Source of the DNA: Lachnospiraceae bacterium
Lineage (GTDB): Bacteria; Bacillota; Clostridia; Lachnospirales; Lachnospiraceae
NCBI GenBank assembly: GCA_017626325.1
Contig: JAGAIZ010000024.1
Location: 1 to 59,555 of the forward strand
Reading direction: 5' to 3'
DNA: 59,555 nt
Part shown: positions 1-59,555 of the stretch, in pieces
Numbering within the stretch: the first letter of the stretch is position 1
Layout: every line of letters starts with the position of its first letter
Notes under the pieces: model-generated
Database searches by the model: none
The model's input: the letters and a program-made list of their open reading frames with translations, nothing else
Told to the model about the DNA's origin: nothing
Made by a program: the position numbers and the translations under genes

Positions 1-1
1 G

Positions 2-379
2 TCTTTGATTGATGAAGCCTACGGATTGGTCAGGGATTATATGGAGCCGGTACTTGTCCGTAAGGGAGAAGAGTTTCCGGCACCGGGTCATATGTATAGC
101 TATTTGACCATTAGTATCATAGCGCAGAAATCTTTATCGAAAGAGATGAAGAAAGCCGTAAAGCATTTTAAATATGAAAAGGGATATCGTTTCAATATGC
201 GCGGTTTTTCTCAGGCACATATTGTATGCGCCACATTAGAAGACGAAAAGGTCTATACCAATTACGTAGGGCGCAAATCGGCAAAGCTTTACATCAACAA
301 TTATACGGATGTAAAGGAAGGGAAACCCGGTTTCCGACAGATATTGGAAGAGCAGAAGATAGAAGCCTTCCGCCAATAA
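2..379 (+). CDS. Hypothetical protein, 5' end outside the window
   Basis: The reading frame is open from the first bases of the window and ends at 379, so only the last 125 or so codons are visible. The visible part is soluble, mixed alpha/beta in character and rich in Lys and Tyr, with no signal peptide or membrane segment. I do not recognise the family. A TTG at position 5 could serve as a start, but no ribosome-binding site can be checked, and the frame continues to the left edge, so I treat it as a truncated gene. It lies 85 bp upstream of the CstA gene on the same strand. Confidence 0.6.
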   Translation, partial: SLIDEAYGLVRDYMEPVLVRKGEEFPAPGHMYSYLTISIIAQKSLSKEMKKAVKHFKYEKGYRFNMRGFSQAHIVCATLEDEKVYTNYVGRKSAKLYINNYTDVKEGKPGFRQILEEQKIEAFRQ

Positions 380-464
380 TATGGCTTATAGAATAGAGCA
401 ATCTATTTCATATAAGAAAATTTAGTTACACTAAAGAAATTATACAAAATAGGAGGGAATTAGT

Positions 465-2117
465 GTGAACTCAGTCGTATTAATCTTACTGGCTATTGTT
501 ATCTTCGTAGTAGCATATCTTACATACGGCAGATACTTAGCTAAGACTTGGGGAATCGACCCAAGCCGCAAAACACCTGCTCACGAATTAGAGGATGGTG
601 TTGATTATTGTCCTGCTAAGACACCTGTTCTTATGGGACATCATTTTTCATCCATCGCCGGTGCCGGCCCGATCAACGGACCTATTCAGGCAGCGTTCTT
701 TGGATGGCTTCCATGTTTCTTATGGATCATCATCGGTGGTATCTTCTTTGGCGCCGTACAGGATTTCGGTTCCATTTTTGTATCCATCAGACATGAGGGT
801 AAATCCCTTGGTGAAGTTATTGAGGAAAACATCGGACACAAGAGCAGAGTACTCTTCACCGTATTCGCATGGCTGGTATTGCTTCTCGTTATCGCAGCGT
901 TTGCTGATATCGTAGCAAACTCTTTTGCCGGCAGCGAAGCAAACGGTTCCGTAGCTACAGCATCCATGCTGTTCATTCCTCTGGCTATCGCATTTGGTTT
1001 CTGCGTATACAGAAAGAATGCACCTATGGCTGTTGCATCTATTGTCGGTGTATTATTGCTGGCAGCCTGTGTAGCAATCGGTCTTGCATTCCCGATTATG
1101 TTACCGAAGAGCTTCTGGATTGGCTTCGTGTTCATTTATATCATGATCGCTTCCGTAACACCCGTATGGATTCTGTTACAGCCAAGAGATTACTTAAGTT
1201 CTTTCTTACTTTACTTTATGATTATCGCCGCTATTGTTGGTATCTTCGCTGCACATCCTGCAGTAACCGTACCTGCATTTATCGGTTTCAAGGTGGGAAG
1301 CAGCTATCTGTTCCCTGTATTGTTTATCACAATCGCCTGCGGTGCTATTTCCGGTTTCCACTCATTAATCGGTTCCGGTACAACATCCAAGCAGTTGGAT
1401 AATGAGAAGGACGCTTTATTAGTTGGTTACGGTTCCATGTTGATCGAGTGTGTACTTGCAGTTATCTCTTTGATTGCTGTAGCTACTCTGACAACAGACG
1501 GACAGTTCGCAGCAGCCGGCTATGCTTCTCCGACTATCGTATTCGCAACAGCAATCTCCGGATTCTTTGCCACAATCGGTATGTCTGATGCAGCAGTAAA
1601 CGCAACCTTCACAATTATTGCACTTGCAGTATCCTGCTTCTGCTTAACATCTCTTGATACAGCAACAAGACTTGGACGTTTCATGTTCCAGGAATTATTT
1701 GCTGACAATGAGACAGGTAAGAAGCTGAAACTGGATAATATGTACGTAGCGACATTTATCACAGCGATCTTAGGCTTTGTACTGTGTCTTGCAGGATATG
1801 CCAAGGTATGGCCGCTGTTCGGCGCTTGTAACCAGTTAGTAGCGGTTCCTGCATTCCTTGCAATCGGTACATACTTAAAGAAGCAGCATAAGAATAATAA
1901 AATGTTATATATCCCGATCGTGTTCATGTCCGTAGCGACTTTAGTATCTCTGTTCTTAACATTCAAGAACAATCTGGTTGCTATTATCGGAGGCGGGCTT
2001 GACGGAACAGCAATGTTTACGAATGTCTTACAGGATGTAATCATTGTACCGATCGTAGTACTGGCTGTCATCCTGATCATTGACGGCGGTAAAGTACTCT
2101 GGGGTAAAGAGAAATAA
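465..2117 (+). CDS. cstA: Carbon starvation protein A family transporter (CstA)
   Basis: 550-residue integral membrane protein with many hydrophobic segments and the CstA hallmarks near the N terminus: the HHFSSIAGAGPINGP stretch at about residues 60-73, then the GAVQDFG loop. The family imports peptides or pyruvate in bacteria; the substrate here is not known. The GTG start at 465 is chosen because AGGAGGG lies at 451-457, 7 nt upstream. The gene is followed by a clear intrinsic terminator, so it is probably a single transcription unit or the end of one. Codon use resembles its neighbours. The family call is confident; the substrate is not. Confidence 0.93.
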   Translation: MNSVVLILLAIVIFVVAYLTYGRYLAKTWGIDPSRKTPAHELEDGVDYCPAKTPVLMGHHFSSIAGAGPINGPIQAAFFGWLPCFLWIIIGGIFFGAVQDFGSIFVSIRHEGKSLGEVIEENIGHKSRVLFTVFAWLVLLLVIAAFADIVANSFAGSEANGSVATASMLFIPLAIAFGFCVYRKNAPMAVASIVGVLLLAACVAIGLAFPIMLPKSFWIGFVFIYIMIASVTPVWILLQPRDYLSSFLLYFMIIAAIVGIFAAHPAVTVPAFIGFKVGSSYLFPVLFITIACGAISGFHSLIGSGTTSKQLDNEKDALLVGYGSMLIECVLAVISLIAVATLTTDGQFAAAGYASPTIVFATAISGFFATIGMSDAAVNATFTIIALAVSCFCLTSLDTATRLGRFMFQELFADNETGKKLKLDNMYVATFITAILGFVLCLAGYAKVWPLFGACNQLVAVPAFLAIGTYLKKQHKNNKMLYIPIVFMSVATLVSLFLTFKNNLVAIIGGGLDGTAMFTNVLQDVIIVPIVVLAVILIIDGGKVLWGKEK

Positions 2118-2166
2118 ATCTGTCAGCTTCTCTGTCTTTTGATAAACCGGAAAATGATATGATTAG

Positions 2167-2200
2167 AGGAACCTATGGATTTTCTATAGGTTCCTTTTTT
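2167..2200 (+). terminator. Intrinsic terminator of cstA
   Basis: A perfect 10-bp stem (AGGAACCTAT at 2167-2176 with ATAGGTTCCT at 2186-2195) with a 9-nt loop is followed by a run of T. Confidence 0.9.
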
Positions 2201-2298
2201 GTAACCGGAAATCAAAAAGCAATCGTACTAAGAAGATAATCTACATACTAAAAAACAATCCATTAAAGTTAAAAAAGCATAAAAATTTTGTAATTTTA

Positions 2299-2327
2299 TT
2301 GATTTTTTTGTGCAAATTATATATAAT
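2299..2327 (+). promoter_or_regulatory. Promoter of the cytidylate-kinase-like gene
   Basis: TTGATT at 2299-2304 and TATAAT at 2322-2327 are separated by 17 bp. The predicted transcript starts near 2334, leaving a leader of about 85 nt that contains the second copy of the 18-bp repeat. Confidence 0.7.
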
Positions 2328-2419
2328 AATAGTATCTTGATGAGAGAATGTTATCTATCTTTTGATAAACCGGAAGAGATCGACGCTCAAAATATCATCA
2401 TAGAAAGGGGCAGTTAGAT

Positions 2420-3046
2420 ATGAACACAATTATTACAATAGGTCGTCAATTTGGTTCTGGAGGCCGTGAAATCGGTCAGAAGGTGGCAGAGCACTTCGGT
2501 ATTAAATATTATGATAAAGAATTATTATCCAGGGCAGCAAAGGAGAGCGGATTCTGTGAAGAGATGATACAGAACCATGATGAACGTCCGACGAATTCCT
2601 TCCTGTATAATCTTGTTATGGACACATATTCCTTTGGCTATAATTCTTCCTCTTTTGTAGATATGCCAATCAGTCACAAGGTATTCTTAGCGCAATTTGA
2701 TACGATCAAGAAGATTGCAAACGAAGGTCCCTGCGTAATCGTTGGCCGGTGCGCTGATTATGCTCTGCATGACTATCAGAATTGTCTTAGCATATTTGTT
2801 CATGCGGACGAGAAACATAAGATTAAGCGTATCATGGAGCGTTTTGACGATGTTACAACGGAGCAGAAGGCCATTGACATGATGAATAAGAAGGATAAGC
2901 AGCGCCAGAGTTATTATAATTATTATTCCTCTAAGAAATGGGGACGCGCTGACAACTATGACTTATCCATTAACAGCAGCGTCCTTGGTATTGAAGGTTC
3001 CGTTAAGCTGATTACCCAGTTTGTTGAGGATTTTGAGAATCGTTAG
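2420..3046 (+). CDS. Cytidylate kinase-like family protein
   Basis: 208 residues with an N-terminal P-loop in the form GRQFGSGGREIG (about residues 8-19), typical of the cytidylate-kinase-like family common in Clostridia. The rest fits a small nucleoside-monophosphate-kinase fold with a basic, Tyr-rich lid region around residues 155-170. The substrate is unproven: members of this family are distinct from the essential Cmk and may phosphorylate other small molecules. AAAGGGG at 2404-2410 supports the ATG at 2420. It is monocistronic, with its own promoter upstream and a terminator downstream. Confidence 0.85.
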   Translation: MNTIITIGRQFGSGGREIGQKVAEHFGIKYYDKELLSRAAKESGFCEEMIQNHDERPTNSFLYNLVMDTYSFGYNSSSFVDMPISHKVFLAQFDTIKKIANEGPCVIVGRCADYALHDYQNCLSIFVHADEKHKIKRIMERFDDVTTEQKAIDMMNKKDKQRQSYYNYYSSKKWGRADNYDLSINSSVLGIEGSVKLITQFVEDFENR

Positions 3047-3139
3047 TTTTTGGCATCTTTACCGAATATCCTGATTATCATGATATTCTTCATAATATAA
3101 TGTTTTATATAATGATAAGTTTATATAATGCCATCAGAT

Positions 3140-3180
3140 GGCCTGTCGTACTTGTAATAATACGACAGGCCGTGTTTTTT
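3140..3180 (+). terminator. Intrinsic terminator after the kinase-like gene
   Basis: An 11-bp perfect stem (GGCCTGTCGTA at 3140-3150 with TACGACAGGCC at 3161-3171) has a 10-nt loop and a T-rich tail. The rest of the gap at 3047-3393 is AT-rich and holds nothing else I can name. Confidence 0.9.
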
Positions 3181-3393
3181 CTTTTATTCCTGATCTTATA
3201 TAAAGCCGCTTGATCTTCTGAAGCAATATTCTGTCAGAATCAATATAAAAGTATATATTTGAATGAATCTGCTTTGAAAGTCAATGAATATCGGGATGGA
3301 ATATGTGTCCACAGGCAGGTTATAGAAGCGCTTTAGAACTATGCGCAAAACACAAGTTTAACGAATAGTACATTTGATTTCTTAAATCTATTT

Positions 3394-3615
3394 TCAAAAT
3401 ATTAACACTTCCTCTGAACTATTATATTTGGTAATATAATTCCGATAGCTGTTTTGCTTGTCACGCAGCTCTTTTCTGTTTTTGATTCGTTCATGAGCCT
3501 CATGATAATCCTGCACCGTATTCATATTGCTGACCGAATTCTTTCTTGATTTATGGCGCATATAGACATATATGATGATCACGAAGACCATTGTTGCGAC
3601 AATAACCCCAGCCAT
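3394..3615 (-). CDS. Small single-pass membrane protein, unknown function
   Basis: 73 residues: an N-terminal hydrophobic helix (about residues 4-18) is followed by a strongly charged cytoplasmic tail rich in Arg, Lys, Asn and His. The ATG at 3615 has AAAGGATGG about 6 nt upstream, which supports a real gene despite its size. I do not recognise a family. The membrane-anchor-plus-basic-tail layout is seen in small regulators and in proteins that bind nucleic acid or partner proteins at the membrane, but nothing here says which. Confidence 0.6.
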   Translation of the reverse strand: MAGVIVATMVFVIIIYVYMRHKSRKNSVSNMNTVQDYHEAHERIKNRKELRDKQNSYRNYITKYNSSEEVLIF

Positions 3616-3777
3616 AATTATCCATCCTTTATTCCGTATTGTACAGCTTCATAAATGCTAACATTAAAAACTGCATAAAACAACCTGCATTAATATAAAA
3701 TCCCGCACAAAAAGCATTATTGTATCAAATCAGCCGTAATATGCACATTCCTTATAAATTCCATCAATATTAGGCAT

Positions 3778-3966
3778 TTGCGAAACTCTTCACAACATAA
3801 CTTTAATTGTGCAAATTGTATAACCATAAGCAGCCCCTTGGAAGACGCCGGTACTTGGCGAGGTTTTTTCGAGCCTAGTATCCGCTGCGTCTGGAACGGA
3901 GCGAAAGCGCGGCTGTGTTGGTTATACAATTTGTGCAATTTCAACAAGGATGAAGGAGTTTCGCAA
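3778..3966. repeat. 189-bp nested inverted-repeat element (MITE-like or structured RNA)
   Basis: The ends are a perfect 11-bp inverted repeat (TTGCGAAACTC at 3778-3788 and its complement at 3956-3966). Inside lies a 22-bp inverted repeat with two mismatches (3805-3826 with 3919-3940). The centre folds into a long hairpin: AGACGC at 3843-3848 pairs with 3887-3892, then 3849-3859 pairs with 3873-3884 around the loop 3860-3872. A small GC-GAAA-GC hairpin follows near 3908-3915. No transposase or clear target-site duplication is visible. It begins 24 nt after the dtd stop codon, so it may also end dtd transcription. Confidence 0.75.
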
Positions 3967-3989
3967 TTACCTATCCATCATTATGCGCA

Positions 3990-4442
3990 TTACTTACAGA
4001 TTTCATCAGAATCCAACAGAATCGTAAATGGACCGTCGTTAAGCAGAGAAACCTTCATATCGGCGCCGAATTCCCCCTGTTCAACCTTAATGACAGATTC
4101 TTTGCATTTTTCAATGATATATGCATACAAGTCATTCGCAAGCCCGGGATTGCCTGCATCAATAAAGGATGGACGGTTCCCATGCTTACAATCGGCATAA
4201 AGCGTAAATTGTGAAATAATTAACAATTCTCCGTTGACCGATGACAGATTCAAATTTGTCTTACCATTTTCGTCACTGAAAATGCGAAGGTTCAATAATT
4301 TATGAATCATTTTATCCGCAATTGCCTTCGTGTCTGTATTGGAAACACCCACCAGGACCAAAAATCCCTGATCGATTGCTCCGATCGTATGATGATCCAC
4401 CGTTACACTTGCCTTCTGAACACGCTGTATCAAAAATCTCAT
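3990..4442 (-). CDS. dtd: D-aminoacyl-tRNA deacylase
   Basis: 150 residues, full length for the family. It hydrolyses D-amino acids (notably D-Tyr) and glycine wrongly attached to tRNA. The two signature motifs are present: SQFTLYAD (about residues 77-84) and the C-terminal NDGPFT (about 134-139, where NxGPxT is the family motif). The ATG at 4442 is preceded by GGAGGATTAGC. That ribosome-binding site lies inside a four-codon ATG-GAG-GAT-TAG mini-ORF that looks like the remnant of a palindromic repeat. Downstream of the AI-2E-family transporter on the same strand. Confidence 0.95.
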
Positions 4443-4448
4443 GCTAAT

Positions 4449-4487
4449 CCTCCATGCCAGAGCAAAATTGTGTGATTTTTCAATCTA
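4449..4487 (-). repeat. Remnant of the palindromic intergenic repeat supplying the dtd ribosome-binding site
   Basis: Read on the minus strand, this stretch runs GATTAGATTGAAAAATCACAC, then AATTTTGCTCTGGCATGGAGGATTAG. Its first part matches the start of the repeat copies at 5971, 6127 and 49809. Its last part matches the spacer between the copies at 6107-6130 (TTGCTCTGACATGAGGATTAG). The second half of each hairpin is deleted. Confidence 0.55.
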
Positions 4488-4514
4488 ATCTTCCATTCTG
4501 GGAAGCTTGCTCTT

Positions 4515-5858
4515 CTATTCCTGCTTATTCTTTGGCACAGCCGGCTGTTTTGCCTGATCTTGCTTCGTCGATGTATTATCAGTCATTTCGCCATGTTTTT
4601 TTCTCTTTTTTACCGGAGGAACATATTGTGTAAATTCTTTCTCATCATTGATCTGTCCTACCGTCATATAGGGCTGTATCTGCGTCGGAAGCTCCTTCTT
4701 CCTGAGAAGCCTGTTCACTACCGATCTGACTGCGGCATAGAATACTGCAAAGATCGGTACGCCGACTACCATCCCCAGGACGCCGAACAATCCGCCGAAT
4801 ATGGTAATTGCAAAAATAACCCAAAATCCGGATAAACCGGTAGAATCACCCAAAATCTTAGGTCCTAAAACATTGCCGTCAAACTGCTGTATGATCAGAA
4901 TCAAAATCACAAAATACAACGCCTGTTTCGGATCAACCATCAATACCAAAAACGTACTTGGTATGGCGCCTATGTATGGTCCGAAAAAGGGAATTACATT
5001 GGTCACGCCGACGATAACGCTGACAAGAAGCGCGTAGGGCGTGTCAATAATACTGGTGCAGACAAAACAGATGATACCTATGATAATGGAATCAATAATT
5101 TTACCGCCGATAAAGCCGATAAAAGTACTGTGAATAAACCGGAAATTGGTTATCAGCTCATTTCCTCCCTTACGGTCAAATAACGCATACGCAATTTTCT
5201 TCGCCTGTCCGGCAAACCGCTCCTTACTGCCAAGCAAATATATAGAGATAATAAATCCGATAATAAAATTCCACATTGCCTTAAAGATGCCTATTACGCT
5301 TAATGACAATGTTTTAATCAGGTCATTGATATAAGGAAGCAGATTGGTATTGAAATACTCTAATATTCTGACAGAATATCGATCCAGAAGATCATTTACT
5401 ACCTTCTCAAGATCAGGATTGTTCTTCATAAGTCCCAAAGCCCAGTTCGTCAGATTATTAACATATACCGGAAACTGGAAGATAATGCTCTGAATACTGC
5501 GGATAACTTCAGGAATGACCAGACTGAAAAATTCATAAAGCACGACCAGAATTAATACAATCGTAACTAAAATAGAAAAAGCACGCATTCTACGCTTGTT
5601 TTTGGGCGTCATAGGTACCTTTGCTTTCGTATACAGAGGTTTAATAACCCTTCCCTCGATATGATTCAGAACAGGCGCAATCAGGTATGCCAGGACAAAA
5701 CCGTCAATAACCGGCATGGCTATTCTGATAAGAGCATGGACACTTTGTGAAAATTTGGAACTGTGAAACAGAATATAATAAAAAAGAATGCTTGCTGCTA
5801 TTACCAGAAAAGCCGTAATACCCCAATACAAATATTTCTTGTCAAACCTGAATTTCAT
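4515..5858 (-). CDS. AI-2E family transporter
   Basis: 447-residue polytopic membrane protein of the AI-2E/YdbI-PerM family. About seven or eight hydrophobic segments can be seen, plus the conserved stretch DGNVLGPKILGDSTGLSG (about residues 335-352) followed by a Gly-rich last helix. The tail after residue 400 is charged and Lys/Gln-rich. The family includes TqsA (autoinducer-2 export) and Na+/H+ antiporters, so the substrate is open. The start has GGTGAGG upstream. Cotranscription with dtd is likely (72-bp gap, no terminator seen). Confidence 0.88.
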   Translation of the reverse strand: MKFRFDKKYLYWGITAFLVIAASILFYYILFHSSKFSQSVHALIRIAMPVIDGFVLAYLIAPVLNHIEGRVIKPLYTKAKVPMTPKNKRRMRAFSILVTIVLILVVLYEFFSLVIPEVIRSIQSIIFQFPVYVNNLTNWALGLMKNNPDLEKVVNDLLDRYSVRILEYFNTNLLPYINDLIKTLSLSVIGIFKAMWNFIIGFIISIYLLGSKERFAGQAKKIAYALFDRKGGNELITNFRFIHSTFIGFIGGKIIDSIIIGIICFVCTSIIDTPYALLVSVIVGVTNVIPFFGPYIGAIPSTFLVLMVDPKQALYFVILILIIQQFDGNVLGPKILGDSTGLSGFWVIFAITIFGGLFGVLGMVVGVPIFAVFYAAVRSVVNRLLRKKELPTQIQPYMTVGQINDEKEFTQYVPPVKKRKKHGEMTDNTSTKQDQAKQPAVPKNKQE

Positions 5859-5889
5859 GAAAAAACCTCACCGTAAATAAGATAATTCT

Positions 5890-5898
5890 AGTATACCA
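5890..5898 (-). promoter_or_regulatory. Candidate extended -10 promoter of the AI-2E transporter
   Basis: On the minus strand, TGGTATACT (TG-N-TATACT) lies 32 nt before the start codon. No good -35 element is seen, which is usual for an extended -10 promoter. Confidence 0.45.
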
Positions 5899-5970
5899 TT
5901 TTTTTCATGATCTGTATTATTTTTTATAAAATTTTAATGCCATATGAACAAAGATTCTGTATAATGAAAT

Positions 5971-6091
5971 AGATTGAAAAATCACTCTGATGAGCTGATT
6001 TTTCAACCGACAATTTGAGTCAGAGCCTCAAATTGCCTTGATCGCAGTCGGAAATAAAAGTATTCCTTCGGAAAACTTTGACATTTCCGAC
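5971..6091. repeat. Palindromic intergenic repeat, copy A (three hairpins)
   Basis: Hairpin 1: TTGAAAAATCA at 5974-5984 with TGATTTTTCAA at 5996-6006, with an inner CTC/GAG pair. Hairpin 2: CAATTTGAG at 6011-6019 with CTCAAATTG at 6027-6035. Hairpin 3 spans 6047-6091, with outer arms GTCGGAAAT and ATTTCCGAC and inner AAAGT/ACTTT and TTCC/GGAA pairs. It fills the gap between the transporter promoter and the TtcA-like gene, together with copy B. Confidence 0.8.
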
Positions 6092-6126
6092 GCGTGCCAT
6101 CGCAATAAATTGCTCTGACATGAGGA

Positions 6127-6196
6127 TTAGATTGGAAAATCACACTGATGTGCTGATTGTTCAATCCCAAATTTGTGCCGGAGCGTCACAAATTTG
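6127..6196. repeat. Palindromic intergenic repeat, copy B
   Basis: This has the same layout as copy A. Hairpin 1 spans 6131-6165 with inner CAC/GTG in place of CTC/GAG. Hairpin 2 is CAAATTTGTG at 6168-6177 with CACAAATTTG at 6187-6196. The paired changes keep both stems intact. Confidence 0.78.
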
Positions 6197-6234
6197 TCTG
6201 ATGGCAGATTTCTCATAGAATCATAGAAAAGGAA

Positions 6235-6984
6235 ATGTCTATTATTATGAAATTACAGCAAGTATTAAGTCTTACAAGAAAAGCAATCGACGACTACCAT
6301 ATGATTGAGCCGAATGATAAGATTGCGATTGGAATTTCAGGCGGCAAGGACAGTCTGACACTGCTCTACGCCCTGCACGGATTACAGCGTTTTTATCCGA
6401 TTCCCTTTGAATTATGCGCCGTGACGGTAGATCTTGGCTTTGATAATCTGAATCTGGATAAAATCCGGGAATTATGCGCGTCTCTCAATGTGGAATACCA
6501 TATTATCACCACGGATATCGCCAAGATCATTTTCGAAGACCGCAAGGAATCAAATCCCTGTTCCTTATGTGCCAAAATGAGAAAAGGCGCTTTGAATGAT
6601 GCTATGAAAGCTACCGGATGCAATAAAGTCGCCTACGCTCATCACAAAGATGACGTAGTGGAAACAATGATGATGTCGCTTGTCTATGAGGGCAGATTTC
6701 ATACGTTCCGCCCTGTCACCTATCTGGACCGGACGCAGATTACCGTGATTCGTCCGCTGATCTACATGAACGAGGCAGATGTGATAGGTTTTGTCCGTAA
6801 ATATGATGTCCCTGTCGTGAAAAGCCCCTGCCCCGCAGACGGTCACACGAAGCGTGAATATATTAAAAATCTGATCCGCGAAATCAACCTGGAAACGCCC
6901 GGTGTGAAAGAACGGATGTTTACCGCGATACAAAGCGGCAGCCTGGAAGGATGGATGATACATGGAAGCCAAAAACAACAATAA
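6235..6984 (+). CDS. TtcA-like PP-loop tRNA thiolation enzyme
   Basis: 249 residues. The N-terminal PP-loop motif SGGKDS (about residues 35-40) binds ATP. A CSLC pair near residue 105 plus the later SPCPADGH Cys (about residue 197) match the three-Cys iron-sulfur site of the TtcA/TtuA group, which adds sulfur to tRNA bases. Which tRNA position is modified cannot be told. The first ATG (6235) sits very close to AAAAGGA; the ATG at 6247 is an alternative start with about 14 nt spacing. The 3' end overlaps the recombinase gene by 23 bp. Confidence 0.85.
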   Translation: MSIIMKLQQVLSLTRKAIDDYHMIEPNDKIAIGISGGKDSLTLLYALHGLQRFYPIPFELCAVTVDLGFDNLNLDKIRELCASLNVEYHIITTDIAKIIFEDRKESNPCSLCAKMRKGALNDAMKATGCNKVAYAHHKDDVVETMMMSLVYEGRFHTFRPVTYLDRTQITVIRPLIYMNEADVIGFVRKYDVPVVKSPCPADGHTKREYIKNLIREINLETPGVKERMFTAIQSGSLEGWMIHGSQKQQ

Positions 6985-8029
6985 TTATCATGACCAGCAA
7001 AATATTGGAAATGTACAGAAAATGCGGGAAGTACTGGATACGCTGCCACCCTTCTGCAAACAGTTCTTCCGTGGAATCAGCGAATATACTTCCGCCAGGA
7101 CAAGACTCGCCTATGCCTATGATATCCGCGTTTTTTTCGAATACATACATGACACCAACAGCTACTGCGCCAAAATGGATATTAAAGATTTCCCGCTGTC
7201 CCTTCTGGAACAGTTTACGAGAGAGGATATCGAGGAATATATTGAATACCTCTCCTATTATGAGAAAGACGGCAAAATCTACACCAATGATGAACGCGGC
7301 AAGAAGCGCAAACTGGCTTCTCTTAGGAGCTTCTACAACTACTATTATCAGGCGGAGCTGATTCAGAAAAATCCTGCGGTGCTGGTACCGCTTCCCAAGC
7401 TGCACGAAAAAGAAATTATTCGTCTGGACGCAGATGAAGTTGCCACTTTGTTAGATCAGGTGGAAGACGGCATCGGACTCTCCAAGACACAGCAGCGTTT
7501 CCATCAGGTAACGAAGACAAGAGATCTGGCAATCCTGACGCTGCTGCTTGGAACCGGAATCCGTGTCTCCGAATGCGTTGGATTAGACATTGGAGACGTT
7601 GATTTCAAAAATAACGGTATTAAAATACGCCGCAAGGGCGGTTATGAAGCAGTCATCTATTTCGGTGAAGAGGTGGAGAATGCCCTGCAGAATTATTTGG
7701 AACAACGGCATCATATCATTCCTCAATCCGGCCATGAAAACGCATTGTTTCTGTCAATGCAAAACCGCAGAATATCCGTCCGGGCGGTTGAAAATATGGT
7801 CAAAAAATACTCTTCCACCGTTACAAGCTTAAAAAAGATCACGCCGCACAAATTAAGAAGCACATACGGAACCTCGCTCTATCGTGAGACCGGCGATATC
7901 TATCTTGTTGCGGATGTACTGGGTCATAAGGATGTTAATACAACCAGGAAGCATTACGCCGCGCTGGAGGATGACCGCCGCAGATATGCTGCCGATAAAG
8001 TAAAATTGCGTGAGAAACATAATCCATAA
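6962..8029 (+). CDS. Tyrosine recombinase, XerC/XerD-like
   Basis: 355 residues. An N-terminal SAM-like core-binding domain (about residues 25-120) precedes the catalytic domain. Active-site residues are visible: Arg in GTGIRVSE, Lys/Arg in RRKGG, His and Arg in HKLR, His in LGHKDV and the nucleophile Tyr in RKHY near residue 334. It starts inside the end of the TtcA-like gene with GGAAGGATGG upstream, so the two are coupled. No att sites or phage genes are near, so chromosome-dimer resolution or a similar housekeeping role is more likely than a mobile element. Confidence 0.88.
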   Translation: MEAKNNNNYHDQQNIGNVQKMREVLDTLPPFCKQFFRGISEYTSARTRLAYAYDIRVFFEYIHDTNSYCAKMDIKDFPLSLLEQFTREDIEEYIEYLSYYEKDGKIYTNDERGKKRKLASLRSFYNYYYQAELIQKNPAVLVPLPKLHEKEIIRLDADEVATLLDQVEDGIGLSKTQQRFHQVTKTRDLAILTLLLGTGIRVSECVGLDIGDVDFKNNGIKIRRKGGYEAVIYFGEEVENALQNYLEQRHHIIPQSGHENALFLSMQNRRISVRAVENMVKKYSSTVTSLKKITPHKLRSTYGTSLYRETGDIYLVADVLGHKDVNTTRKHYAALEDDRRRYAADKVKLREKHNP

Positions 8030-8063
8030 TTGACCTATTGCAAAAAGAATGGTATATTGCGAA

Positions 8064-8098
8064 AAGGCTCCTGTTTCACTAATATTGACAGGAGCCTT
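8064..8098. terminator. Bidirectional terminator between the recombinase and the YneA-like gene
   Basis: A perfect 11-bp stem (AAGGCTCCTGT at 8064-8074 with ACAGGAGCCTT at 8088-8098) stands between convergent genes. It has A residues before it, giving a T tract on the minus strand. Confidence 0.85.
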
Positions 8099-8133
8099 CT
8101 CAATATATATAAAATTCTCTCCGGCATATAGAA

Positions 8134-8535
8134 CTATCCGACAAATGTGTCGTCATAATAAGGAATAATAAGATGTTCTCCATAATAAATTTCATCATCC
8201 GTCATAGAATTCATGTTCTTAACCTCATTCATGTAATCATTCATAGAGTCATAATGCTCTTCGTCCATATATTCTGCGGCAATGGACCATAAAGTATCGT
8301 TACTGCCTACTGTAATGCTTTTATAATATTTATAGGATGTCTCCGTAGAATCGTCCTTTGCATTGGAACGAAAGCCGCTCAGCGAAACAGAACAGGTAAT
8401 GATAAGGCAAATCGTCATGACACAAATAAGAAAATTCTTCCTCATTTCCCGCTGTCTTCTGATTCTGTTGTTGCGAATCCTTCTCTCTCTTCTTACGTCT
8501 TCTCTACTGTAATCTCTCATCTTATGTCCGTTCAT
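8134..8535 (-). CDS. LysM-domain membrane protein, YneA-like SOS cell-division inhibitor
   Basis: About 133 residues. It has a very basic cytoplasmic N terminus, one membrane helix (about 33-52) and a C-terminal LysM domain (about 72-128, starting ITVGSNDTLWSIAAEYM and ending in YGEHLIIPY). The size, architecture and divergent position next to lexA match YneA, the SOS-induced division inhibitor of Bacillus. The promoter carries LexA boxes. The in-frame GTG at 8556 and ATG at 8547 lack a good ribosome-binding site; the ATG at 8535 has GAAAGGA 12 nt upstream, so I prefer it. The division-inhibitor function is inferred from context. Confidence 0.82.
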   Translation of the reverse strand: MNGHKMRDYSREDVRRERRIRNNRIRRQREMRKNFLICVMTICLIITCSVSLSGFRSNAKDDSTETSYKYYKSITVGSNDTLWSIAAEYMDEEHYDSMNDYMNEVKNMNSMTDDEIYYGEHLIIPYYDDTFVG

Positions 8536-8558
8536 TTCCTCAACCATTCCTTTCACCA

Positions 8559-8570
8559 GAACAAATGTTG
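8559..8570. promoter_or_regulatory. LexA-box-like site 1
   Basis: GAAC-AAAT-GTTG differs by one base from GAAC-N4-GTTC. It overlaps the leader next to the YneA-like ribosome-binding site. Confidence 0.5.
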
Positions 8571-8584
8571 CGAACGAGTGTTCT
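8571..8584. promoter_or_regulatory. LexA box 2
   Basis: CGAAC-GAGT-GTTC fits the Gram-positive SOS box (CGAAC-N4-GTTC) exactly. It lies just downstream of the YneA-like -10 element. Confidence 0.85.
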
Positions 8585-8595
8585 TTATGTTTTGT

Positions 8596-8624
8596 ATTAT
8601 AGCGAACATATTTTCGGATGTCAA
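8596..8624 (-). promoter_or_regulatory. Consensus promoter of the YneA-like gene
   Basis: On the minus strand, TTGACA (8624-8619) and TATAAT (8601-8596) are both perfect and 17 bp apart. A LexA box fills the spacer, so repression by promoter occlusion is expected. Confidence 0.88.
8603..8616. promoter_or_regulatory. LexA box 3, inside the YneA-like promoter spacer
   Basis: CGAAC-ATAT-TTTCG is one mismatch from a perfect palindromic box. It lies between the -35 and -10 elements. Confidence 0.75.
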
Positions 8625-8643
8625 TAGCTTTTTAAAAAATTTT

Positions 8644-8657
8644 CGAACAAATATTCT
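8644..8657. promoter_or_regulatory. LexA box 4, next to the lexA promoter
   Basis: CGAAC-AAAT-ATTCT is one mismatch from GAAC-N4-GTTC. It lies 10 bp upstream of the lexA -35 element, as expected for autoregulation. Confidence 0.65.
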
Positions 8658-8667
8658 GAATATATGT

Positions 8668-8696
8668 TTGCTTTTTATTCTTTGCTGTGTTATGAT
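8668..8696 (+). promoter_or_regulatory. lexA promoter
   Basis: TTGCTT at 8668-8673 and TATGAT at 8691-8696 are spaced by 17 bp. The predicted start is near 8703. Confidence 0.7.
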
Positions 8697-8744
8697 AAAT
8701 ATAACTTTAATAAGATTTTGTGAGAAAGGATAAGGTTATTATTT

Positions 8745-9365
8745 ATGGGATATGGTAAGATCACTGCCAAACAGCAGGAAATTCTTGATTATATTAAGGA
8801 GGAAATTTTGAAGCGCGGTTATCCTCCGGCTGTCCGCGAGATTTGCGAAGCGGTTCATCTTAAATCTACCTCTTCTGTGCATTCCCACCTGGAAACGCTG
8901 GAGAAGAACGGCTACATCAGGCGTGATCCGACTAAGCCACGTGCCATTGAGATCTGTGATGATACTTTTCAGATGGTTCGTACGGAGATGGTGTCGCTTC
9001 CCGTCATCGGACAGGTAGCCGCCGGTCAGCCCATCCTGGCGGAACAGAATATCGAGAGCTACTTCCCTGTTCCCGCAGAGATCGTTCCACCCGGAGAATC
9101 CTTCGTGCTTAAGGTGAAGGGAGATTCCATGATCAACGCAGGAATCTTCAGCGGCGACCAGATTTTTGTAAAAAGCTGCGATACTGCCAGTAACGGCGAT
9201 ATGATCGTTGCCTTAATTGATGATTCCGCTACGGTTAAGACTTTCTATAAAGAAGACGGTCATATTCGTTTACAGCCTGAGAATGATTCTATGGACCCGA
9301 TTATTGTAGACGACTGCCAGATATTAGGTAAGGTGTTTGGCGTTTTCAGATTATACCGCCAGTAA
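8745..9365 (+). CDS. lexA: LexA repressor
   Basis: 206 residues, normal length. The N-terminal winged helix (1-65) has recognition helix [18 protein letters not shown]. The linker carries the Ala93-Gly94 self-cleavage site in VAAGQP, and the C-terminal peptidase domain has catalytic Ser128 (GDSMI) and Lys165 (ATVKTF). It represses the SOS regulon; RecA filaments trigger its self-cleavage after DNA damage. AAGG at 8732-8735 lies 9 nt before the ATG. It is divergent from the YneA-like gene, with shared LexA boxes between them. Confidence 0.97.
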
Positions 9366-9425
9366 ATTTTGTTTTTTGATTGTTTTATTTTCCAGTATAG
9401 TTGATATCTCATAAGACATAATAAT

Positions 9426-9460
9426 AGTAACTGCTTGGTTCGCTAAGCAGTTACTGTTTT
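9426..9460 (+). terminator. lexA terminator
   Basis: An 11-bp perfect stem (AGTAACTGCTT at 9426-9436 with AAGCAGTTACT at 9445-9455) is followed by GTTTT. Confidence 0.85.
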
Positions 9461-9488
9461 ATGGGTTCTTATGAAAGGGGAATGAAAC

Positions 9489-9710
9489 ATGAAAAATAAA
9501 GCTTTAGATTGTCTTGCCCTGACGATTGCCATCATCGGAGCCATTAACTGGGGCCTGATCGGTCTCTTCAGTTTTGATCTTGTGGCATTTATCTTTGGTA
9601 ATATGTCATGGTTTTCCAGAATTATTTATGCTCTGGTTGGTATTGCCGGTCTCTATATCATTACCTTTTATATGTACGCAGGCGGCGAGACCAGAGAAAT
9701 CGACTCGTAG
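9489..9710 (+). CDS. DUF378 family membrane protein
   Basis: 73 residues with two membrane helices (about 7-30 and 42-62) and the DUF378 signature AINWGLIGLF in the first helix. The function of the family is unknown. GAAAGGGG lies 7-8 nt before the ATG. It sits between the lexA terminator and a bidirectional terminator, so it is a short unit of its own. Confidence 0.85.
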   Translation: MKNKALDCLALTIAIIGAINWGLIGLFSFDLVAFIFGNMSWFSRIIYALVGIAGLYIITFYMYAGGETREIDS

Positions 9711-9786
9711 TAATACAATTCGTATACAGTAGGTACAGTCCGTATGCAACGTGCCCTGTAACAGTATAAGAAGATTTCTCAATGCT

Positions 9787-9831
9787 AAAAAGGAGCAGCA
9801 TTATGAAAAAACATAGTGCTGACTCCTTTTT
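9787..9831. terminator. Bidirectional terminator between DUF378 and rsfS
   Basis: AAAAAGGAG-CAGCA pairs with TGCTG-ACTCCTTTTT with one bulged base, giving T tracts on both strands between convergent genes. Confidence 0.85.
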
Positions 9832-9863
9832 ATCTGAGACTTTTCTTTTTATCTGAGACTTTT
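9826..9863. repeat. 19-bp tandem duplication at the terminator edge
   Basis: The unit CTTTTTATCTGAGACTTTT occurs twice in exact tandem (9826-9844 and 9845-9863). It duplicates the terminator tail. It is probably a slippage event. Confidence 0.85.
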
Positions 9864-9905
9864 TATCAAAAATTTTTATCGGGAACTGTTATTAGAAGCG
9901 GTCTT

Positions 9906-10268
9906 TTATTTCATAATGCTTTCCGTTCCGATCAGCTTACCATCTCTCCAGATCCGTTCCAGATCATAAAACAACCGATTCTCTTTATCAAAAATATGAA
10001 TAATCACATCATTAAAGTCCAGAAGAACCCAGTTCGCATTCTGATAGCCTTCGATCTGCTTTACAGGATAGCCCGCATGTCCCAGAATCTCTTCCACATT
10101 GTCGGACAATGCTTGTATCTGGCTTCTGTTGCTGCCGTTAGCGATGATAAAATAATCCGCAATCACGGATACTTCACTGATATCAATTACCTTGATATCC
10201 TCCGCTTTCTTGTCTTCTAAAGCCTGAATCGCTAATTTTGCCATTTCTCTGGATTTGCTGTTCTCCAT
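9906..10268 (-). CDS. rsfS: Ribosomal silencing factor RsfS
   Basis: 120 residues, full length. It binds L14 on the 50S subunit and blocks subunit joining under nutrient limitation. The RsfS/Iojap core is visible, including SVIADYFIIANG (about residues 34-45) and WVLLDFNDVIIHIF (about 80-93). AAGGAG lies upstream of the ATG. Last gene of the obg-nadD-yqeK run, the usual placement in Firmicutes. Confidence 0.95.
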   Translation of the reverse strand: MENSKSREMAKLAIQALEDKKAEDIKVIDISEVSVIADYFIIANGSNRSQIQALSDNVEEILGHAGYPVKQIEGYQNANWVLLDFNDVIIHIFDKENRLFYDLERIWRDGKLIGTESIMK

Positions 10269-10317
10269 CTCTTCCTCTCCTTATCTGCATTTCGGTTCCC
10301 TTTTGGCCGTTTATTAT

Positions 10318-10908
10318 TCATGTATCATTCGTGATCTGCTTTACATAGAAATCATACGTTTTCTGCGTCATGGTATCCACCTGCCCGCCCTTTTGCGACA
10401 GATAAATCAGCGTGTCACCCAGAATCCTGCGCAGGGCAGCGTCTAAATCCTGATACGCAAGTCTGCGTATTTCCGGCAGATTCCCGGCATGCTTCCGTCC
10501 GGGTTCTATATAATCGGCGATATACACAATTTTTTCCAACAGACTCATATTAGGTCTTCCCGTCGTATGATAACAGATCGCGTTCAGTATATCCTGATCC
10601 TTAATATGATATTTCGTTTTCGCCAGAACGCTGCCGGATTTCGCATGAATCAGCGGTGAATTTTTAGCCAGCTCCGCTTCTGAGAGCCGGATATGATTTT
10701 TCTCACATAAGGCCGCCTGCTTCGAATGACTCATGCATTTGGCGCAATCATGCAGCATACCTGCTGTAAGCGCTCTGTCAACGTCTTCTCCATGAACCAT
10801 AGCAAGATTCGCCGCCGTATAGGCAACGCTGAGCGTATGCTCATAGCGCTTGGCCTCCAATTCCTTTTCCATCGCTTTTCTTAGCTTGCTGATATCTGAT
10901 ACTTTCAT
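10318..10908 (-). CDS. yqeK: HD-domain hydrolase YqeK (symmetrical Ap4A hydrolase)
   Basis: 196 residues of HD-domain fold. Metal ligands are visible: His in the early YEHTLSVA stretch, the HD pair in GMLHDCAK, and later His residues around IHAKSG and CYHTTG. The family cleaves diadenosine tetraphosphate to two ADP. It lies between nadD and rsfS, as in many Firmicutes, and is probably cotranscribed with them. Confidence 0.93.
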   Translation of the reverse strand: MKVSDISKLRKAMEKELEAKRYEHTLSVAYTAANLAMVHGEDVDRALTAGMLHDCAKCMSHSKQAALCEKNHIRLSEAELAKNSPLIHAKSGSVLAKTKYHIKDQDILNAICYHTTGRPNMSLLEKIVYIADYIEPGRKHAGNLPEIRRLAYQDLDAALRRILGDTLIYLSQKGGQVDTMTQKTYDFYVKQITNDT

Positions 10909-10950
10909 ACTCTTCTCGTCCCGCTTAAGCTTATCCTTAATCTTTCCTTC

Positions 10951-11559
10951 TCATGCCTGCTGGTACAAATGATGTGCAGCAATATAATCCGCCACATTCT
11001 GCGGCACATAGTCCGATATAGACTCTCCCGCCGCCGCTTTCCTGCGAATGTCTGAAGAAGAGATATTAAGATAATCCGTCTGCAGCAGAAAAATGCCTGC
11101 ATGATACCGCTCCCTCAGTAACACTATCTGTTCCTCCATCTGCGTTACCGTCTTCTGATCCCGGACCGCCGCCAGAATATGACAACTGGCAAAAATACGT
11201 TCCGGATGCACCCAGTTTACCAGGTTAAACAGGCTGTCCGCTCCCAGAATGAAATAAAACATATCGTCAGGATACCTGGTTTTCAGATTCTCTAACGTCT
11301 CATACGTATACGTATTCCCGGGATGATCGAGTTCTATTCTTGACAAAGCAAAGCCGGGGTGATCCTGTATCGCCAGCGCCGTCATCTCAGCACGTATCTC
11401 ACCTGCCGCCACATCTGTACCTGCTTTCATATAAGGCACGCCGCATGGCATGAATAGAACCTCATCAAGCGCAAACTGTTCCTTCGCCTTGTCCGCTATC
11501 ATCAAATGTCCGTTGTGAATGGGGTTGAATGTTCCGCCCATGATACCGACTTTTTTCAT
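10951..11559 (-). CDS. nadD: Nicotinate-nucleotide adenylyltransferase
   Basis: About 202 residues. It makes deamido-NAD from nicotinate mononucleotide and ATP. The nucleotidyltransferase motif GGTFNPIHNGH is at the very N terminus, and the ISSSDIRR motif near the C terminus closes the active site. The ATG at 11559 is preferred over the in-frame TTG two codons earlier, because MKKVGIMGG is the normal family start. It begins 10 nt after the yhbY stop codon, with only a weak ribosome-binding site, which suggests translational coupling. Confidence 0.95.
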   Translation of the reverse strand: MKKVGIMGGTFNPIHNGHLMIADKAKEQFALDEVLFMPCGVPYMKAGTDVAAGEIRAEMTALAIQDHPGFALSRIELDHPGNTYTYETLENLKTRYPDDMFYFILGADSLFNLVNWVHPERIFASCHILAAVRDQKTVTQMEEQIVLLRERYHAGIFLLQTDYLNISSSDIRRKAAAGESISDYVPQNVADYIAAHHLYQQA

Positions 11560-11569
11560 ATACAATCGC

Positions 11570-11863
11570 CTATGCTTTCGGAAGTTCGATCTTCGGCTTC
11601 TTCCTGTCAGGCTTATACAGCACGATTTTCTTGCCGATCACCTGTACGACCTGGGAATGCGTTCTCTCCGACAGAATCTGCGCAATTTCATTGGGATCGT
11701 CGAAGCAGTTCTTGAGTACTGCTATTTTAATCAACTCCCGCGTATTAAAAGCTTCGCTGACGGCGTTTACCACCTCCGGCGTCAGACTGGACTTCCCCAC
11801 CTGAAAAACCGGATCGATATTCATCGCAAGCCCCTTTAAGTATGCTCTCTGTTTACTGGTCAT
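11570..11863 (-). CDS. yhbY: YhbY family RNA-binding protein
   Basis: 97 residues, one CRM domain with the usual opening LTSKQRAYLKGLA and the GKSSLT turn. These proteins associate with pre-50S ribosomal particles. It is located between obgE and nadD, the normal place in Firmicutes. Confidence 0.94.
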   Translation of the reverse strand: MTSKQRAYLKGLAMNIDPVFQVGKSSLTPEVVNAVSEAFNTRELIKIAVLKNCFDDPNEIAQILSERTHSQVVQVIGKKIVLYKPDRKKPKIELPKA

Positions 11864-11919
11864 ATGAATACCTGTGCCTTTCTCTCAGCCTGCGTATCTG
11901 AGCCGCAGGCATAAATTGC

Positions 11920-13206
11920 CTATTTATAGTAATCAAAGGACAGTCCGTACATTCTTACCGTACTGCCTTCCTCTATGCCTAATTCCTCCAACTGTTTGAG
12001 AATACCGTTCTCCTTTAAGAAGTCCTGGAAGAACTTAAAGCCCTTCTCAGATTCCAGATTCGTATAGGACAGCATCTTTTCGATTCTCGGTCCTTCCACC
12101 ACATACTCATCCGCCGCCTCGTCATAAATAACAGTAAAAGGCTCGCTGTCCATACCGAAATGGAATTCCGGGAAAAATTCCTGCTCAAATACGGTGGGCG
12201 TGGTATCCAGTTCGGAAAGCCTGTTGTTGATGGCGTAGAGAAGCTCTTTCAGCCCCTTTCCGCTGATTGCCGATATTCCATACACCGGAATGCCTTTTGG
12301 CTCAAATTCAGCCTTTATCGCCGCTACAGGGTCATCTTCCGCATAGATCATATCTATTTTATTGGCCGCTATAATCTGCGGACGTCTCGCGATCTCAGGA
12401 TTGTAGGCCTCCAGTTCTTTATTAATGGCATAAATATCCTCGATCGGGTCTCTGCCTTCCGTAGAAGCGGCGTCTACGATATGCACGATTAACTTCGTCC
12501 GTTCGATATGGCGCAGGAACTCATGACCAAGCCCGATGCCTTCGGAAGCGCCCTCAATCAGCCCCGGAATATCCGCAATGACAAACCCCTTGGCGTCTTC
12601 TAAGTCGACCACGCCAAGATTAGGATTCAGCGTCGTAAAATGATAATTGGCAATCTTGGGTCTGGCATTCGTCACCTTGGAAAGAAAGGTGGATTTGCCC
12701 ACATTCGGAAAGCCCACAAGCCCGACATCCGCAATTACCTTAAGCTCTAACAGAAGTTCCAATTCCTGCGCAGGCTGTCCCGGCTGCGCGTATTTGGGCG
12801 CCTGCATGGTGCTTGTAGCGTAATGCTGGTTGCCGTTGCCGCCCCTGCCTCCTTTTAAAAGAAGGAATTTGCGGTTTGCACCGGACATATCCGTAATCAC
12901 CTTACCGCTCTCTGCTTCCTTGATTACGGTTCCTTCCGGTACTTTAATGATGATATCCTCACCGTTTTTACCGGCGCAATTGCGCTTACCGCCTTCTGCG
13001 CCGTCCTTCGCGCAATATTTGCGGATATGTCTGAAATCTGTGAGTGTGTTTAAGCCTTCGTCCACAACAAAATAGACGCTGCCGCCGTTGCCGCCGTCTC
13101 CGCCGTCCGGTCCGCCGTTCGGCACATATTTCTCTCTGCGGAAGGATACGTGTCCGTCTCCGCCTTTTCCGCTTCTTACATAAATTTTCGCACGATCTGC
13201 AAACAT
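11920..13206 (-). CDS. obgE: GTPase Obg
   Basis: 428 residues with three domains: the Gly-rich Obg fold (1-158), the GTPase domain with G1 GFPNVGKST, G3 DIPGLIEGA and G4 NKID, and the C-terminal OCT domain (about 350-428) found in Gram-positive Obg. It acts in late 50S assembly and in stress control. AGGAG lies upstream of the ATG. It follows L27 by 61 bp. Confidence 0.97.
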   Translation of the reverse strand: MFADRAKIYVRSGKGGDGHVSFRREKYVPNGGPDGGDGGNGGSVYFVVDEGLNTLTDFRHIRKYCAKDGAEGGKRNCAGKNGEDIIIKVPEGTVIKEAESGKVITDMSGANRKFLLLKGGRGGNGNQHYATSTMQAPKYAQPGQPAQELELLLELKVIADVGLVGFPNVGKSTFLSKVTNARPKIANYHFTTLNPNLGVVDLEDAKGFVIADIPGLIEGASEGIGLGHEFLRHIERTKLIVHIVDAASTEGRDPIEDIYAINKELEAYNPEIARRPQIIAANKIDMIYAEDDPVAAIKAEFEPKGIPVYGISAISGKGLKELLYAINNRLSELDTTPTVFEQEFFPEFHFGMDSEPFTVIYDEAADEYVVEGPRIEKMLSYTNLESEKGFKFFQDFLKENGILKQLEELGIEEGSTVRMYGLSFDYYK

Positions 13207-13267
13207 AAAGGTCTCCTACTTGAAAAAAGGCTCCAAACACCTTAATGTTCGAAGCCCGGTTCTTTCA

Positions 13268-13552
13268 TTATTTCTCTACAGGATACACAGAAGCCTGTTT
13301 CTTGTCTCTTCCTTTTCTCTCGAAACGAAGAACACCGTCAACTAAAGCAAACAAAGTATCATCGCCGCCGATACCTACATTAGTACCCGGATGAATCTTG
13401 GTTCCGCGCTGTCTGTATAAAATGTTTCCTGCCTTAACGAACTGTCCGTCAGCTCTTTTTGCACCTAATCTCTTGGATTCGGAATCTCTGCCGTTCTTAG
13501 TAGAACCAACACCCTTTTTATGTGCAAAAAATTGAAGGTTCATATTTAACAT
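13268..13552 (-). CDS. rpmA: 50S ribosomal protein L27 with a cleavable N-terminal extension
   Basis: 94 residues from the ATG at 13552, which has GAGGAGGTG 8 nt upstream; an ORF start 18 nt further up has no such site. The first residues [14 protein letters not shown] contain the Firmicutes extension, cut between Phe-Phe and Ala-His by the Prp protease. The gene for Prp lies immediately upstream. The mature protein reaches the peptidyl-transferase centre. Confidence 0.97.
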
Positions 13553-13556
13553 GGTA

Positions 13557-13889
13557 TTACACCTCCTCAAATGTCAATTTACAATGTTTCTTCCCATATT
13601 GCCGTTCAATCTGGGTAAGTCCAAGCACCAGAGAATCCATAAGCGCCCTGGAAGTCTCCTTCAGGGATGGATTTACAAAAGAACATTGAATGGTTCCTGT
13701 CTCAGCATCCGCCTCAACCGACATTTCTTCCCCGGTAATTTCCTCGAGAGAATTAATCGTGTTAATGACAAGTACCGATAAGGACGCGCAGACGATATCC
13801 TGGCCGTAATCGCCATAACCTGCATGTCCGCTGCATGTAAACCCACGGTATTCTCCTGCTTTCGTCTTACGAAATGTGATCTTTGTCAT
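13557..13889 (-). CDS. prp: Ribosomal-processing cysteine protease Prp
   Basis: 110 residues of the DUF464/YsxB family. The catalytic pair is visible as His22 in SGHAGYG and Cys34 in DIVCASLS. It removes the N-terminal extension of L27. It sits between rplU and rpmA, as in other Firmicutes, 4 nt before the L27 start, so translation is coupled to that of its substrate. Confidence 0.94.
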
Positions 13890-13968
13890 CTCACACCTCT
13901 ATGCGATACACAAAGCATCAGGCATCAGCCTTCCGGCCAAATGCCTACGCATCAATAAAAATGAATGC

Positions 13969-14274
13969 TTACGCATTGATTTTGTCAATCTTTACCTGTG
14001 TGTATGCTTGTCTATGACCATTTTTCTTGTGATAGCCTGTTTTTCTCTTATACTTGTAAACGATAACTTTACGAGCCTTGCCCTGATCCATAACAGTTCC
14101 TGTTACAGTTGCGTTCTCAACATCAGCAGCAACCTTAAGCTCATTATCGCTGACAGCTATAACCTGGTCAAATGTTACAGAAGCACCTACTTCAACGTTA
14201 AGCTTTTCAACCTTGATAACGTCTCCTTCAGATACTTTGTACTGCTTTCCACCTGTTGCAATAATTGCGTACAT
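13969..14274 (-). CDS. rplU: 50S ribosomal protein L21
   Basis: 101 residues beginning MYAIIATGGKQYKV, the standard L21 start. The ATG at 14274 has AGGAGGTG 4-6 nt upstream, so the longer open frame to 14307 is not used. First gene of the L21-Prp-L27-Obg operon, with its own strong promoter at 14374-14402. Confidence 0.97.
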   Translation of the reverse strand: MYAIIATGGKQYKVSEGDVIKVEKLNVEVGASVTFDQVIAVSDNELKVAADVENATVTGTVMDQGKARKVIVYKYKRKTGYHKKNGHRQAYTQVKIDKINA

Positions 14275-14367
14275 ATGGCACCTCCTATTCATGAACCCTG
14301 CGTTCATTTACTCGCTAGCTTCGGTGACGCCTGTTAAGACATACTTGTACCTCACTATGCGGCATAC
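14275..14367 (-). promoter_or_regulatory. Leader of the rplU operon, candidate L21 leader
   Basis: This is about 93 nt between the predicted transcription start and the L21 ATG. A GTGA/TCAC-bounded stem is possible around 14322-14357. A 6-bp hairpin (ATGAAC/GTTCAT at 14291-14307) sits directly before the ribosome-binding site. Firmicutes rplU operons carry an autoregulatory leader; I cannot match this one to the model by eye. Confidence 0.4.
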
Positions 14368-14373
14368 TCAGAT

Positions 14374-14402
14374 ATCATAACCGTTTTGGCTTTATTTGTC
14401 AA
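14374..14402 (-). promoter_or_regulatory. Promoter of the L21-L27-Obg operon
   Basis: On the minus strand, TTGACA (14402-14397) and TATGAT (14379-14374) are spaced by 17 bp. This is strong, as expected for a ribosomal protein operon. Confidence 0.85.
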
Positions 14403-14473
14403 TGTATATTTTAAAATTTTATAAACTTTGTAAGCCTTATTAATTTTTCAATTTTTGTAATTCTCTTCTTTTT

Positions 14474-15001
14474 TCATCCCTTTTCCGCTGTTTTGCTGTT
14501 CTTTGTAAAAGACAGAAGTTCTTCAAGCTCCTCTTCTCTATAATAGAAGAACATGAGGATTGCCAGGATCGCCACGCCAAAGGTAATGTACATATCAGCC
14601 ACATTAAATTTAGGGAAATTGATCGGCACAAAATAGATAAAATCTACCACATACCGGCACCGGATACGATCGATCAGGTTGCCCACAGCGCCGCTTATGA
14701 TAAATAAGAGACCGTATCTCATTCCCACGAAACGTTTCACCCACGGGAGCTGACAATATTTCCAAAGCATAACGATAATCACAAGAGTTGTTAAGGCAAT
14801 CAGAAATACCTGTCTGCCGGAAAAAGAACTGAATGCGGCTCCTGTGTTTTCCAAGTAGCTGAATTCCAGCACTTTATTGATAATAACAAAGCTGTCTTTT
14901 CCTTTTAATTTCCGGACTGCCAGTAGTTTTGTATACTGATCAAAAAACAGCAGTACAATGACTGATATAATACTTATAATATAATATTTTATATTTTTCA
15001 T
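14474..15001 (-). CDS. lspA: Lipoprotein signal peptidase (signal peptidase II)
   Basis: 175 residues with four membrane helices. The family motifs are all present: LDQ-like FDQYTK (about 20-25), ENTGAAF (about 51-57), GAVGNLIDR with the first catalytic Asp, VVDFI, and FNVAD with the second catalytic Asp. It cleaves prolipoproteins before the lipidated Cys; the binding-protein lipoprotein encoded at 30276-31595 would be a substrate. The C terminus has a short acidic/basic tail. Confidence 0.95.
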   Translation of the reverse strand: MKNIKYYIISIISVIVLLFFDQYTKLLAVRKLKGKDSFVIINKVLEFSYLENTGAAFSSFSGRQVFLIALTTLVIIVMLWKYCQLPWVKRFVGMRYGLLFIISGAVGNLIDRIRCRYVVDFIYFVPINFPKFNVADMYITFGVAILAILMFFYYREEELEELLSFTKNSKTAEKG

Positions 15002-15079
15002 TTCAGGGACATCCTTTCCTTGCCTGTTTTATCTATATCACAATTTTTATTAACCAAATAGATGGGAAACAAAATATAT

Positions 15080-15178
15080 TTAATCCTTGTGCCGCACGAT
15101 AATGGTATCCGCCCAATTATTCAGGTATCCGCAGACATCTCTTAAATCTTCCTTTTTATCCAGCGTATCACTTGGAGA
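15080..15178 (-). pseudogene. In-frame continuation after the TAG stop of the upstream gene
   Basis: After the TAG at 15181-15179 the same frame stays open for 32 codons to a TAA at 15080-15082. The encoded peptide looks like real protein: SPSDTLDKKEDLRDVCGYLN, then NWADTIIVRHKD, which forms an amphipathic helix followed by a beta strand. This suggests that the ancestral protein was about 251 residues and has been cut short, or that the TAG is read through. Confidence 0.45.
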
Positions 15179-15835
15179 CTAGAAATCCAACGCTGTTCCG
15201 TTCTCCCATTCCCGGCAGTAACGCAGGTGCTCCGCTTCCATATTCAGGAATTTTTCCGCATTCTGGGGCAGTACGATCGGTTCAATCGTATTTGCAGTGT
15301 AATTACAGACATAAATCGTCTTCACACAGTTTAGAAACACCCGGTCAAAGCGCTCCTTTTTGTTTTCCTGTGTCAAACGCATATACTCAAAAATCGCTCC
15401 CGCATCAATATCATTCTCGTCCGCCGGATGCAGAAAAAGATAAAGTCCGTTATATCTCTTGTGCACGTAATTCGTATTCAGCTTTTCCAGCTTTCTGTCA
15501 AAACGGTATTTTGCTTTGGAAAGATAATCCTGATGCACTGTACGATCCGGCAATATCGCCCAAAATCTTCCGTTGTAAAAATTCAGGCGTTTACCATATT
15601 TCTCAAACGCCTGCGGAGGCAGTTCCTCCTTCAGACAGCCAAGATATTTCTCGATAAATCTCTCCTCCTGCCCGTCATACGGAAGAAGCGCCTGGCTGAC
15701 TTCCAGACCAAAATCCATCGTGTCATTGATCCAGTCCGGGGATTCGCTCTTGATAAAGTATGGTTGATATTCTTTCCAAAGATACTTGAGCGATACCGCC
15801 GCATAGATTTCATTCAAAAGTTTTTCATAAGCCAC
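15179..15835 (-). CDS. Hypothetical protein, possibly truncated by an in-frame TAG
   Basis: 218 residues, soluble, rich in Tyr, Phe and charged residues, with no signal peptide or membrane segment. I do not recognise the family. GTG at 15835 is the likely start, with AAAAAGGACAGG upstream; it begins just after the NUDIX gene, so the two are probably coupled. The C terminus ends at TAG, but the frame then continues for 32 protein-like codons (see 15080-15178). LspA follows downstream. Confidence 0.65.
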   Translation of the reverse strand: MAYEKLLNEIYAAVSLKYLWKEYQPYFIKSESPDWINDTMDFGLEVSQALLPYDGQEERFIEKYLGCLKEELPPQAFEKYGKRLNFYNGRFWAILPDRTVHQDYLSKAKYRFDRKLEKLNTNYVHKRYNGLYLFLHPADENDIDAGAIFEYMRLTQENKKERFDRVFLNCVKTIYVCNYTANTIEPIVLPQNAEKFLNMEAEHLRYCREWENGTALDF

Positions 15836-15853
15836 AGCACTTACCTGTCCTTT

Positions 15854-16402
15854 TTAGCTAATCGTAAAAAAATACGCCGCCATCTGCGCTCTGGAACTGA
15901 ACTCTTCGGTTTCCAGCAATTCCCGCACCGCTTCTTTGGTATAGAACTTTGCATCGATCTGCTCGTTATCAGAAGTATGATCTTCAAAATCACCTTCCAC
16001 ATCCACGAAGGCGATCTGTGTCTTGACATCAGAAAACGCGACCGCGGCAAAGGACGGCGGCAGAATGGTGCGGATTTTCTTAACTGATAATCCGGTTTCC
16101 TCATACAACTCACGGGATATACACTCTTCCATCGATTCGCCCTCTTCAAGCATTCCGGCACAGAGGTTATAAATATAACGGTTCACGCCCATACGGAATT
16201 CACGAAGCAGTAAAAGTTTATCCTTATAATACGCTACAATGGATACGCCGCTGATCCGCTGTCCCAAAGCATCGGGACCGGCAATCTCACTGCGGCTGAC
16301 AATCTCATATTTTTTCTCTCTGCCTGCTTTATTCAGATAAGTTAATTCGTAATTTTTCAGATATTTTCCGTCCTTGACTTTTTCCATTCCGAGAAATTCC
16401 AT
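15854..16402 (-). CDS. NUDIX hydrolase, ADP-ribose pyrophosphatase-like
   Basis: 182 residues. The Nudix box is complete (GMLEEGESMEECISRELYEE then TG, about residues 87-108), with the RELYEE metal-binding core. The overall layout fits the ADP-ribose pyrophosphatase branch, which cleaves ADP-ribose to AMP and ribose-5-phosphate; the exact substrate is not proven. GGAGG lies about 12 nt before the ATG. It follows the RNase E/G gene. Confidence 0.88.
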   Translation of the reverse strand: MEFLGMEKVKDGKYLKNYELTYLNKAGREKKYEIVSRSEIAGPDALGQRISGVSIVAYYKDKLLLLREFRMGVNRYIYNLCAGMLEEGESMEECISRELYEETGLSVKKIRTILPPSFAAVAFSDVKTQIAFVDVEGDFEDHTSDNEQIDAKFYTKEAVRELLETEEFSSRAQMAAYFFTIS

Positions 16403-16441
16403 CGTATATCTATCCTCCGTTTTTGAATCCGCTCAGCCTCT

Positions 16442-17695
16442 CTAACTCTGCCGCATCTGCTCTTCGAATCTGGAATTGACTTTTTTTCTGGTCAGTTCCA
16501 GAAGTCCCAGCCCGGTCATATCTACGACGTTCGTCTGTACCGGGTCTTTCTTCAGGAAGCTTCTCATAGCTTCGATCAGTTCGGCTTCATGTTCCTTCTT
16601 CTTCATATTGATAAAATCCACAAGAATCATGCCGGACAGATTTCTGGCGCGAAGCTGTATGGCAATCATTCTTGCGGCTTCCAGATTGATTCTCAGGAAG
16701 GTTTCTTCCTGCTGTCTTCCCTTCTCGCATTTTCCGGTATTGACATCGATGGAAATCAACGCTTCCGTAGGTTCGATAATCAGATAACCGCCTGATTTCA
16801 GCCACACCTTTTTATCCAGCAGTTCCTTGACGCGTGTTTCCAGCGAATACAGCTTGTAGAGCGGGAGTCTGTCATCTTCATACAGACGAAGCGCAATACC
16901 GCCCTGTGTACCCGGCGAATGCAGTTCCGGCATCAGGCTGCGCAGCGTCTCATAGACTTCGGGAATATCCGTTACTATCTCATCATATTCCGTCCTGTAT
17001 GCATTCTGCACAAACTCTGCATAAGCCGGCATGCTTCGGTACAGACAGCTATAGCATGTTCTCTTATCCGCAACAGATACGATATGGAGCAGCTCGTCAC
17101 AGAGCCTTCTCGCCTCTTCTATCAGCGGCTGCTCTTCCTCCAGTTCCCCGGCATTGGTTCTGACAATTAACGGGCAGGTATCCGCAATTTCACGCAAAGC
17201 TTCCATGCTTTTGAAGCGGCTCTGCTGCTTCCTGCTCAGCTTGGAAGAGACCTGTATCCTGTGCTCAGGATCCGCCATGCCGGAAGCGGATGCTTTCCGC
17301 ATCTTATCACTGTCCGGCATCGGGAGATTGACGACCACGTAGGTTCCCGCTCTGGAAATCCGGGCAGTAACGCCGGCAAGCTTTGTTTTCATAGGTTCTT
17401 TCACAAGCTGTACCAGCACTTCATCGCCGATCTTCAGGGTTCCGTCCGGCTTCCTGTTTGTAACGAAAGCGTATTTTGCTTCCGCAAGAGGCAGGAAGGT
17501 CAGACAGCCGCCCAGATCCACGAAAGCCGCGCCGATATTGACAGAAATATTCTGCACCCTGCCTACATAAATATTGCCTATTGCGTGATCGTCCTCTTTC
17601 TGCGCCTGGATGGATAATATCTGCTGGTTCTGAATCAGGAGAGCCAATAGTTTATTATGAAGTTTTGTGATTAAGATTTTGCCCATATCTGCCAT
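16442..17695 (-). CDS. rng: Ribonuclease E/G family endoribonuclease
   Basis: 417 residues from the ATG at 17695 (MADMGKILITK). The long open frame up to 17899 has no family similarity. An S1 domain lies near the N terminus (GNIYVGRVQNI). The catalytic Asp residues are in SIDVNTG and LVDFINM. The protein ends at ELTRKKVNSRF, so the C-terminal Zn-link cysteines of E. coli RNase E/G are absent. It acts in mRNA decay and rRNA processing. It stands directly upstream of the NUDIX gene, with its own leader. Confidence 0.92.
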   Translation of the reverse strand: MADMGKILITKLHNKLLALLIQNQQILSIQAQKEDDHAIGNIYVGRVQNISVNIGAAFVDLGGCLTFLPLAEAKYAFVTNRKPDGTLKIGDEVLVQLVKEPMKTKLAGVTARISRAGTYVVVNLPMPDSDKMRKASASGMADPEHRIQVSSKLSRKQQSRFKSMEALREIADTCPLIVRTNAGELEEEQPLIEEARRLCDELLHIVSVADKRTCYSCLYRSMPAYAEFVQNAYRTEYDEIVTDIPEVYETLRSLMPELHSPGTQGGIALRLYEDDRLPLYKLYSLETRVKELLDKKVWLKSGGYLIIEPTEALISIDVNTGKCEKGRQQEETFLRINLEAARMIAIQLRARNLSGMILVDFINMKKKEHEAELIEAMRSFLKKDPVQTNVVDMTGLGLLELTRKKVNSRFEEQMRQS

Positions 17696-17714
17696 AATAA
17701 CATTCTCGTATATT

Positions 17715-17759
17715 CGCACAGGAGAGATATTTCCCACTGAAAAAACTACGCACAGGAGA
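17715..17759 (-). repeat. 11-bp direct repeats in the RNase E/G leader
   Basis: CGCACAGGAGA occurs at 17715-17725 and 17749-17759 (TCTCCTGTGCG in the transcript), 34 bp apart, between the predicted promoter and the start codon. The CTCCT core could pair with a Shine-Dalgarno sequence. Confidence 0.5.
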
Positions 17760-17801
17760 AACACTTCGCGTCGGAAGTTGCACAACCCGCTCCGGCTATT
17801 G

Positions 17802-17829
17802 ACTATATTGGTTAATCTATATCGGTCAA
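17802..17829 (-). promoter_or_regulatory. Candidate promoter of the RNase E/G gene
   Basis: On the minus strand, TTGACC (17829-17824) and TATAGT (17807-17802) are spaced by 16 bp. This gives a leader of about 100 nt. Confidence 0.55.
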
Positions 17830-17940
17830 TATTTCGACTTGTGTGGTCAATCATTCGCAGACGTAAATACATTGTCAAAAAAGCTAAGCTTGCAGGCATA
17901 AGACTTCTATGCGAAAGAAAACCAAACTTCTGACAAATTA

Positions 17941-18426
17941 TTATTCTGCACTTAATACCTGCTCCAATTCCCGATTCAGCCTGTTCTTAAGCCCATCCAG
18001 CATTTCAGGATCCGGCCGAAACTGCGCGCCATTTAATTCTTCCCCGGGAAGCCGCCATACCGGACCTTTGGACGGCGTATCATTCCTGCGCCGTGGAAAA
18101 ATATGCCAGTGCATATGAACCGCATTGCCTGTGCCAAGCAGTTCATAATTCAGCTTATCCGGTTCAAAAGCATGATAAACCGCTTCTGCCACAAGGGACA
18201 TTTCCTCTAAAAAGCGATTCTTAAAAGCAGGTTCTAAGAAATGCAGCTCCGTGGCGTGTTCCTTACACAGAAACAACGTGTAGCCTTCAAAGCGCTGGCT
18301 GTCGCCAAGCACCACATAGCCGGTTTCCAGCTCACGGACAAAATAAGGGTTTGTCCCGGCCTGTATCATACGGATGCGCTCGCAGACGAAGCAGCCGCAG
18401 CCGTCTTTTGCATTTTGTTTGTTCAA
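17941..18426 (-). CDS. HIT family protein
   Basis: About 161 residues. The histidine triad is present as HMHWHIFP (about residues 105-112), and there is an N-terminal Cys pair in CGCFVCERI that may bind zinc. HIT proteins hydrolyse nucleotide conjugates such as AMP-lysine or dinucleoside polyphosphates. The TTG at 18426 is chosen because GGAGG lies 7 nt upstream. An ATG at 18468 overlapping the previous gene would add 14 residues that do not look like the family. It overlaps or abuts the DUF2344 gene. Confidence 0.85.
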   Translation of the reverse strand: MNKQNAKDGCGCFVCERIRMIQAGTNPYFVRELETGYVVLGDSQRFEGYTLFLCKEHATELHFLEPAFKNRFLEEMSLVAEAVYHAFEPDKLNYELLGTGNAVHMHWHIFPRRRNDTPSKGPVWRLPGEELNGAQFRPDPEMLDGLKNRLNRELEQVLSAE

Positions 18427-18458
18427 TGTCTGTCCTCCGCTTCCTGCCAGGCTGCAAA

Positions 18459-19184
18459 TTAGTAACATTCAGCCTGAGATTCCTCCGTACAGCAGGCAGA
18501 TAAAGGCACAAACCGGTGAGGCGCTCCCTCTCCTGCAAGGTCGGTATAGGTTTCCAGACGGGTAATCTGATATGCCGCCGCGGGAATCTCCGCGCCCGCA
18601 AATTCACAGAGCTTCTCAAATACCATAGAAGGCTTGATATTGCCGCTGCTGCTGGCATTGACGGTCATGAAAAGAGACGCGCCCGTTTCCATTCTGACGT
18701 CATAGATGCCCTGCTTCAGATCAAGCTGGATGACGCTCTTCTTGGTTTCCTTCGTATAGGGAATGGTTTCCTGTGCATAGAACGCGCAGACGGTTTCTTC
18801 CGGGTTGGGAATTGCAAACGCGCCGTTCTTACTTTGCAGGCGGTAGGAAGCCGCCGCCACGCTGGCCATGGCATTCTTCACCGTATCGGGAAGCACACCG
18901 ACAGACAGGATTTCCACCCCTTCCACCATCGCGCCGTTCAGCGCTTCTTTTAACGCTTCCGTAGTCGTCATGGAATTGACCTCGATATCCATGTATTCGC
19001 CCGTGCTCTCCAGGCCTACGCCCAGCGGAGAAGCAAAGGACATAATCTGGTGCGGGCTGAAGCCTGCCGAATATTTCACATCGATTCCGGCGCGTCTGAT
19101 CGCTTTCTGGAAGAAACGCATCATATCCAGATGTCCGATAAATTTCATCGCGCCGTATTTTGCAAATTTAATTCTGATTTTCAT
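18459..19184 (-). CDS. TIGR03936 / DUF2344 radical-SAM-associated protein
   Basis: 241 residues starting MKIRIKFAKYGAMKFIGHLD, the typical start of this family. It always accompanies, or is fused to, the B12-binding radical SAM protein encoded just upstream here. The function of the pair is not established; the RNase E/G and L21 context suggests RNA or ribosome maintenance. The ATG at 19184 is chosen over the open frame to 19238, which would overlap the upstream gene by 29 bp. Confidence 0.9.
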   Translation of the reverse strand: MKIRIKFAKYGAMKFIGHLDMMRFFQKAIRRAGIDVKYSAGFSPHQIMSFASPLGVGLESTGEYMDIEVNSMTTTEALKEALNGAMVEGVEILSVGVLPDTVKNAMASVAAASYRLQSKNGAFAIPNPEETVCAFYAQETIPYTKETKKSVIQLDLKQGIYDVRMETGASLFMTVNASSSGNIKPSMVFEKLCEFAGAEIPAAAYQITRLETYTDLAGEGAPHRFVPLSACCTEESQAECY

Positions 19185-19209
19185 GTATTGTAACAGCCTT
19201 TCCGTAGCA

Positions 19210-21078
19210 TTAGTCGCTTTCAGTACATACTCCCACACCGAACCGGTTAGCGCCGCATCCCTGGCACTGGCTTCGGCAGTTTTGCGATACCGTCTCTGAC
19301 TGCGCCTTTTTCCACTCCCGCAGAAGGAAGGCTCTTGTCACGCCGCAGTCCAGGAAATCCCAGGGGAATATTTCATCGTCCGCCCGTTCTCTTGTCGTGT
19401 AGAATGCGATATCCAGACCGCAGTCCTCGAAGCAGGACAGCCACACGTCGTTGTGGAAATATTCGCTCCAGGAATCAAAGATACAGCCGCGTCTGTAAGC
19501 CTCCAGAATAACCCGGGCCACACGCCTGTCGCCTCTGGCGAAAACACCCTCTAAGACGCTGACGTCGGCCTCGTGCCAGTTGTATTTGATGCTCTTCTGG
19601 TTCAACTGCGCCATAATCCCCTGTTTGGTCTGATATGCCTTCTCCAGAAACTGCTCTTTGGTACACATGGGCGCCCACTGAAAAGGCGTAAAAGGTTTAG
19701 GAATAAAGAAGGAGGTACTTGTCACAATCTGCACTTTGCCGTTCACACGCTTATCCTTCGGCACCGTATCGAAGAAGGTAGCCGCAATTTTGTTGGACAG
19801 ATCGCCGATACCCCGAATATCTTCCTCTGTCTCCGTAGGCAGTCCCAGCATGAAATACAGCTTGACCCTTGTCCAGCCGCCCTCGAATGCCAGCGCCGCC
19901 CCTTTCAGAATGACTTCTTCAGTCAATCCTTTGTTGATGACATCCCGAAGCCTTTGGCTTCCCGCTTCCGGCGCAAAAGTCAGGCTGCTCTTCTTCACAT
20001 CCTGCACCTTACTCATCACGTCCAGAGAGAAAGCGTCGATTCTAAGGGACGGCAGGGAAATATTCGTATGCTTCCTGCCGCACTCATCAATCAGAAAATC
20101 CAGCAATTCATCTAATTTGGAATAATCGCTGGAGCTTAAAGAGCTTAAGGAAATTTCCTCATGCCCTGTGTTTTGCAGCATCTCCACTGCGTATTCCTTA
20201 AGCTTGTCCACATCCCGCTCTCTGACCGGACGGTATAGCTGCCCTGCCTGGCAGAAGCGGCAGCCTCTGATACAGCCGCGCTGGATTTCCAGCACAACGC
20301 GGTCCTGCGTCACCTTGATAAAAGGCACCACCGGCTTCATGGGATAATGACAGTCCGATACGTCTGTCACAATTTCTTTCAGGATCTTATCCGGCGCTTC
20401 CTCACAGAGTTTCTTACGCTCCTTCACAGTGCCGTCTTCTTTATATACTTCCTCGTAGAACTGCGGCACATAGATGCCGGGGATTTTCGCTGCGCCTTTG
20501 AGGAAATCCAGCCGGGAACCGCCCCGCTTCTTATTTTCCAGATACCAGTCCAGAAGCGGACGGTACTGCGTCTCTCCCTCCCCGATATAGAAAAGGTCGA
20601 AGAAATCCGCAATCGGTTCCGGATTATAGCTACAGGGTCCTCCGCCGATGACAATCGGCATATCCTCCCCCCGTTCCTTCGCAAGCAGAGGGATCTGCGC
20701 CAGATCAAGCACCTGTAAAATATTGGTATAGCACATTTCATACTGAATCGTAATGCCCAGAAAATCCGCGTTTTTCACAGGCTCCTGAGATTCCAGCCCA
20801 AAGAGCGGAATATGCTCCCTGCGCATAACAGCGTCCAAATCCGTCCAAGGGGAATAGACGCGCTCACACCATACATCCTCCCATGCGTTGAACATACTGT
20901 ATAGAATCTGAATGCCCAGATGGGACATGCCGATTTCGTACACATCCGGGAAACACATCACAAACCGGACATCCACTTTATTTTTATCTTTCATGACGGA
21001 ATTTACTTCGTTGCCAATGTAACGCGCCGGTTTCTCCACCTGCATCAGAATATCGTCGCTTAACGCCAGTTTTCTCAT
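19210..21078 (-). CDS. TIGR03960 family B12-binding radical SAM protein
   Basis: About 622 residues. A B12-binding-like N-terminal domain (about 1-190) is followed by the radical SAM domain with the cluster motif CIRGCRFC (about residue 270). A Cys-rich C-terminal motif (CQGCG) is also present. It is paired with DUF2344 downstream. The ATG at 21078 (MRKLALSD) has GGAG 7 nt upstream; the ATG four codons earlier lacks a good site. A TTGATT-N17-TATACT promoter sits just before it. Confidence 0.92.
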   Translation of the reverse strand: MRKLALSDDILMQVEKPARYIGNEVNSVMKDKNKVDVRFVMCFPDVYEIGMSHLGIQILYSMFNAWEDVWCERVYSPWTDLDAVMRREHIPLFGLESQEPVKNADFLGITIQYEMCYTNILQVLDLAQIPLLAKERGEDMPIVIGGGPCSYNPEPIADFFDLFYIGEGETQYRPLLDWYLENKKRGGSRLDFLKGAAKIPGIYVPQFYEEVYKEDGTVKERKKLCEEAPDKILKEIVTDVSDCHYPMKPVVPFIKVTQDRVVLEIQRGCIRGCRFCQAGQLYRPVRERDVDKLKEYAVEMLQNTGHEEISLSSLSSSDYSKLDELLDFLIDECGRKHTNISLPSLRIDAFSLDVMSKVQDVKKSSLTFAPEAGSQRLRDVINKGLTEEVILKGAALAFEGGWTRVKLYFMLGLPTETEEDIRGIGDLSNKIAATFFDTVPKDKRVNGKVQIVTSTSFFIPKPFTPFQWAPMCTKEQFLEKAYQTKQGIMAQLNQKSIKYNWHEADVSVLEGVFARGDRRVARVILEAYRRGCIFDSWSEYFHNDVWLSCFEDCGLDIAFYTTRERADDEIFPWDFLDCGVTRAFLLREWKKAQSETVSQNCRSQCQGCGANRFGVGVCTESD

Positions 21079-21120
21079 AGTAATCTCCATTATTCGTTCC
21101 GCAATAAAATCTTTCGTCTT

Positions 21121-21149
21121 AGTATATCGGATTTACTCCCCAAAATCAA
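21121..21149 (-). promoter_or_regulatory. Promoter of the radical SAM / DUF2344 / HIT unit
   Basis: On the minus strand, TTGATT (21149-21144) and TATACT (21126-21121) are spaced by 17 bp. It overlaps the last codons of the upstream 139-residue gene. Confidence 0.65.
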
Positions 21150-21552
21150 GCAAAGAGGCCAAACCTTCCATCGTCTCGCTGCCGCCGTCCTCATAGAGAT
21201 GAAAAGAATCCGCCGTAATCATGTCGTGAACGTCGCTTGTGGTATACTTCCCTATTTTGCTGCCGTTGGTATCGCATACCAGAAACGCCACGAATAAGAG
21301 TACTGCAATTATCATGCGGTATTTAAAGGTTCCATGGGATAGTCCCGGCACTTCCTGGTCCGGCGCGCCCTCCGCGCCATAAGGTATCTGCATATGGGCA
21401 TTTAACGTCCCTTTGTCATACAGCGGCGTCCGGGTGTCGGTTCCGTATACTATTTTTTCTCTCTGTCTGATTTTCATGCGGTTTCCCATGTTTTCCTCTC
21501 TGATATACTGTGCAAACTCCAATTTCTTCTCCAAAGGAATCCTGTGTTCCAT
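21133..21552 (-). CDS. Single-pass membrane protein, unknown function
   Basis: 139 residues: a charged cytoplasmic N-terminal half, one membrane helix (about 79-93, MIIAVLLFVAFLVC) and an acidic outer C-terminal part. I do not recognise the family. The ATG at 21552 is preceded by CATGGAGG, a ribosome-binding context shared with several other genes in the window. Its 3' end contains the promoter of the radical SAM unit. Confidence 0.65.
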   Translation of the reverse strand: MEHRIPLEKKLEFAQYIREENMGNRMKIRQREKIVYGTDTRTPLYDKGTLNAHMQIPYGAEGAPDQEVPGLSHGTFKYRMIIAVLLFVAFLVCDTNGSKIGKYTTSDVHDMITADSFHLYEDGGSETMEGLASLLDFGE

Positions 21553-21713
21553 CCAACCTCCATGTCAGGGCAGTCTTCTGCGCTGTACAAAGCCGCCTGT
21601 CATCTTTAAGCTTGTTGCTTTATTGTATGACAGCGGATAAGGAAAAAGAACTTTCGCCCCGCCGCTGTCATTTCCGCCAGGGGCGTGCCTCAAAGGATTG
21701 CCGGGATAAACAA

Positions 21714-21751
21714 TAAATTCCGGCCGCAGAAACTGGCGCAGCCGGAATTTA
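21714..21751 (-). terminator. Terminator after mscL
   Basis: A perfect 11-bp stem (TAAATTCCGGC at 21714-21724 with GCCGGAATTTA at 21741-21751) is followed on the minus strand by TTGTTTATCC. Confidence 0.75.
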
Positions 21752-21765
21752 TAATGTAATCAGAA

Positions 21766-22182
21766 TCAATCAGTCAGTTCAGAAGTGCAATGCGGGCATC
21801 TGGTAGCTTCCAGCGCAATCTTTTCCTTACAGAAAGGACATTCCTTCGTCGTAACCTTCGGTTCCTCTTTCTTTTTTCTGGTAAATTTATTGATTGCCTT
21901 AATGGCGAGGAAAATCACAAGGGCGATCAGAATAAAGTTAATCACTGCCGAGATGAATGCGCCGTAATTCAGCGTAGCCGCATTCTCGCCCTCCCCAAAC
22001 ACGATACAGAGGGCTGTAAAATCAAAGCCTCCGGTCAACAGGGATAACAGCGGCATTATTACATCGTTTACAAGCGAATTGACGATCGCGGTAAAAGCGC
22101 CGCCGATAATTACACCGACCGCCATGTCCATCACGTTTCCTCTGGAAATAAATTCTTTAAATTCTTTGATAAATGTTTTCAT
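21766..22182 (-). CDS. mscL: Large-conductance mechanosensitive channel with a zinc-ribbon tail
   Basis: 138 residues. The MscL core has TM1 (GNVMDMAVGVIIGGAF..., about residues 15-45) and TM2 (about 70-95). Instead of ending soon after TM2, the protein carries a C-terminal zinc ribbon with CPFC and CPHC pairs (about 116-133). The channel opens under hypo-osmotic membrane tension. It follows hisIE by 36 bp and may be cotranscribed with the his genes, with a terminator downstream. Confidence 0.93.
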   Translation of the reverse strand: MKTFIKEFKEFISRGNVMDMAVGVIIGGAFTAIVNSLVNDVIMPLLSLLTGGFDFTALCIVFGEGENAATLNYGAFISAVINFILIALVIFLAIKAINKFTRKKKEEPKVTTKECPFCKEKIALEATRCPHCTSELTD

Positions 22183-22218
22183 TGGTATCTCTCTTTTCTT
22201 TTTTGTTACAGCAGTTTC

Positions 22219-23502
22219 CTATCTCTGTGCCAGCTCCGTCGTAATTTCCTCCCAGGTCACATTTTTCTCCGCCATCAGCACCATCATATGATACAGGAAA
22301 TCGGCGATCTCATATTTGACCTCGTTGGCGTTGGGATTCTTAGCGGCGATAACGATTTCCGTCGCTTCTTCGCCAAGCTTTTTCAGAATCTTGTCAATCC
22401 CCTTATCAAACAGATAGTTGGTGTAGGAACCTTCCCTGGGATGAACCTTTCTATCCTTAATGACGTCGAAGACCTGTTCGAAGACCTTAAGCGGATTGGC
22501 TTCTTCGTACTCCTTCGCCATAATTTCATTGAAGAAGCAGGAATGAGAGCCGGTGTGGCAGGCCGCCCCAATCTGGGAAACCTTCGCCAGAATCGTATCT
22601 TTATCGCAATCTGCCGTTAAGGACTTCACATACTGGTAATGGCCGCTGGTCTCTCCCTTAATCCAAAGCTCTTCACGGCTTCTGCTGTAGTAAGTCATCT
22701 TGCCGGTTTTCAGGGTCATGTTATAGGCTTCCTCGTTCATGTAAGCAACCATCAGTACCTCGTCGGTCTTATAATCCTGAACGACTACGGTCACATGCCC
22801 GTCGGAATTTAGTTTGAACTCTTCCCATTTAACGGCAGGCTCGAAGGTATTGACAGAAATGCCGTTATTCTGGCACAGCGACTTGATAGCCAGAAGTTCT
22901 CTGGCATTCTCATTAATGGCATAACCGGATATACCGCAGATATTGTCTAAGGAGAGGAGCTCCAATATCTTGTCTAAGGACACGTCCGGCACCGAAGCGA
23001 CCATCGGAAACCTGGAAACCTGGATCGCTTCCTTTAAGCCTTTTTCCTTTACCAGAATAATTTCTTCCACACAGGCATCGATCAGCGTCTCGTTCTGCAC
23101 GATCGTCTCCGGCTCCGTCACGCAGGCCACAATCTTCTCTTTGCCGAACTTCCTGCACACTTCTTCCGTAAGCTCGATATTGCCCGGTTTGGAATAGTTG
23201 AGCGCGGCTCTCCTGCATCCGGCGTAGAGAAGCTTCTTGACGTCTTCCATTCGGGTTACGTTTCCCGCGCCGATGACGGGAATCTCTGCCTCGTTACAGA
23301 TCGCCTTGATAATATCAAGCGCCTCCTCGTGCTCGACATCGCCGTCTGACATATCATAGACGATCAGCTCGTCCGCGTTGTTGTCGCTGTAGAATTTGCC
23401 CAGCGCTACCGGATTGGTGTCTATAATCGTGGTGTCGGAAAAGCTCTTGACAGCGTTTCCTTTATAGAGATAAATGCACGGTATAAATTTCTTGTATGAC
23501 AT
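22219..23502 (-). CDS. hisIE: HisIE bifunctional enzyme fused to a degenerate HisF-like domain
   Basis: 427 residues in three parts. Residues 1-210 are a HisA/HisF-like TIM barrel (FIPCIYLYKGNAVKSF start; VIGAGNVTRMEDVKKLLYAG repeat) that lacks both catalytic Asp residues: position 11 is Tyr and the strand-5 position is Thr129. Residues about 215-325 are HisI (phosphoribosyl-AMP cyclohydrolase) with ADCDKDT, ACHTG and the HSCFF Cys. Residues about 335-427 are HisE (phosphoribosyl-ATP pyrophosphatase) with LGEEATE. It catalyses the second and third steps of histidine synthesis. Last his gene of the operon here; hisA, hisF, hisH and hisC are not in the window. Confidence 0.93.
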   Translation of the reverse strand: MSYKKFIPCIYLYKGNAVKSFSDTTIIDTNPVALGKFYSDNNADELIVYDMSDGDVEHEEALDIIKAICNEAEIPVIGAGNVTRMEDVKKLLYAGCRRAALNYSKPGNIELTEEVCRKFGKEKIVACVTEPETIVQNETLIDACVEEIILVKEKGLKEAIQVSRFPMVASVPDVSLDKILELLSLDNICGISGYAINENARELLAIKSLCQNNGISVNTFEPAVKWEEFKLNSDGHVTVVVQDYKTDEVLMVAYMNEEAYNMTLKTGKMTYYSRSREELWIKGETSGHYQYVKSLTADCDKDTILAKVSQIGAACHTGSHSCFFNEIMAKEYEEANPLKVFEQVFDVIKDRKVHPREGSYTNYLFDKGIDKILKKLGEEATEIVIAAKNPNANEVKYEIADFLYHMMVLMAEKNVTWEEITTELAQR

Positions 23503-23565
23503 AGTTCGTCATTCCTTCCTGTTATGTGCTGTTTTCTTCGTATCTGCCGTTTGGCGGGGTTCCTG

Positions 23566-24156
23566 TCACGTAAGACTTCCCTTCGTGCTCAGCACACCCG
23601 TAATCCGCTCGTCACAGGAGACCGCCGTATCCAGCGCCTTGGCGAAGGCCTTGAACATGGCTTCGATCATATGATGAGCATTGGCGCCGCTTAACATCTT
23701 AATATGCAGATTCATGCCCGCGCTGTAGGAAACTGCATAGAAGAACTCTTTCACAAGCTCCGTATCCAGTCCGCCCACGCGTTCTGTCGGGAATTCACAC
23801 TCGAAGTTAAGATAGGGTCTGCCGCACAAATCCACGGCGCATAAGCACAATGCTTCGTCCATAGGCAGGATAAAATAACCGTACCGCCTGATGCCCGCCT
23901 TGTCGCCGGCAGCTTCCCTGATCGCCTGTCCCAACACGATGCCGGTATCCTCTACGGTGTGGTGTCCGTCCACCTCCAAGTCCCCGTCGACTGACAAAGT
24001 CAAATCAAAAAAGCCGTGTTTTGAGAACCCCTCCAGCATATGATTGAAAAAGCCAATCCCCGTAGAGATCTCGCTTTTACCCATACCGTCTAAATCCAGT
24101 GTCAGCGCAATGTCCGTTTCCTTCGTCTTACGCCTGATCGTTGCTTCTCTTTTCAT
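23566..24156 (-). CDS. hisB: Imidazoleglycerol-phosphate dehydratase
   Basis: 196 residues, the monofunctional form. The metal-binding His motifs are present: FFNHMLEGFSKHG, DGHHTVEDTG and AHHMIEAMFKA. It converts imidazoleglycerol phosphate to imidazoleacetol phosphate. It lies between hisD and hisIE, with GGAGAAGG upstream of its ATG. Confidence 0.96.
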   Translation of the reverse strand: MKREATIRRKTKETDIALTLDLDGMGKSEISTGIGFFNHMLEGFSKHGFFDLTLSVDGDLEVDGHHTVEDTGIVLGQAIREAAGDKAGIRRYGYFILPMDEALCLCAVDLCGRPYLNFECEFPTERVGGLDTELVKEFFYAVSYSAGMNLHIKMLSGANAHHMIEAMFKAFAKALDTAVSCDERITGVLSTKGSLT

Positions 24157-24197
24157 ATCAAATACCTTCTCCCCAATATTTAACTATTAATCTCTTT

Positions 24198-24284
24198 GGA
24201 AGAATCGCTTTCTGCGATTCTTCCGGGAATGATTTAGTTGTGCTTAGACAGCGTCCTTTGCTGCCTTAGTCCAACTTCATTCCC
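24198..24284. repeat. Two back-to-back hairpins between hisD and hisB
   Basis: The first is a perfect 11-bp stem (GGAAGAATCGC at 24198-24208 with GCGATTCTTCC at 24214-24224). It is followed directly by a long interrupted palindrome bounded by GGGAATGA (24225-24232) and TCATTCCC (24277-24284), with inner AGTTG/CAACT and CAGC/GCTG pairs. No T tract follows on the minus strand, so it is more likely an mRNA stability or processing element, or an intergenic repeat, than a terminator. Confidence 0.65.
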
Positions 24285-25573
24285 TATTCAAAGCGAACAT
24301 GAACGGAGTTGGCGTGAGCCGTCAGTCCTTCCTTCTTCGCAAACAGCTCGATATCCTCATGCGCCCGTGCCAGCGCCTCTCTGGAATAGGAAATGATGCT
24401 GGTCTTCTTCATAAAATCATCTACGTTCAGGGGCGAGAAGAACTTCGCCGTGCCGTTGGTCGGCAGGATATGATTCGGCCCTGCATAGTAATCTCCAAGA
24501 GGTTCGGAGGAGTATTCGCCCAGGAAAATCGCGCCGGCATTCTTGATCTTCGTCATCACATTGTACGGGTCTTTCGTCAGAATCTCCAGATGTTCGGAGG
24601 CAATAGCGTTTGCCGCTTCCACCGCTTCCTCCATAGTCTCCGCCGCGATGATATATCCGTAGTTATCCAGTGATTTACGGATAATGTCCGCTCTGGAAAG
24701 CTCCTGCAGGAAACCGTCAATCTGCCGCTCCACTTCCGCCGCAAGCTCTTTGCTTGTGGTGATCAGAATAGCGCTTGCCAGTTCGTCATGCTCCGCCTGG
24801 GAAAGCAGATCCGCCGCCACGTACCGGGGATTAGCCGTCTCATCCGCCAGCACCAGAATTTCACTGGGTCCTGCGATGGAATCAATGCTCACATAGCCGA
24901 AGCAGGCCTTCTTAGCCAGAGCCACGAAGATATTGCCCGGACCCGTAATCTTATCTACCTTGGGAATGCTTTCCGTGCCGTGCGCCATCGCGGCAATTGC
25001 CTGCGCGCCGCCCACCTTATAGATCTCGTCCACGCCCGCAATCTTAGCGGCTACCAGCGTTCCTGAATTGACCTTACCGTCCGCGCCGGCGGGGGTCGTC
25101 ATAATAATCTTATTAACGCCCGCTGCTTTGGCAGGGATTACATTCATTAATACGCTGCTGGGATAAGCAGCCTTGCCGCCGGGTACATAGACGCCGGAGA
25201 CGGCGATGGGCAGAATCCGCTGTCCTAAGATGGAACCGTCCTCCTTCGTGTCAATCCAACTGTTTCGAAGCTGCTTCTTATGAAAATCAGCGATATTGGC
25301 GGCGGAGCGCTTCATGACCTCAATAAAGTCGCTTTCCGTCCGGGCGAACGCCTCTTCAATCTCTGCTTCCGTCACCCGGATATTTTCCGCGGAGATATCC
25401 CATTTATCAAATTTCTTCGTATATTCGAAGACTGCCTCATCCCCTTTTTCGCGGACGTTGGTAATAATATCCGCCACCACGGCCTCGTATTGTCCATAAT
25501 GGTTAGGACTTCTCTTCAATAAGCTGTCCAGTAAATCCTGCTTCGTCTGCTCAGTCAGTTCAATTCTTTTCAT
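24284..25573 (-). CDS. hisD: Histidinol dehydrogenase
   Basis: About 429 residues from the ATG at 25573 (MKRIELTE). Family signatures are present: GVYVPGGKAAYPSS, the substrate-site stretch around IAGPSEILVLAD, and AEHDELA with zinc ligands. It catalyses the last two oxidations from histidinol to histidine. The open frame to 25615 has no better start. A 108-bp structured gap separates it from hisB. Confidence 0.96.
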   Translation of the reverse strand: MKRIELTEQTKQDLLDSLLKRSPNHYGQYEAVVADIITNVREKGDEAVFEYTKKFDKWDISAENIRVTEAEIEEAFARTESDFIEVMKRSAANIADFHKKQLRNSWIDTKEDGSILGQRILPIAVSGVYVPGGKAAYPSSVLMNVIPAKAAGVNKIIMTTPAGADGKVNSGTLVAAKIAGVDEIYKVGGAQAIAAMAHGTESIPKVDKITGPGNIFVALAKKACFGYVSIDSIAGPSEILVLADETANPRYVAADLLSQAEHDELASAILITTSKELAAEVERQIDGFLQELSRADIIRKSLDNYGYIIAAETMEEAVEAANAIASEHLEILTKDPYNVMTKIKNAGAIFLGEYSSEPLGDYYAGPNHILPTNGTAKFFSPLNVDDFMKKTSIISYSREALARAHEDIELFAKKEGLTAHANSVHVRFE

Positions 25574-25667
25574 GATAAGTAACCGTGCCTTTCTGTCAGT
25601 CTGCCGATAATACAAGCTGTCTGTTTATGATATTTTATACTGTTCTAATCTCCTTAAAGCCGGAAGT

Positions 25668-26312
25668 TTACAAGCATGCCTTCAGATCATGAATCAGCTT
25701 CTTAATCCGCTCCGGCTCCATCTGCATACTCACCTGATTGACGATCATCCTGGCGGAGAGCGGGCAGATTTCCTCCAGCACGCCCAGTCCGTTCTCCTTC
25801 AGGGTCGAACCCGTCTCTACAATATCCACGATCACATCAGATAACTTCACAATCGGTCCCAGCTCAACAGAACCGTTTAATTTGATGATATCTACGGTCT
25901 GATGCTTCTTATTATAGAAATAATCCTTGGCTATATTAGGATATTTGCTCGCCACGCGGATCATCTCATGATGTTTCAGAAGTTCTCTGGCGCTTTCCGG
26001 TCCGCAGACGCACATGCGGCACTTGCCGTAGCCTAAGTCCAGCACCTCGTAGACCCGTCTGTTTTCCTCCATAATCGTGTCTTTGCCGACCACGCCGATA
26101 TCGGCGGCGCCATATTCCACATAAGTCGGCACGTCAGGGCCTTTTGCAAGGAAAAATTTGAATTTCATCTCTTCATTGACAAAAATCAGCTTCCGGGAAT
26201 CCTTTTCTTTCATTTCCTCGCAGGTAATGCCGATTTTTTCGAATAATTCCATCGTCTTATTGGCAAGACGGCCTTTGCCCAGGGCGAAGGTTAAATATCT
26301 GTCGTCACTCAT
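25668..26312 (-). CDS. hisG: ATP phosphoribosyltransferase, short form
   Basis: 214 residues from the ATG at 26312 (MSDDRYLTFALGKGRL). This is the short, catalytic-only HisG, which needs HisZ for activity and feedback control; hisZ lies immediately upstream and overlaps it by 8 nt. The long open frame to 26450 is an artefact of the overlap. It performs the first committed step of histidine synthesis. Confidence 0.96.
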   Translation of the reverse strand: MSDDRYLTFALGKGRLANKTMELFEKIGITCEEMKEKDSRKLIFVNEEMKFKFFLAKGPDVPTYVEYGAADIGVVGKDTIMEENRRVYEVLDLGYGKCRMCVCGPESARELLKHHEMIRVASKYPNIAKDYFYNKKHQTVDIIKLNGSVELGPIVKLSDVIVDIVETGSTLKENGLGVLEEICPLSARMIVNQVSMQMEPERIKKLIHDLKACL

Positions 26313-27447
26313 TATGATCACACTTTCTGTTTTCTTTATCGGCAGGCAGCAGCTCCACATGCTTGCCCTCTGCGCGCATTCTCTTCGCGCACATAAGCTG
26401 CTCTTTAAAATTATCTTCCGTATAATAAAGCTTCTCACACCGCTCCGCACCGGAAATCATAACGACCTGTCTGCTCATAGCCGCCAGCAGGTCGTCCACA
26501 ACAATCATAAATCCGATCGCCGGAGCGTCCTTCCCGAAGCGGCTCAACAGGCTGTCATATCGCCCGCCCTTGACAATCGCGTCTCCCACGCCGTAGGTAT
26601 AACCTTTGAAGATAATGCCCGTATAATAATTATACTTACTGAGCATACCAAGGTCAAAGGAAACATATTTCTCCACGCCATAATCACACAACACCTGATA
26701 AACTTTCTCAAGCCGTTCTACCGCATCCTTAGAGCGTCTGTTGGAAACCGCGTTTCCGGCTTCCTTCAGAATATCCGCACTGCCGAACAATTCTCCCACC
26801 TTAAGAAGCGTATCCTTGTCCTTCTGCTTCACATGCATGCTCTCCAGTACTTCCTCCGCGCCGAAGAAATTCTTGCCGGATATATATTCCCGCACCTCCA
26901 ATTCCTTCTCTTCATCCAGTCCTACCTGGGCGCAGATACCCTTGAAATATTCCAGATTGCCGATGCTGATCTGAAAATCGCTTAATCCCGCATGGTAGAG
27001 GGCTTCGATCGTCATCGCGATCATCTCCGCATCCGCCTGGACAGAAGCATCTCCGATCAGTTCCGCCCCCATCTGCGTGACCTCCTTTAGCTTGCCCTGC
27101 AGATTCGAGGTGTTTGTAAAGGTATTGCCCTGATAGCAAAAACGGATCGGCACATTCTCATCCATAAAATACTTCGCCGCACATCTGGCAATAGAAGGTG
27201 TGAAATCCGGGCGAAGCACCAGGGTATTGCCTTCCTTATCAAAGAATTTGTAGAGTTCCTTGGACGGCGTGGTTCCTACTTCTCTGGAAAACACATCGAA
27301 AAACTCAAAGGTCGGCGTCTGAATATCCCGGTAACCGTAGCCACTGATCTTCTCCTGCAAAAGCCGCTCTACAACATTCTTCTTCTCCTTCTCATCTCCG
27401 TAAATGTCTCTTACGCCTTCCGGTGTATGTACTAATTTCCTGCTCAT
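26305..27447 (-). CDS. hisZ: ATP phosphoribosyltransferase regulatory subunit HisZ
   Basis: About 380 residues from the ATG at 27447 (MSRKLVHTPEGVRD), with GGAAAGG upstream. It is related to the histidyl-tRNA synthetase catalytic domain but used as the allosteric partner of short HisG. The class II fold can be seen in RPDFTPSIARCAAKY and in the late GGRYDSLLSRFG motif. It overlaps hisG (AATGAGTGA), a sign of tight coupling. First gene of the his operon. Confidence 0.94.
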   Translation of the reverse strand: MSRKLVHTPEGVRDIYGDEKEKKNVVERLLQEKISGYGYRDIQTPTFEFFDVFSREVGTTPSKELYKFFDKEGNTLVLRPDFTPSIARCAAKYFMDENVPIRFCYQGNTFTNTSNLQGKLKEVTQMGAELIGDASVQADAEMIAMTIEALYHAGLSDFQISIGNLEYFKGICAQVGLDEEKELEVREYISGKNFFGAEEVLESMHVKQKDKDTLLKVGELFGSADILKEAGNAVSNRRSKDAVERLEKVYQVLCDYGVEKYVSFDLGMLSKYNYYTGIIFKGYTYGVGDAIVKGGRYDSLLSRFGKDAPAIGFMIVVDDLLAAMSRQVVMISGAERCEKLYYTEDNFKEQLMCAKRMRAEGKHVELLPADKENRKCDHNE

Positions 27448-27502
27448 TTCTTTATGCCTTTCCGCAGCATATAAGACATACCCTGCCGGGAATGTCCGGC
27501 CG

Positions 27503-27526
27503 AACACTTTATCGCTTTAAAGTGTT
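27503..27526 (-). other. Hairpin in the his operon leader
   Basis: A 9-bp perfect stem (AACACTTTA at 27503-27511 with TAAAGTGTT at 27518-27526) has a 6-nt loop. It is followed in the transcript by a small GCCGG/CCGGC hairpin (27485-27500). I see neither a His-codon leader peptide nor T-box landmarks. Confidence 0.55.
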
Positions 27527-27561
27527 AATTCATTACCATGCTACTTTATTAAACTTCAAAT

Positions 27562-27590
27562 ACTATATCGAACTTCTCATTCTTTGTCAA
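27562..27590 (-). promoter_or_regulatory. his operon promoter
   Basis: On the minus strand, TTGACA (27590-27585) and TATAGT (27567-27562) are spaced by 17 bp. The leader to hisZ is about 108 nt and holds two hairpins. Confidence 0.82.
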
Positions 27591-27601
27591 GCATAATCGC
27601 A

Positions 27602-30232
27602 TCAGCAGGCGCCGCTTAAGACCTGCGCCAGCGTCTCTTTCAGTTTTCGGACATCCACCGGCTTTGCCACATGCGCATTCATTCCCGCCTGCATCGCCCT
27701 TTCCTTGTCCTCCGCGAATGCGTCCGCCGTCATTGCTATGATGGGAATATCCGCAAGGGCTTTATCCGGCAGGTTACGGATCCGGCCGGCGGCTTCATAC
27801 CCATCCATATTCGGCATCTGTATATCCATAAGGATGAAGTCATATTGCCCGGGTTCCGCACTTTGTACCTTCTCAACGGCAATCAGTCCGTCCTCTGCCG
27901 TATCAATGATCATACCGTCTTCCTGGAGAATATCCCTGGCAATTTCCATGTTCAGTTCATTGTCCTCCACGAGCAGCACCTTTAACCCGGCAAAGTCGAT
28001 TGCTTCCTGTTTTCCTCCCGGCTGGTCCGGTGTCTCCTGCCCTGTTTCTTCCCCACAGCAGTAAGAAAGCTTGTGATACAGCTCTGTCATGAAAAGCGGC
28101 TTGCTGATAAACCCTGTTATGCCGGCTTCCTTGGCTTCCTCCTCTATCTCGCTGTAATCGTAGGCAGACAGCAGGATAATGGTAATATCATCCCCGACGA
28201 TCTTGCGAATCTGCCGTGCGGTCTCAATCCCGTTCATGTCCGGCATCAGCCAGTCAATAATATATACGGCAAACCTATCCCCAATCGTCACTGCTTCCTG
28301 GGTACGCACCACCGCCTCTTTTCCGTAGGCAGTCCATTCCGGACGCATTCCGATCTGGCGCAGCATCGAGGAAACGCTCTGACACGCATTCAGATCATCA
28401 TCCACCACAAGGGCACGCAGGCCCTCCAGCGAACGTATCGTGCGAGCCTCCTGGGATTCCCCGTATATTTTGAACGGCAGTGTGAGAATAAATTCCGTTC
28501 CGACCCCTTCCTGCGACTCCACCTCAATGGCGCCGCCCATCATGTCAACGATGTTCTTCGTGATCGCCATGCCAAGACCTGTGCCCTGGACTCCGGAAGT
28601 CGTAGAAGATTTTGCCCGCGTGAACGGGTCGAATATGGTCTTTAAGAATTCCTGGTCCATTCCGATTCCGTTATCCTTCACACGGAATTCATAGGTTCCG
28701 TACCCGTCGGCGTCACGTCTTAACTGTGAAATCCGGATGGCAATGGTGCCGCCGGGTCCTGTGTATTTTACACTGTTCGAGACGAGGTTAAGCAGCACCT
28801 GATTCAGCCGCAGTCTGTCACAGATAATATTTTCATCCTCGACTCCGACCGTATCTATGTACAATTCCTGCTTTTTATTATTGATATCCGCCATGATAAT
28901 ATCACGAAGACTGTGCATGATATCCGGCAGGTTTTCCTTATCCTCGTTAATGGTCACTTTTCCGGATTCGATACGGCTCATATCCAGGACATCGTTGATC
29001 AGCGACAGCAGGTGCCTGGAAGCGTTGTTGATCTTCTCAAGGTATTCCTGCGTTTTCACAGGATCTTCTACATATTTTGCCGCCATGCCCGTAAATCCGA
29101 TAATAGCATTCATGGGCGTGCGGATATCGTGGGACATATTGTTCAAAAATGTCGTTTTCGCCCGGTTCGCGGAATGCGCCATATCAAGCGCCTGCTTTAA
29201 CTGCTCCTGATACTCCATCTCCTGTTTTCGTTTTTCCTTTTCCAGTTTCAATGCGGTCTGCTGTCTTCTCTGGTTCACAAACAGGGCGAACACAATAACG
29301 GCAATGACTGCGATAATCGCCAAAAGCAGCATAAACAACCGCAATATTGCACTTGTCTGTATCTCAAAAACAGACATCGGTACCGTCGTGATAAAATACC
29401 ACGGTGTGAAATCCAGGGTACTGATAACCATAAGGCTCTCCCGGCCGTCCTGCGTATATATGGCAGACGTCAGCTTCCCTTTGGAAACAGACGCGCGAAG
29501 CTCATCTGCGGATGCGTAGCCCCTGAACTCCGCATCCTTTAAATCTTCATAAAAATTATCGTAGGTCAGAATGCTGTGACTCTTGCTGACATTGACAATA
29601 TAATTGCCCTCCTCGTCAATCACCGAGCTGAAGCCCTGCGAATTGTAGCTGTCAATTTTCAGTTCCTTTTCCAGTGTTGAAATATCCAGTCTGCACAAAA
29701 GCCATTCATAATGAATCTCTCCGACGTCAAAATCCAGCGGCACACCCAGCACCAGCATTTCCTTGCGGGTCTCCGCCCACACCGTAGCGGTATCGTTATA
29801 ACGCGCGGCAAATCTGCCGTCCTGCTCCTCGCAAAGCGCAGACAGATAATCATCCTGTGCCACAAGCCCCGAGTTCCTGTACAGCACGCCGTCGGAATCC
29901 ACACAGATCAGATATTCCGCGGAGCTGACATAATCCAAATGATCTTTAAGCGCCAAAATCACTTCTGAGGACTGCGTATAATCCGCCTCCGCTATCTTTT
30001 CCGCCACCGTCTCCATCTCGGACCAGCGCAGACTCAGACTGTTATAAATGCTGTTCGCGTCGTGCTTCACCAGCTCTTCGATGGAGACTAAGTTTGTCTC
30101 CACAATTCTGTCCCTGACTGCGGACATGATCCCGGTGAATGAAATGGCCAGCAATACCGCACATACAATAATAATAAGATATATGTTCCACGTTCCCTTT
30201 CGTTTGGCTGATTTCTCTTGTGTTTTAGCCAT
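27602..30232 (-). CDS. Hybrid sensor histidine kinase with two receiver domains
   Basis: 876 residues. TM1 is about 15-37; an extracytoplasmic Cache-like sensor spans about 38-293; TM2 is about 296-320, with a short coiled linker and no clear HAMP domain. HisKA has phospho-acceptor His368 (NMSHDIRTP), followed by HATPase (N box about 477-488, DNGIGM, GTGLGM). Receiver 1 has Asp660 (IIDWLMPDMNG) and receiver 2 has Asp803 (LMDIQMPNMDG). No output domain is present, so signal must pass to a separate regulator. It starts 43 bp after a solute-binding lipoprotein gene, which may deliver ligand to the sensor. Confidence 0.93.
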   Translation of the reverse strand: MAKTQEKSAKRKGTWNIYLIIIVCAVLLAISFTGIMSAVRDRIVETNLVSIEELVKHDANSIYNSLSLRWSEMETVAEKIAEADYTQSSEVILALKDHLDYVSSAEYLICVDSDGVLYRNSGLVAQDDYLSALCEEQDGRFAARYNDTATVWAETRKEMLVLGVPLDFDVGEIHYEWLLCRLDISTLEKELKIDSYNSQGFSSVIDEEGNYIVNVSKSHSILTYDNFYEDLKDAEFRGYASADELRASVSKGKLTSAIYTQDGRESLMVISTLDFTPWYFITTVPMSVFEIQTSAILRLFMLLLAIIAVIAVIVFALFVNQRRQQTALKLEKEKRKQEMEYQEQLKQALDMAHSANRAKTTFLNNMSHDIRTPMNAIIGFTGMAAKYVEDPVKTQEYLEKINNASRHLLSLINDVLDMSRIESGKVTINEDKENLPDIMHSLRDIIMADINNKKQELYIDTVGVEDENIICDRLRLNQVLLNLVSNSVKYTGPGGTIAIRISQLRRDADGYGTYEFRVKDNGIGMDQEFLKTIFDPFTRAKSSTTSGVQGTGLGMAITKNIVDMMGGAIEVESQEGVGTEFILTLPFKIYGESQEARTIRSLEGLRALVVDDDLNACQSVSSMLRQIGMRPEWTAYGKEAVVRTQEAVTIGDRFAVYIIDWLMPDMNGIETARQIRKIVGDDITIILLSAYDYSEIEEEAKEAGITGFISKPLFMTELYHKLSYCCGEETGQETPDQPGGKQEAIDFAGLKVLLVEDNELNMEIARDILQEDGMIIDTAEDGLIAVEKVQSAEPGQYDFILMDIQMPNMDGYEAAGRIRNLPDKALADIPIIAMTADAFAEDKERAMQAGMNAHVAKPVDVRKLKETLAQVLSGAC

Positions 30233-30275
30233 AATAAATCTCTCCCGGCAAAATAATCCTCATACAATTGTACCA

Positions 30276-31595
30276 TCAGTCATGCAGCGTTCTTGCCGCG
30301 GATGTAATCGCGGCATTGCAGTCCGCATCCAGCCCCGCCGCGGCTTCCGCCGCAGTCTCTTTTCCGGTGAGCAGCGCATGGATATGCGGCCAGAAGGCCT
30401 GTCTGACGGCTGCCCAGTTCGGATTATTTGCCGTAAAATCGACGGAACAGTCCGTATTGGCAGAGAGCTCCTCCGCCATGGGCAACTGGTCCTCCCAGCG
30501 CTGCGTAACGCTCTTAGAGCAGGGCATTCCACAGGTAGAATAATCCATAAGCTCCGGCGTCTCATAGATATATTTCAGAAAATCCTTTACGACCTCCGTT
30601 TTCTTTGCATCCCCATTGTCAAATGCCATGAATCCGGTAATCCAATTGCTGTTCACACCCTCCGCATCAGCGCCGGGAAAATTGACATATCCCAGGTCGA
30701 AGTCTTTCAAGGTCGATATAAGGGCGGAATTCCATACATAAATCGCGATCTGTCCGTTTACGAACATCTGACTGCAGTCGCTGATTTCGAGATCCTCACA
30801 GCCCTCCGGATAATATCCTTTCTCATAATTGTCCTTCAGCCACTGCAGCCCCGCGATTCCCTCCTGGGTGTTCAGATGGAAAAGTCCATCCTCATCGAAA
30901 AAGTCCGAACCCTTGCAGCGGAGCTGAATCATCGTATGGGTGTCCCCCTGTTCATTCTTGGCGTACATCATCATCGGATAATGGTTCTCCGGCAGCTTTT
31001 CCTCCAGGGTGGAGAGAATCAGTTCCCAGTCCTCTAAGCTCCAGCCCTGAATCTCTTCCGCATCGGAAATATACTCCTCAAGACCGCACTGACGGAAGAT
31101 TTCTTTGTTATAGCACATGATATTCTCGAGAGAATAAAACGGCATGAGATACGTCTTTCCGTTAGAACCCCGGGAAAGCTCCCATGTAGTCTCACTGATA
31201 TCATTCCTGACGGAATCCGTTATGATATCATCCAGCGGAATGGCATGTCCGTCATACATGTATCCGGAGATGGCAAAATATCCGCCGAACGTAAGATCCG
31301 GCGCGTACTCCGTGCCATAGGCGTCCGGGATATTGGCAGCATACTCCGTCTGGTCGAACACATTCACCCGGTCGTTTTTTAAAGTAACATCGTATTTTTC
31401 ATACTGGGCGGAAAATTCATCCCATGCCGCCTGGATGAACTCATTGCTGACGCCGCAGTCCGGATATGCCGCGCAGTCCACTGTAAGAATCGGGACGTTG
31501 ATATTTATCTCCACCGTCTCTTTTTTTCCTTCGCAGCCTGCAAGCAATCCACAGCAGAGTGCAAATGTCAGTATCAAGGTAGTTTTTTTCCTCAT
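30276..31595 (-). CDS. Extracellular solute-binding lipoprotein (family 1-like)
   Basis: 439 residues. A signal peptide ends in the lipobox LLAGC (Cys about residue 21), so the mature protein is lipid-anchored. The rest has the type-I sugar-binding-protein layout (SLENIMCYNKEIF, ISDCSQMFVNGQIAIYVWNS, ITGFMAFDNGDAKK). No ABC permease or ATPase gene is beside it; instead the next gene is a hybrid sensor kinase. AAAGGAG lies 6 nt before the ATG. It has its own promoter and a leader containing an intrinsic-terminator hairpin. Sugar or oligosaccharide ligands are likely but unproven. Confidence 0.9.
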   Translation of the reverse strand: MRKKTTLILTFALCCGLLAGCEGKKETVEININVPILTVDCAAYPDCGVSNEFIQAAWDEFSAQYEKYDVTLKNDRVNVFDQTEYAANIPDAYGTEYAPDLTFGGYFAISGYMYDGHAIPLDDIITDSVRNDISETTWELSRGSNGKTYLMPFYSLENIMCYNKEIFRQCGLEEYISDAEEIQGWSLEDWELILSTLEEKLPENHYPMMMYAKNEQGDTHTMIQLRCKGSDFFDEDGLFHLNTQEGIAGLQWLKDNYEKGYYPEGCEDLEISDCSQMFVNGQIAIYVWNSALISTLKDFDLGYVNFPGADAEGVNSNWITGFMAFDNGDAKKTEVVKDFLKYIYETPELMDYSTCGMPCSKSVTQRWEDQLPMAEELSANTDCSVDFTANNPNWAAVRQAFWPHIHALLTGKETAAEAAAGLDADCNAAITSAARTLHD

Positions 31596-31620
31596 AGCTC
31601 GCTCCTTTTCTTATATAAAA

Positions 31621-31658
31621 AGCGCACTGCTCCGCTTCCTGCCGGAACCTAGTGCGCT
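31621..31658 (-). terminator. Terminator-like hairpin in the leader of the binding-protein gene
   Basis: AGCGCACT (31658-31651 on the minus strand) pairs perfectly with AGTGCGCT (31628-31621), with an inner TTCC-GGCA-GGAA stem-loop, followed by TTTTTATAT. It lies after the promoter and before the ribosome-binding site, so transcription is probably attenuated. Confidence 0.75.
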
Positions 31659-31667
31659 CAAAACATC

Positions 31668-31687
31668 GATTGCCCGCGAAGGCAATC
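31668..31687 (-). other. Upstream hairpin in the same leader
   Basis: A 7-bp stem (GATTGCC/GGCAATC) with a 6-nt loop lies just before the terminator hairpin. It may be part of the sensing or antitermination structure. Confidence 0.55.
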
Positions 31688-31713
31688 CCGTATTTATAAT
31701 ACTCTTTTCCTGA

Positions 31714-31742
31714 ATTTTACCATGGAATGACCGGCACGTCAA
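31714..31742 (-). promoter_or_regulatory. Promoter of the binding-protein / sensor-kinase operon
   Basis: On the minus strand, TTGACG (31742-31737) and TAAAAT (31719-31714) are spaced by 17 bp. The start is near 31707, giving a leader of about 112 nt with two hairpins. Confidence 0.72.
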
Positions 31743-31765
31743 ACACATATACGCTTGAATTTCCA

Positions 31766-31792
31766 TATCCTCAGCTATCCTCGCATATCCTC
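31766..31792 (-). promoter_or_regulatory. Three 10-bp-phased direct repeats upstream of the promoter
   Basis: TATCCTC (GAGGATA on the minus strand) occurs at 31766-31772, 31776-31782 and 31786-31792. It is repeated exactly every 10 bp, one helical turn, and lies 24-50 bp upstream of the -35 element. This is typical of tandem activator binding. Confidence 0.55.
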
Positions 31793-31812
31793 AGACGTTC
31801 TGCATCCCCTTC

Positions 31813-32349
31813 TCAGTCGGCCCGGTCATCCAGATCCTTCTGCAGCATATCCAGATACGGCACGAGTACGCCATGCTTCTTCGGCAGTACATATTCCGGA
31901 TTTAATTCTTCATACCGGAAGCTCTTACGTCCGCCTTCCTTCGCCCTGTCCCAGAAATAACGCAGCATTTCATAGGGAAGATAATAGAAGATATCCTTGT
32001 GCGTATAATAAATCAGGAAAAAGGCAATTCCCTTCTGCTTTTCAAACCGCTCCATAAACCGTACCTGATGTTCATGGATATTCTGCAGGGAAAAGGTGTC
32101 CGTCGCGCATTCCTTGGCATCGAAGCAGACCGGAATCCCCTGTACGGCGCCGATATAATCTACGGTACTCTTCTGATCAAAATAAGCCAGCGTAATATGT
32201 CTGCTCTGCTTGTCGATCGTAATCGGCGTAATCGGCGTAGGTATCTTCTGAATCAGCGCCAGACCGCTTTCCAGATATTTTTCATTTGTTCTGTTAATCA
32301 AATCTTCCAGCGTAGAACCGCGAAGTCCGCGGGAATTCCAGGTTGCCAT
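31813..32349 (-). CDS. recU: Holliday junction resolvase RecU
   Basis: 178 residues. It matches RecU in the opening NSRGLRGSTLEDLINRTNEKY-like region, the PTPI motif, the DQKSTVDYIG stretch and CFDAKE, which carries active-site Asp/Glu/Lys residues of the nuclease fold. It resolves Holliday junctions in recombination and chromosome segregation. A ribosome-binding site AAGAGGAAGAG precedes the ATG. In many Firmicutes recU stands beside ponA; here its neighbours are a pseudouridine synthase and the binding-protein operon. Confidence 0.87.
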   Translation of the reverse strand: MATWNSRGLRGSTLEDLINRTNEKYLESGLALIQKIPTPITPITIDKQSRHITLAYFDQKSTVDYIGAVQGIPVCFDAKECATDTFSLQNIHEHQVRFMERFEKQKGIAFFLIYYTHKDIFYYLPYEMLRYFWDRAKEGGRKSFRYEELNPEYVLPKKHGVLVPYLDMLQKDLDDRAD

Positions 32350-32364
32350 GCTGTCTCTTCCTCT

Positions 32365-33354
32365 TTACTGATTTGCTGCTATCTTATGAAACATCTCCGG
32401 CAGTGCAGCATAAAAGGTCTGCCCGCTGATATCTTCGAAAGGGTCGTCGAGCACAGGGAATACGACTTTATAGGCATGCAGTAACTGAGACTGTACATGA
32501 TACGCTTTCTGATACGTATCGTTCCATGCTTTATCTCCATACTTGTAATCCCCCAGCAGCGGATGACCGATGCTCGCCAGATGGGCTCTGATCTGATGCG
32601 GTTTTCCGGTCAGCAGTTCCACTTCCAGAAGCGTCTTATCAGAATATATCTCAAGCGGCCTGTACCATGTCTTAATATAAGCTCCCTTATCCGGTCCGTC
32701 ACAGCCCTTCACAGAGACCTTATTATGCTTCTCATCTTTAACCAGATACCCCTCGATCAACTGTTCTTCTCTTACTTCGCCCTTTACATAAAGCTGATAA
32801 TACTTGTGAAGGGTTCTGCTTTGCAGCAGTTCTCCCAGAAGCTGCGCGCCTTTCAGAGACTTGGCGCACAGGACGATTCCGCTTGTGTTGCGGTCGAGCC
32901 TGTTGCAGACGGAAGGCTTGAAGGCGCCCAATTCCTGCGGGTTCATAAAGCCGCTCTGCAGAAGATATCCGATCAGCCACTCATTCAAAGAAATATCCGC
33001 GTTCTGGGCCTTCTGCGATAACACGCCTGCCGGTTTGTCCGCCAATAGAATATGATCGTTTTCATAAATAATCTGAATGGAAATATACTTCCGATAGGCA
33101 TGATAATACGCTTCACAGGCATCCTGACTCTCCCGGCCCATGAATTTATGAAGCGTCTCATCGGAAAAGAAAACCTCTATGCGGTCTCCCTCTTCCAGTT
33201 TCTCGCTGCCGCCTGCCTTTTTACCGTTCAGCGTGATATTCTTTTTGCGCAGCATTTTATACAGGAAGCTTGTTCCGGCAAGCGGAAGCAGCTTATGCAG
33301 ATATTTATCAAAGCGCTGCCCGGCCTCTTTCTCTGTGATATGTTTCTGATACAT
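32365..33354 (-). CDS. RluA-family pseudouridine synthase
   Basis: About 329 residues from the ATG at 33354 (MYQKHITEKEAG), with AGGAAAG upstream. An N-terminal S4-like RNA-binding domain precedes the catalytic domain with the active-site Asp in NRLDRNTSG. It isomerises uridines in 23S rRNA and/or tRNA; the exact target cannot be told. The next gene downstream on the same strand is recU, 15 bp away. Confidence 0.93.
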   Translation of the reverse strand: MYQKHITEKEAGQRFDKYLHKLLPLAGTSFLYKMLRKKNITLNGKKAGGSEKLEEGDRIEVFFSDETLHKFMGRESQDACEAYYHAYRKYISIQIIYENDHILLADKPAGVLSQKAQNADISLNEWLIGYLLQSGFMNPQELGAFKPSVCNRLDRNTSGIVLCAKSLKGAQLLGELLQSRTLHKYYQLYVKGEVREEQLIEGYLVKDEKHNKVSVKGCDGPDKGAYIKTWYRPLEIYSDKTLLEVELLTGKPHQIRAHLASIGHPLLGDYKYGDKAWNDTYQKAYHVQSQLLHAYKVVFPVLDDPFEDISGQTFYAALPEMFHKIAANQ

Positions 33355-33422
33355 AATTCTTACTTTCCTGTCCTTGTCAATTCCGCGTCCAACCGACAAC
33401 TCAGATGAGGACGCACATCAGA

Positions 33423-33998
33423 TTACAGTGATATGGAATACAGCAGTCTGATCAAATCTTCCAGCTTTCTGTGTTCATCTGTTTCCAGCTTCTCCATTTG
33501 ACTCAATCGGTCAATATATTTTTCTGTATGATTAAAGATTTTGACGGTAACATTCTTAATGCCTTCCTGCGTCAGCATCTGCTCTAAATGCTTCTCCGCC
33601 TCATTGATGTCGCACTTCGGATCCTCTGTCACACCACACAGGACATTTCCCTTAAGCGCCATATGGCTGACCGCAAAATTCTTCTGATAGGATGTAAAAT
33701 ACATATCATATAAGGCAGTCAGATTCGCGTCATATACGCATACCTTCTTCTTAAGCGCTTCACTGCAGCCCCTGGCACGCAGAAAAACGATCATATTAAC
33801 GGCGCTCTTGCAGGCAGGAAGCGTCCCCAGTATCGCTACGATCGTAAGCAGATTCTTATTGCTGCCGGTGGTTACATATCCCATAACATATAACCCGATG
33901 CACACCAGAAAATATACTAAAGTTCTAAGCGCCGAGAATACCTTTCTGTTCTCTATATAACCATATGCGCCTTTTGGTATTATTAATTTCTTCATCAT
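33423..33998 (-). CDS. Membrane protein of unknown function
   Basis: 191 residues. It has a short basic N terminus, two membrane helices (about 24-43 and 48-70) and a cytoplasmic C-terminal domain of about 115 residues with mixed alpha/beta character and an acidic, Leu-rich tail. I do not recognise a family. It starts just after the YbaK gene and is probably cotranscribed with it. Confidence 0.7.
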   Translation of the reverse strand: MMKKLIIPKGAYGYIENRKVFSALRTLVYFLVCIGLYVMGYVTTGSNKNLLTIVAILGTLPACKSAVNMIVFLRARGCSEALKKKVCVYDANLTALYDMYFTSYQKNFAVSHMALKGNVLCGVTEDPKCDINEAEKHLEQMLTQEGIKNVTVKIFNHTEKYIDRLSQMEKLETDEHRKLEDLIRLLYSISL

Positions 33999-34026
33999 TC
34001 CTCGATTCCTTTATTCTGCTGCTGTT

Positions 34027-34500
34027 TTATCCTTCCCGCAATTTACATACGTCTACCCATTCCCTATATCCTGAGTACCGCTCTATCTCGGGAATGCTCA
34101 GTTCAATGGCGCTGTTGCCGCTGCCGCAGGCGGGAAATACCGTGGTAAAACGTTTCAGAGATTCATCCAGATACACAGTCACGCCCTCGTTAATGCCAAA
34201 AGGACATACGCCGCCAACGGCATGACCGATCAGCTTCTCCACCTCATCCGGCGTAAGCATTTTGGCTTTCGTGCCGAATCTTGCCTTGTATTTGGCATTA
34301 TCCACTTTTACATCACCGGCGCAGATAATGAGAACCGGCGCATCCTGCACCATAAAGGACAGCGACTTGGCGATCCGCGCAGGCTCGCAGGAAAGCGCCT
34401 GCGCCGCCAGCTCTACCGTGGCGCTGGATTCGTGCAGTTCTATGATCCTCTGTTCCATATTGTATTGCTTGAAATATGCTTTGACACGTTCAATTGACAT
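34027..34500 (-). CDS. YbaK/EbsC-type aminoacyl-tRNA deacylase
   Basis: 157 residues of the YbaK/ProX fold. Conserved features include the opening ERVKAYFKQY, the catalytic Lys region in VKVDNAKYKARFG and GHAVGGVCPFGI. It clears Cys-tRNA(Pro) or other mischarged tRNAs in trans. AAAGGAG lies 10 nt before the ATG. It is the second tRNA-proofreading enzyme in the window, besides dtd. Confidence 0.92.
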   Translation of the reverse strand: MSIERVKAYFKQYNMEQRIIELHESSATVELAAQALSCEPARIAKSLSFMVQDAPVLIICAGDVKVDNAKYKARFGTKAKMLTPDEVEKLIGHAVGGVCPFGINEGVTVYLDESLKRFTTVFPACGSGNSAIELSIPEIERYSGYREWVDVCKLREG

Positions 34501-34532
34501 TGCTGCAATGCTCCTTTACTTTATTATACTTT

Positions 34533-35303
34533 TCAGTCAGCCCGTGAATTGCAGGCCATTACCTTCTGCATCACATTCTGTACGCTCTGCGTTGTCAGAT
34601 ACAGAACCTTCACAGGCAATCCGCAGACGGAAACCGTCTTATTTCTTTTACAGTCTTCGATCGCTTTGGCCACGACGCATTCTGTTTTCGCCATCGTCAG
34701 CTTCTTAAGCCCGCTAAGCTTCGCTGCGCCTCCATATGCATGCTCCAGAAACGGCGTATTAACCGGCCCCGGACAGACCGCTGTGACGCTGATGCCGGAT
34801 CCCTTCAATTCCCCTGAAAGCGCTCGGCTCAGTGAATAGACATAGGATTTGGACGCCGCATAGACCGCAAAGGCCGCCTGCGGTACGAATGCCGCGCCGG
34901 AAGCTAATTGTATCATTTTACTGCCTTTGTGCATATAAGGCAGGCACAGCTTCGTCATCTGCGTTAAGGCCAGGATATTGAGCTTTACCATCTCCGCGAT
35001 CTCCTGTTCGCTCTGTTTTGTGAATATTCCGTGACTGCCCACGCCCGCACAATTCACCAGCACGGTAATTCTGGGGTTTTGAATCGCCAGCACTTCCGCA
35101 AACTGCCGCATTTCCTTCTCATTGGTGATATCAATCGCAATCGCCCTGGTCTTGATGGACATGGTTTTTGCCAGTTCCTCTAACAGTTCTTTCCTGCGCG
35201 CAAGCAGCCAGATTTCATCTGTTCTGCCAAGTTTTGCGTCCAATTGCCTGGCAAATTCTCTCCCCATGCCGGAGGATGCGCCCGTAATAATTGCAATATT
35301 CAT
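34533..35303 (-). CDS. Short-chain dehydrogenase/reductase
   Basis: About 256 residues from the ATG at 35303 (MNIAIITGASSGMG). The nucleotide-binding TGxxxGxG motif is at the N terminus, NCAG near the middle, and the catalytic Tyr/Lys in YAASK. The substrate is unknown. The open frame to 35564 overlaps the preceding radical SAM gene and is an artefact. It follows the YgiQ gene by 22 bp. Confidence 0.92.
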   Translation of the reverse strand: MNIAIITGASSGMGREFARQLDAKLGRTDEIWLLARRKELLEELAKTMSIKTRAIAIDITNEKEMRQFAEVLAIQNPRITVLVNCAGVGSHGIFTKQSEQEIAEMVKLNILALTQMTKLCLPYMHKGSKMIQLASGAAFVPQAAFAVYAASKSYVYSLSRALSGELKGSGISVTAVCPGPVNTPFLEHAYGGAAKLSGLKKLTMAKTECVVAKAIEDCKRNKTVSVCGLPVKVLYLTTQSVQNVMQKVMACNSRAD

Positions 35304-35325
35304 GCCGCACTTTTCATCTCCGTTT

Positions 35326-37350
35326 CTATTTCTCTTTCTTTTTGTGCACGTTGCGTATTTTCTTTCTGCCGGTTTTCCCGGCGTTATGAAGCCCCGCCGC
35401 CTGATCGTTGTTCCTGCAGCTGTTTCTGCCAGACGGAGTCTGCCGCGTATGATTCTTTTGCCGCGTATCCTTCTGCTTCGCGTTCCCTTGCTGGGCGCTT
35501 TTTTGCCGCGTATTTCCCGGCTGCGCATGCTTCGCCTGACTGGCCCTGTATGCCCCGAAATCACGGGGACGGATCAGACATTTCTTATCAAAACCGATCA
35601 GATCCTCTCTTCCCGCCCTGATCAGCGCTTCCCTGACCAGTTCATAATTATTCGGGTTCCGGTACTGAATCAACGCTCTCTGCATCGCTTTCTCGTGCGA
35701 ATTCCTGCACACGTAGACCGGACTGCCGTCCCGGGGGTCGATCCCGGTATAGTACATTACGGTAGAGACCGTGGAAGGCGTCGGATAGAAATCCTGTACC
35801 TGCTCCGGCATATACCCCAGATCCCGCAGATATTCCGCAAGCTCCACGGCTTCTTTTAAAGTGGAACCCGGATGAGAGGACATAAGATAAGGAACCAGAA
35901 ACTGTTTTTTGCCAAGTTTCTCGTTGATCCTGTAATATTTCTTCACGAAACGGTCATAAACCGCTTTCTCAGGCTTGCCAAGCTTCGACAAAACCTCGTC
36001 GGAAATATGCTCCGGCGCCACCTTGAGCTGCCCGCTTACATGATGCTCCACCATTTCTCTGAAAAAAGTATCGTCCGGGTCTGCTAACAGATAGTCAAAC
36101 CGGATACCGGAACGGATAAACACCTTCTTTACCCCCGGCAAAGCGCGCAGCTTGCGCAGCAGGGACAGATAATCCGAATGATCCGCCTGCAGATTGGGAC
36201 ATGGCTTCGGGAAGAGACACTGTCTGTTCTTACATACGCCCTGCGTCAACTGTTTCTGGCAGGAAGGATGTCTGAAATTAGCGGTGGGTCCGCCCACATC
36301 ATGGATATAGCCTTTAAAATCAGGCTCCTGAATCATTCTCTGCGCTTCTTTTATAATAGATTCATGGCTTCTGACCTGTATGATTCTGCCCTGGTGAAAC
36401 GTCAGCGCGCAGAAATTGCAGCCGCCAAAGCACCCTCTGTTACTGATCAGCGAGAATTTGATCTCCGTAATCGCCGGCACGCCGCCCTTGGCTTCATAGG
36501 AAGGGTGATAACTGCGCATATAAGGCAGATCATAGACCGCGTCCATTTCCTCCGTCGTCAACGGCGGCTGCGGCGGATTCTGTACCACATAGATTCCGTT
36601 GGGGTAAGGCTCGATCAATGTTTTGCCCGTGTAGGGATCTGTGTTCTGGTACTGTATTTGAAAGCTGGCCGCGTATTCCTTCGGCCTTTCTTTCATCACG
36701 TCATATGCCGGCAGCTCTATACCGTCATAGATTCCCTCAAGCGATCTGGTCTTGTAGACGGTTCCTTGTATAAAAGTAATATCCTTGACAGCGATACCGC
36801 TTGCCAGCGCGTCCGCAATTTCCACAATGGATTTCTCCCCCATCCCATAGGAGATCAGATCTGCCTGGCTGTCTAACAGAATAGATCTTTTAAAGCTGTC
36901 GGACCAGTAATCATAATGCGCCATTCTGCGAAGGCTTGCCTCGATACCGCCGATAATAATCGGCGTATCCTTATATGTCCTGCGAATCAGGTTGCCGTAG
37001 ACTACGGTAGCGTGATCCGGCCTTCTGTAAGGCTCTCCGCCCGGCGTATAGGCGTCTGTGGGACGACGCTTCTTCGATACATAATAATGATTCACCATGG
37101 AATCCATATTGCCGCCGGAGATTAAGAAGCCAAGCCTCGGCTTGCCCAATATGGCAATACTCTTCTCATCCTTCCAGTCCGGCTGGGAAATAATCCCCAC
37201 CGTATATCCATGAGCGACCAGGATTCTGCTGATAATCGCATGTCCGAAGGAAGGATGGTCCACATAGGCGTCGCCGATCACATAGACAAAATCAAGCTGC
37301 TCTATGCCCTGCGCCTTCATATCCTGTTTAGAAATCGGTAAAAATCCCAT
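35326..37350 (-). CDS. YgiQ family radical SAM protein
   Basis: 674 residues. The radical SAM cluster motif is CFGGCNFC (about residue 317), with the YgiQ-specific N-terminal domain before it ([14 protein letters not shown]). The function of the family is unknown. The last 70 or so residues are a low-complexity tail rich in Gln, Lys, Arg and Asn, in imperfect repeats, not part of the core. AGGA lies 5 nt before the ATG. The start overlaps the end of the HAD gene by 23 bp. Confidence 0.93.
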
Positions 37351-37990
37351 TTTGTCCTATCAACTCCCTGAAGTCATATGTATAATAGTCCGCCAGCCGC
37401 CGCTTCTCTTCGTCCAGATGGGCCGAATGCCTGTCATAGACGGCGCATACCTTCATACCGGCAGCTTTCCCTGCCAGGATACCATCTACAATATCTTCGA
37501 ACACAAGACATTCTGCCGGCTCTACGCCAAGCTCCTCAGCCACAGCCAGATACACGTCCGGAGCCGGTTTACCCCTTGGCACTTCACAGCCTGTGACGAT
37601 GCAGCCGATATACTGTTCCAGTTGATGGACGGATACGATATTATCCGCCAATTCCCTGGAATTGCTGGTTGCGATTCCCATCCGTATATCATGATTCTTA
37701 CAATACTCCAATATTTCCGCGACGCCGTCTTTGACCGGGACTTCATGGGTATACTTATCCCAGGCCATCCGGTTCCAGTCGTCCTTGATCTGCTGCAGGG
37801 AATCCTGTAATTGAAATCGCTCTTTAAAATAGACTGCCGTCTCGCTAAAACTCCTGCCGCCGATATCATCCTGCAGCGTTTCCGGCACGGCAATACCGAA
37901 ATTCCCCAGATATTCCACATCTATCGCATGCCACATCCACATGGAATCAACCAGCGAACCGTCTAAATCGAATATGACCGCTTTAATCAT
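37328..37990 (-). CDS. HAD family phosphatase, beta-phosphoglucomutase-like
   Basis: 220 residues. HAD motif I is [10 protein letters not shown] (residues 8-17) with both catalytic Asp residues, motif II is ATSNS, motif III is the Lys in GKPAPDVY, and motif IV is FEDIVDG. A helical cap lies between motifs I and II, as in the beta-phosphoglucomutase/phosphoglycolate phosphatase group. The substrate is unknown. It starts 8 nt inside the end of the RsuA-like gene and overlaps YgiQ downstream, giving a tight three-gene unit. Confidence 0.92.
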
Positions 37991-38726
37991 GTCTTTCTTC
38001 TTTCCTTTCCCGCAGAAGGGCGTCTATCTCCGCAGCCTGAAGCCTCCGGTATGCGCCCTTTTGAAGCGTCTCGTCCAACACCAGGCTTCCCATGCGGATC
38101 CGTTTCAGATACAGCACCTCGTTGCCCACCGCCTGCAGCATCCTTTTGACCTGATGAAACTTCCCTTCTGTTATGGTCAGGGTAATTACCGTATTCTGTC
38201 CGGCACCCTTCGTACGTTCCGGCAGAAGCTTCACCTTCGCAGGCTTCGTCGGCTTCTTCTCGCCGATGTCCACCCCCTGCCCGAGCTGTTTGGCCTGCTG
38301 TGCCGTGAGCGGCTGCGCCAGGAGACACTCATATTCCTTCTCCACATGCTTCTTCGGGGATAACAGCGCATGAGCCAGTTCCCCGTCGTTAGTCAGAATC
38401 AGCAGCCCTTCCGTATCCTTATCCAGCCGCCCTACAGGAAAGAGGTCGTCTCTTCCCTCTGCCGCCAACAGATCAACGACTGTCCGTTCCTTCCTGTCCT
38501 CCGTGGCGGACACAACGCCCGACGGCTTATACAGCATATAATAGACATATCGCTCATAAATACAGGGCGTATTCTGGTAACACACCTTGTCAGAACGCTC
38601 GTCGACCGCATACTCCGGTCTGGTGATTGTCGCGCCGTTCACCGTGACCAGACCTGCCTTAATATCCTTCTTCATCTGGCTGCGGGTTCCTTTATTCATA
38701 TCACATAAGAATTTATCTAAACGCAT
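37983..38726 (-). CDS. RsuA-family rRNA pseudouridine synthase
   Basis: 247 residues. An N-terminal S4 domain (MRLDKFLCDMNKGTRSQMKK, continuing to about 60) precedes the catalytic domain with the active-site Asp in VGRLDKDTEG. It probably modifies 16S rRNA (RsuA, U516) rather than 23S, judging from its length, but RluB/RluE-like roles are possible. AGAGG lies before the ATG. It is divergent from the YlbJ-like gene. Confidence 0.92.
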   Translation of the reverse strand: MRLDKFLCDMNKGTRSQMKKDIKAGLVTVNGATITRPEYAVDERSDKVCYQNTPCIYERYVYYMLYKPSGVVSATEDRKERTVVDLLAAEGRDDLFPVGRLDKDTEGLLILTNDGELAHALLSPKKHVEKEYECLLAQPLTAQQAKQLGQGVDIGEKKPTKPAKVKLLPERTKGAGQNTVITLTITEGKFHQVKRMLQAVGNEVLYLKRIRMGSLVLDETLQKGAYRRLQAAEIDALLRERKEERHD

Positions 38727-38871
38727 TTGTTTCCTCTGTCCTCAGCTTCACGACTATAACCTGGCGCCTGTGAATATATATAATAGAACGCTTTCGTACC
38801 GCGATATCTGCATCCTGCAGATACAGCGCATATATCGTCCCATACCGGACAGCATGGAGGATTGGCGCATC

Positions 38872-39864
38872 ATGAGAACATTTCATAAATGGATTGACGT
38901 ATTCTATCAAACAGCATTTACAGCGCTCTCACTGTATCTTATCTTCCTGCTGCTGCGTTACCCGGCTCTCTCCCTGGAATATGCGTCCACCGGGCTTATA
39001 TTGTGGTTTGAAAAGATGATCCCGACGCTTCTTCCCTTCATGATCCTGTCCGGTATCATGATCCGCATGAATCTGACCGGGAAATTCGTCAGCTTTCTGC
39101 ATCCCTTCCTGCACCGCATATATGGCACTTCTCCCAACGGCTCTTACACGATTGTGATGGGGTTTCTGTGCGGTTTCCCGATGGGCGCGCGTATCATCGG
39201 CGAACTGTACCACGCCGGCAGGCTGAGTCGTGAAGAAAGCACCGGTCTGCTTTCCTTCTGTAATAATATCGGACCGATCTATTTCTTAAGCTTCGTAGTT
39301 CCTGCGCTCTCTGTCCGCAGACCGCTCCTTCCCTTCTGCATCATGTATGGTATTCCGCTCCTTTACGGTATCGTCATCATGCGGATTCTTCCATCCATCA
39401 GAAGACATCTCAGGAAGCGTGCGCCCCAAAACGCCTTGCCGTATTGTGAACCGGTTTCCTCCTGCAAGATGCAGGCAGCACATTCTGACGCGGCAATGCC
39501 GCTCTTGTCCGCCGTTGACAATTCCGTGGTCTCCGGTCTGAGCGGTATTGCCAGGCTGGGCGGTTACATGGTTTTTTTTAATCTGCTGAATATCGCCTTT
39601 ACGCCGTTTCACAATGTAAGCCCGGTATTTCTCTGTCTTAGCAACTGCCTGTTAGAAATTACCAGCGGGATTGACCGGGGCAGTCATCTTCTTTTCTATT
39701 CTATACTGACGTTGCTTCCTTTCGGCGGTTTTTCATGCATCGCACAGACCTACAGCATGATACAGCATACGGATCTCTCCATCCGACCCTATCTTCTCCA
39801 TAAGGTCATCCAGACTTTGATCACAGCCGTCTGCTATCTACTCTGCAGCCGTGTGCTTTTCTGA
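38872..39864 (+). CDS. YlbJ-like nucleoside-recognition-domain membrane protein
   Basis: 330 residues from the ATG at 38872, with GGAGG 11 nt upstream; the open frame from 38587 overlaps the divergent gene and is not used. About eight membrane segments are seen. The Gate/nucleoside-recognition pattern is clear: LILWFEKMIPTLLPFMILSG, GFLCGFPMGARI and SFCNNIGPIYFLSFV. It resembles the sporulation membrane protein YlbJ, which in Bacillus is needed for a mature spore cortex. Whether this organism sporulates cannot be told here. Confidence 0.85.
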   Translation: MRTFHKWIDVFYQTAFTALSLYLIFLLLRYPALSLEYASTGLILWFEKMIPTLLPFMILSGIMIRMNLTGKFVSFLHPFLHRIYGTSPNGSYTIVMGFLCGFPMGARIIGELYHAGRLSREESTGLLSFCNNIGPIYFLSFVVPALSVRRPLLPFCIMYGIPLLYGIVIMRILPSIRRHLRKRAPQNALPYCEPVSSCKMQAAHSDAAMPLLSAVDNSVVSGLSGIARLGGYMVFFNLLNIAFTPFHNVSPVFLCLSNCLLEITSGIDRGSHLLFYSILTLLPFGGFSCIAQTYSMIQHTDLSIRPYLLHKVIQTLITAVCYLLCSRVLF

Positions 39865-39924
39865 TTAGCCAACGCCTGTACATGGCTGAGACGCCGCTTT
39901 TGCCAATCTTCTTTTATCATTTTG

Positions 39925-41265
39925 TCAGCGCCTTCGTCTCCTCCCGCGTCTGCGGCGTCTCTTCCGGCTCCGCAGAATAAGTACCAAAGATAAAACCATA
40001 CCAAGAACAAGCAGCGCGCACACACCGCATACGCTCAGGAAATAACCAAGTGACATCGTAACCTGCGCGTTATCTTCCGGTACTGTGTCATAAGTGATCT
40101 CTCTGTATTCCCTGGGAGACTCAGCTACTGCCGCGCTCTCTACAGCCTCTTGATCCGCAAGCTCTTTGGCAAGCTCCTCCTGCGTCTTATAATCCATCGA
40201 AGGGAGCGTAATCGTATTGCTGGTTTTATACAGATCAAACCCGTTATAACCGTTTACCACAATCCGCGGTACGATATGAGGCGGCACCTGCATGGTAAAC
40301 GTAATCGTATCCTGGGATTTATCGCCCCATTTCTGCAGCCCGGAAAATGTCTCTCCATCGTCATAGCTATAGGCATAATACAACATTCCGCTGTCATAAT
40401 CCATAGCGGATACTTGTACCGTCACTTCGCCCGTCTCCATATTCTGATCCAGCACTTCAATCATGCATATGTCTGTTTCCGTACTGTCCGGCTTCACCAC
40501 ACCGGAAGGCACCGGCACGTCTGCATTCTGATAGCCGCTGTAGTCTGCTCCCAGTTCTTCAGACCGCAGCCGGAAATATTTCGCCACCGCCGTAGCGTCC
40601 AGTCTGCCAAAAGCCTTTAATTTCTCATCATGGTCATAGAACGGTTTATCATTCTCCTGGTCCAGATGACAATGTTCGATCAGAACGCAGGGGATTTCAC
40701 GCTCCGCAGCCGTCCTGATAATTCCGTAATAATCTGTTCCCTTCTGATTGAGCCTGGTCTTGATTCCGCGGGAATACAGCCCCATCTCCTGCAGCAGCTC
40801 CATTTCCACGCTGGCGAAACCGTATCCTTTGCTGTATGCTTCGCCGAATGCCGATATCCAGCACTCTGCGCCAAACAGTGTATGCTGCTCCGACATATTA
40901 AAATGCAGGCAGAACATGAAGTCCGCGCCGACGCTTTGCGCAAACTCGCTTCGCTCTTCCAGCGTCATATCCTGTGCAATATCACCGTATCTTGTCATAT
41001 ATACCTGAATACCGTCATACTTCTCAAGCTCTTCCTTCATGGCATTCGCTACGGTCATGGTCATTTCTTTCTCTACATAGTCTTCATATTCCGCGCCGAG
41101 ATTCTCTCCTCCGTGTCCCGGATCTATCACTACGACTACCGGCTCGTCCGCCCATGCCTCTGAACCGTTCCTGCACCATGCCGCCAGAAGGACCAAAGCC
41201 GTTATAATACATACAGCCGCCCGATTATTTCGTCTCTGTTTTATTCGTTTCAACCTCTCCTCCAT
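39925..41265 (-). CDS. Membrane-anchored N-acetylmuramoyl-L-alanine amidase with an Arg-rich tail
   Basis: 446 residues. A basic start and one helix (about 16-30) are followed by the Amidase_3 catalytic domain, with zinc ligands His51 in DPGHGG and a Glu near 65, then the LHFN His and the IEHCHL Glu. An Ig-like region (about 275-370) follows, then a second membrane helix (about 405-432) and a tail of about 15 Arg/Lys residues. Two anchors on a cell-wall amidase are unusual. The ATG at 41265 has no ribosome-binding site; the TTG at 41253, 5 nt after GGAGG, is a likely alternative start. Confidence 0.88.
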   Translation of the reverse strand: MEERLKRIKQRRNNRAAVCIITALVLLAAWCRNGSEAWADEPVVVVIDPGHGGENLGAEYEDYVEKEMTMTVANAMKEELEKYDGIQVYMTRYGDIAQDMTLEERSEFAQSVGADFMFCLHFNMSEQHTLFGAECWISAFGEAYSKGYGFASVEMELLQEMGLYSRGIKTRLNQKGTDYYGIIRTAAEREIPCVLIEHCHLDQENDKPFYDHDEKLKAFGRLDATAVAKYFRLRSEELGADYSGYQNADVPVPSGVVKPDSTETDICMIEVLDQNMETGEVTVQVSAMDYDSGMLYYAYSYDDGETFSGLQKWGDKSQDTITFTMQVPPHIVPRIVVNGYNGFDLYKTSNTITLPSMDYKTQEELAKELADQEAVESAAVAESPREYREITYDTVPEDNAQVTMSLGYFLSVCGVCALLVLGMVLSLVLILRSRKRRRRRGRRRRR

Positions 41266-41326
41266 GTCAGCGCAATTGTAAGCAGTTCCTTCTTCAATCC
41301 ATAAATTGGCAGACAGCGTAAGAATA

Positions 41327-41351
41327 AGCCGGCTTCTTAAGGAAACCGGCT
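41327..41351 (-). terminator. Probable terminator after the coiled-coil gene
   Basis: AGCCGG/CCGGCT forms a stem extended by AAG/CTT-type pairs. It is followed on the minus strand by TTATTCTT, a modest T tract. Confidence 0.5.
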
Positions 41352-41410
41352 CATACTATTTACTATTTGATTTCAGCCAACATCTCGCTATGTAGGACAA
41401 TAATCATCTT

Positions 41411-42013
41411 CTACATCAAATCCAGTTCTGCCGGTTCCCCGTCGCCTTCCGCTTCCTTTAACATCTGTTCTACTTCCACCGGACGCAGTTCCGCACGATT
41501 CGCCTTGACCGTTTCGTTATAGCTGTTAATCGTGTTATAGAAGCTCTCATAATGCTCTGTCGCCGTCGCCAGCGTAGTTGTCATGGCGTTCTCCAGATTA
41601 GCAAGCATATCGTCCAGGTACTGCATAGCCGAAGTCCTGACTCCATTGGCTTCCAAAGTAGCGTTATTCAAGATCTCCTGCGCCTGCATGGTAGCCATTC
41701 TGACCACTTCATTCGCCTGCGCGTAAGCCTGCTGCATAATCTCGTGTTCATTAATCAGTTCCGTCGTCTGAACCGTCGCATCCTTAATCAATGCTTCCGC
41801 TTTCGCCCTGGCGTCATTTAAGATCGCTTCCTTGTTCGTAATGATCTTCTGATACCTCTTAATCTCATCCGGCGTCTTCATACGAAGTTCTCTGAGAAGT
41901 TCGTCTATTTCTTCTTTATTAACGATAATATTGGTCTTGGATAGAGGCTGGTACTTGCAGCCGTCAATATAATCTTCAATCTCGTCGATTAACTGTTCAA
42001 TTCTACTGCTCAT
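41411..42013 (-). CDS. Coiled-coil protein, V-ATPase subunit H / DivIVA-like character
   Basis: 200 residues, almost wholly helical and Ala/Glu-rich. A heptad-like coiled coil runs over about 50-170 (for example AILNDARAKAEALIKDATVQ). It has no membrane segment. Such proteins in Clostridia are often labelled 'ATPase' because of weak likeness to ATP-synthase b-type stalks; a structural or septum-related role is equally possible. TAGGAG lies 5 nt before the ATG. It follows coaD by 8 bp, the last gene of the parE-parC-rsmD-coaD run. Confidence 0.75.
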   Translation of the reverse strand: MSSRIEQLIDEIEDYIDGCKYQPLSKTNIIVNKEEIDELLRELRMKTPDEIKRYQKIITNKEAILNDARAKAEALIKDATVQTTELINEHEIMQQAYAQANEVVRMATMQAQEILNNATLEANGVRTSAMQYLDDMLANLENAMTTTLATATEHYESFYNTINSYNETVKANRAELRPVEVEQMLKEAEGDGEPAELDLM

Positions 42014-42021
42014 TATAACTC

Positions 42022-42510
42022 CTATCTGCTAAATCCGTATTTTTGGTATATCAGTTCGCTGACAAAATCCGGTACGCATTCCGAAATATCTCCGTTAAAG
42101 CTGGCAATCTCTTTTACTGTCGAAGAGCTTAAATAGGCATACTCCAAACTGGTAGTGAGAAACATCGTATCCAGATCTCCGTCTGAGAATTTCCTGTTCG
42201 TCTGGGCTATCTGCAGTTCATATTCAAAATCCGTAATAGCGCGAAGCCCTCTGATTGCCACGTGGACATTCTTCTCCCGGGCATAATCAATCAACAAGCC
42301 GCTGAAAGAATCTATCGTTACATTAGGTAAATCCTTCGTTGCTTCTTCTAACATCTTAACACGTTCTTCCACAGAAAACAATGGAGTCTTTGTTTTATTA
42401 TTCAACACGCTTACTGTTAATTCATCAAAAATCTCGGCGGCACGTCTGATGATATCGAGATGCCCGTAAGTTACCGGATCAAAGCTGCCCGGATAAATCG
42501 CTGCTTTCAT
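42022..42510 (-). CDS. coaD: Phosphopantetheine adenylyltransferase
   Basis: 162 residues, full length. The nucleotidyltransferase motif [15 protein letters not shown] is at the N terminus, and the [11 protein letters not shown] motif is near residue 130. It makes dephospho-CoA from 4'-phosphopantetheine and ATP. It follows rsmD, a pairing common in Firmicutes. Confidence 0.97.
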
Positions 42511-42636
42511 AGGACTTCCTCATTCATTCTGTTTTCATTCTCTGTAGCATATATGTTCCATAATAAAACAATTTTATGAAAATGTCTTTAAATTTTTCAA
42601 AGTTTTTATTTTTTCATAAAATAGTGCGGCAAACCT

Positions 42637-43203
42637 TTACATGCGTAAATTCTTCTGCATCTTCCGGCAGAAAACATGCTTGTTTGTCTTATAACGCTTC
42701 TCTTTCGTAAGCGCATATCCCATATTTTCAAGATAACTAAAATCCGTATCCAGAGCCGCTTCTATCACGATCAACGTATTATCCGTCATGTAAGGCATGT
42801 CTTTTAACAGCGCAAGCACATGCTTCTCATAGTCCTGATGATACGGCGGATCCATGAAGATCACGTCCACTTCCTTTTCATGAATACCGCCAAGGGCGCT
42901 GAGCACGTCCTGCTTCATAATTGTCGCCTGTTCCATCAAACGCGTGAAATTCAGATTATCTGTAATACAGGCAAGCGCATTCTTCTGATTCTCCACAAAA
43001 TAAGCGTGTCTCGCCCCGCGGCTTAAGGCCTCGATGCCGATACCGCCGCTTCCGCTGAACAGATCTACAAATACCGCGTCAGAAAGATACGGCATCAGCA
43101 TATTAAACAGCGTTTCTTTGATCCTGTCCGTGGTGGGTCTTGTATCCAGGCCCTCCGGCGTTTTCAGCCGCAGACTTCTGGCCTTTCCTGCTATCACTCG
43201 CAT
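42637..43203 (-). CDS. rsmD: 16S rRNA (guanine(966)-N(2))-methyltransferase
   Basis: 188 residues from the ATG at 43203 (MRVIAGKARSLRL), with GAAAGGA 7 nt upstream. The SAM-binding motif is VDLFSGSGGIGIEALSRGA and the catalytic motif is DPPY. It methylates G966 of 16S rRNA in the 30S subunit. The in-frame ATG at 43227 overlaps parC and lacks a site. Confidence 0.96.
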   Translation of the reverse strand: MRVIAGKARSLRLKTPEGLDTRPTTDRIKETLFNMLMPYLSDAVFVDLFSGSGGIGIEALSRGARHAYFVENQKNALACITDNLNFTRLMEQATIMKQDVLSALGGIHEKEVDVIFMDPPYHQDYEKHVLALLKDMPYMTDNTLIVIEAALDTDFSYLENMGYALTKEKRYKTNKHVFCRKMQKNLRM

Positions 43204-43223
43204 AGTTTGTTCCTTTCTGTTCA

Positions 43224-45470
43224 TCACGTACGTATTTTAACACCTTTCGTGTCCCTGCTTCCGAGCTTCAATTTATTAAGCTCCACCCGCTTCTCTTTAT
43301 ATTCAATAGCGGAATCGTCCACGCCCCTGGTGAAATACACTGCCTCCAACTCGTCCTTTGCGCCCAGCTTCATGCCGCGCACACCTACGGCTCCCTTCTT
43401 CTTCTCCGGAATATCTTCTACCAGGAAACGCAGGAAATAGCCTTCTCTGGACTGTAAAATAATGTGCCGCTGCTCCTTATAAGCAGCCACGCTTATTACC
43501 TCGTCGCCCTCCTGCAGCTTGGTGGCCGCCACGGTACGCTTGGCAACGTCAAATTCTCCGCCGTCCACTATCTTAAGCATTGCCTGCTTCGTGGCGAAGA
43601 TCACACGGTACAGGTTTAAATCGCTCTGGCTTGCGGCGTAGACGATGCTTTCCCTGGCGGAGTCGTAATTGCTGACATTATCCACCGGAATTCCCTTATC
43701 CCGGAATTTGCCGAAGGGCAGATCCGCCGCCTTCAGGGTATGCAACTGACCGGTATTGGTAAAAAGACACACCTTGCCGGTGTTTTTGCAGACAAAAGCA
43801 TACCGGTTCTCTGCCTGGGCGGCCTCTTTATTTCTTTCGTAAGTCGCCATATCAATCGTTCTGGCATAGCCGAAGCGGTCAAGCAGGAATACGATATCCA
43901 TTTCTTCTGCTTTCTTCTCTATATAGACCGCTTCGCTGGCGGTCGTGATCTGTGTTCTTCTGGGACGCCTGTACTGTTCCTTAAGTTCATCCAGTTCATT
44001 GATGATCACCTGCGCCATGGAATCCCGTCTGGCCAGAATATCTTCATATCGGTAGATATTCGCCATGGTATCCTCGTGCTCGTTAATCAGCGCTTCGATT
44101 TCCAGCCCGATCAGCTTGTACAGACGCATATCCAGAATGGCATTGGCTTGTTTCTCGGAAAACATAAGCTGTGCCGCCATAATCTTGGATTCCTTGGATT
44201 TGAACTTAATGCCGTCCACTTTACCTTCTACCAGGCATCCCTTTGCCATAGCGCGGTCTTTGGAGCCCCGCAGAATCTCTATGATGAGGTCGATAACATT
44301 ACATGCCTTGATCAGGCCTTCCTGAATCTCCTTACGTTCCAGCTCCTTTTCCAGCAGATTCTTATATTTTCTGGTTGCCGTCTCGAACTGGAAGTTCACA
44401 TTTTCACGGATAATCTGCTTTAAGCCCATGGTTTCCGGCCTGCCGTCGCAGATTGCCAGCATATTCACGCCGAAGGTATCTTCCAGCCGCGTCTTCTTAT
44501 AGAGCAGATTCTTGAAGTTCTCTACGTCCGCATCCTTGCGAAGCTCTATGACGATTCGGATTCCCTCTTTGGAAGACTGGTTCGTGATGTCCACAATGTC
44601 CTGGGTCTTCTTCGTCTCTGCCAGCGCCGCCACATCCATCAGGAATTTGCTGATATTGGCGCCGATCATGGTATAGGGGATCTCCGTAATGACCAGATTG
44701 ATCCTGCCGCCCCTGGCTTTCTCCACTTCCACCTTGCCGCGAATCTTAATCTTGCCTGTGCCGGTCTCGTAGATGTCTAACAGTTCGTCCTCGTTAATCA
44801 CGATGCCGCCGGTAGGGAAATCAGGGCCTTTGACGTAGCGCATCAATTCTCTGGTACTGATATTCTCATCCAGCATATAAGCTTTGGTCGCATCGATAAC
44901 CTCCGCCAGATTGTGAGGCGGAATATTGGTTGCCATACCAACCGCGATACCCTCGGAACCGTTGACCAACAGATTGGGGATCTTCACCGGCAGTACCGTA
45001 GGCTCCTTCTCCGTCTCGTCGAAGTTGGGGATGAAATCCACCACATCCTTATCCAGATCCGCCAGAAAAGCTTCCTGCGTAATCTTCTCAAGCCGCGCTT
45101 CTGTATAACGCATTGCCGCCGCGCCGTCTCCCTCAATATTACCGAAATTGCCGTGTCCGTCGATTAAGGGAAGACCTTTCTTGAAGTCCTGGGACATGAC
45201 CACCAGCGCCTCGTAGATGGAACTGTCGCCATGGGGATGATATTTACCCATGGTATCGCCCACAATACGGGCCGATTTACGATATGGCCTGTCGTAGCGG
45301 ATACCCAGTTCATACATATCGTACAGGGTTCTGCGCTGCACCGGCTTAAGCCCGTCCCGCACATCAGGCAGGGCGCGGGCTATGATAACGCTCATGGCAT
45401 AATCAATATATGATTTCTGCATGACCTCGGAATATTCCGTTTTGATAATTCTGTCGTTCACACTTGGCAT
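43224..45470 (-). CDS. parC: Type IIA topoisomerase subunit A, ParC-like
   Basis: 748 residues. The winged-helix/tower region has the quinolone-site sequence [13 protein letters not shown] (about residues 78-90) and active-site Tyr in [11 protein letters not shown] (about 122). DSSIYEA is closer to ParC/GrlA than to typical GyrA, and the C-terminal beta-pinwheel lacks the QRRGGKG GyrA box, so topoisomerase IV is favoured. There are no dnaA or recF genes nearby, unlike the gyr locus. It is preceded by parE. Confidence 0.86.
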
Positions 45471-45497
45471 GGTTTTCTTCCATTCTTTTTTTATAAT

Positions 45498-47420
45498 TTA
45501 AACATCCAGCTCCGCATCCTGGGCATGATGGTAGATAAATTCCTTCCGGGGCGGCACCTCGGTTCCCATCAGCATCTCCGTCACCTCAGAGGCCATGCGG
45601 GCGTCCTCGATTTCCACCTGTTTCATCATTCTGGTTTCCGGGTCAAGAGTCGTCTCCCATAGCTGCTGGGCGTCCATTTCGCCAAGACCCTTATATCTTT
45701 GCAGGGTAAAAGGCCCTTTGTGCTTCTTGCGGTATCTCTCTAATGCTTTATCATCGTAGAGATATTCTTCCTCCCCCTTGGACGGCATCGCCTTATATAA
45801 GGGCGGCATTGCTATGTATACATGGCCTTCATAGATCAGCTCCGGCATAAAACGGTAGAACAGCGTCAGAAGCAGCGTGGAAATATGCGCGCCGTCCACG
45901 TCGGCATCCGCCATAATGATAATCTTATCATAGCGCAGCTTGTTGATATCAAAATCATTGCCGTAGCCTTCTGAGAATCCGCAGCCGAAAGCGTTGATCA
46001 TCGTCTTGATCTCCGCGTTGGCGAGAATCTTATCGATGCTGGCCTTCTCCACATTCAGAATCTTGCCGCGGATAGGCAGAATCGCCTGAAACATACGGTT
46101 GCGCGCTGTTTTGGCGCTGCCGCCTGCGGAATCTCCCTCCACAATGAAGATCTCGCATTGGGAAGGATCCCTGGACTCGCAGTTGGCCAGCTTCCCGTTA
46201 GAGTCAAAGGAAAACTTCTGTTTGGTCAGCATATTCGTCCTGGCCTTCTCCTCGCTCTTACGAATCTTAGCCGCTTTCTCCGCACAGCCGATGATACTCT
46301 TTAAGGTTTCCAGATTCCGGTCGAAATAGCGTACGATCTCGTCGCCCGTCACCTTACCCACTGCTTTCGCCGCGTCCTGGTTGTCTAACTTGGTCTTGGT
46401 CTGTCCCTCGAATCTGGGGTCGGGGTGCTTGATGGAAACCACCGCCGTCATACCGTTGCGCACATCCGCGCCGGTGAAATTCACATCCTTCTCTTTCAGA
46501 ATGTTAAGCCCTCGCGCATAGGTGTTAATCACATTGGTAAACATGGTCTTAAATCCGGTCAGATGAGTGCCGCCTTCCGCGTTATAGATGTTGTTGCAGA
46601 AGCCCAGTACATTCTCATGAAATTCATTCACATACTGGAAAGCAACTTCTACCGTGATACCTTCATTCTCTCCCTGAAAATAAATCACGTCATGAATGGC
46701 TTCCTTGGATTTGTTCATATCCTTAATAAAGCCTACAATGCCCTCCGGCTCATGGTATTCCAGATGCTCCGTTTCTTCTTTTCTTCTGTCTTCATATATG
46801 ATAGTCAGTTCGGGATTCAGATAAGCCGTTTCATGCAGACGGCTTTTGACCTCGTCCTCCTTAAACCTGGTCTTATCAAAAATCGTATCGTCCGGCAGAA
46901 AAGAGATGGTCGTTCCGGTCTCCTTCGTCTTGCCCACCACAGGAAGAAGGCCGTCCTTTAATTCCAGCACCGGCACACCCCGTTCATATTTATCCTCATA
47001 GATACAGCCGCCGTTTTTGACCCGCACATGGAGCCAGGCGGACAAAGCGTTGACAACCGAGGAACCTACGCCGTGCAGGCCGCCGCTTGTCTTATACGCG
47101 TCATTATCAAATTTACCGCCCGCGTGGAGCGTCGTAAACACAAGACGCTCGGCGCTGATGCCCTTCTCATGCATTCCCACCGGAATGCCGCGCCCATCGT
47201 CCTCCACCGTGGCGGAACCATCCGCCTCCAGCGTAACCCGTATGGTCTTGCAGTAGCCTGCCAGATGCTCGTCCACCGCGTTGTCCACGATTTCATAAAT
47301 CAAATGATTCAGACCCTTGGTAGAAACGCTGCCGATGTACATACCCGGTCTGACCCTGACCGCTTCAAGCCCCTCTAAGACGGTAATGCTGGAAGCGTCA
47401 TACTGATTGCTTTTCGCCAT
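45498..47420 (-). CDS. parE: Type IIA topoisomerase subunit B, ParE-like
   Basis: 640 residues. The GHKL ATPase domain has the IYEIVDNAVDEH motif, DDGRGIP and GGLHGVGSSVVNALS. The TOPRIM domain has EGDSAGG (about residue 430) and the DADVDGAH metal-binding motif. The C terminus has QRYKGLGEM. It is partnered with parC directly downstream (27 bp). Whether it is named ParE or GyrB rests on the partner and on the missing oriC neighbours. Confidence 0.88.
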   Translation of the reverse strand: MAKSNQYDASSITVLEGLEAVRVRPGMYIGSVSTKGLNHLIYEIVDNAVDEHLAGYCKTIRVTLEADGSATVEDDGRGIPVGMHEKGISAERLVFTTLHAGGKFDNDAYKTSGGLHGVGSSVVNALSAWLHVRVKNGGCIYEDKYERGVPVLELKDGLLPVVGKTKETGTTISFLPDDTIFDKTRFKEDEVKSRLHETAYLNPELTIIYEDRRKEETEHLEYHEPEGIVGFIKDMNKSKEAIHDVIYFQGENEGITVEVAFQYVNEFHENVLGFCNNIYNAEGGTHLTGFKTMFTNVINTYARGLNILKEKDVNFTGADVRNGMTAVVSIKHPDPRFEGQTKTKLDNQDAAKAVGKVTGDEIVRYFDRNLETLKSIIGCAEKAAKIRKSEEKARTNMLTKQKFSFDSNGKLANCESRDPSQCEIFIVEGDSAGGSAKTARNRMFQAILPIRGKILNVEKASIDKILANAEIKTMINAFGCGFSEGYGNDFDINKLRYDKIIIMADADVDGAHISTLLLTLFYRFMPELIYEGHVYIAMPPLYKAMPSKGEEEYLYDDKALERYRKKHKGPFTLQRYKGLGEMDAQQLWETTLDPETRMMKQVEIEDARMASEVTEMLMGTEVPPRKEFIYHHAQDAELDV

Positions 47421-47452
47421 AAATAAGCCACCTCATTATCACTTTCGTGCAA

Positions 47453-47486
47453 ATTCTAACATAAATTTAGTAGTTTGAAAAGTCAA
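47453..47486 (-). promoter_or_regulatory. parE promoter region
   Basis: On the minus strand, TTGACT (47486-47481) is followed 17 bp later by TATGTT, which overlaps an extended -10 (TGTTAGAAT at 47461-47453). The 13 bp TTTATGTTAGAAT is identical to the leuC promoter region. Confidence 0.55.
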
Positions 47487-47491
47487 AAATA

Positions 47492-49708
47492 CTATATCTG
47501 GTGTCCAACTGTCGCGCTTTCCAGTTTTTCTTCCGGCAGGTATTTCTGCAGCAGCGCCTCCAGCTTCGACGAATCGATCGGCTTGGAAAGATAATCTGTA
47601 AAGCCCTCTCTGAGATATTCTTCTCTTGCGCCCGCAACAGCGTTGGCAGTCAGCGCTATGACTACCGGATGACTATTCTGCCAGCCCTGGATCTTCTGCA
47701 AGCGCCGCAGCGTTTCGATACCGTCCATTTCCGGCATCATATGATCCAGCAGAATCATATCGTAAGGATTCTCCTGTGCCTTTATAAGACATTCCGCGCC
47801 GCTTTGCGCCGAGTCGCATTGTACCTTTAATTTCTTCAGCAGTCCCTTGACGACGGCAAGATTAACTTTGTTGTCATCCACAGAAAGGATCCTGGCGTTT
47901 GGCGCGACAAAGCTTTGCACGGGCTTTAAGGATTCTTCCATCAGCTTCTTCGCGGCGCTCCGGTAATCGCCGATGCCCTCCGGATTGACAATCCTTTGGC
48001 TGATCACAAAAGCAAAGGTGCTGCCCTCGCCGTATGTGCTCTCTACGGTCAGGTTACCGCCCATCATGTCCACTAATTTCTTCGTGATATGCAGCCCTAA
48101 GCCAGTGCCCTCCACCGTCCTGTTTTTGGTAAGGTCGAGACGGATGAAGGAATCGAACAGCTTATTGAGTTCTTCCTCCTTGATACCTATGCCGGTGTCG
48201 GTCACGCTGACATACAGATTGATAGTGTCATCGCCGTTGTCTGTCATATCGAGCTTCAGGGCAACGCTTCCCTTCTGCGTATACTTGACTGCATTAGTCA
48301 ACAAATTGACAATACACTGCTTCACGCGCATTTCGTCTCCGTGAAGCACCGTCGGAATACTCCCCTTCGCATCGATGGTGAAATTCAGGTTCTTCGCTTC
48401 CGCCCGCATGGAAATCATATTTTCAATATCAGTCAGAAGCAGACGTACATCATAATCCGTCTCCACGATCTCCATTCTGCCGGATTCGATTTTCGACAAA
48501 TCCAGAATATCGTTGATAATGGACAACAACGTCTTGCCCGCATTATTGATATGAAGCGCATATTCCCTGATATTATCGGATTCGCACTCCCTGATTATCA
48601 TCTCGTTCATGCCCAGTACCGCGTTGATCGGCGTTCTGATTTCATGGGACATGTTGGCCAGGAAGGAGCTTTTCGCCTCGTTGGCGCGTTCCGCCTCCTC
48701 TTTGAGTTCAATCAGCTTCTGCGTATAGTGATAATTCTCCGTCATATCAAAAATACGATACAGCATTCCGGCAGAGTTCCCATTGCTGTCTCTGATCTCC
48801 TTACTCTGCCATTTGTAATAATGCTCATGCATCAGAAAACCGTCGGGATGCTTCTCCATAAACTGAATGATTTCCTGCTGCTCCTTCTCGTCGTCCCGGG
48901 TGCCGATTCCCGGAAAAACAAGCTGGGATTCCCGGTTGGAATAAACAATCTCCCCGATATGGTTCAGCACGAAGATACCCTCCTGCATCTCATCCAGCAC
49001 CAGATCCTTGGTCTCCGTCACGATATCAAAGAGCCGGTACCGGAATATGATGATAATCAGAAAAGTCTCCGTAATCGTCATAGATATGGGAAAGCTGTCA
49101 TAATAGCCGATGACGCCGCTGGCTTTGATCACCAGAAAAACGATGGGAACAAGAGCGGCGCATACAATCAGCGTGTATTCCCGCCGTTTCTCCTGTCTGT
49201 GCTCCATAGCGGAGGAAATGGCGATCAGCGCAATGATAACCCCCATCATATTGGTGGTAAGCGTCCACCAGCGATGGAAAATGCCGGGCGTATAGACCCA
49301 GAGACAGCGCCCGCCGTCCGCCGCAATACGTGTTATTTGTCTGTAGTAAACCGTATGATACTCGAATGTGAACACCAGAAGCAGAATCACGAAGTTGTTG
49401 ATCAGATAAAAGGCCTGAATCCCGTGAATGAGCCTGTGCCTTAAATGATTGTTGTACTGACAGATAAACTGCAGGAAGCATATCAGGCAGAAGCACGCGC
49501 CCACATACTGCAGCTTCACCGACATCCGCATGCTTTCCTCATTGGTGCTGAGCAGTTCGAAGTAATACCCGAGCACGTCGATCAGCACAAAAATAGTTCC
49601 CGCAAGCAGCCACTTCTGCGCAGTAGACGGCCTGGCGCTAAGAACCATCAGCATCAAAATAAAACATAAAAACACGCCGAATCCATGTATGATAATTACC
49701 GTATTCAT
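47492..49708 (-). CDS. Hybrid histidine kinase with an N-terminal 7TM sensor
   Basis: 738 residues. About seven membrane helices fill 1-225 (HisKA_7TM-like). A PAS-like domain spans about 235-325; HisKA has His355 (NMSHEIRTP); HATPase has N, G1 (DTGIGI) and G2 (GTGLGL) boxes; one receiver domain has Asp655 (MILLDHMMPEMDG). There is no output domain. The ligand is unknown; the absence of a large outside domain suggests sensing in the membrane plane or of a small diffusible molecule. Upstream on the same strand is a nuclease-like gene, with palindromic repeat copy C between them. Confidence 0.93.
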   Translation of the reverse strand: MNTVIIIHGFGVFLCFILMLMVLSARPSTAQKWLLAGTIFVLIDVLGYYFELLSTNEESMRMSVKLQYVGACFCLICFLQFICQYNNHLRHRLIHGIQAFYLINNFVILLLVFTFEYHTVYYRQITRIAADGGRCLWVYTPGIFHRWWTLTTNMMGVIIALIAISSAMEHRQEKRREYTLIVCAALVPIVFLVIKASGVIGYYDSFPISMTITETFLIIIIFRYRLFDIVTETKDLVLDEMQEGIFVLNHIGEIVYSNRESQLVFPGIGTRDDEKEQQEIIQFMEKHPDGFLMHEHYYKWQSKEIRDSNGNSAGMLYRIFDMTENYHYTQKLIELKEEAERANEAKSSFLANMSHEIRTPINAVLGMNEMIIRECESDNIREYALHINNAGKTLLSIINDILDLSKIESGRMEIVETDYDVRLLLTDIENMISMRAEAKNLNFTIDAKGSIPTVLHGDEMRVKQCIVNLLTNAVKYTQKGSVALKLDMTDNGDDTINLYVSVTDTGIGIKEEELNKLFDSFIRLDLTKNRTVEGTGLGLHITKKLVDMMGGNLTVESTYGEGSTFAFVISQRIVNPEGIGDYRSAAKKLMEESLKPVQSFVAPNARILSVDDNKVNLAVVKGLLKKLKVQCDSAQSGAECLIKAQENPYDMILLDHMMPEMDGIETLRRLQKIQGWQNSHPVVIALTANAVAGAREEYLREGFTDYLSKPIDSSKLEALLQKYLPEEKLESATVGHQI

Positions 49709-49747
49709 ACCGATACCCTCATTCTTACTTAACCTGCTAATCTAATC

Positions 49748-49809
49748 CAATTTGAGGCTCTGACTCAAATTGTCGGTTGAAAAATCAGCACATCAGTGTG
49801 ATTTTTCAA
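49748..49809. repeat. Palindromic intergenic repeat, copy C (inverted orientation)
   Basis: CAATTTGAG (49748-49756) pairs with CTCAAATTG (49764-49772). TTGAAAAATCA (49777-49787) pairs with TGATTTTTCAA (49799-49809), with an inner CAC/GTG pair. It matches copies A and B some 43 kb away. The last hairpin arm contains the TGA stop codon of the gene that ends at 49806. Confidence 0.82.
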
Positions 49810-50543
49810 CCTAATACTTCATATAAGTATTCCCTGCCGCGTTTCCCGCATCTGTCCACAAGCTGCATATGGTACAGGACATGCAGCGCCACCTGCGCCA
49901 GTTCGCCGCGGATTTTCGCCGCCTTTGCGAACTCCTTTGCCGTAAAAGGCTCTTCCAGCTCATAAGGAATCACCTGTATAAAATCTTCTTTTCTCTCGAA
50001 ATATATCTCATCATACAGCGCAACCGGCGTCCTGTCATAACGGTGGGAACCTCTCTTTTTGTCCTTGCTCCAGCCGTTTAACAGACGGTACTCGTCCATA
50101 TCGATCAGCGGGAAAGCAAAAGAAAGATTCTCATGCGTAAGAAAGCTTTTGATCTTATACAGCTCCGGAAAAGCGCTGTATACAGAGCCTGTCACCGGCG
50201 ACTTGTTCCGTTTGGAAAGCGCGCCGCTCTCCTCGTCTATCCAGATGAGCCATTTGCTGTGCGGAATAGGCAGCACCACCGTAACCTGATAGGAAGGCAG
50301 AAATGCCTGCAGCTTCCCCCTGAGCCTGTTAAAATTGCCGTTCTGTATCTCGATAATTCTCTCTCCGGTATAGATATCCGCTATATAGCCTTCAATCGGC
50401 ACTTCATGATAATCCTCATTGGGCTCATAATACAGCTTCATCACCGCATGAACCGTCTTCTCCTGTAAGGTACCGAACCCATGCGGGTCATTCTGCTTTA
50501 ACAGCACCTTAAGCTTTGCCTGTTCAAATGCTTCCCTGTCCAT
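49806..50543 (-). CDS. Unknown protein with PD-(D/E)xK-nuclease-like features
   Basis: 245 residues, soluble. Around residues 50-70 the order acidic-strand-turn-strand (EGYIADIYTGERIIEIQNGN) resembles the D...ExQ/K core of restriction-endonuclease-like folds. The C-terminal 70 residues look like a winged-helix domain (FTAKEFAKAAKIRGELAQVA). I do not recognise a named family and the nuclease call is an inference. The promoter is TTGTTC-N17-TATAAT, and an imperfect LexA-like palindrome overlaps its -35. It is divergent from a diguanylate cyclase gene. Confidence 0.65.
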   Translation of the reverse strand: MDREAFEQAKLKVLLKQNDPHGFGTLQEKTVHAVMKLYYEPNEDYHEVPIEGYIADIYTGERIIEIQNGNFNRLRGKLQAFLPSYQVTVVLPIPHSKWLIWIDEESGALSKRNKSPVTGSVYSAFPELYKIKSFLTHENLSFAFPLIDMDEYRLLNGWSKDKKRGSHRYDRTPVALYDEIYFERKEDFIQVIPYELEEPFTAKEFAKAAKIRGELAQVALHVLYHMQLVDRCGKRGREYLYEVLG

Positions 50544-50587
50544 GCGTGATCTCCAAACCGTTTCTTTTCTTGTATATCGTAGATTTT

Positions 50588-50616
50588 ATTATACCAGACA
50601 TTATCCAATCGAACAA
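50588..50616 (-). promoter_or_regulatory. Promoter of the nuclease-like gene
   Basis: On the minus strand, TTGTTC (50616-50611) and TATAAT (50593-50588) are spaced by 17 bp. CGAAC-AATT-GTTTT at 50610-50623 covers the -35. Confidence 0.7.
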
Positions 50617-50635
50617 TTGTTTTCTTTCAAAATCA

Positions 50636-50664
50636 TTTACATTATCACATTTTTGTATTACAAT
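50636..50664 (+). promoter_or_regulatory. Promoter of the diguanylate cyclase gene
   Basis: TTTACA (50636-50641) and TACAAT (50659-50664) are spaced by 17 bp, diverging from the nuclease-like promoter. Confidence 0.65.
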
Positions 50665-50722
50665 ATGTTTAAATAATATTTTCTTTGATATATTTTTGCC
50701 CTTTGCATTGAGAGGCACTTTT

Positions 50723-51808
50723 ATGAAGCAATTTATTAAGACTGTCAGACAAATATTAACAGGAAACCTGCAGATTACAGACAGACAGAAATATACCGCT
50801 TTTATCACTTCCGTAATGATGGTACATTTCTTTCTGACCTGTCTGTTCGGTTACTATAAGGTAACCCCGTTATTTATTTTCAATATCATAAGCGTAACGG
50901 TCTATCTTGTATGCACGCAGCTTTTAAGACGCAATCTTTTTTTCCTGGTTTACTGTATTACATACACAGAGATCGTCATACATTCCTTTGTAGCGGTTAT
51001 CTGCGTCGGCTGGCAGTACGGCTTCTCGCAGTATTTGATCGCCATTATTCCCGTGTGCTATTACATGTGTTTTACCATGAATTCCAGACACCGCAAAATA
51101 TTGATTGCCACCGGTTCGGCATTGTTGGCGGTACTGGCGTTCCTATCCTGTAAGGTACTTTCGTTCTATATCGTTCCCGCATATGAGCCTAATCTTAAAG
51201 CGCTGGAGCTATGGCTTTATATCTTTAATTCTGTCTGCACCTTCGCTTTTTTAATTCTTTTCTCCCTGATATTTGTCTTCGAGATGAAATTATCAAGCGA
51301 TAAGCTGCGGCATCAGAACGCTATTCTGGACAAGCTGGCGAGCACCGACCCGCTTACCGGACTGTACAACCGCCGAAGCATGAATATATTCTTGTCCCAG
51401 GCGCTGGAATCCGGCGCCCGGTTCTGTGTGATCATGAGCGATATTGATGATTTTAAGCACATCAACGACAGCTACGGACATGATTTCGGCGACGTCGTCC
51501 TTCGCGAAATCTCCCATATCATCGTGGAACAGGTGAAAGAATACGGTTATGTCTGCCGTTGGGGCGGTGAAGAAATCCTCATACTGATCAGCAATCATTC
51601 CAAAGAAACCGCCTGCCGCATTGCGGAAAATATCAGACGCAAGGTCGCCAATCACGTATTCGAGCCTGACGGCAAGTGGATACACTGCAGCCTGACGCTC
51701 GGTGTTTCAGCCCACGAGAAAGCAAATACGATAGAAGAAACCATTACGAAAGCCGATTATAATCTCTATGTCGGGAAACGTAACGGTAAAAATGTGGTTA
51801 TTTCATAA
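50723..51808 (+). CDS. Membrane-bound diguanylate cyclase (GGDEF)
   Basis: 361 residues from the ATG at 50723, with GAGAGG 7 nt upstream; the longer frame from 50516 is not used. Five or six membrane helices (about 25-190) precede the GGDEF domain (about 205-361), which has DPLTGLYNRRS, DIDDFKHINDSYGH and the active site RWGGEEI. Ile replaces the usual final Phe, but both Gly and the acidic residues are kept, so activity is likely. It makes cyclic di-GMP. No inhibitory RxxD site is seen before the motif. Confidence 0.9.
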   Translation: MKQFIKTVRQILTGNLQITDRQKYTAFITSVMMVHFFLTCLFGYYKVTPLFIFNIISVTVYLVCTQLLRRNLFFLVYCITYTEIVIHSFVAVICVGWQYGFSQYLIAIIPVCYYMCFTMNSRHRKILIATGSALLAVLAFLSCKVLSFYIVPAYEPNLKALELWLYIFNSVCTFAFLILFSLIFVFEMKLSSDKLRHQNAILDKLASTDPLTGLYNRRSMNIFLSQALESGARFCVIMSDIDDFKHINDSYGHDFGDVVLREISHIIVEQVKEYGYVCRWGGEEILILISNHSKETACRIAENIRRKVANHVFEPDGKWIHCSLTLGVSAHEKANTIEETITKADYNLYVGKRNGKNVVIS

Positions 51809-51838
51809 CCTGTAATTTTCAGACCAGACGATATGATA

Positions 51839-51864
51839 AACCCCGGCTTACCTTTGCCGGGGTT
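51839..51864. terminator. Bidirectional terminator after the diguanylate cyclase
   Basis: AACCCCGGC (51839-51847) pairs with GCCGGGGTT (51856-51864). It overlaps the stop codon of the convergent gene. Confidence 0.8.
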
Positions 51865-52636
51865 ATAATTTCTTTGTATTTCTGTCGCCGTGCAGAATCC
51901 GTTCCCTGTCGGAAGGGTTGATCTGCGTCAGCTTCCCTGTTTTGTCATAATAAGTCAGCAGATTGGAATTTCTGGCGATGGTCTTATGTCCGTTCTCTGT
52001 CAGCAGGCTCATTACCTGCTCCAGATTACCGCTTCGGAGATATTTCTGAATCTCCGCATCCCTGTCATCAGGAAAACGCGGCCAATCTGCCTGCGCGGAC
52101 TGTTCCGTTATGGAAGATGTTCGCAAGAGAGCATCGGAAGCCTGATACGAAGCATTGGCATTCTCCGTATCAAGCCCCTTCATTGCCAGGTATTCCTGCG
52201 TATAGCGCTCCGCTTCCTCCGGCGTCACGTCTTCGGATTGTACGTCCGGGGGCTGGTCGTTCCAGATTCTGTCAAATATTTCTTTCACAGAACGGAGCAG
52301 ATTGTGAAATATTTCACGCAAGCCAGCCGGTAATATACTACCGGCTGCTCTGTTACCGTTTTCCTCCTGACGCGCCTTATCGTCCGTCTCCGCTTTTGCA
52401 TTGGATAATTCCAGTGTAACGCCGCTCTTAGACTGTTTGACAAGCTCCCTGCGTGTGCCGGCACTCTTGACGGAAGACGGCTGCCCGTCTTCTTTGTCCT
52501 CTTTTTGCTTCGAAGAAAGCGACGGTTTATCCTGATAATCCAGGCTGAATTGCTCTTCGCTGCCCGAAGACTGGGAAAGCTTTAATTTGTTATAATCATA
52601 CGTGTTGTTTTCGTTCTCTCCGACTCTGTATATCAT
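51863..52636 (-). CDS. Hypothetical hydrophilic protein
   Basis: 257 residues. The first 110 or so are low-complexity, rich in Ser, Gln, Lys and Glu, and probably disordered. A short helical segment follows (LPAGLREIFHNLLRSVKEIF), then an acidic region and a C-terminal helical part. No signal peptide, membrane helix or known motif is seen. It stands upstream of no clear partner; leuD begins 30 bp before its start on the same strand. Confidence 0.6.
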   Translation of the reverse strand: MIYRVGENENNTYDYNKLKLSQSSGSEEQFSLDYQDKPSLSSKQKEDKEDGQPSSVKSAGTRRELVKQSKSGVTLELSNAKAETDDKARQEENGNRAAGSILPAGLREIFHNLLRSVKEIFDRIWNDQPPDVQSEDVTPEEAERYTQEYLAMKGLDTENANASYQASDALLRTSSITEQSAQADWPRFPDDRDAEIQKYLRSGNLEQVMSLLTENGHKTIARNSNLLTYYDKTGKLTQINPSDRERILHGDRNTKKL

Positions 52637-52665
52637 AGCGCTTTCATCTCATGATCATACCATAA

Positions 52666-53154
52666 CTATTTCTGATTAATATAATTAACGAGTCCTTCCG
52701 CCGCGATAATCTTCTGCATGAACTCCGGGAAGGCCTGCCCCTGATAAGAGGTGCCTTTGGTCACGTCCGTAATCACGCCGGTATCGAAATTGACTTCTAC
52801 CGTATCTCCCGCATCGATTCCCTTCGCCGCCTCCGGACATTCAATAATGGGAAGGCCGATATTAATAGCGTTGCGATAGAAAATTCTGGCGAAGGTCTCG
52901 GCGATCACACAGCTTACCCCTGCCGCCTTAATAGCAATAGGCGCATGTTCTCTGGAAGAACCGCATCCGAAATTCTTCGTCGCCACAATAATATCGCCTT
53001 TGTTGACTTTGTTCACAAACTCCTTATCAATATCTTCCATACAATGCGTCGCCAGCTCAGCCGGATCGGAAGAATTTAAATAACGTGCCGGAATAATAAC
53101 GTCGGTGTCCACGTTATCTCCATATTTAAATACAAGTCCTTTTGCTGCTTTCAT
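52666..53154 (-). CDS. leuD: 3-isopropylmalate dehydratase small subunit
   Basis: 162 residues from the ATG at 53154 ([14 protein letters not shown]), with GGAGG 5 nt upstream in the CATGGAGG context. Family motifs are present: [14 protein letters not shown] and [11 protein letters not shown]. It pairs with LeuC to isomerise 2-isopropylmalate to 3-isopropylmalate. The open frame to 53256 is not used. Confidence 0.96.
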
Positions 53155-53257
53155 GTTTACCTCCATGTGCGCTTTACGCGCCTTTTGTACTATCGATTGC
53201 AAATATAGTCTGTCTGACATCTCGTACCCGGTCATAACCGTTAGGAACAGAATCAAA

Positions 53258-54520
53258 CTACAACTGGCATGGACAAGAAATTCTGCCTGTGACAGCGCTT
53301 GCTGCCGCTACGGCCGGGCTTGCCAGATAAATCTCAGAATTGACATGTCCCATACGTCCTACGAAGTTACGGTTGGTGGTGGATACGCACCGCTCTCCTT
53401 CCGCAAGAATACCCATATAGCCGCCAAGACATGGTCCGCAGGTCGGTGTGCTCACTACCGCGCCGGCCTCGATGAAGATACGCAGAAGCCCTTCTTCCAT
53501 CGCCTGCATGTAAATCGTCTGGGTCGCCGGAATCACGATGCAGCGCATTCCTTTCGCCACATGTCTTCCTTTCAGCACCTTCGCCGCGATCCTCAAATCA
53601 TCCAGTCTGCCGTTGGTACAGGAACCAATCACTACCTGGTCAATATGAATGTCCTCCGTAATCTCGTCGATGGTCTTCGTATTCTCCGGCAGATGCGGGA
53701 ATGCAATCGTAGGGCGCAGAGCGCCTAAATCGATCGTATACTCTTCGTCGTAAACCGAGTCTTCATCCGCTTCATAAACCGTATAATTTCTCGTGGAATG
53801 TTCCTTCATATATGCGATTGCAAGATCGTCTACCGGGAAAATACCGTTCTTGCCACCTGCTTCGATCGCCATATTGGCAATGGTAAAACGATCGTCCATG
53901 GTAAGGTTCGCGATCCCCTCTCCCACAAATTCCATAGATTTATATAATGCACCGTCCACACCGATCATACCGATGATATGTAAAATCACGTCCTTGCCGC
54001 TGACCCATTCGGAGGGCTTGCCTACGATATTGACCCTGATCGCGGAGGGCACCTTAAACCATGCCTTGCCCGTCGCCATACCGGCCGCCATATCGGTGCT
54101 TCCCACGCCTGTGGAAAAAGCGCCCAGCGCGCCGTAAGTACAGGTATGAGAATCTGCGCCGATAATCACATCGCCCGCCACAGTCAGACCTTTCTCCGGA
54201 AGAAGCGCATGCTCGATACCCATCTCTCCTACTTCAAAATAATTCGTAATCTCATTGCGGCGCGCAAATTCCCTGACGCATTTACAGTGCTCCGCAGACT
54301 TGATATCCTTATTCGGCACGAAATGATCAGGCACGAGCGCGATTTTATCCTTGTCAAATACGCCGTCTACCTTCATCTTCTCCATTTCTTTGATCGCGAC
54401 AGGGCTGGTAATATCGTTGCCTAATACCAGATCCAAATCCGCCTCGATCAACTGTCCCGCCTCTACCTTGTCTAATCCTGCGTGGGCAGCCAGTATTTTC
54501 TGGGTCATCGTCATTCCCAT
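53258..54520 (-). CDS. leuC: 3-isopropylmalate dehydratase large subunit
   Basis: 420 residues, the shorter form typical of anaerobes and archaea. The iron-sulfur cluster Cys residues are in GSCTNGR and [10 protein letters not shown], and the [12 protein letters not shown] motif binds substrate. AAGGAGG lies 8 nt before the ATG. It is followed by leuD and is divergent from a LysR regulator. Confidence 0.96.
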
Positions 54521-54556
54521 GATCGTTTCCTCCTTGTTGCGTTATATTTCTTACGA

Positions 54557-54602
54557 CGCGGTGTCGTTCCCGGCAATCATGTGCTTCCTGTGACGCACCG
54601 CG
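54557..54602 (-). other. Hairpin in the leuC leader
   Basis: CGCGGTG (54557-54563) pairs with CACCGCG (54596-54602) around a 32-nt loop, upstream of the leuC start. I see no T-box or Leu-codon leader. Confidence 0.4.
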
Positions 54603-54623
54603 CTTTCTGTCTTGCTATATCTG

Positions 54624-54652
54624 ATTCTAACATAAATGCAGACATTTGAGAA
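54624..54652 (-). promoter_or_regulatory. leuC promoter region
   Basis: On the minus strand, the extended -10 TGTTAGAAT (54632-54624) has a weak -35 (TTCTCA) 17 bp upstream. Confidence 0.5.
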
Positions 54653-54679
54653 ATAGTATCTTTTCATGTCATCCATAAC

Positions 54680-54708
54680 TTGTAGTTATAGAATATAAAT
54701 GTTATAAT
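54680..54708 (+). promoter_or_regulatory. Promoter of the LysR-type regulator
   Basis: TTGTAG (54680-54685) and TATAAT (54703-54708) are spaced by 17 bp. Confidence 0.65.
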
Positions 54709-54765
54709 TACATAAATTCATATTGCAAATTATACGCTGAAGCAAGATAAGGAATCATCTCACCT

Positions 54766-55689
54766 ATGGAACAAAATCTCAACCTTTATCACATATTTTA
54801 TGAAGTGGCAGGCTGCCGTAATTTCTCTGTCGCCGCAAAGAAGCTCTATATCAGCCAGCCCGCTGTCAGCAAGGCTGTTTCCAGACTGGAAGAAAATCTG
54901 GGCGTCCTTCTTTTTCAGCGTTCTTCAAGAGGCGTGACACTTACCCGCGAAGGAGAGATACTCTACGCCCATGCAAAGCAGGCGTTTACTTCTCTTAAAT
55001 CCGGGGAAGAGCTGCTTCGGGAAGCCTCTTTATCCCATATCACATACCTGTCAATCGGCGTCAGCACGACACTGTGCAAATATGTACTTCTGCCGCTGTT
55101 AAAACCCTTTATCATGGAGAATCCGAATATCAAAATCAGCATCTCCTGCCAGTCCACCTTCGATACCATTACGGCCATAGAGAAAGGCGAAATCGACCTG
55201 GGGTTAGTGGGTCTTCCGCCGGAAAACACATTCCGGAAATCCGGTCAGGAAATTACCATTCTCCCTCTGACCGCTATCGAAGATATCTTCGTGTCCACCG
55301 ACACTTATCTGCGCTCTCTGCAGGCCAAATACAAAGCCGATGCGCAGGCACAGCAGGATTTCTTTCGGGAAGCCGCCTTTATCATGCTGGATAAGGGGAA
55401 CATATCCCGCAAGCACGCCGACAGTTTCTTAGACGCGCACCAGATTACGCTTCACAATATTATGGAAGTCAACAATATGGATCTGGCAATAGAATTTGCC
55501 AGAGCAGGACTGGGTATCGCCTGTGTCATCAGTGATTTCGTGAGAAAAGATCTGCAAAGCGGCATCCTTAAGGAGCTTAAGCTGGGACACCGGATCCCGC
55601 GCCGACAGATTGGATTCGTGTATCCGAACCGCTCGGCGTACAGCGACGCCATCGATAAACTGGTGAAATATTACGGCGCCCTTCATTAG
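54766..55689 (+). CDS. LysR-type transcriptional regulator
   Basis: 307 residues. The N-terminal winged helix-turn-helix (about 18-60) contains NFSVAAKKLYISQPAVSKAV, and a periplasmic-binding-like effector domain follows (about 90-300). The divergent position beside leuC makes it the likely regulator of leuCD, with a leucine-pathway intermediate as a possible ligand; this is inference. It is followed by a bidirectional terminator. Confidence 0.92.
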   Translation: MEQNLNLYHIFYEVAGCRNFSVAAKKLYISQPAVSKAVSRLEENLGVLLFQRSSRGVTLTREGEILYAHAKQAFTSLKSGEELLREASLSHITYLSIGVSTTLCKYVLLPLLKPFIMENPNIKISISCQSTFDTITAIEKGEIDLGLVGLPPENTFRKSGQEITILPLTAIEDIFVSTDTYLRSLQAKYKADAQAQQDFFREAAFIMLDKGNISRKHADSFLDAHQITLHNIMEVNNMDLAIEFARAGLGIACVISDFVRKDLQSGILKELKLGHRIPRRQIGFVYPNRSAYSDAIDKLVKYYGALH

Positions 55690-55758
55690 CCTGTCAAGTC
55701 TCGCAGCAGACTACGACCGCCATTTAACAATAAAAGATAAATACAATAAAGTTATAAG

Positions 55759-55800
55759 AAAAGACAGCCATAGACCTTTACGGTTTATAACTGTCCTTTT
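55759..55800. terminator. Bidirectional terminator between the LysR gene and the MCP gene
   Basis: AAAAGACAG pairs with CTGTCCTTTT (one bulge), with an inner ATAGACC/GGTTTAT stem. T tracts lie on both strands. Confidence 0.8.
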
Positions 55801-55861
55801 ATGATGAAAGCTATGTAACAATCCTGTTCCCGGCTTCCGGGTCTCTTACAATAAATATCAA

Positions 55862-57385
55862 CTAGCTATCCAGAAGCTTCTCCAGTTCTGTTATCATCTT
55901 GTTGATATTCTCCACCTGTGTAGACAAAGCAAGAATATCCTGGGCGTTGCTCTGTACCATCTCGGCGATATTGCCAAACTCTGTATTTTCGCTTTCGATG
56001 CTCGAGGCAATATCCTCGTTAATGCTGACTGTTTCCCGGATGACTTCGTTCTGCTCATTACGGATTCTGTCAGCCTGTCCAACGGCTTCCAGAGACTTTT
56101 TCAGAAGCTCCATCATCGTGCGGATGCCTTCTACCGTATCCACAATGACCTGATTCTGCTTCAGAAGCTGCTCCGTATTCTCATTCATAAACGAAGACAC
56201 TTCCGTCGCTCCGTTCTGGATACGCAGTACGATATCTGTTACATTCTTCAGGGAATCCTTGGTGTTGCTGGCAAGATGTCCGATTTCCTGCGCCACTACC
56301 GCGAAGCCTCGTCCCGATTCCCCGGCTCTTGCCGCCTCGATGGAAGCATTCAGCGAAAGCAGGTTGATGGACTCGGCGATTCCGTTAATAATTTCCAATG
56401 TCTCGCCCATTTCACCGGACTCCTGCAAGAGTCTGTCCGTTACCTCTTTGGTCTTATTGGTGGAGTTTTCCACTTCCTCGCTCATTGCCATCAATTCATT
56501 TAAGGACTTCTCGTTCATAGTGGATATGTCAACCAGCTCTTTGGAAATCGAATCCACATTCTGCATCCGTTGTTCCATTTCCTCGCTGCGTCTCTCCAGA
56601 TCTGCAAGATTTCCTTTGCTTTCCCGGGATTTATCCATCATAACAGAACTGTTTTCCAGAAGGTTCTCGCTGATAGCGGAAATCTCCTGTGTGGACGCGC
56701 TCTGGTTCTGTGTGGTTTCCACCAGCACATGGCTGGCATCCCCCAGCTTCTCCGTGATGACGCTTACATTTTCCAGCAGATCCGTTACTTTGGCATTGTT
56801 CTTCTCTAACTGCTCTTTCTTGGCGTTCAGTAAGAATTTATTAATAAATATAACCAGAACGACCACGCCCAGAAGGCTCAGCGTAATACAAATGGTACGA
56901 AGTATCGTATCGCTCCAGAAGAGGCTTTCCACCGGACGGGTAACAGCATCCCCCACAAACAGTATAATCAGAGAAACCACCTCTGCGACACCGCATTTTA
57001 CGATAAATCCGATATCCAGGAAAAAGGCCATCAGAATGATAAAATAAAACGCGAACATCCATGATTCCTTGGATGGGAAAAACCATGTAATCAGGTTAAT
57101 ATTCGCTATTAACACAACCAACAGATAATTCTTAAGCAGATGCTCCAGACTATCCGATAATACTTCCTGCTTCATGCTCGCGCGGATCAGACTAAATCCC
57201 AAAATATCCTCCAATACGACAACCGCTATGAAGATACCGCACAGCAGCCATGAAACAGTGGGATACAAGCCTATAAGCTTCAATCCCGGCAATACGACAC
57301 CCGCCGCCGACGCACTCGCGCATACAATAGCAATTATCCAAATCGCTACTCTTTTCCTATACTCCTGCAATATTTCGTTGTCCAT
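55862..57385 (-). CDS. Methyl-accepting chemotaxis-type receptor with a six-helix membrane domain
   Basis: 507 residues from the ATG at 57385 ([13 protein letters not shown]), with AAGGGGG upstream. About six membrane helices (13-190) are joined by short loops; there is no large outer ligand domain and no clear HAMP. The cytoplasmic part is a coiled signalling domain with the hairpin tip [20 protein letters not shown] (about 355-375), which contacts CheA/CheW. It starts 44 bp after the KAS III-like gene. No che genes are in the window. The ligand is probably membrane-soluble, by inference. Confidence 0.9.
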
Positions 57386-57428
57386 ACAATAGTTCCCCCT
57401 TGCTCGTGCATTCTCAATGAAACACTTA

Positions 57429-58421
57429 TTATATTTTGTATAATACGGCATTCATGGAATAACCTGCAGCCACCGAACAGAAAAGCAGATACCCCTCTTC
57501 CGGTATATCCTCCCAGACCTCGTTTAACGCCATGATCGGACTCGAGACTCCCGTATACCCATATTTATCACCCACGAAAACATATTTCTCTTTCGAAGCG
57601 CCCAATTTCTCCAATGTCAGTAAATTATCCGCGTCTGAGAACTGAGAGAAAAGAAAATACTGTATTTCCTCGACATCCACATGATTATCCTCCAGAAGTT
57701 CCTTGATAATTTTAGTCCAATTATCTGACAAGAAACCAAAATCAAAAGGATTCCATGCCATTCGACGGTTTTCCTTTGGAACCTCGTACAACAATTCCTT
57801 CGAATGTCCGCATTCCGGTAATACTATCGTATCATGATAATCGGAATCTGTAAAGTATTCAGAAGATAAAATACCACGTTTTTCCGTTTCTTCCACCGAT
57901 TCTAAGATAACGGCCGCGGCAGAGTCGCCGAAGGTCGGATAAACCACGGAATCCTTATATTTTACAACAGAACTTACATGCATGCTGCCGATAACGAGAG
58001 CCTTCTTTATCGCCTTTCTCCTCTGCATATAACCTGCCGCAACATCAAGCCCCACCAGCATTCCCGTACAATTGCAGTTCATATCAAATACCCTGTGGGC
58101 GTTTACCGCTCCCAGCATATGGCTCAGCTTCAGGGCATTGGTAGGCATATTGTACTCCGGCGTGTCCGAGATAAAGATAATCATATCCAGTTCCTTAGCG
58201 TCCAGCTTCAGCTTCTCCAGCACATTCAAAGCCGCCTCATATCCCATGGATAACGAAGACTCGTCCCTGTCCGCGAAGAACCTCTTCTTGCGGTTCAAGT
58301 GCTTCATCAATCCGTGCACCTCCACGCCGAGCCTTCTGAAATATTCCTCAAAAAATTCATTGCCGACTTCATTCTTAGGCGTATAAGTTCCGGTTCCCTT
58401 AATTAAAATATTCCGCTCCAT
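57429..58421 (-). CDS. KAS III-like thiolase-fold protein with an incomplete catalytic triad
   Basis: 330 residues of the FabH/KAS III fold. The nucleophile is kept as Cys118 in DMNCNCTGM. The second and third residues of the usual Cys-His-Asn triad are not: the HQAN motif reads SQFS (residues 259-262) and the late Asn aligns with Tyr289 in KYGYTGVSS. Ordinary decarboxylating condensation is therefore doubtful; acyl transfer or a non-decarboxylating reaction is possible. GGAGGATTAGC precedes the ATG, inside an ATG-GAG-GAT-TAG mini-ORF. It lies between a hydrolase and an MCP in one operon. Confidence 0.88.
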
Positions 58422-58441
58422 GCTAATCCTCCATTCCGAAA

Positions 58442-59227
58442 CTATTTATTTAGTTTCTCAATAAAAGACGTAATTTTCTCCCGGAACAATTCCGTATCCT
58501 CGAACAACGCGGCATGTCCTCTGTAGGGAATCATCAGAAGCTCGCTGCCCGGGATCGTCTTCCATGTCTCCACTGCCGCCATGGGCAGCACGATCGTGTC
58601 GTCACATCCCTGTACTATCAGGGCCGGAATATCGATCTGCGCGCAGTCCGCCAGACGGTTATACCGGTTAGATGCCATCAGATCTCCGTAGCTGATGACA
58701 TCCGACACCTTAGTGGTATCGAAATGATGAATAATCTCCTGCTTCTTTTCTTCCGGCACATCCTCGCCGACCAGAGCCGGAAATACATCCGCTACCACGA
58801 ACTGCTCTGCCGGCACGCTCTTTAACTCGTCCACAAGCGGCGTATAGCTGTTCAAATCGCCGCCGCTGCTTAATACCACCATTCCGCTCAAAGGCAGTGT
58901 CTTACGTATCGCGATCTCACAGGTAATGGCGCCGCCCATAGAATAACCCAGCAGGACAATCCGGCCGCCGATTACATTCCGGCCCTGTAATTCCGTAATC
59001 GTATATTCCACATCGTCCGCAAAATCCCTGACTTCCTCAGGTTCCTCTCCGCCGGACTCTCCGTGCGCTGTCAAATCAAGCACAATACAATTATATTGTG
59101 TAAACTTGTCCGCTAACGGCATCATACCTTCCTTCGTCATCGAAGAGCCATGAATAAATACCAGCGTCATATCGCTAAGACTGTTCCCAATCTGTCTGTA
59201 CGACAGCATTACCTTTTCTTTTGCCAT
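58442..59227 (-). CDS. Alpha/beta hydrolase
   Basis: 261 residues from the ATG at 59227 (MAKEKVMLSYRQIG), with GGAGG 8 nt upstream. The oxyanion HGSS motif is near residue 26, the nucleophile elbow is GYSMGG (Ser about 96), the acid is in GCDDTIV and the His is in RGHAALFED. It is small, cytoplasmic and lacks a signal peptide. First gene of the hydrolase - KAS III-like - MCP operon; a role on acyl esters or thioesters made or used by the next gene is a reasonable guess. Confidence 0.9.
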   Translation of the reverse strand: MAKEKVMLSYRQIGNSLSDMTLVFIHGSSMTKEGMMPLADKFTQYNCIVLDLTAHGESGGEEPEEVRDFADDVEYTITELQGRNVIGGRIVLLGYSMGGAITCEIAIRKTLPLSGMVVLSSGGDLNSYTPLVDELKSVPAEQFVVADVFPALVGEDVPEEKKQEIIHHFDTTKVSDVISYGDLMASNRYNRLADCAQIDIPALIVQGCDDTIVLPMAAVETWKTIPGSELLMIPYRGHAALFEDTELFREKITSFIEKLNK

Positions 59228-59345
59228 TTTCTTTTCCTCCGAAATCTTCCCCTGAATCATTTGCCGTTGTTGCGTATTGCGAGTCCGCATAAAACATCGT
59301 TACATTTAGACAAAATATCCGTCGTTTCTGCTGCATTTATACATC

Positions 59346-59374
59346 ATTGTATTCTAATTTTGTAGTTTTGTCAA
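59346..59374 (-). promoter_or_regulatory. Promoter of the hydrolase / KAS III-like / MCP operon
   Basis: On the minus strand, TTGACA (59374-59369) and TACAAT (59351-59346) are spaced by 17 bp. No terminator is seen before the MCP gene. Confidence 0.82.
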
Positions 59375-59436
59375 TCATTGTAAAATATATATCCCAAAAA
59401 GTCTGTCAAATTCGCAATGTCATTAACTTAAGAAAA

Positions 59437-59495
59437 AGAACAATGCCGGATCCCTCTATGCTCTTCAATAGGATAGAGATGTCTGGTATTGTTCT
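59437..59495. repeat. Imperfect 59-bp palindrome near the window end
   Basis: AGAACAAT (59437-59444) pairs with ATTGTTCT (59488-59495), and the inner CTCTAT (59454-59459) pairs with ATAGAG (59473-59478). It lies upstream of the operon promoter. It may be the terminator of a gene beyond the window, or an intergenic repeat. The rest of 59375-59555 is AT-rich with nothing else I can name. Confidence 0.55.
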
Positions 59496-59555
59496 GTAAA
59501 TAGTTCTGGATGTTTAATGCTTTTTTATTGTATCTATAATTAGTTTTTCATCATA

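Follow-up and report, generated by a model that had tools for sequence, protein, structure and literature searches.

A KAS III-like protein clade encoded beside chemoreceptor or SpoIIAA-fold genes in Lachnospiraceae and other Bacillota

The window, a contig of 59,555 nucleotides from a Lachnospiraceae bacterium (JAGAIZ010000024.1, assembly GCA_017626325.1) that was analysed at its full length, carries three neighbouring genes on the minus strand (Table 1). A first-pass annotation made from the sequence had read them as an alpha/beta hydrolase, a KAS III-like protein, and a methyl-accepting chemotaxis protein (MCP). All three open reading frames were recovered, and their Pfam folds agree with this description. 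The hydrolase matches Abhydrolase_6 (1.4e-16) and has the triad Ser96 (in GYSMG), Asp210, and His238, whose columns show no variation across the 15 aligned relatives, the window's own protein counted among them. The MCP matches MCPsignal (PF00015; 1.7e-25, 90.3 bits). The longest-ORF starts of the hydrolase and the MCP were replaced by starts supported by ribosome-binding sites read in the sequence, namely GGAGG before MAKEKVML (hydrolase, corrected to 59227) and GGGGGA before MDNEILQ (MCP, corrected to 57385). Because of the corrected MCP start, the KAS III-like and MCP genes do not overlap and are separated by 43 nt. The gap between the hydrolase and KAS III-like genes is 20 nt.

Table 1. 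Features of the KAS III-like locus in the window
Feature	Coordinates	Strand	Length and basis
alpha/beta hydrolase	58442..59227	-	261 aa, MenH/esterase-like; Pfam, RBS start, motifs
KAS III-like protein	57429..58421	-	330 aa; Pfam, NCBIfam, alignment
methyl-accepting chemotaxis protein (MCP)	55862..57385	-	507 aa; MCPsignal domain with conserved hairpin tip
six-helix transmembrane input domain of the MCP	56777..57385	-	203 aa (predicted); AlphaFold2 model, mean pLDDT 92.3
promoter-like site TTGACA-N17-TACAAT, 5' of the hydrolase	59346..59374	-	11/12 consensus matches

The promoter-like site named in the first-pass annotation is present and is the best of 16 sites found in a scan, for which shuffling gave an expectation of 10.1 +/- 2.8. 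In the closest relative (L067), an alignment of upstream regions showed that the TTGACA -35 box is conserved and that the -10 box is TAAACT; the full TTGACA is not kept in the other three of four aligned relatives, for which the alignment is poor. None of the four terminator-like sites in the scan lies between the three genes. From this and the spacing, cotranscription of the hydrolase, KAS III-like, and MCP genes is likely. A LysR-type regulator identified by Pfam is encoded 3' of the three genes, in a region (window 53258-55689) shared with an ORF that we take to be leuC-like, and ORFs of similar size occupy the corresponding places after the MCP in L067.

The KAS III-like protein has the KAS III fold, with matches to both ACP_syn_III (3.6e-18, 65.7 bits, cut-off 24) and ACP_syn_III_C (3.1e-13, 50.1 bits, cut-off 26.6), and its best sequence matches in the PDB are FabH. 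According to a review (PMC10054515), the nucleophile of FabH is Cys112, the amides of Gly306 and Cys112 form the oxyanion hole, His244 and Asn274 stabilise the enolate, and the substrate is positioned by Arg36 and Asn247. Active-site residues were counted in an alignment of 96 clade members, among them the best 80 of 246 relatives, with 27 FabH-like proteins from relatives as controls. The nucleophile Cys is present in all 96 members and all 27 controls. At the FabH His position, the clade has Ser (90) or Thr (6), and the controls have His (27/27); at the Asn position, Tyr (96/96) stands against Asn (27/27). Cys118 of the window's protein is kept, with Ser259 and Tyr289 at the other two positions, which bears out the earlier remark that only the Cys nucleophile remains. 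Gln260, directly after Ser259, matches the Gln of the FabH 'HQ' motif, and the oxyanion-hole glycine (Gly320) is kept in 95 of 96 members. Asn115, Asn117, Cys118, Gln260, Tyr289, Thr290, and Gly291 are invariant in 96/96, and the P202 and G205 columns are also invariant in the clade.

Other FabH residues have been lost. The CoA Trp (Trp32) is found in 0/96 clade members versus 26/27 controls, Arg36 in 0/96 versus 26/27, Asn247 in 3/96 versus 27/27, and the Arg of HQANxR in 2/96 versus 26/27. We take these four to be CoA, substrate, or ACP contacts, under an E. coli numbering that is partly assumed. Because the Cys and the oxyanion Gly are kept and the enolate-stabilising His and Asn are lost, we infer that members of the clade may accept an acyl group yet not condense it with malonyl-ACP. 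The protein resembles FabH in its thiolase fold, Cys nucleophile, oxyanion Gly, and HQ-motif Gln, and differs from it in the His-to-Ser/Thr and Asn-to-Tyr exchanges and the loss of the CoA Trp and the Arg.

The view that the KAS III-like protein is something other than an ordinary FabH holds. It scores 138 bits against a cut-off of 249 for NCBIfam PRK09352 and 133 bits against 292 for TIGR00747. In one quick tree, the family forms a single clade separate from FabH (74 members versus 8 FabH), and a second quick tree again places it apart (36 members versus 28 FabH and three sister proteins). An ordinary FabH is ruled out by the PRK09352 score, the complete absence of the His and Asn, and this clade separation. 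The host genome carries its own FabH-like gene on another contig, among fab-like genes that are presumably fabK, fabF, and fabG.

Relatives were collected at two scales. Of 397 genomes of the window's family, 11 contain a KAS III-like member (E<=1e-40). A wider scan, over 84,980 species genomes, yielded 246 relatives, and the best 80 of these loci were read. With the window and 14 whole-genome loci, they provided 96 genes, which merging at >=95% identity reduced to 82; the 82 still share ancestry, and they form 59 clusters at 80%. Neighbours were counted with a longest-ORF caller into which profile hits were forced, so that spurious ORFs can hide adjacency; at two loci (L064, L078), a small ORF separates the KAS-like gene from its partner. 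Two records (L070, L086) are titled Muribaculaceae bacterium; their sequences are close to Lachnospiraceae, and the titles were taken as wrong.

An MCP gene is directly adjacent to 57 of the 82 KAS III-like genes and within three genes of 61, a gene for a small protein of SpoIIAA fold is directly adjacent to 20 (about a quarter), and one or the other is found at 77, all counts including the best 80 of 246 relatives. Neither lies within three genes at L062, L065, and L146. Among the members examined, a signalling gene is almost always the neighbour. Of the 58 MCP adjacencies (two of them at a single gene), 44 are downstream and 6 upstream on the same strand, 7 are upstream divergent, and 1 is convergent. 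Within four genes, the 59 clusters (again with the best 80 of 246) contain MCP in 45, SpoIIAA-fold in 15, hydrolase in 9, and an ABC-ATPase-type protein, which is common in any genome, in 9; no further family exceeds 3 of 59. Adjacency to an MCP by chance would be about 1.4% in 13 genomes with 301 MCPs, assuming one gene per 1050 bp, versus 12 of the 15 members there. In a draw of 129 genomes from the phylum, two genomes had four more clade genes, three beside a SpoIIAA-fold gene and one beside neither partner.

Of the three-gene neighbourhood proposed in the first-pass annotation, the pairing of KAS-like and MCP genes recurs at most of the loci read, and the hydrolase adjoins the KAS-like gene in 12/82 loci (11 upstream on the same strand and 1 convergent; best 80 of 246 included), which rules out a fixed three-gene cassette. 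Its relatives occur in 5 of 397 family genomes, in 4 of these beside the KAS-like gene, and its presence changed at least five times on a quick tree. The hydrolase is an optional member.

It is very improbable that these genes are neighbours by chance or inheritance without joint function. Adjacency alone can be accidental, as the controls illustrate, in which 4 of 27 FabH loci have an MCP inside flanks of at most 1.5 kb, all four in one genus. Such linkage fits poorly with the frequency of direct adjacency, which holds for members sharing as little as 30% identity with the window's protein and takes four layouts. The signalling partner, MCP or SpoIIAA-fold, also switched at least twice on a quick tree. 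In two genomes where the first copy has no MCP neighbour, a second copy lies beside a six-helix (6TM) MCP, although these copies were found via the MCP and are thus a biased sample. Neither a SpoIIAA-fold protein nor a relative of the window's hydrolase was found at the 27 FabH control loci (flanks of at most 1.5 kb).

Several loci deserve separate mention. The MCPs beside ordinary FabH belong to four congeners (L011, L017, L018, L022, and also L234), and at L011/L234 and L022 the MCP is convergent with FabH at the end of a fab operon. This is apparently one inherited arrangement, which may reflect chance or possibly another link between acyl metabolism and chemotaxis. The KAS III-like gene occurs in genome G338 as three diverged copies, of which L063 directly adjoins its own MCP, L064 has an MCP at a distance of two ORFs, and L062 is without either partner. 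In Ruminiclostridium papyrosolvens (L081:6174-11818), the divergent MCP/KAS-like unit is duplicated in tandem, as if duplicated as a pair. The MCP gene adjoining the KAS-like gene at L061:6352-7769 is split into two reading frames in the assembly.

The small alternative partner could be classified by fold. It has 11-14% identity to its five best fold matches, a Pfam scan of four members yielded no family over the cut-off (best E 0.066), and a sequence search of the PDB gave a best E of 0.49. It shares its fold with SpoIIAA/STAS and DUF3478 proteins and differs from them in fitting no Pfam family in those four members and in pairing with a KAS III-like gene. All 21 genomes selected because this gene adjoins their KAS-like gene contain it (at three of these loci an MCP is present too), as do 4 of the 28 MCP-type genomes, three of them with a weak match; it was absent from the single genome with neither partner adjacent. 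The two partner types hardly mix within genomes.

Association with chemotaxis was also examined at the level of genomes and sequences. Two CheA matches are present in the host genome (G000). CheA occurs in 211 of the 397 family genomes and in 11 of the 11 with a KAS III-like gene (p 8e-4), or 13 of 13 once two congeners are added. It was found in 49 of 50 wider genomes picked from those behind the best 80 of 246 loci, groups for which there is no background rate. For 58 KAS-MCP pairs, the distances of the two proteins correlate with r 0.85, a value reached by 0 of 2000 permutations, and with r 0.46 for pairs under 60% KAS identity; both values still include shared species history.

The first-pass annotation described the input part of the MCP as a bundle of membrane helices without an outer domain, and the AlphaFold2 model agrees, with six predicted helices. 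The six-helix domain is also found N-terminal to GHKL kinases, GGDEF and GGDEF-EAL proteins, and a hybrid kinase, and it seems to be a shared membrane input domain that is so far without a name. Proteins of about 400 aa with this N-terminus (L179, L180, L181, L183, L195) are encoded near response-regulator-like genes and often divergently from a 6TM MCP; the three that were scanned (L179, L183, L195) are GHKL kinases, and the neighbour in L183 is a LytTR regulator. The GGDEF, GGDEF-EAL, and hybrid-kinase fusions were seen at L193 and L196. Some 6TM MCPs have no KAS-like gene next to them. In a FastTree phylogeny of the MCPs, which came with long-branch warnings, 16 such receptors fall in among 58 linked ones, and a minimum of 12 changes is needed. 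The MCP is not an exclusive partner, as its 6TM domain occurs both in MCPs without a KAS-like gene and on other outputs.

Fold comparison provides a clue to the input. The six-helix model resembles the compact 6TM domains of class III adenylyl cyclases, which likewise have no outer domain, a relation based on fold similarity only; Foldseek alone with the 6TM model gave no match at E<=0.001. Two reports (PMC12505454, PMC11606603) mention regulation of some cyclase 6TM modules by fatty acids or lipids. Because of this resemblance, it is plausible from the model that the MCP may be a receptor suited to a lipophilic ligand.

Taken at its broadest, the system is probably a chemotaxis module built on a non-condensing member of the thiolase superfamily, in which the acyl-Cys or a released acyl product would be the stimulus for a 6TM MCP or a SpoIIAA-fold switch. 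A more specific reading, which we favour tentatively and hold at somewhat below an even chance, is that the KAS-like protein makes or modifies an acyl ligand read by the adjacent MCP, and that cells steer by the acyl product. Cys118 and the oxyanion-hole Gly would take up an acyl group, which, given the loss of the His, the Asn, and the FabH CoA/ACP contacts, would be transferred without condensation, and a lipophilic acyl ligand would thereby be made or altered. In some lineages, the adjacent hydrolase may aid its release or turnover. The six-helix membrane domain of the MCP would read the ligand and signal through CheA to the flagellar motor, and cells would tune their swimming to an acyl metabolite that they themselves or neighbouring cells produce. 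Transfer without condensation, the lipophilic nature of the ligand, and its reading by the MCP are steps that we infer.

Nearly as likely, though still doubtful, is that the KAS-like protein makes no product and serves as an intracellular sensor, which would be acylated or acyl-bound near Cys118 in the cytoplasm and dock on the MCP or the SpoIIAA-fold partner. The exchange of partners and the existence of soluble MCPs are better accounted for in this way. Against it, the seven active-site columns invariant in 96/96 are conserved more strictly than would be expected if the protein did no more than bind, elsewhere the 6TM domain has a sensory role of its own, and a hydrolase with a full triad recurs upstream. 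If the KAS-like protein is the maker and the MCP the receiver of a ligand, it is easier to explain why the input is embedded in the membrane, why a hydrolase is present, and why some receptors have no KAS-like gene.

A third explanation is suggested by a sister KAS III subfamily whose members have Thr in place of the FabH His and Tyr in place of the Asn; it was found in two genomes (G558, G601) of the 129-genome draw. In G558 (L251:6059-9161), the sister gene has an alpha/beta hydrolase and a binding protein of the Peripla_BP_6 type as neighbours. In G601 (L252:5934-12390), it shares an operon-like stretch with a hydrolase, a Peripla_BP_6 protein, a CoA-transferase, a soluble MCP, and a second KAS III-like gene. 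Such neighbours would suit a role in nutrient handling, with an exogenous acyl or beta-keto compound as both the substrate of the KAS-like protein and hydrolase and the target towards which the MCP steers cells. We regard this as unlikely, as the sister evidence comprises two loci and no binding protein or CoA-transferase recurs over the 59 clusters of the chemotaxis-linked clade.

KAS III-type enzymes that make signals are already known. PqsD and DarB are of this type. Photopyrone synthase (PpyS), described in PMC4578411 as having Cys-His-Asn and a catalytic Glu and acting with the LuxR-like receptor PluR, is another KAS III-fold protein tied to signalling; it differs from the present clade, which is without the His and Asn and has an MCP as partner in place of a LuxR-like receptor. 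Membership of the OleA/PpyS head-to-head synthases was rejected on the absence of His and Asn, and the dimer-crossing Glu is found in 0/96 members at position 92, a column judged by spacing only. The CqsA/CqsS system for CAI-1 resembles the present one in its compact 6TM input without an outer ligand domain and in the proposed combination of maker and reader genes. CqsA is a different enzyme from the KAS III-like protein, and the output of the KAS-linked receptor, unlike that of CqsS, is an MCP. For CqsS, a chimeric reporter with a foreign output has been built (PMC4821796). Pairing of a KAS III-like protein with a chemoreceptor is apparently undescribed, as no printed description was found in searches of full texts, few of them from subscription journals. 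PMC13066512, which turned up for a KAS III gene beside an MCP, is by its title a Leptospira transcriptome study.

Most chemoreceptors are, to our knowledge, still without an assigned ligand, and those with a 6TM input and no outer domain count among the most difficult cases. A near-constant KAS III-fold partner is a handle on such receptors, as it predicts acyl chemistry and names Cys118. Judged by record titles, the pairing is found in gut Lachnospiraceae as well as in Clostridium, Ruminiclostridium, and Paenibacillus. Its presence in many motile gut and soil bacteria hints at a link, so far undescribed, of fatty-acyl chemistry with navigation. If the proposal is true, membrane-lipid or acyl metabolism would be joined to motility, KAS III-like proteins would be added to bacterial sensing, and a KAS-based system for acyl sensing or signalling would extend over several lineages of Bacillota. 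In three Clostridium-type clusters, the KAS-like gene is followed by a convergent gene for a candidate phenylacetate-CoA-ligase-type adenylating enzyme (L100:2376-3665, L111:9121-10410, L114:9127-10524), which may be a possible source of the acyl donor.
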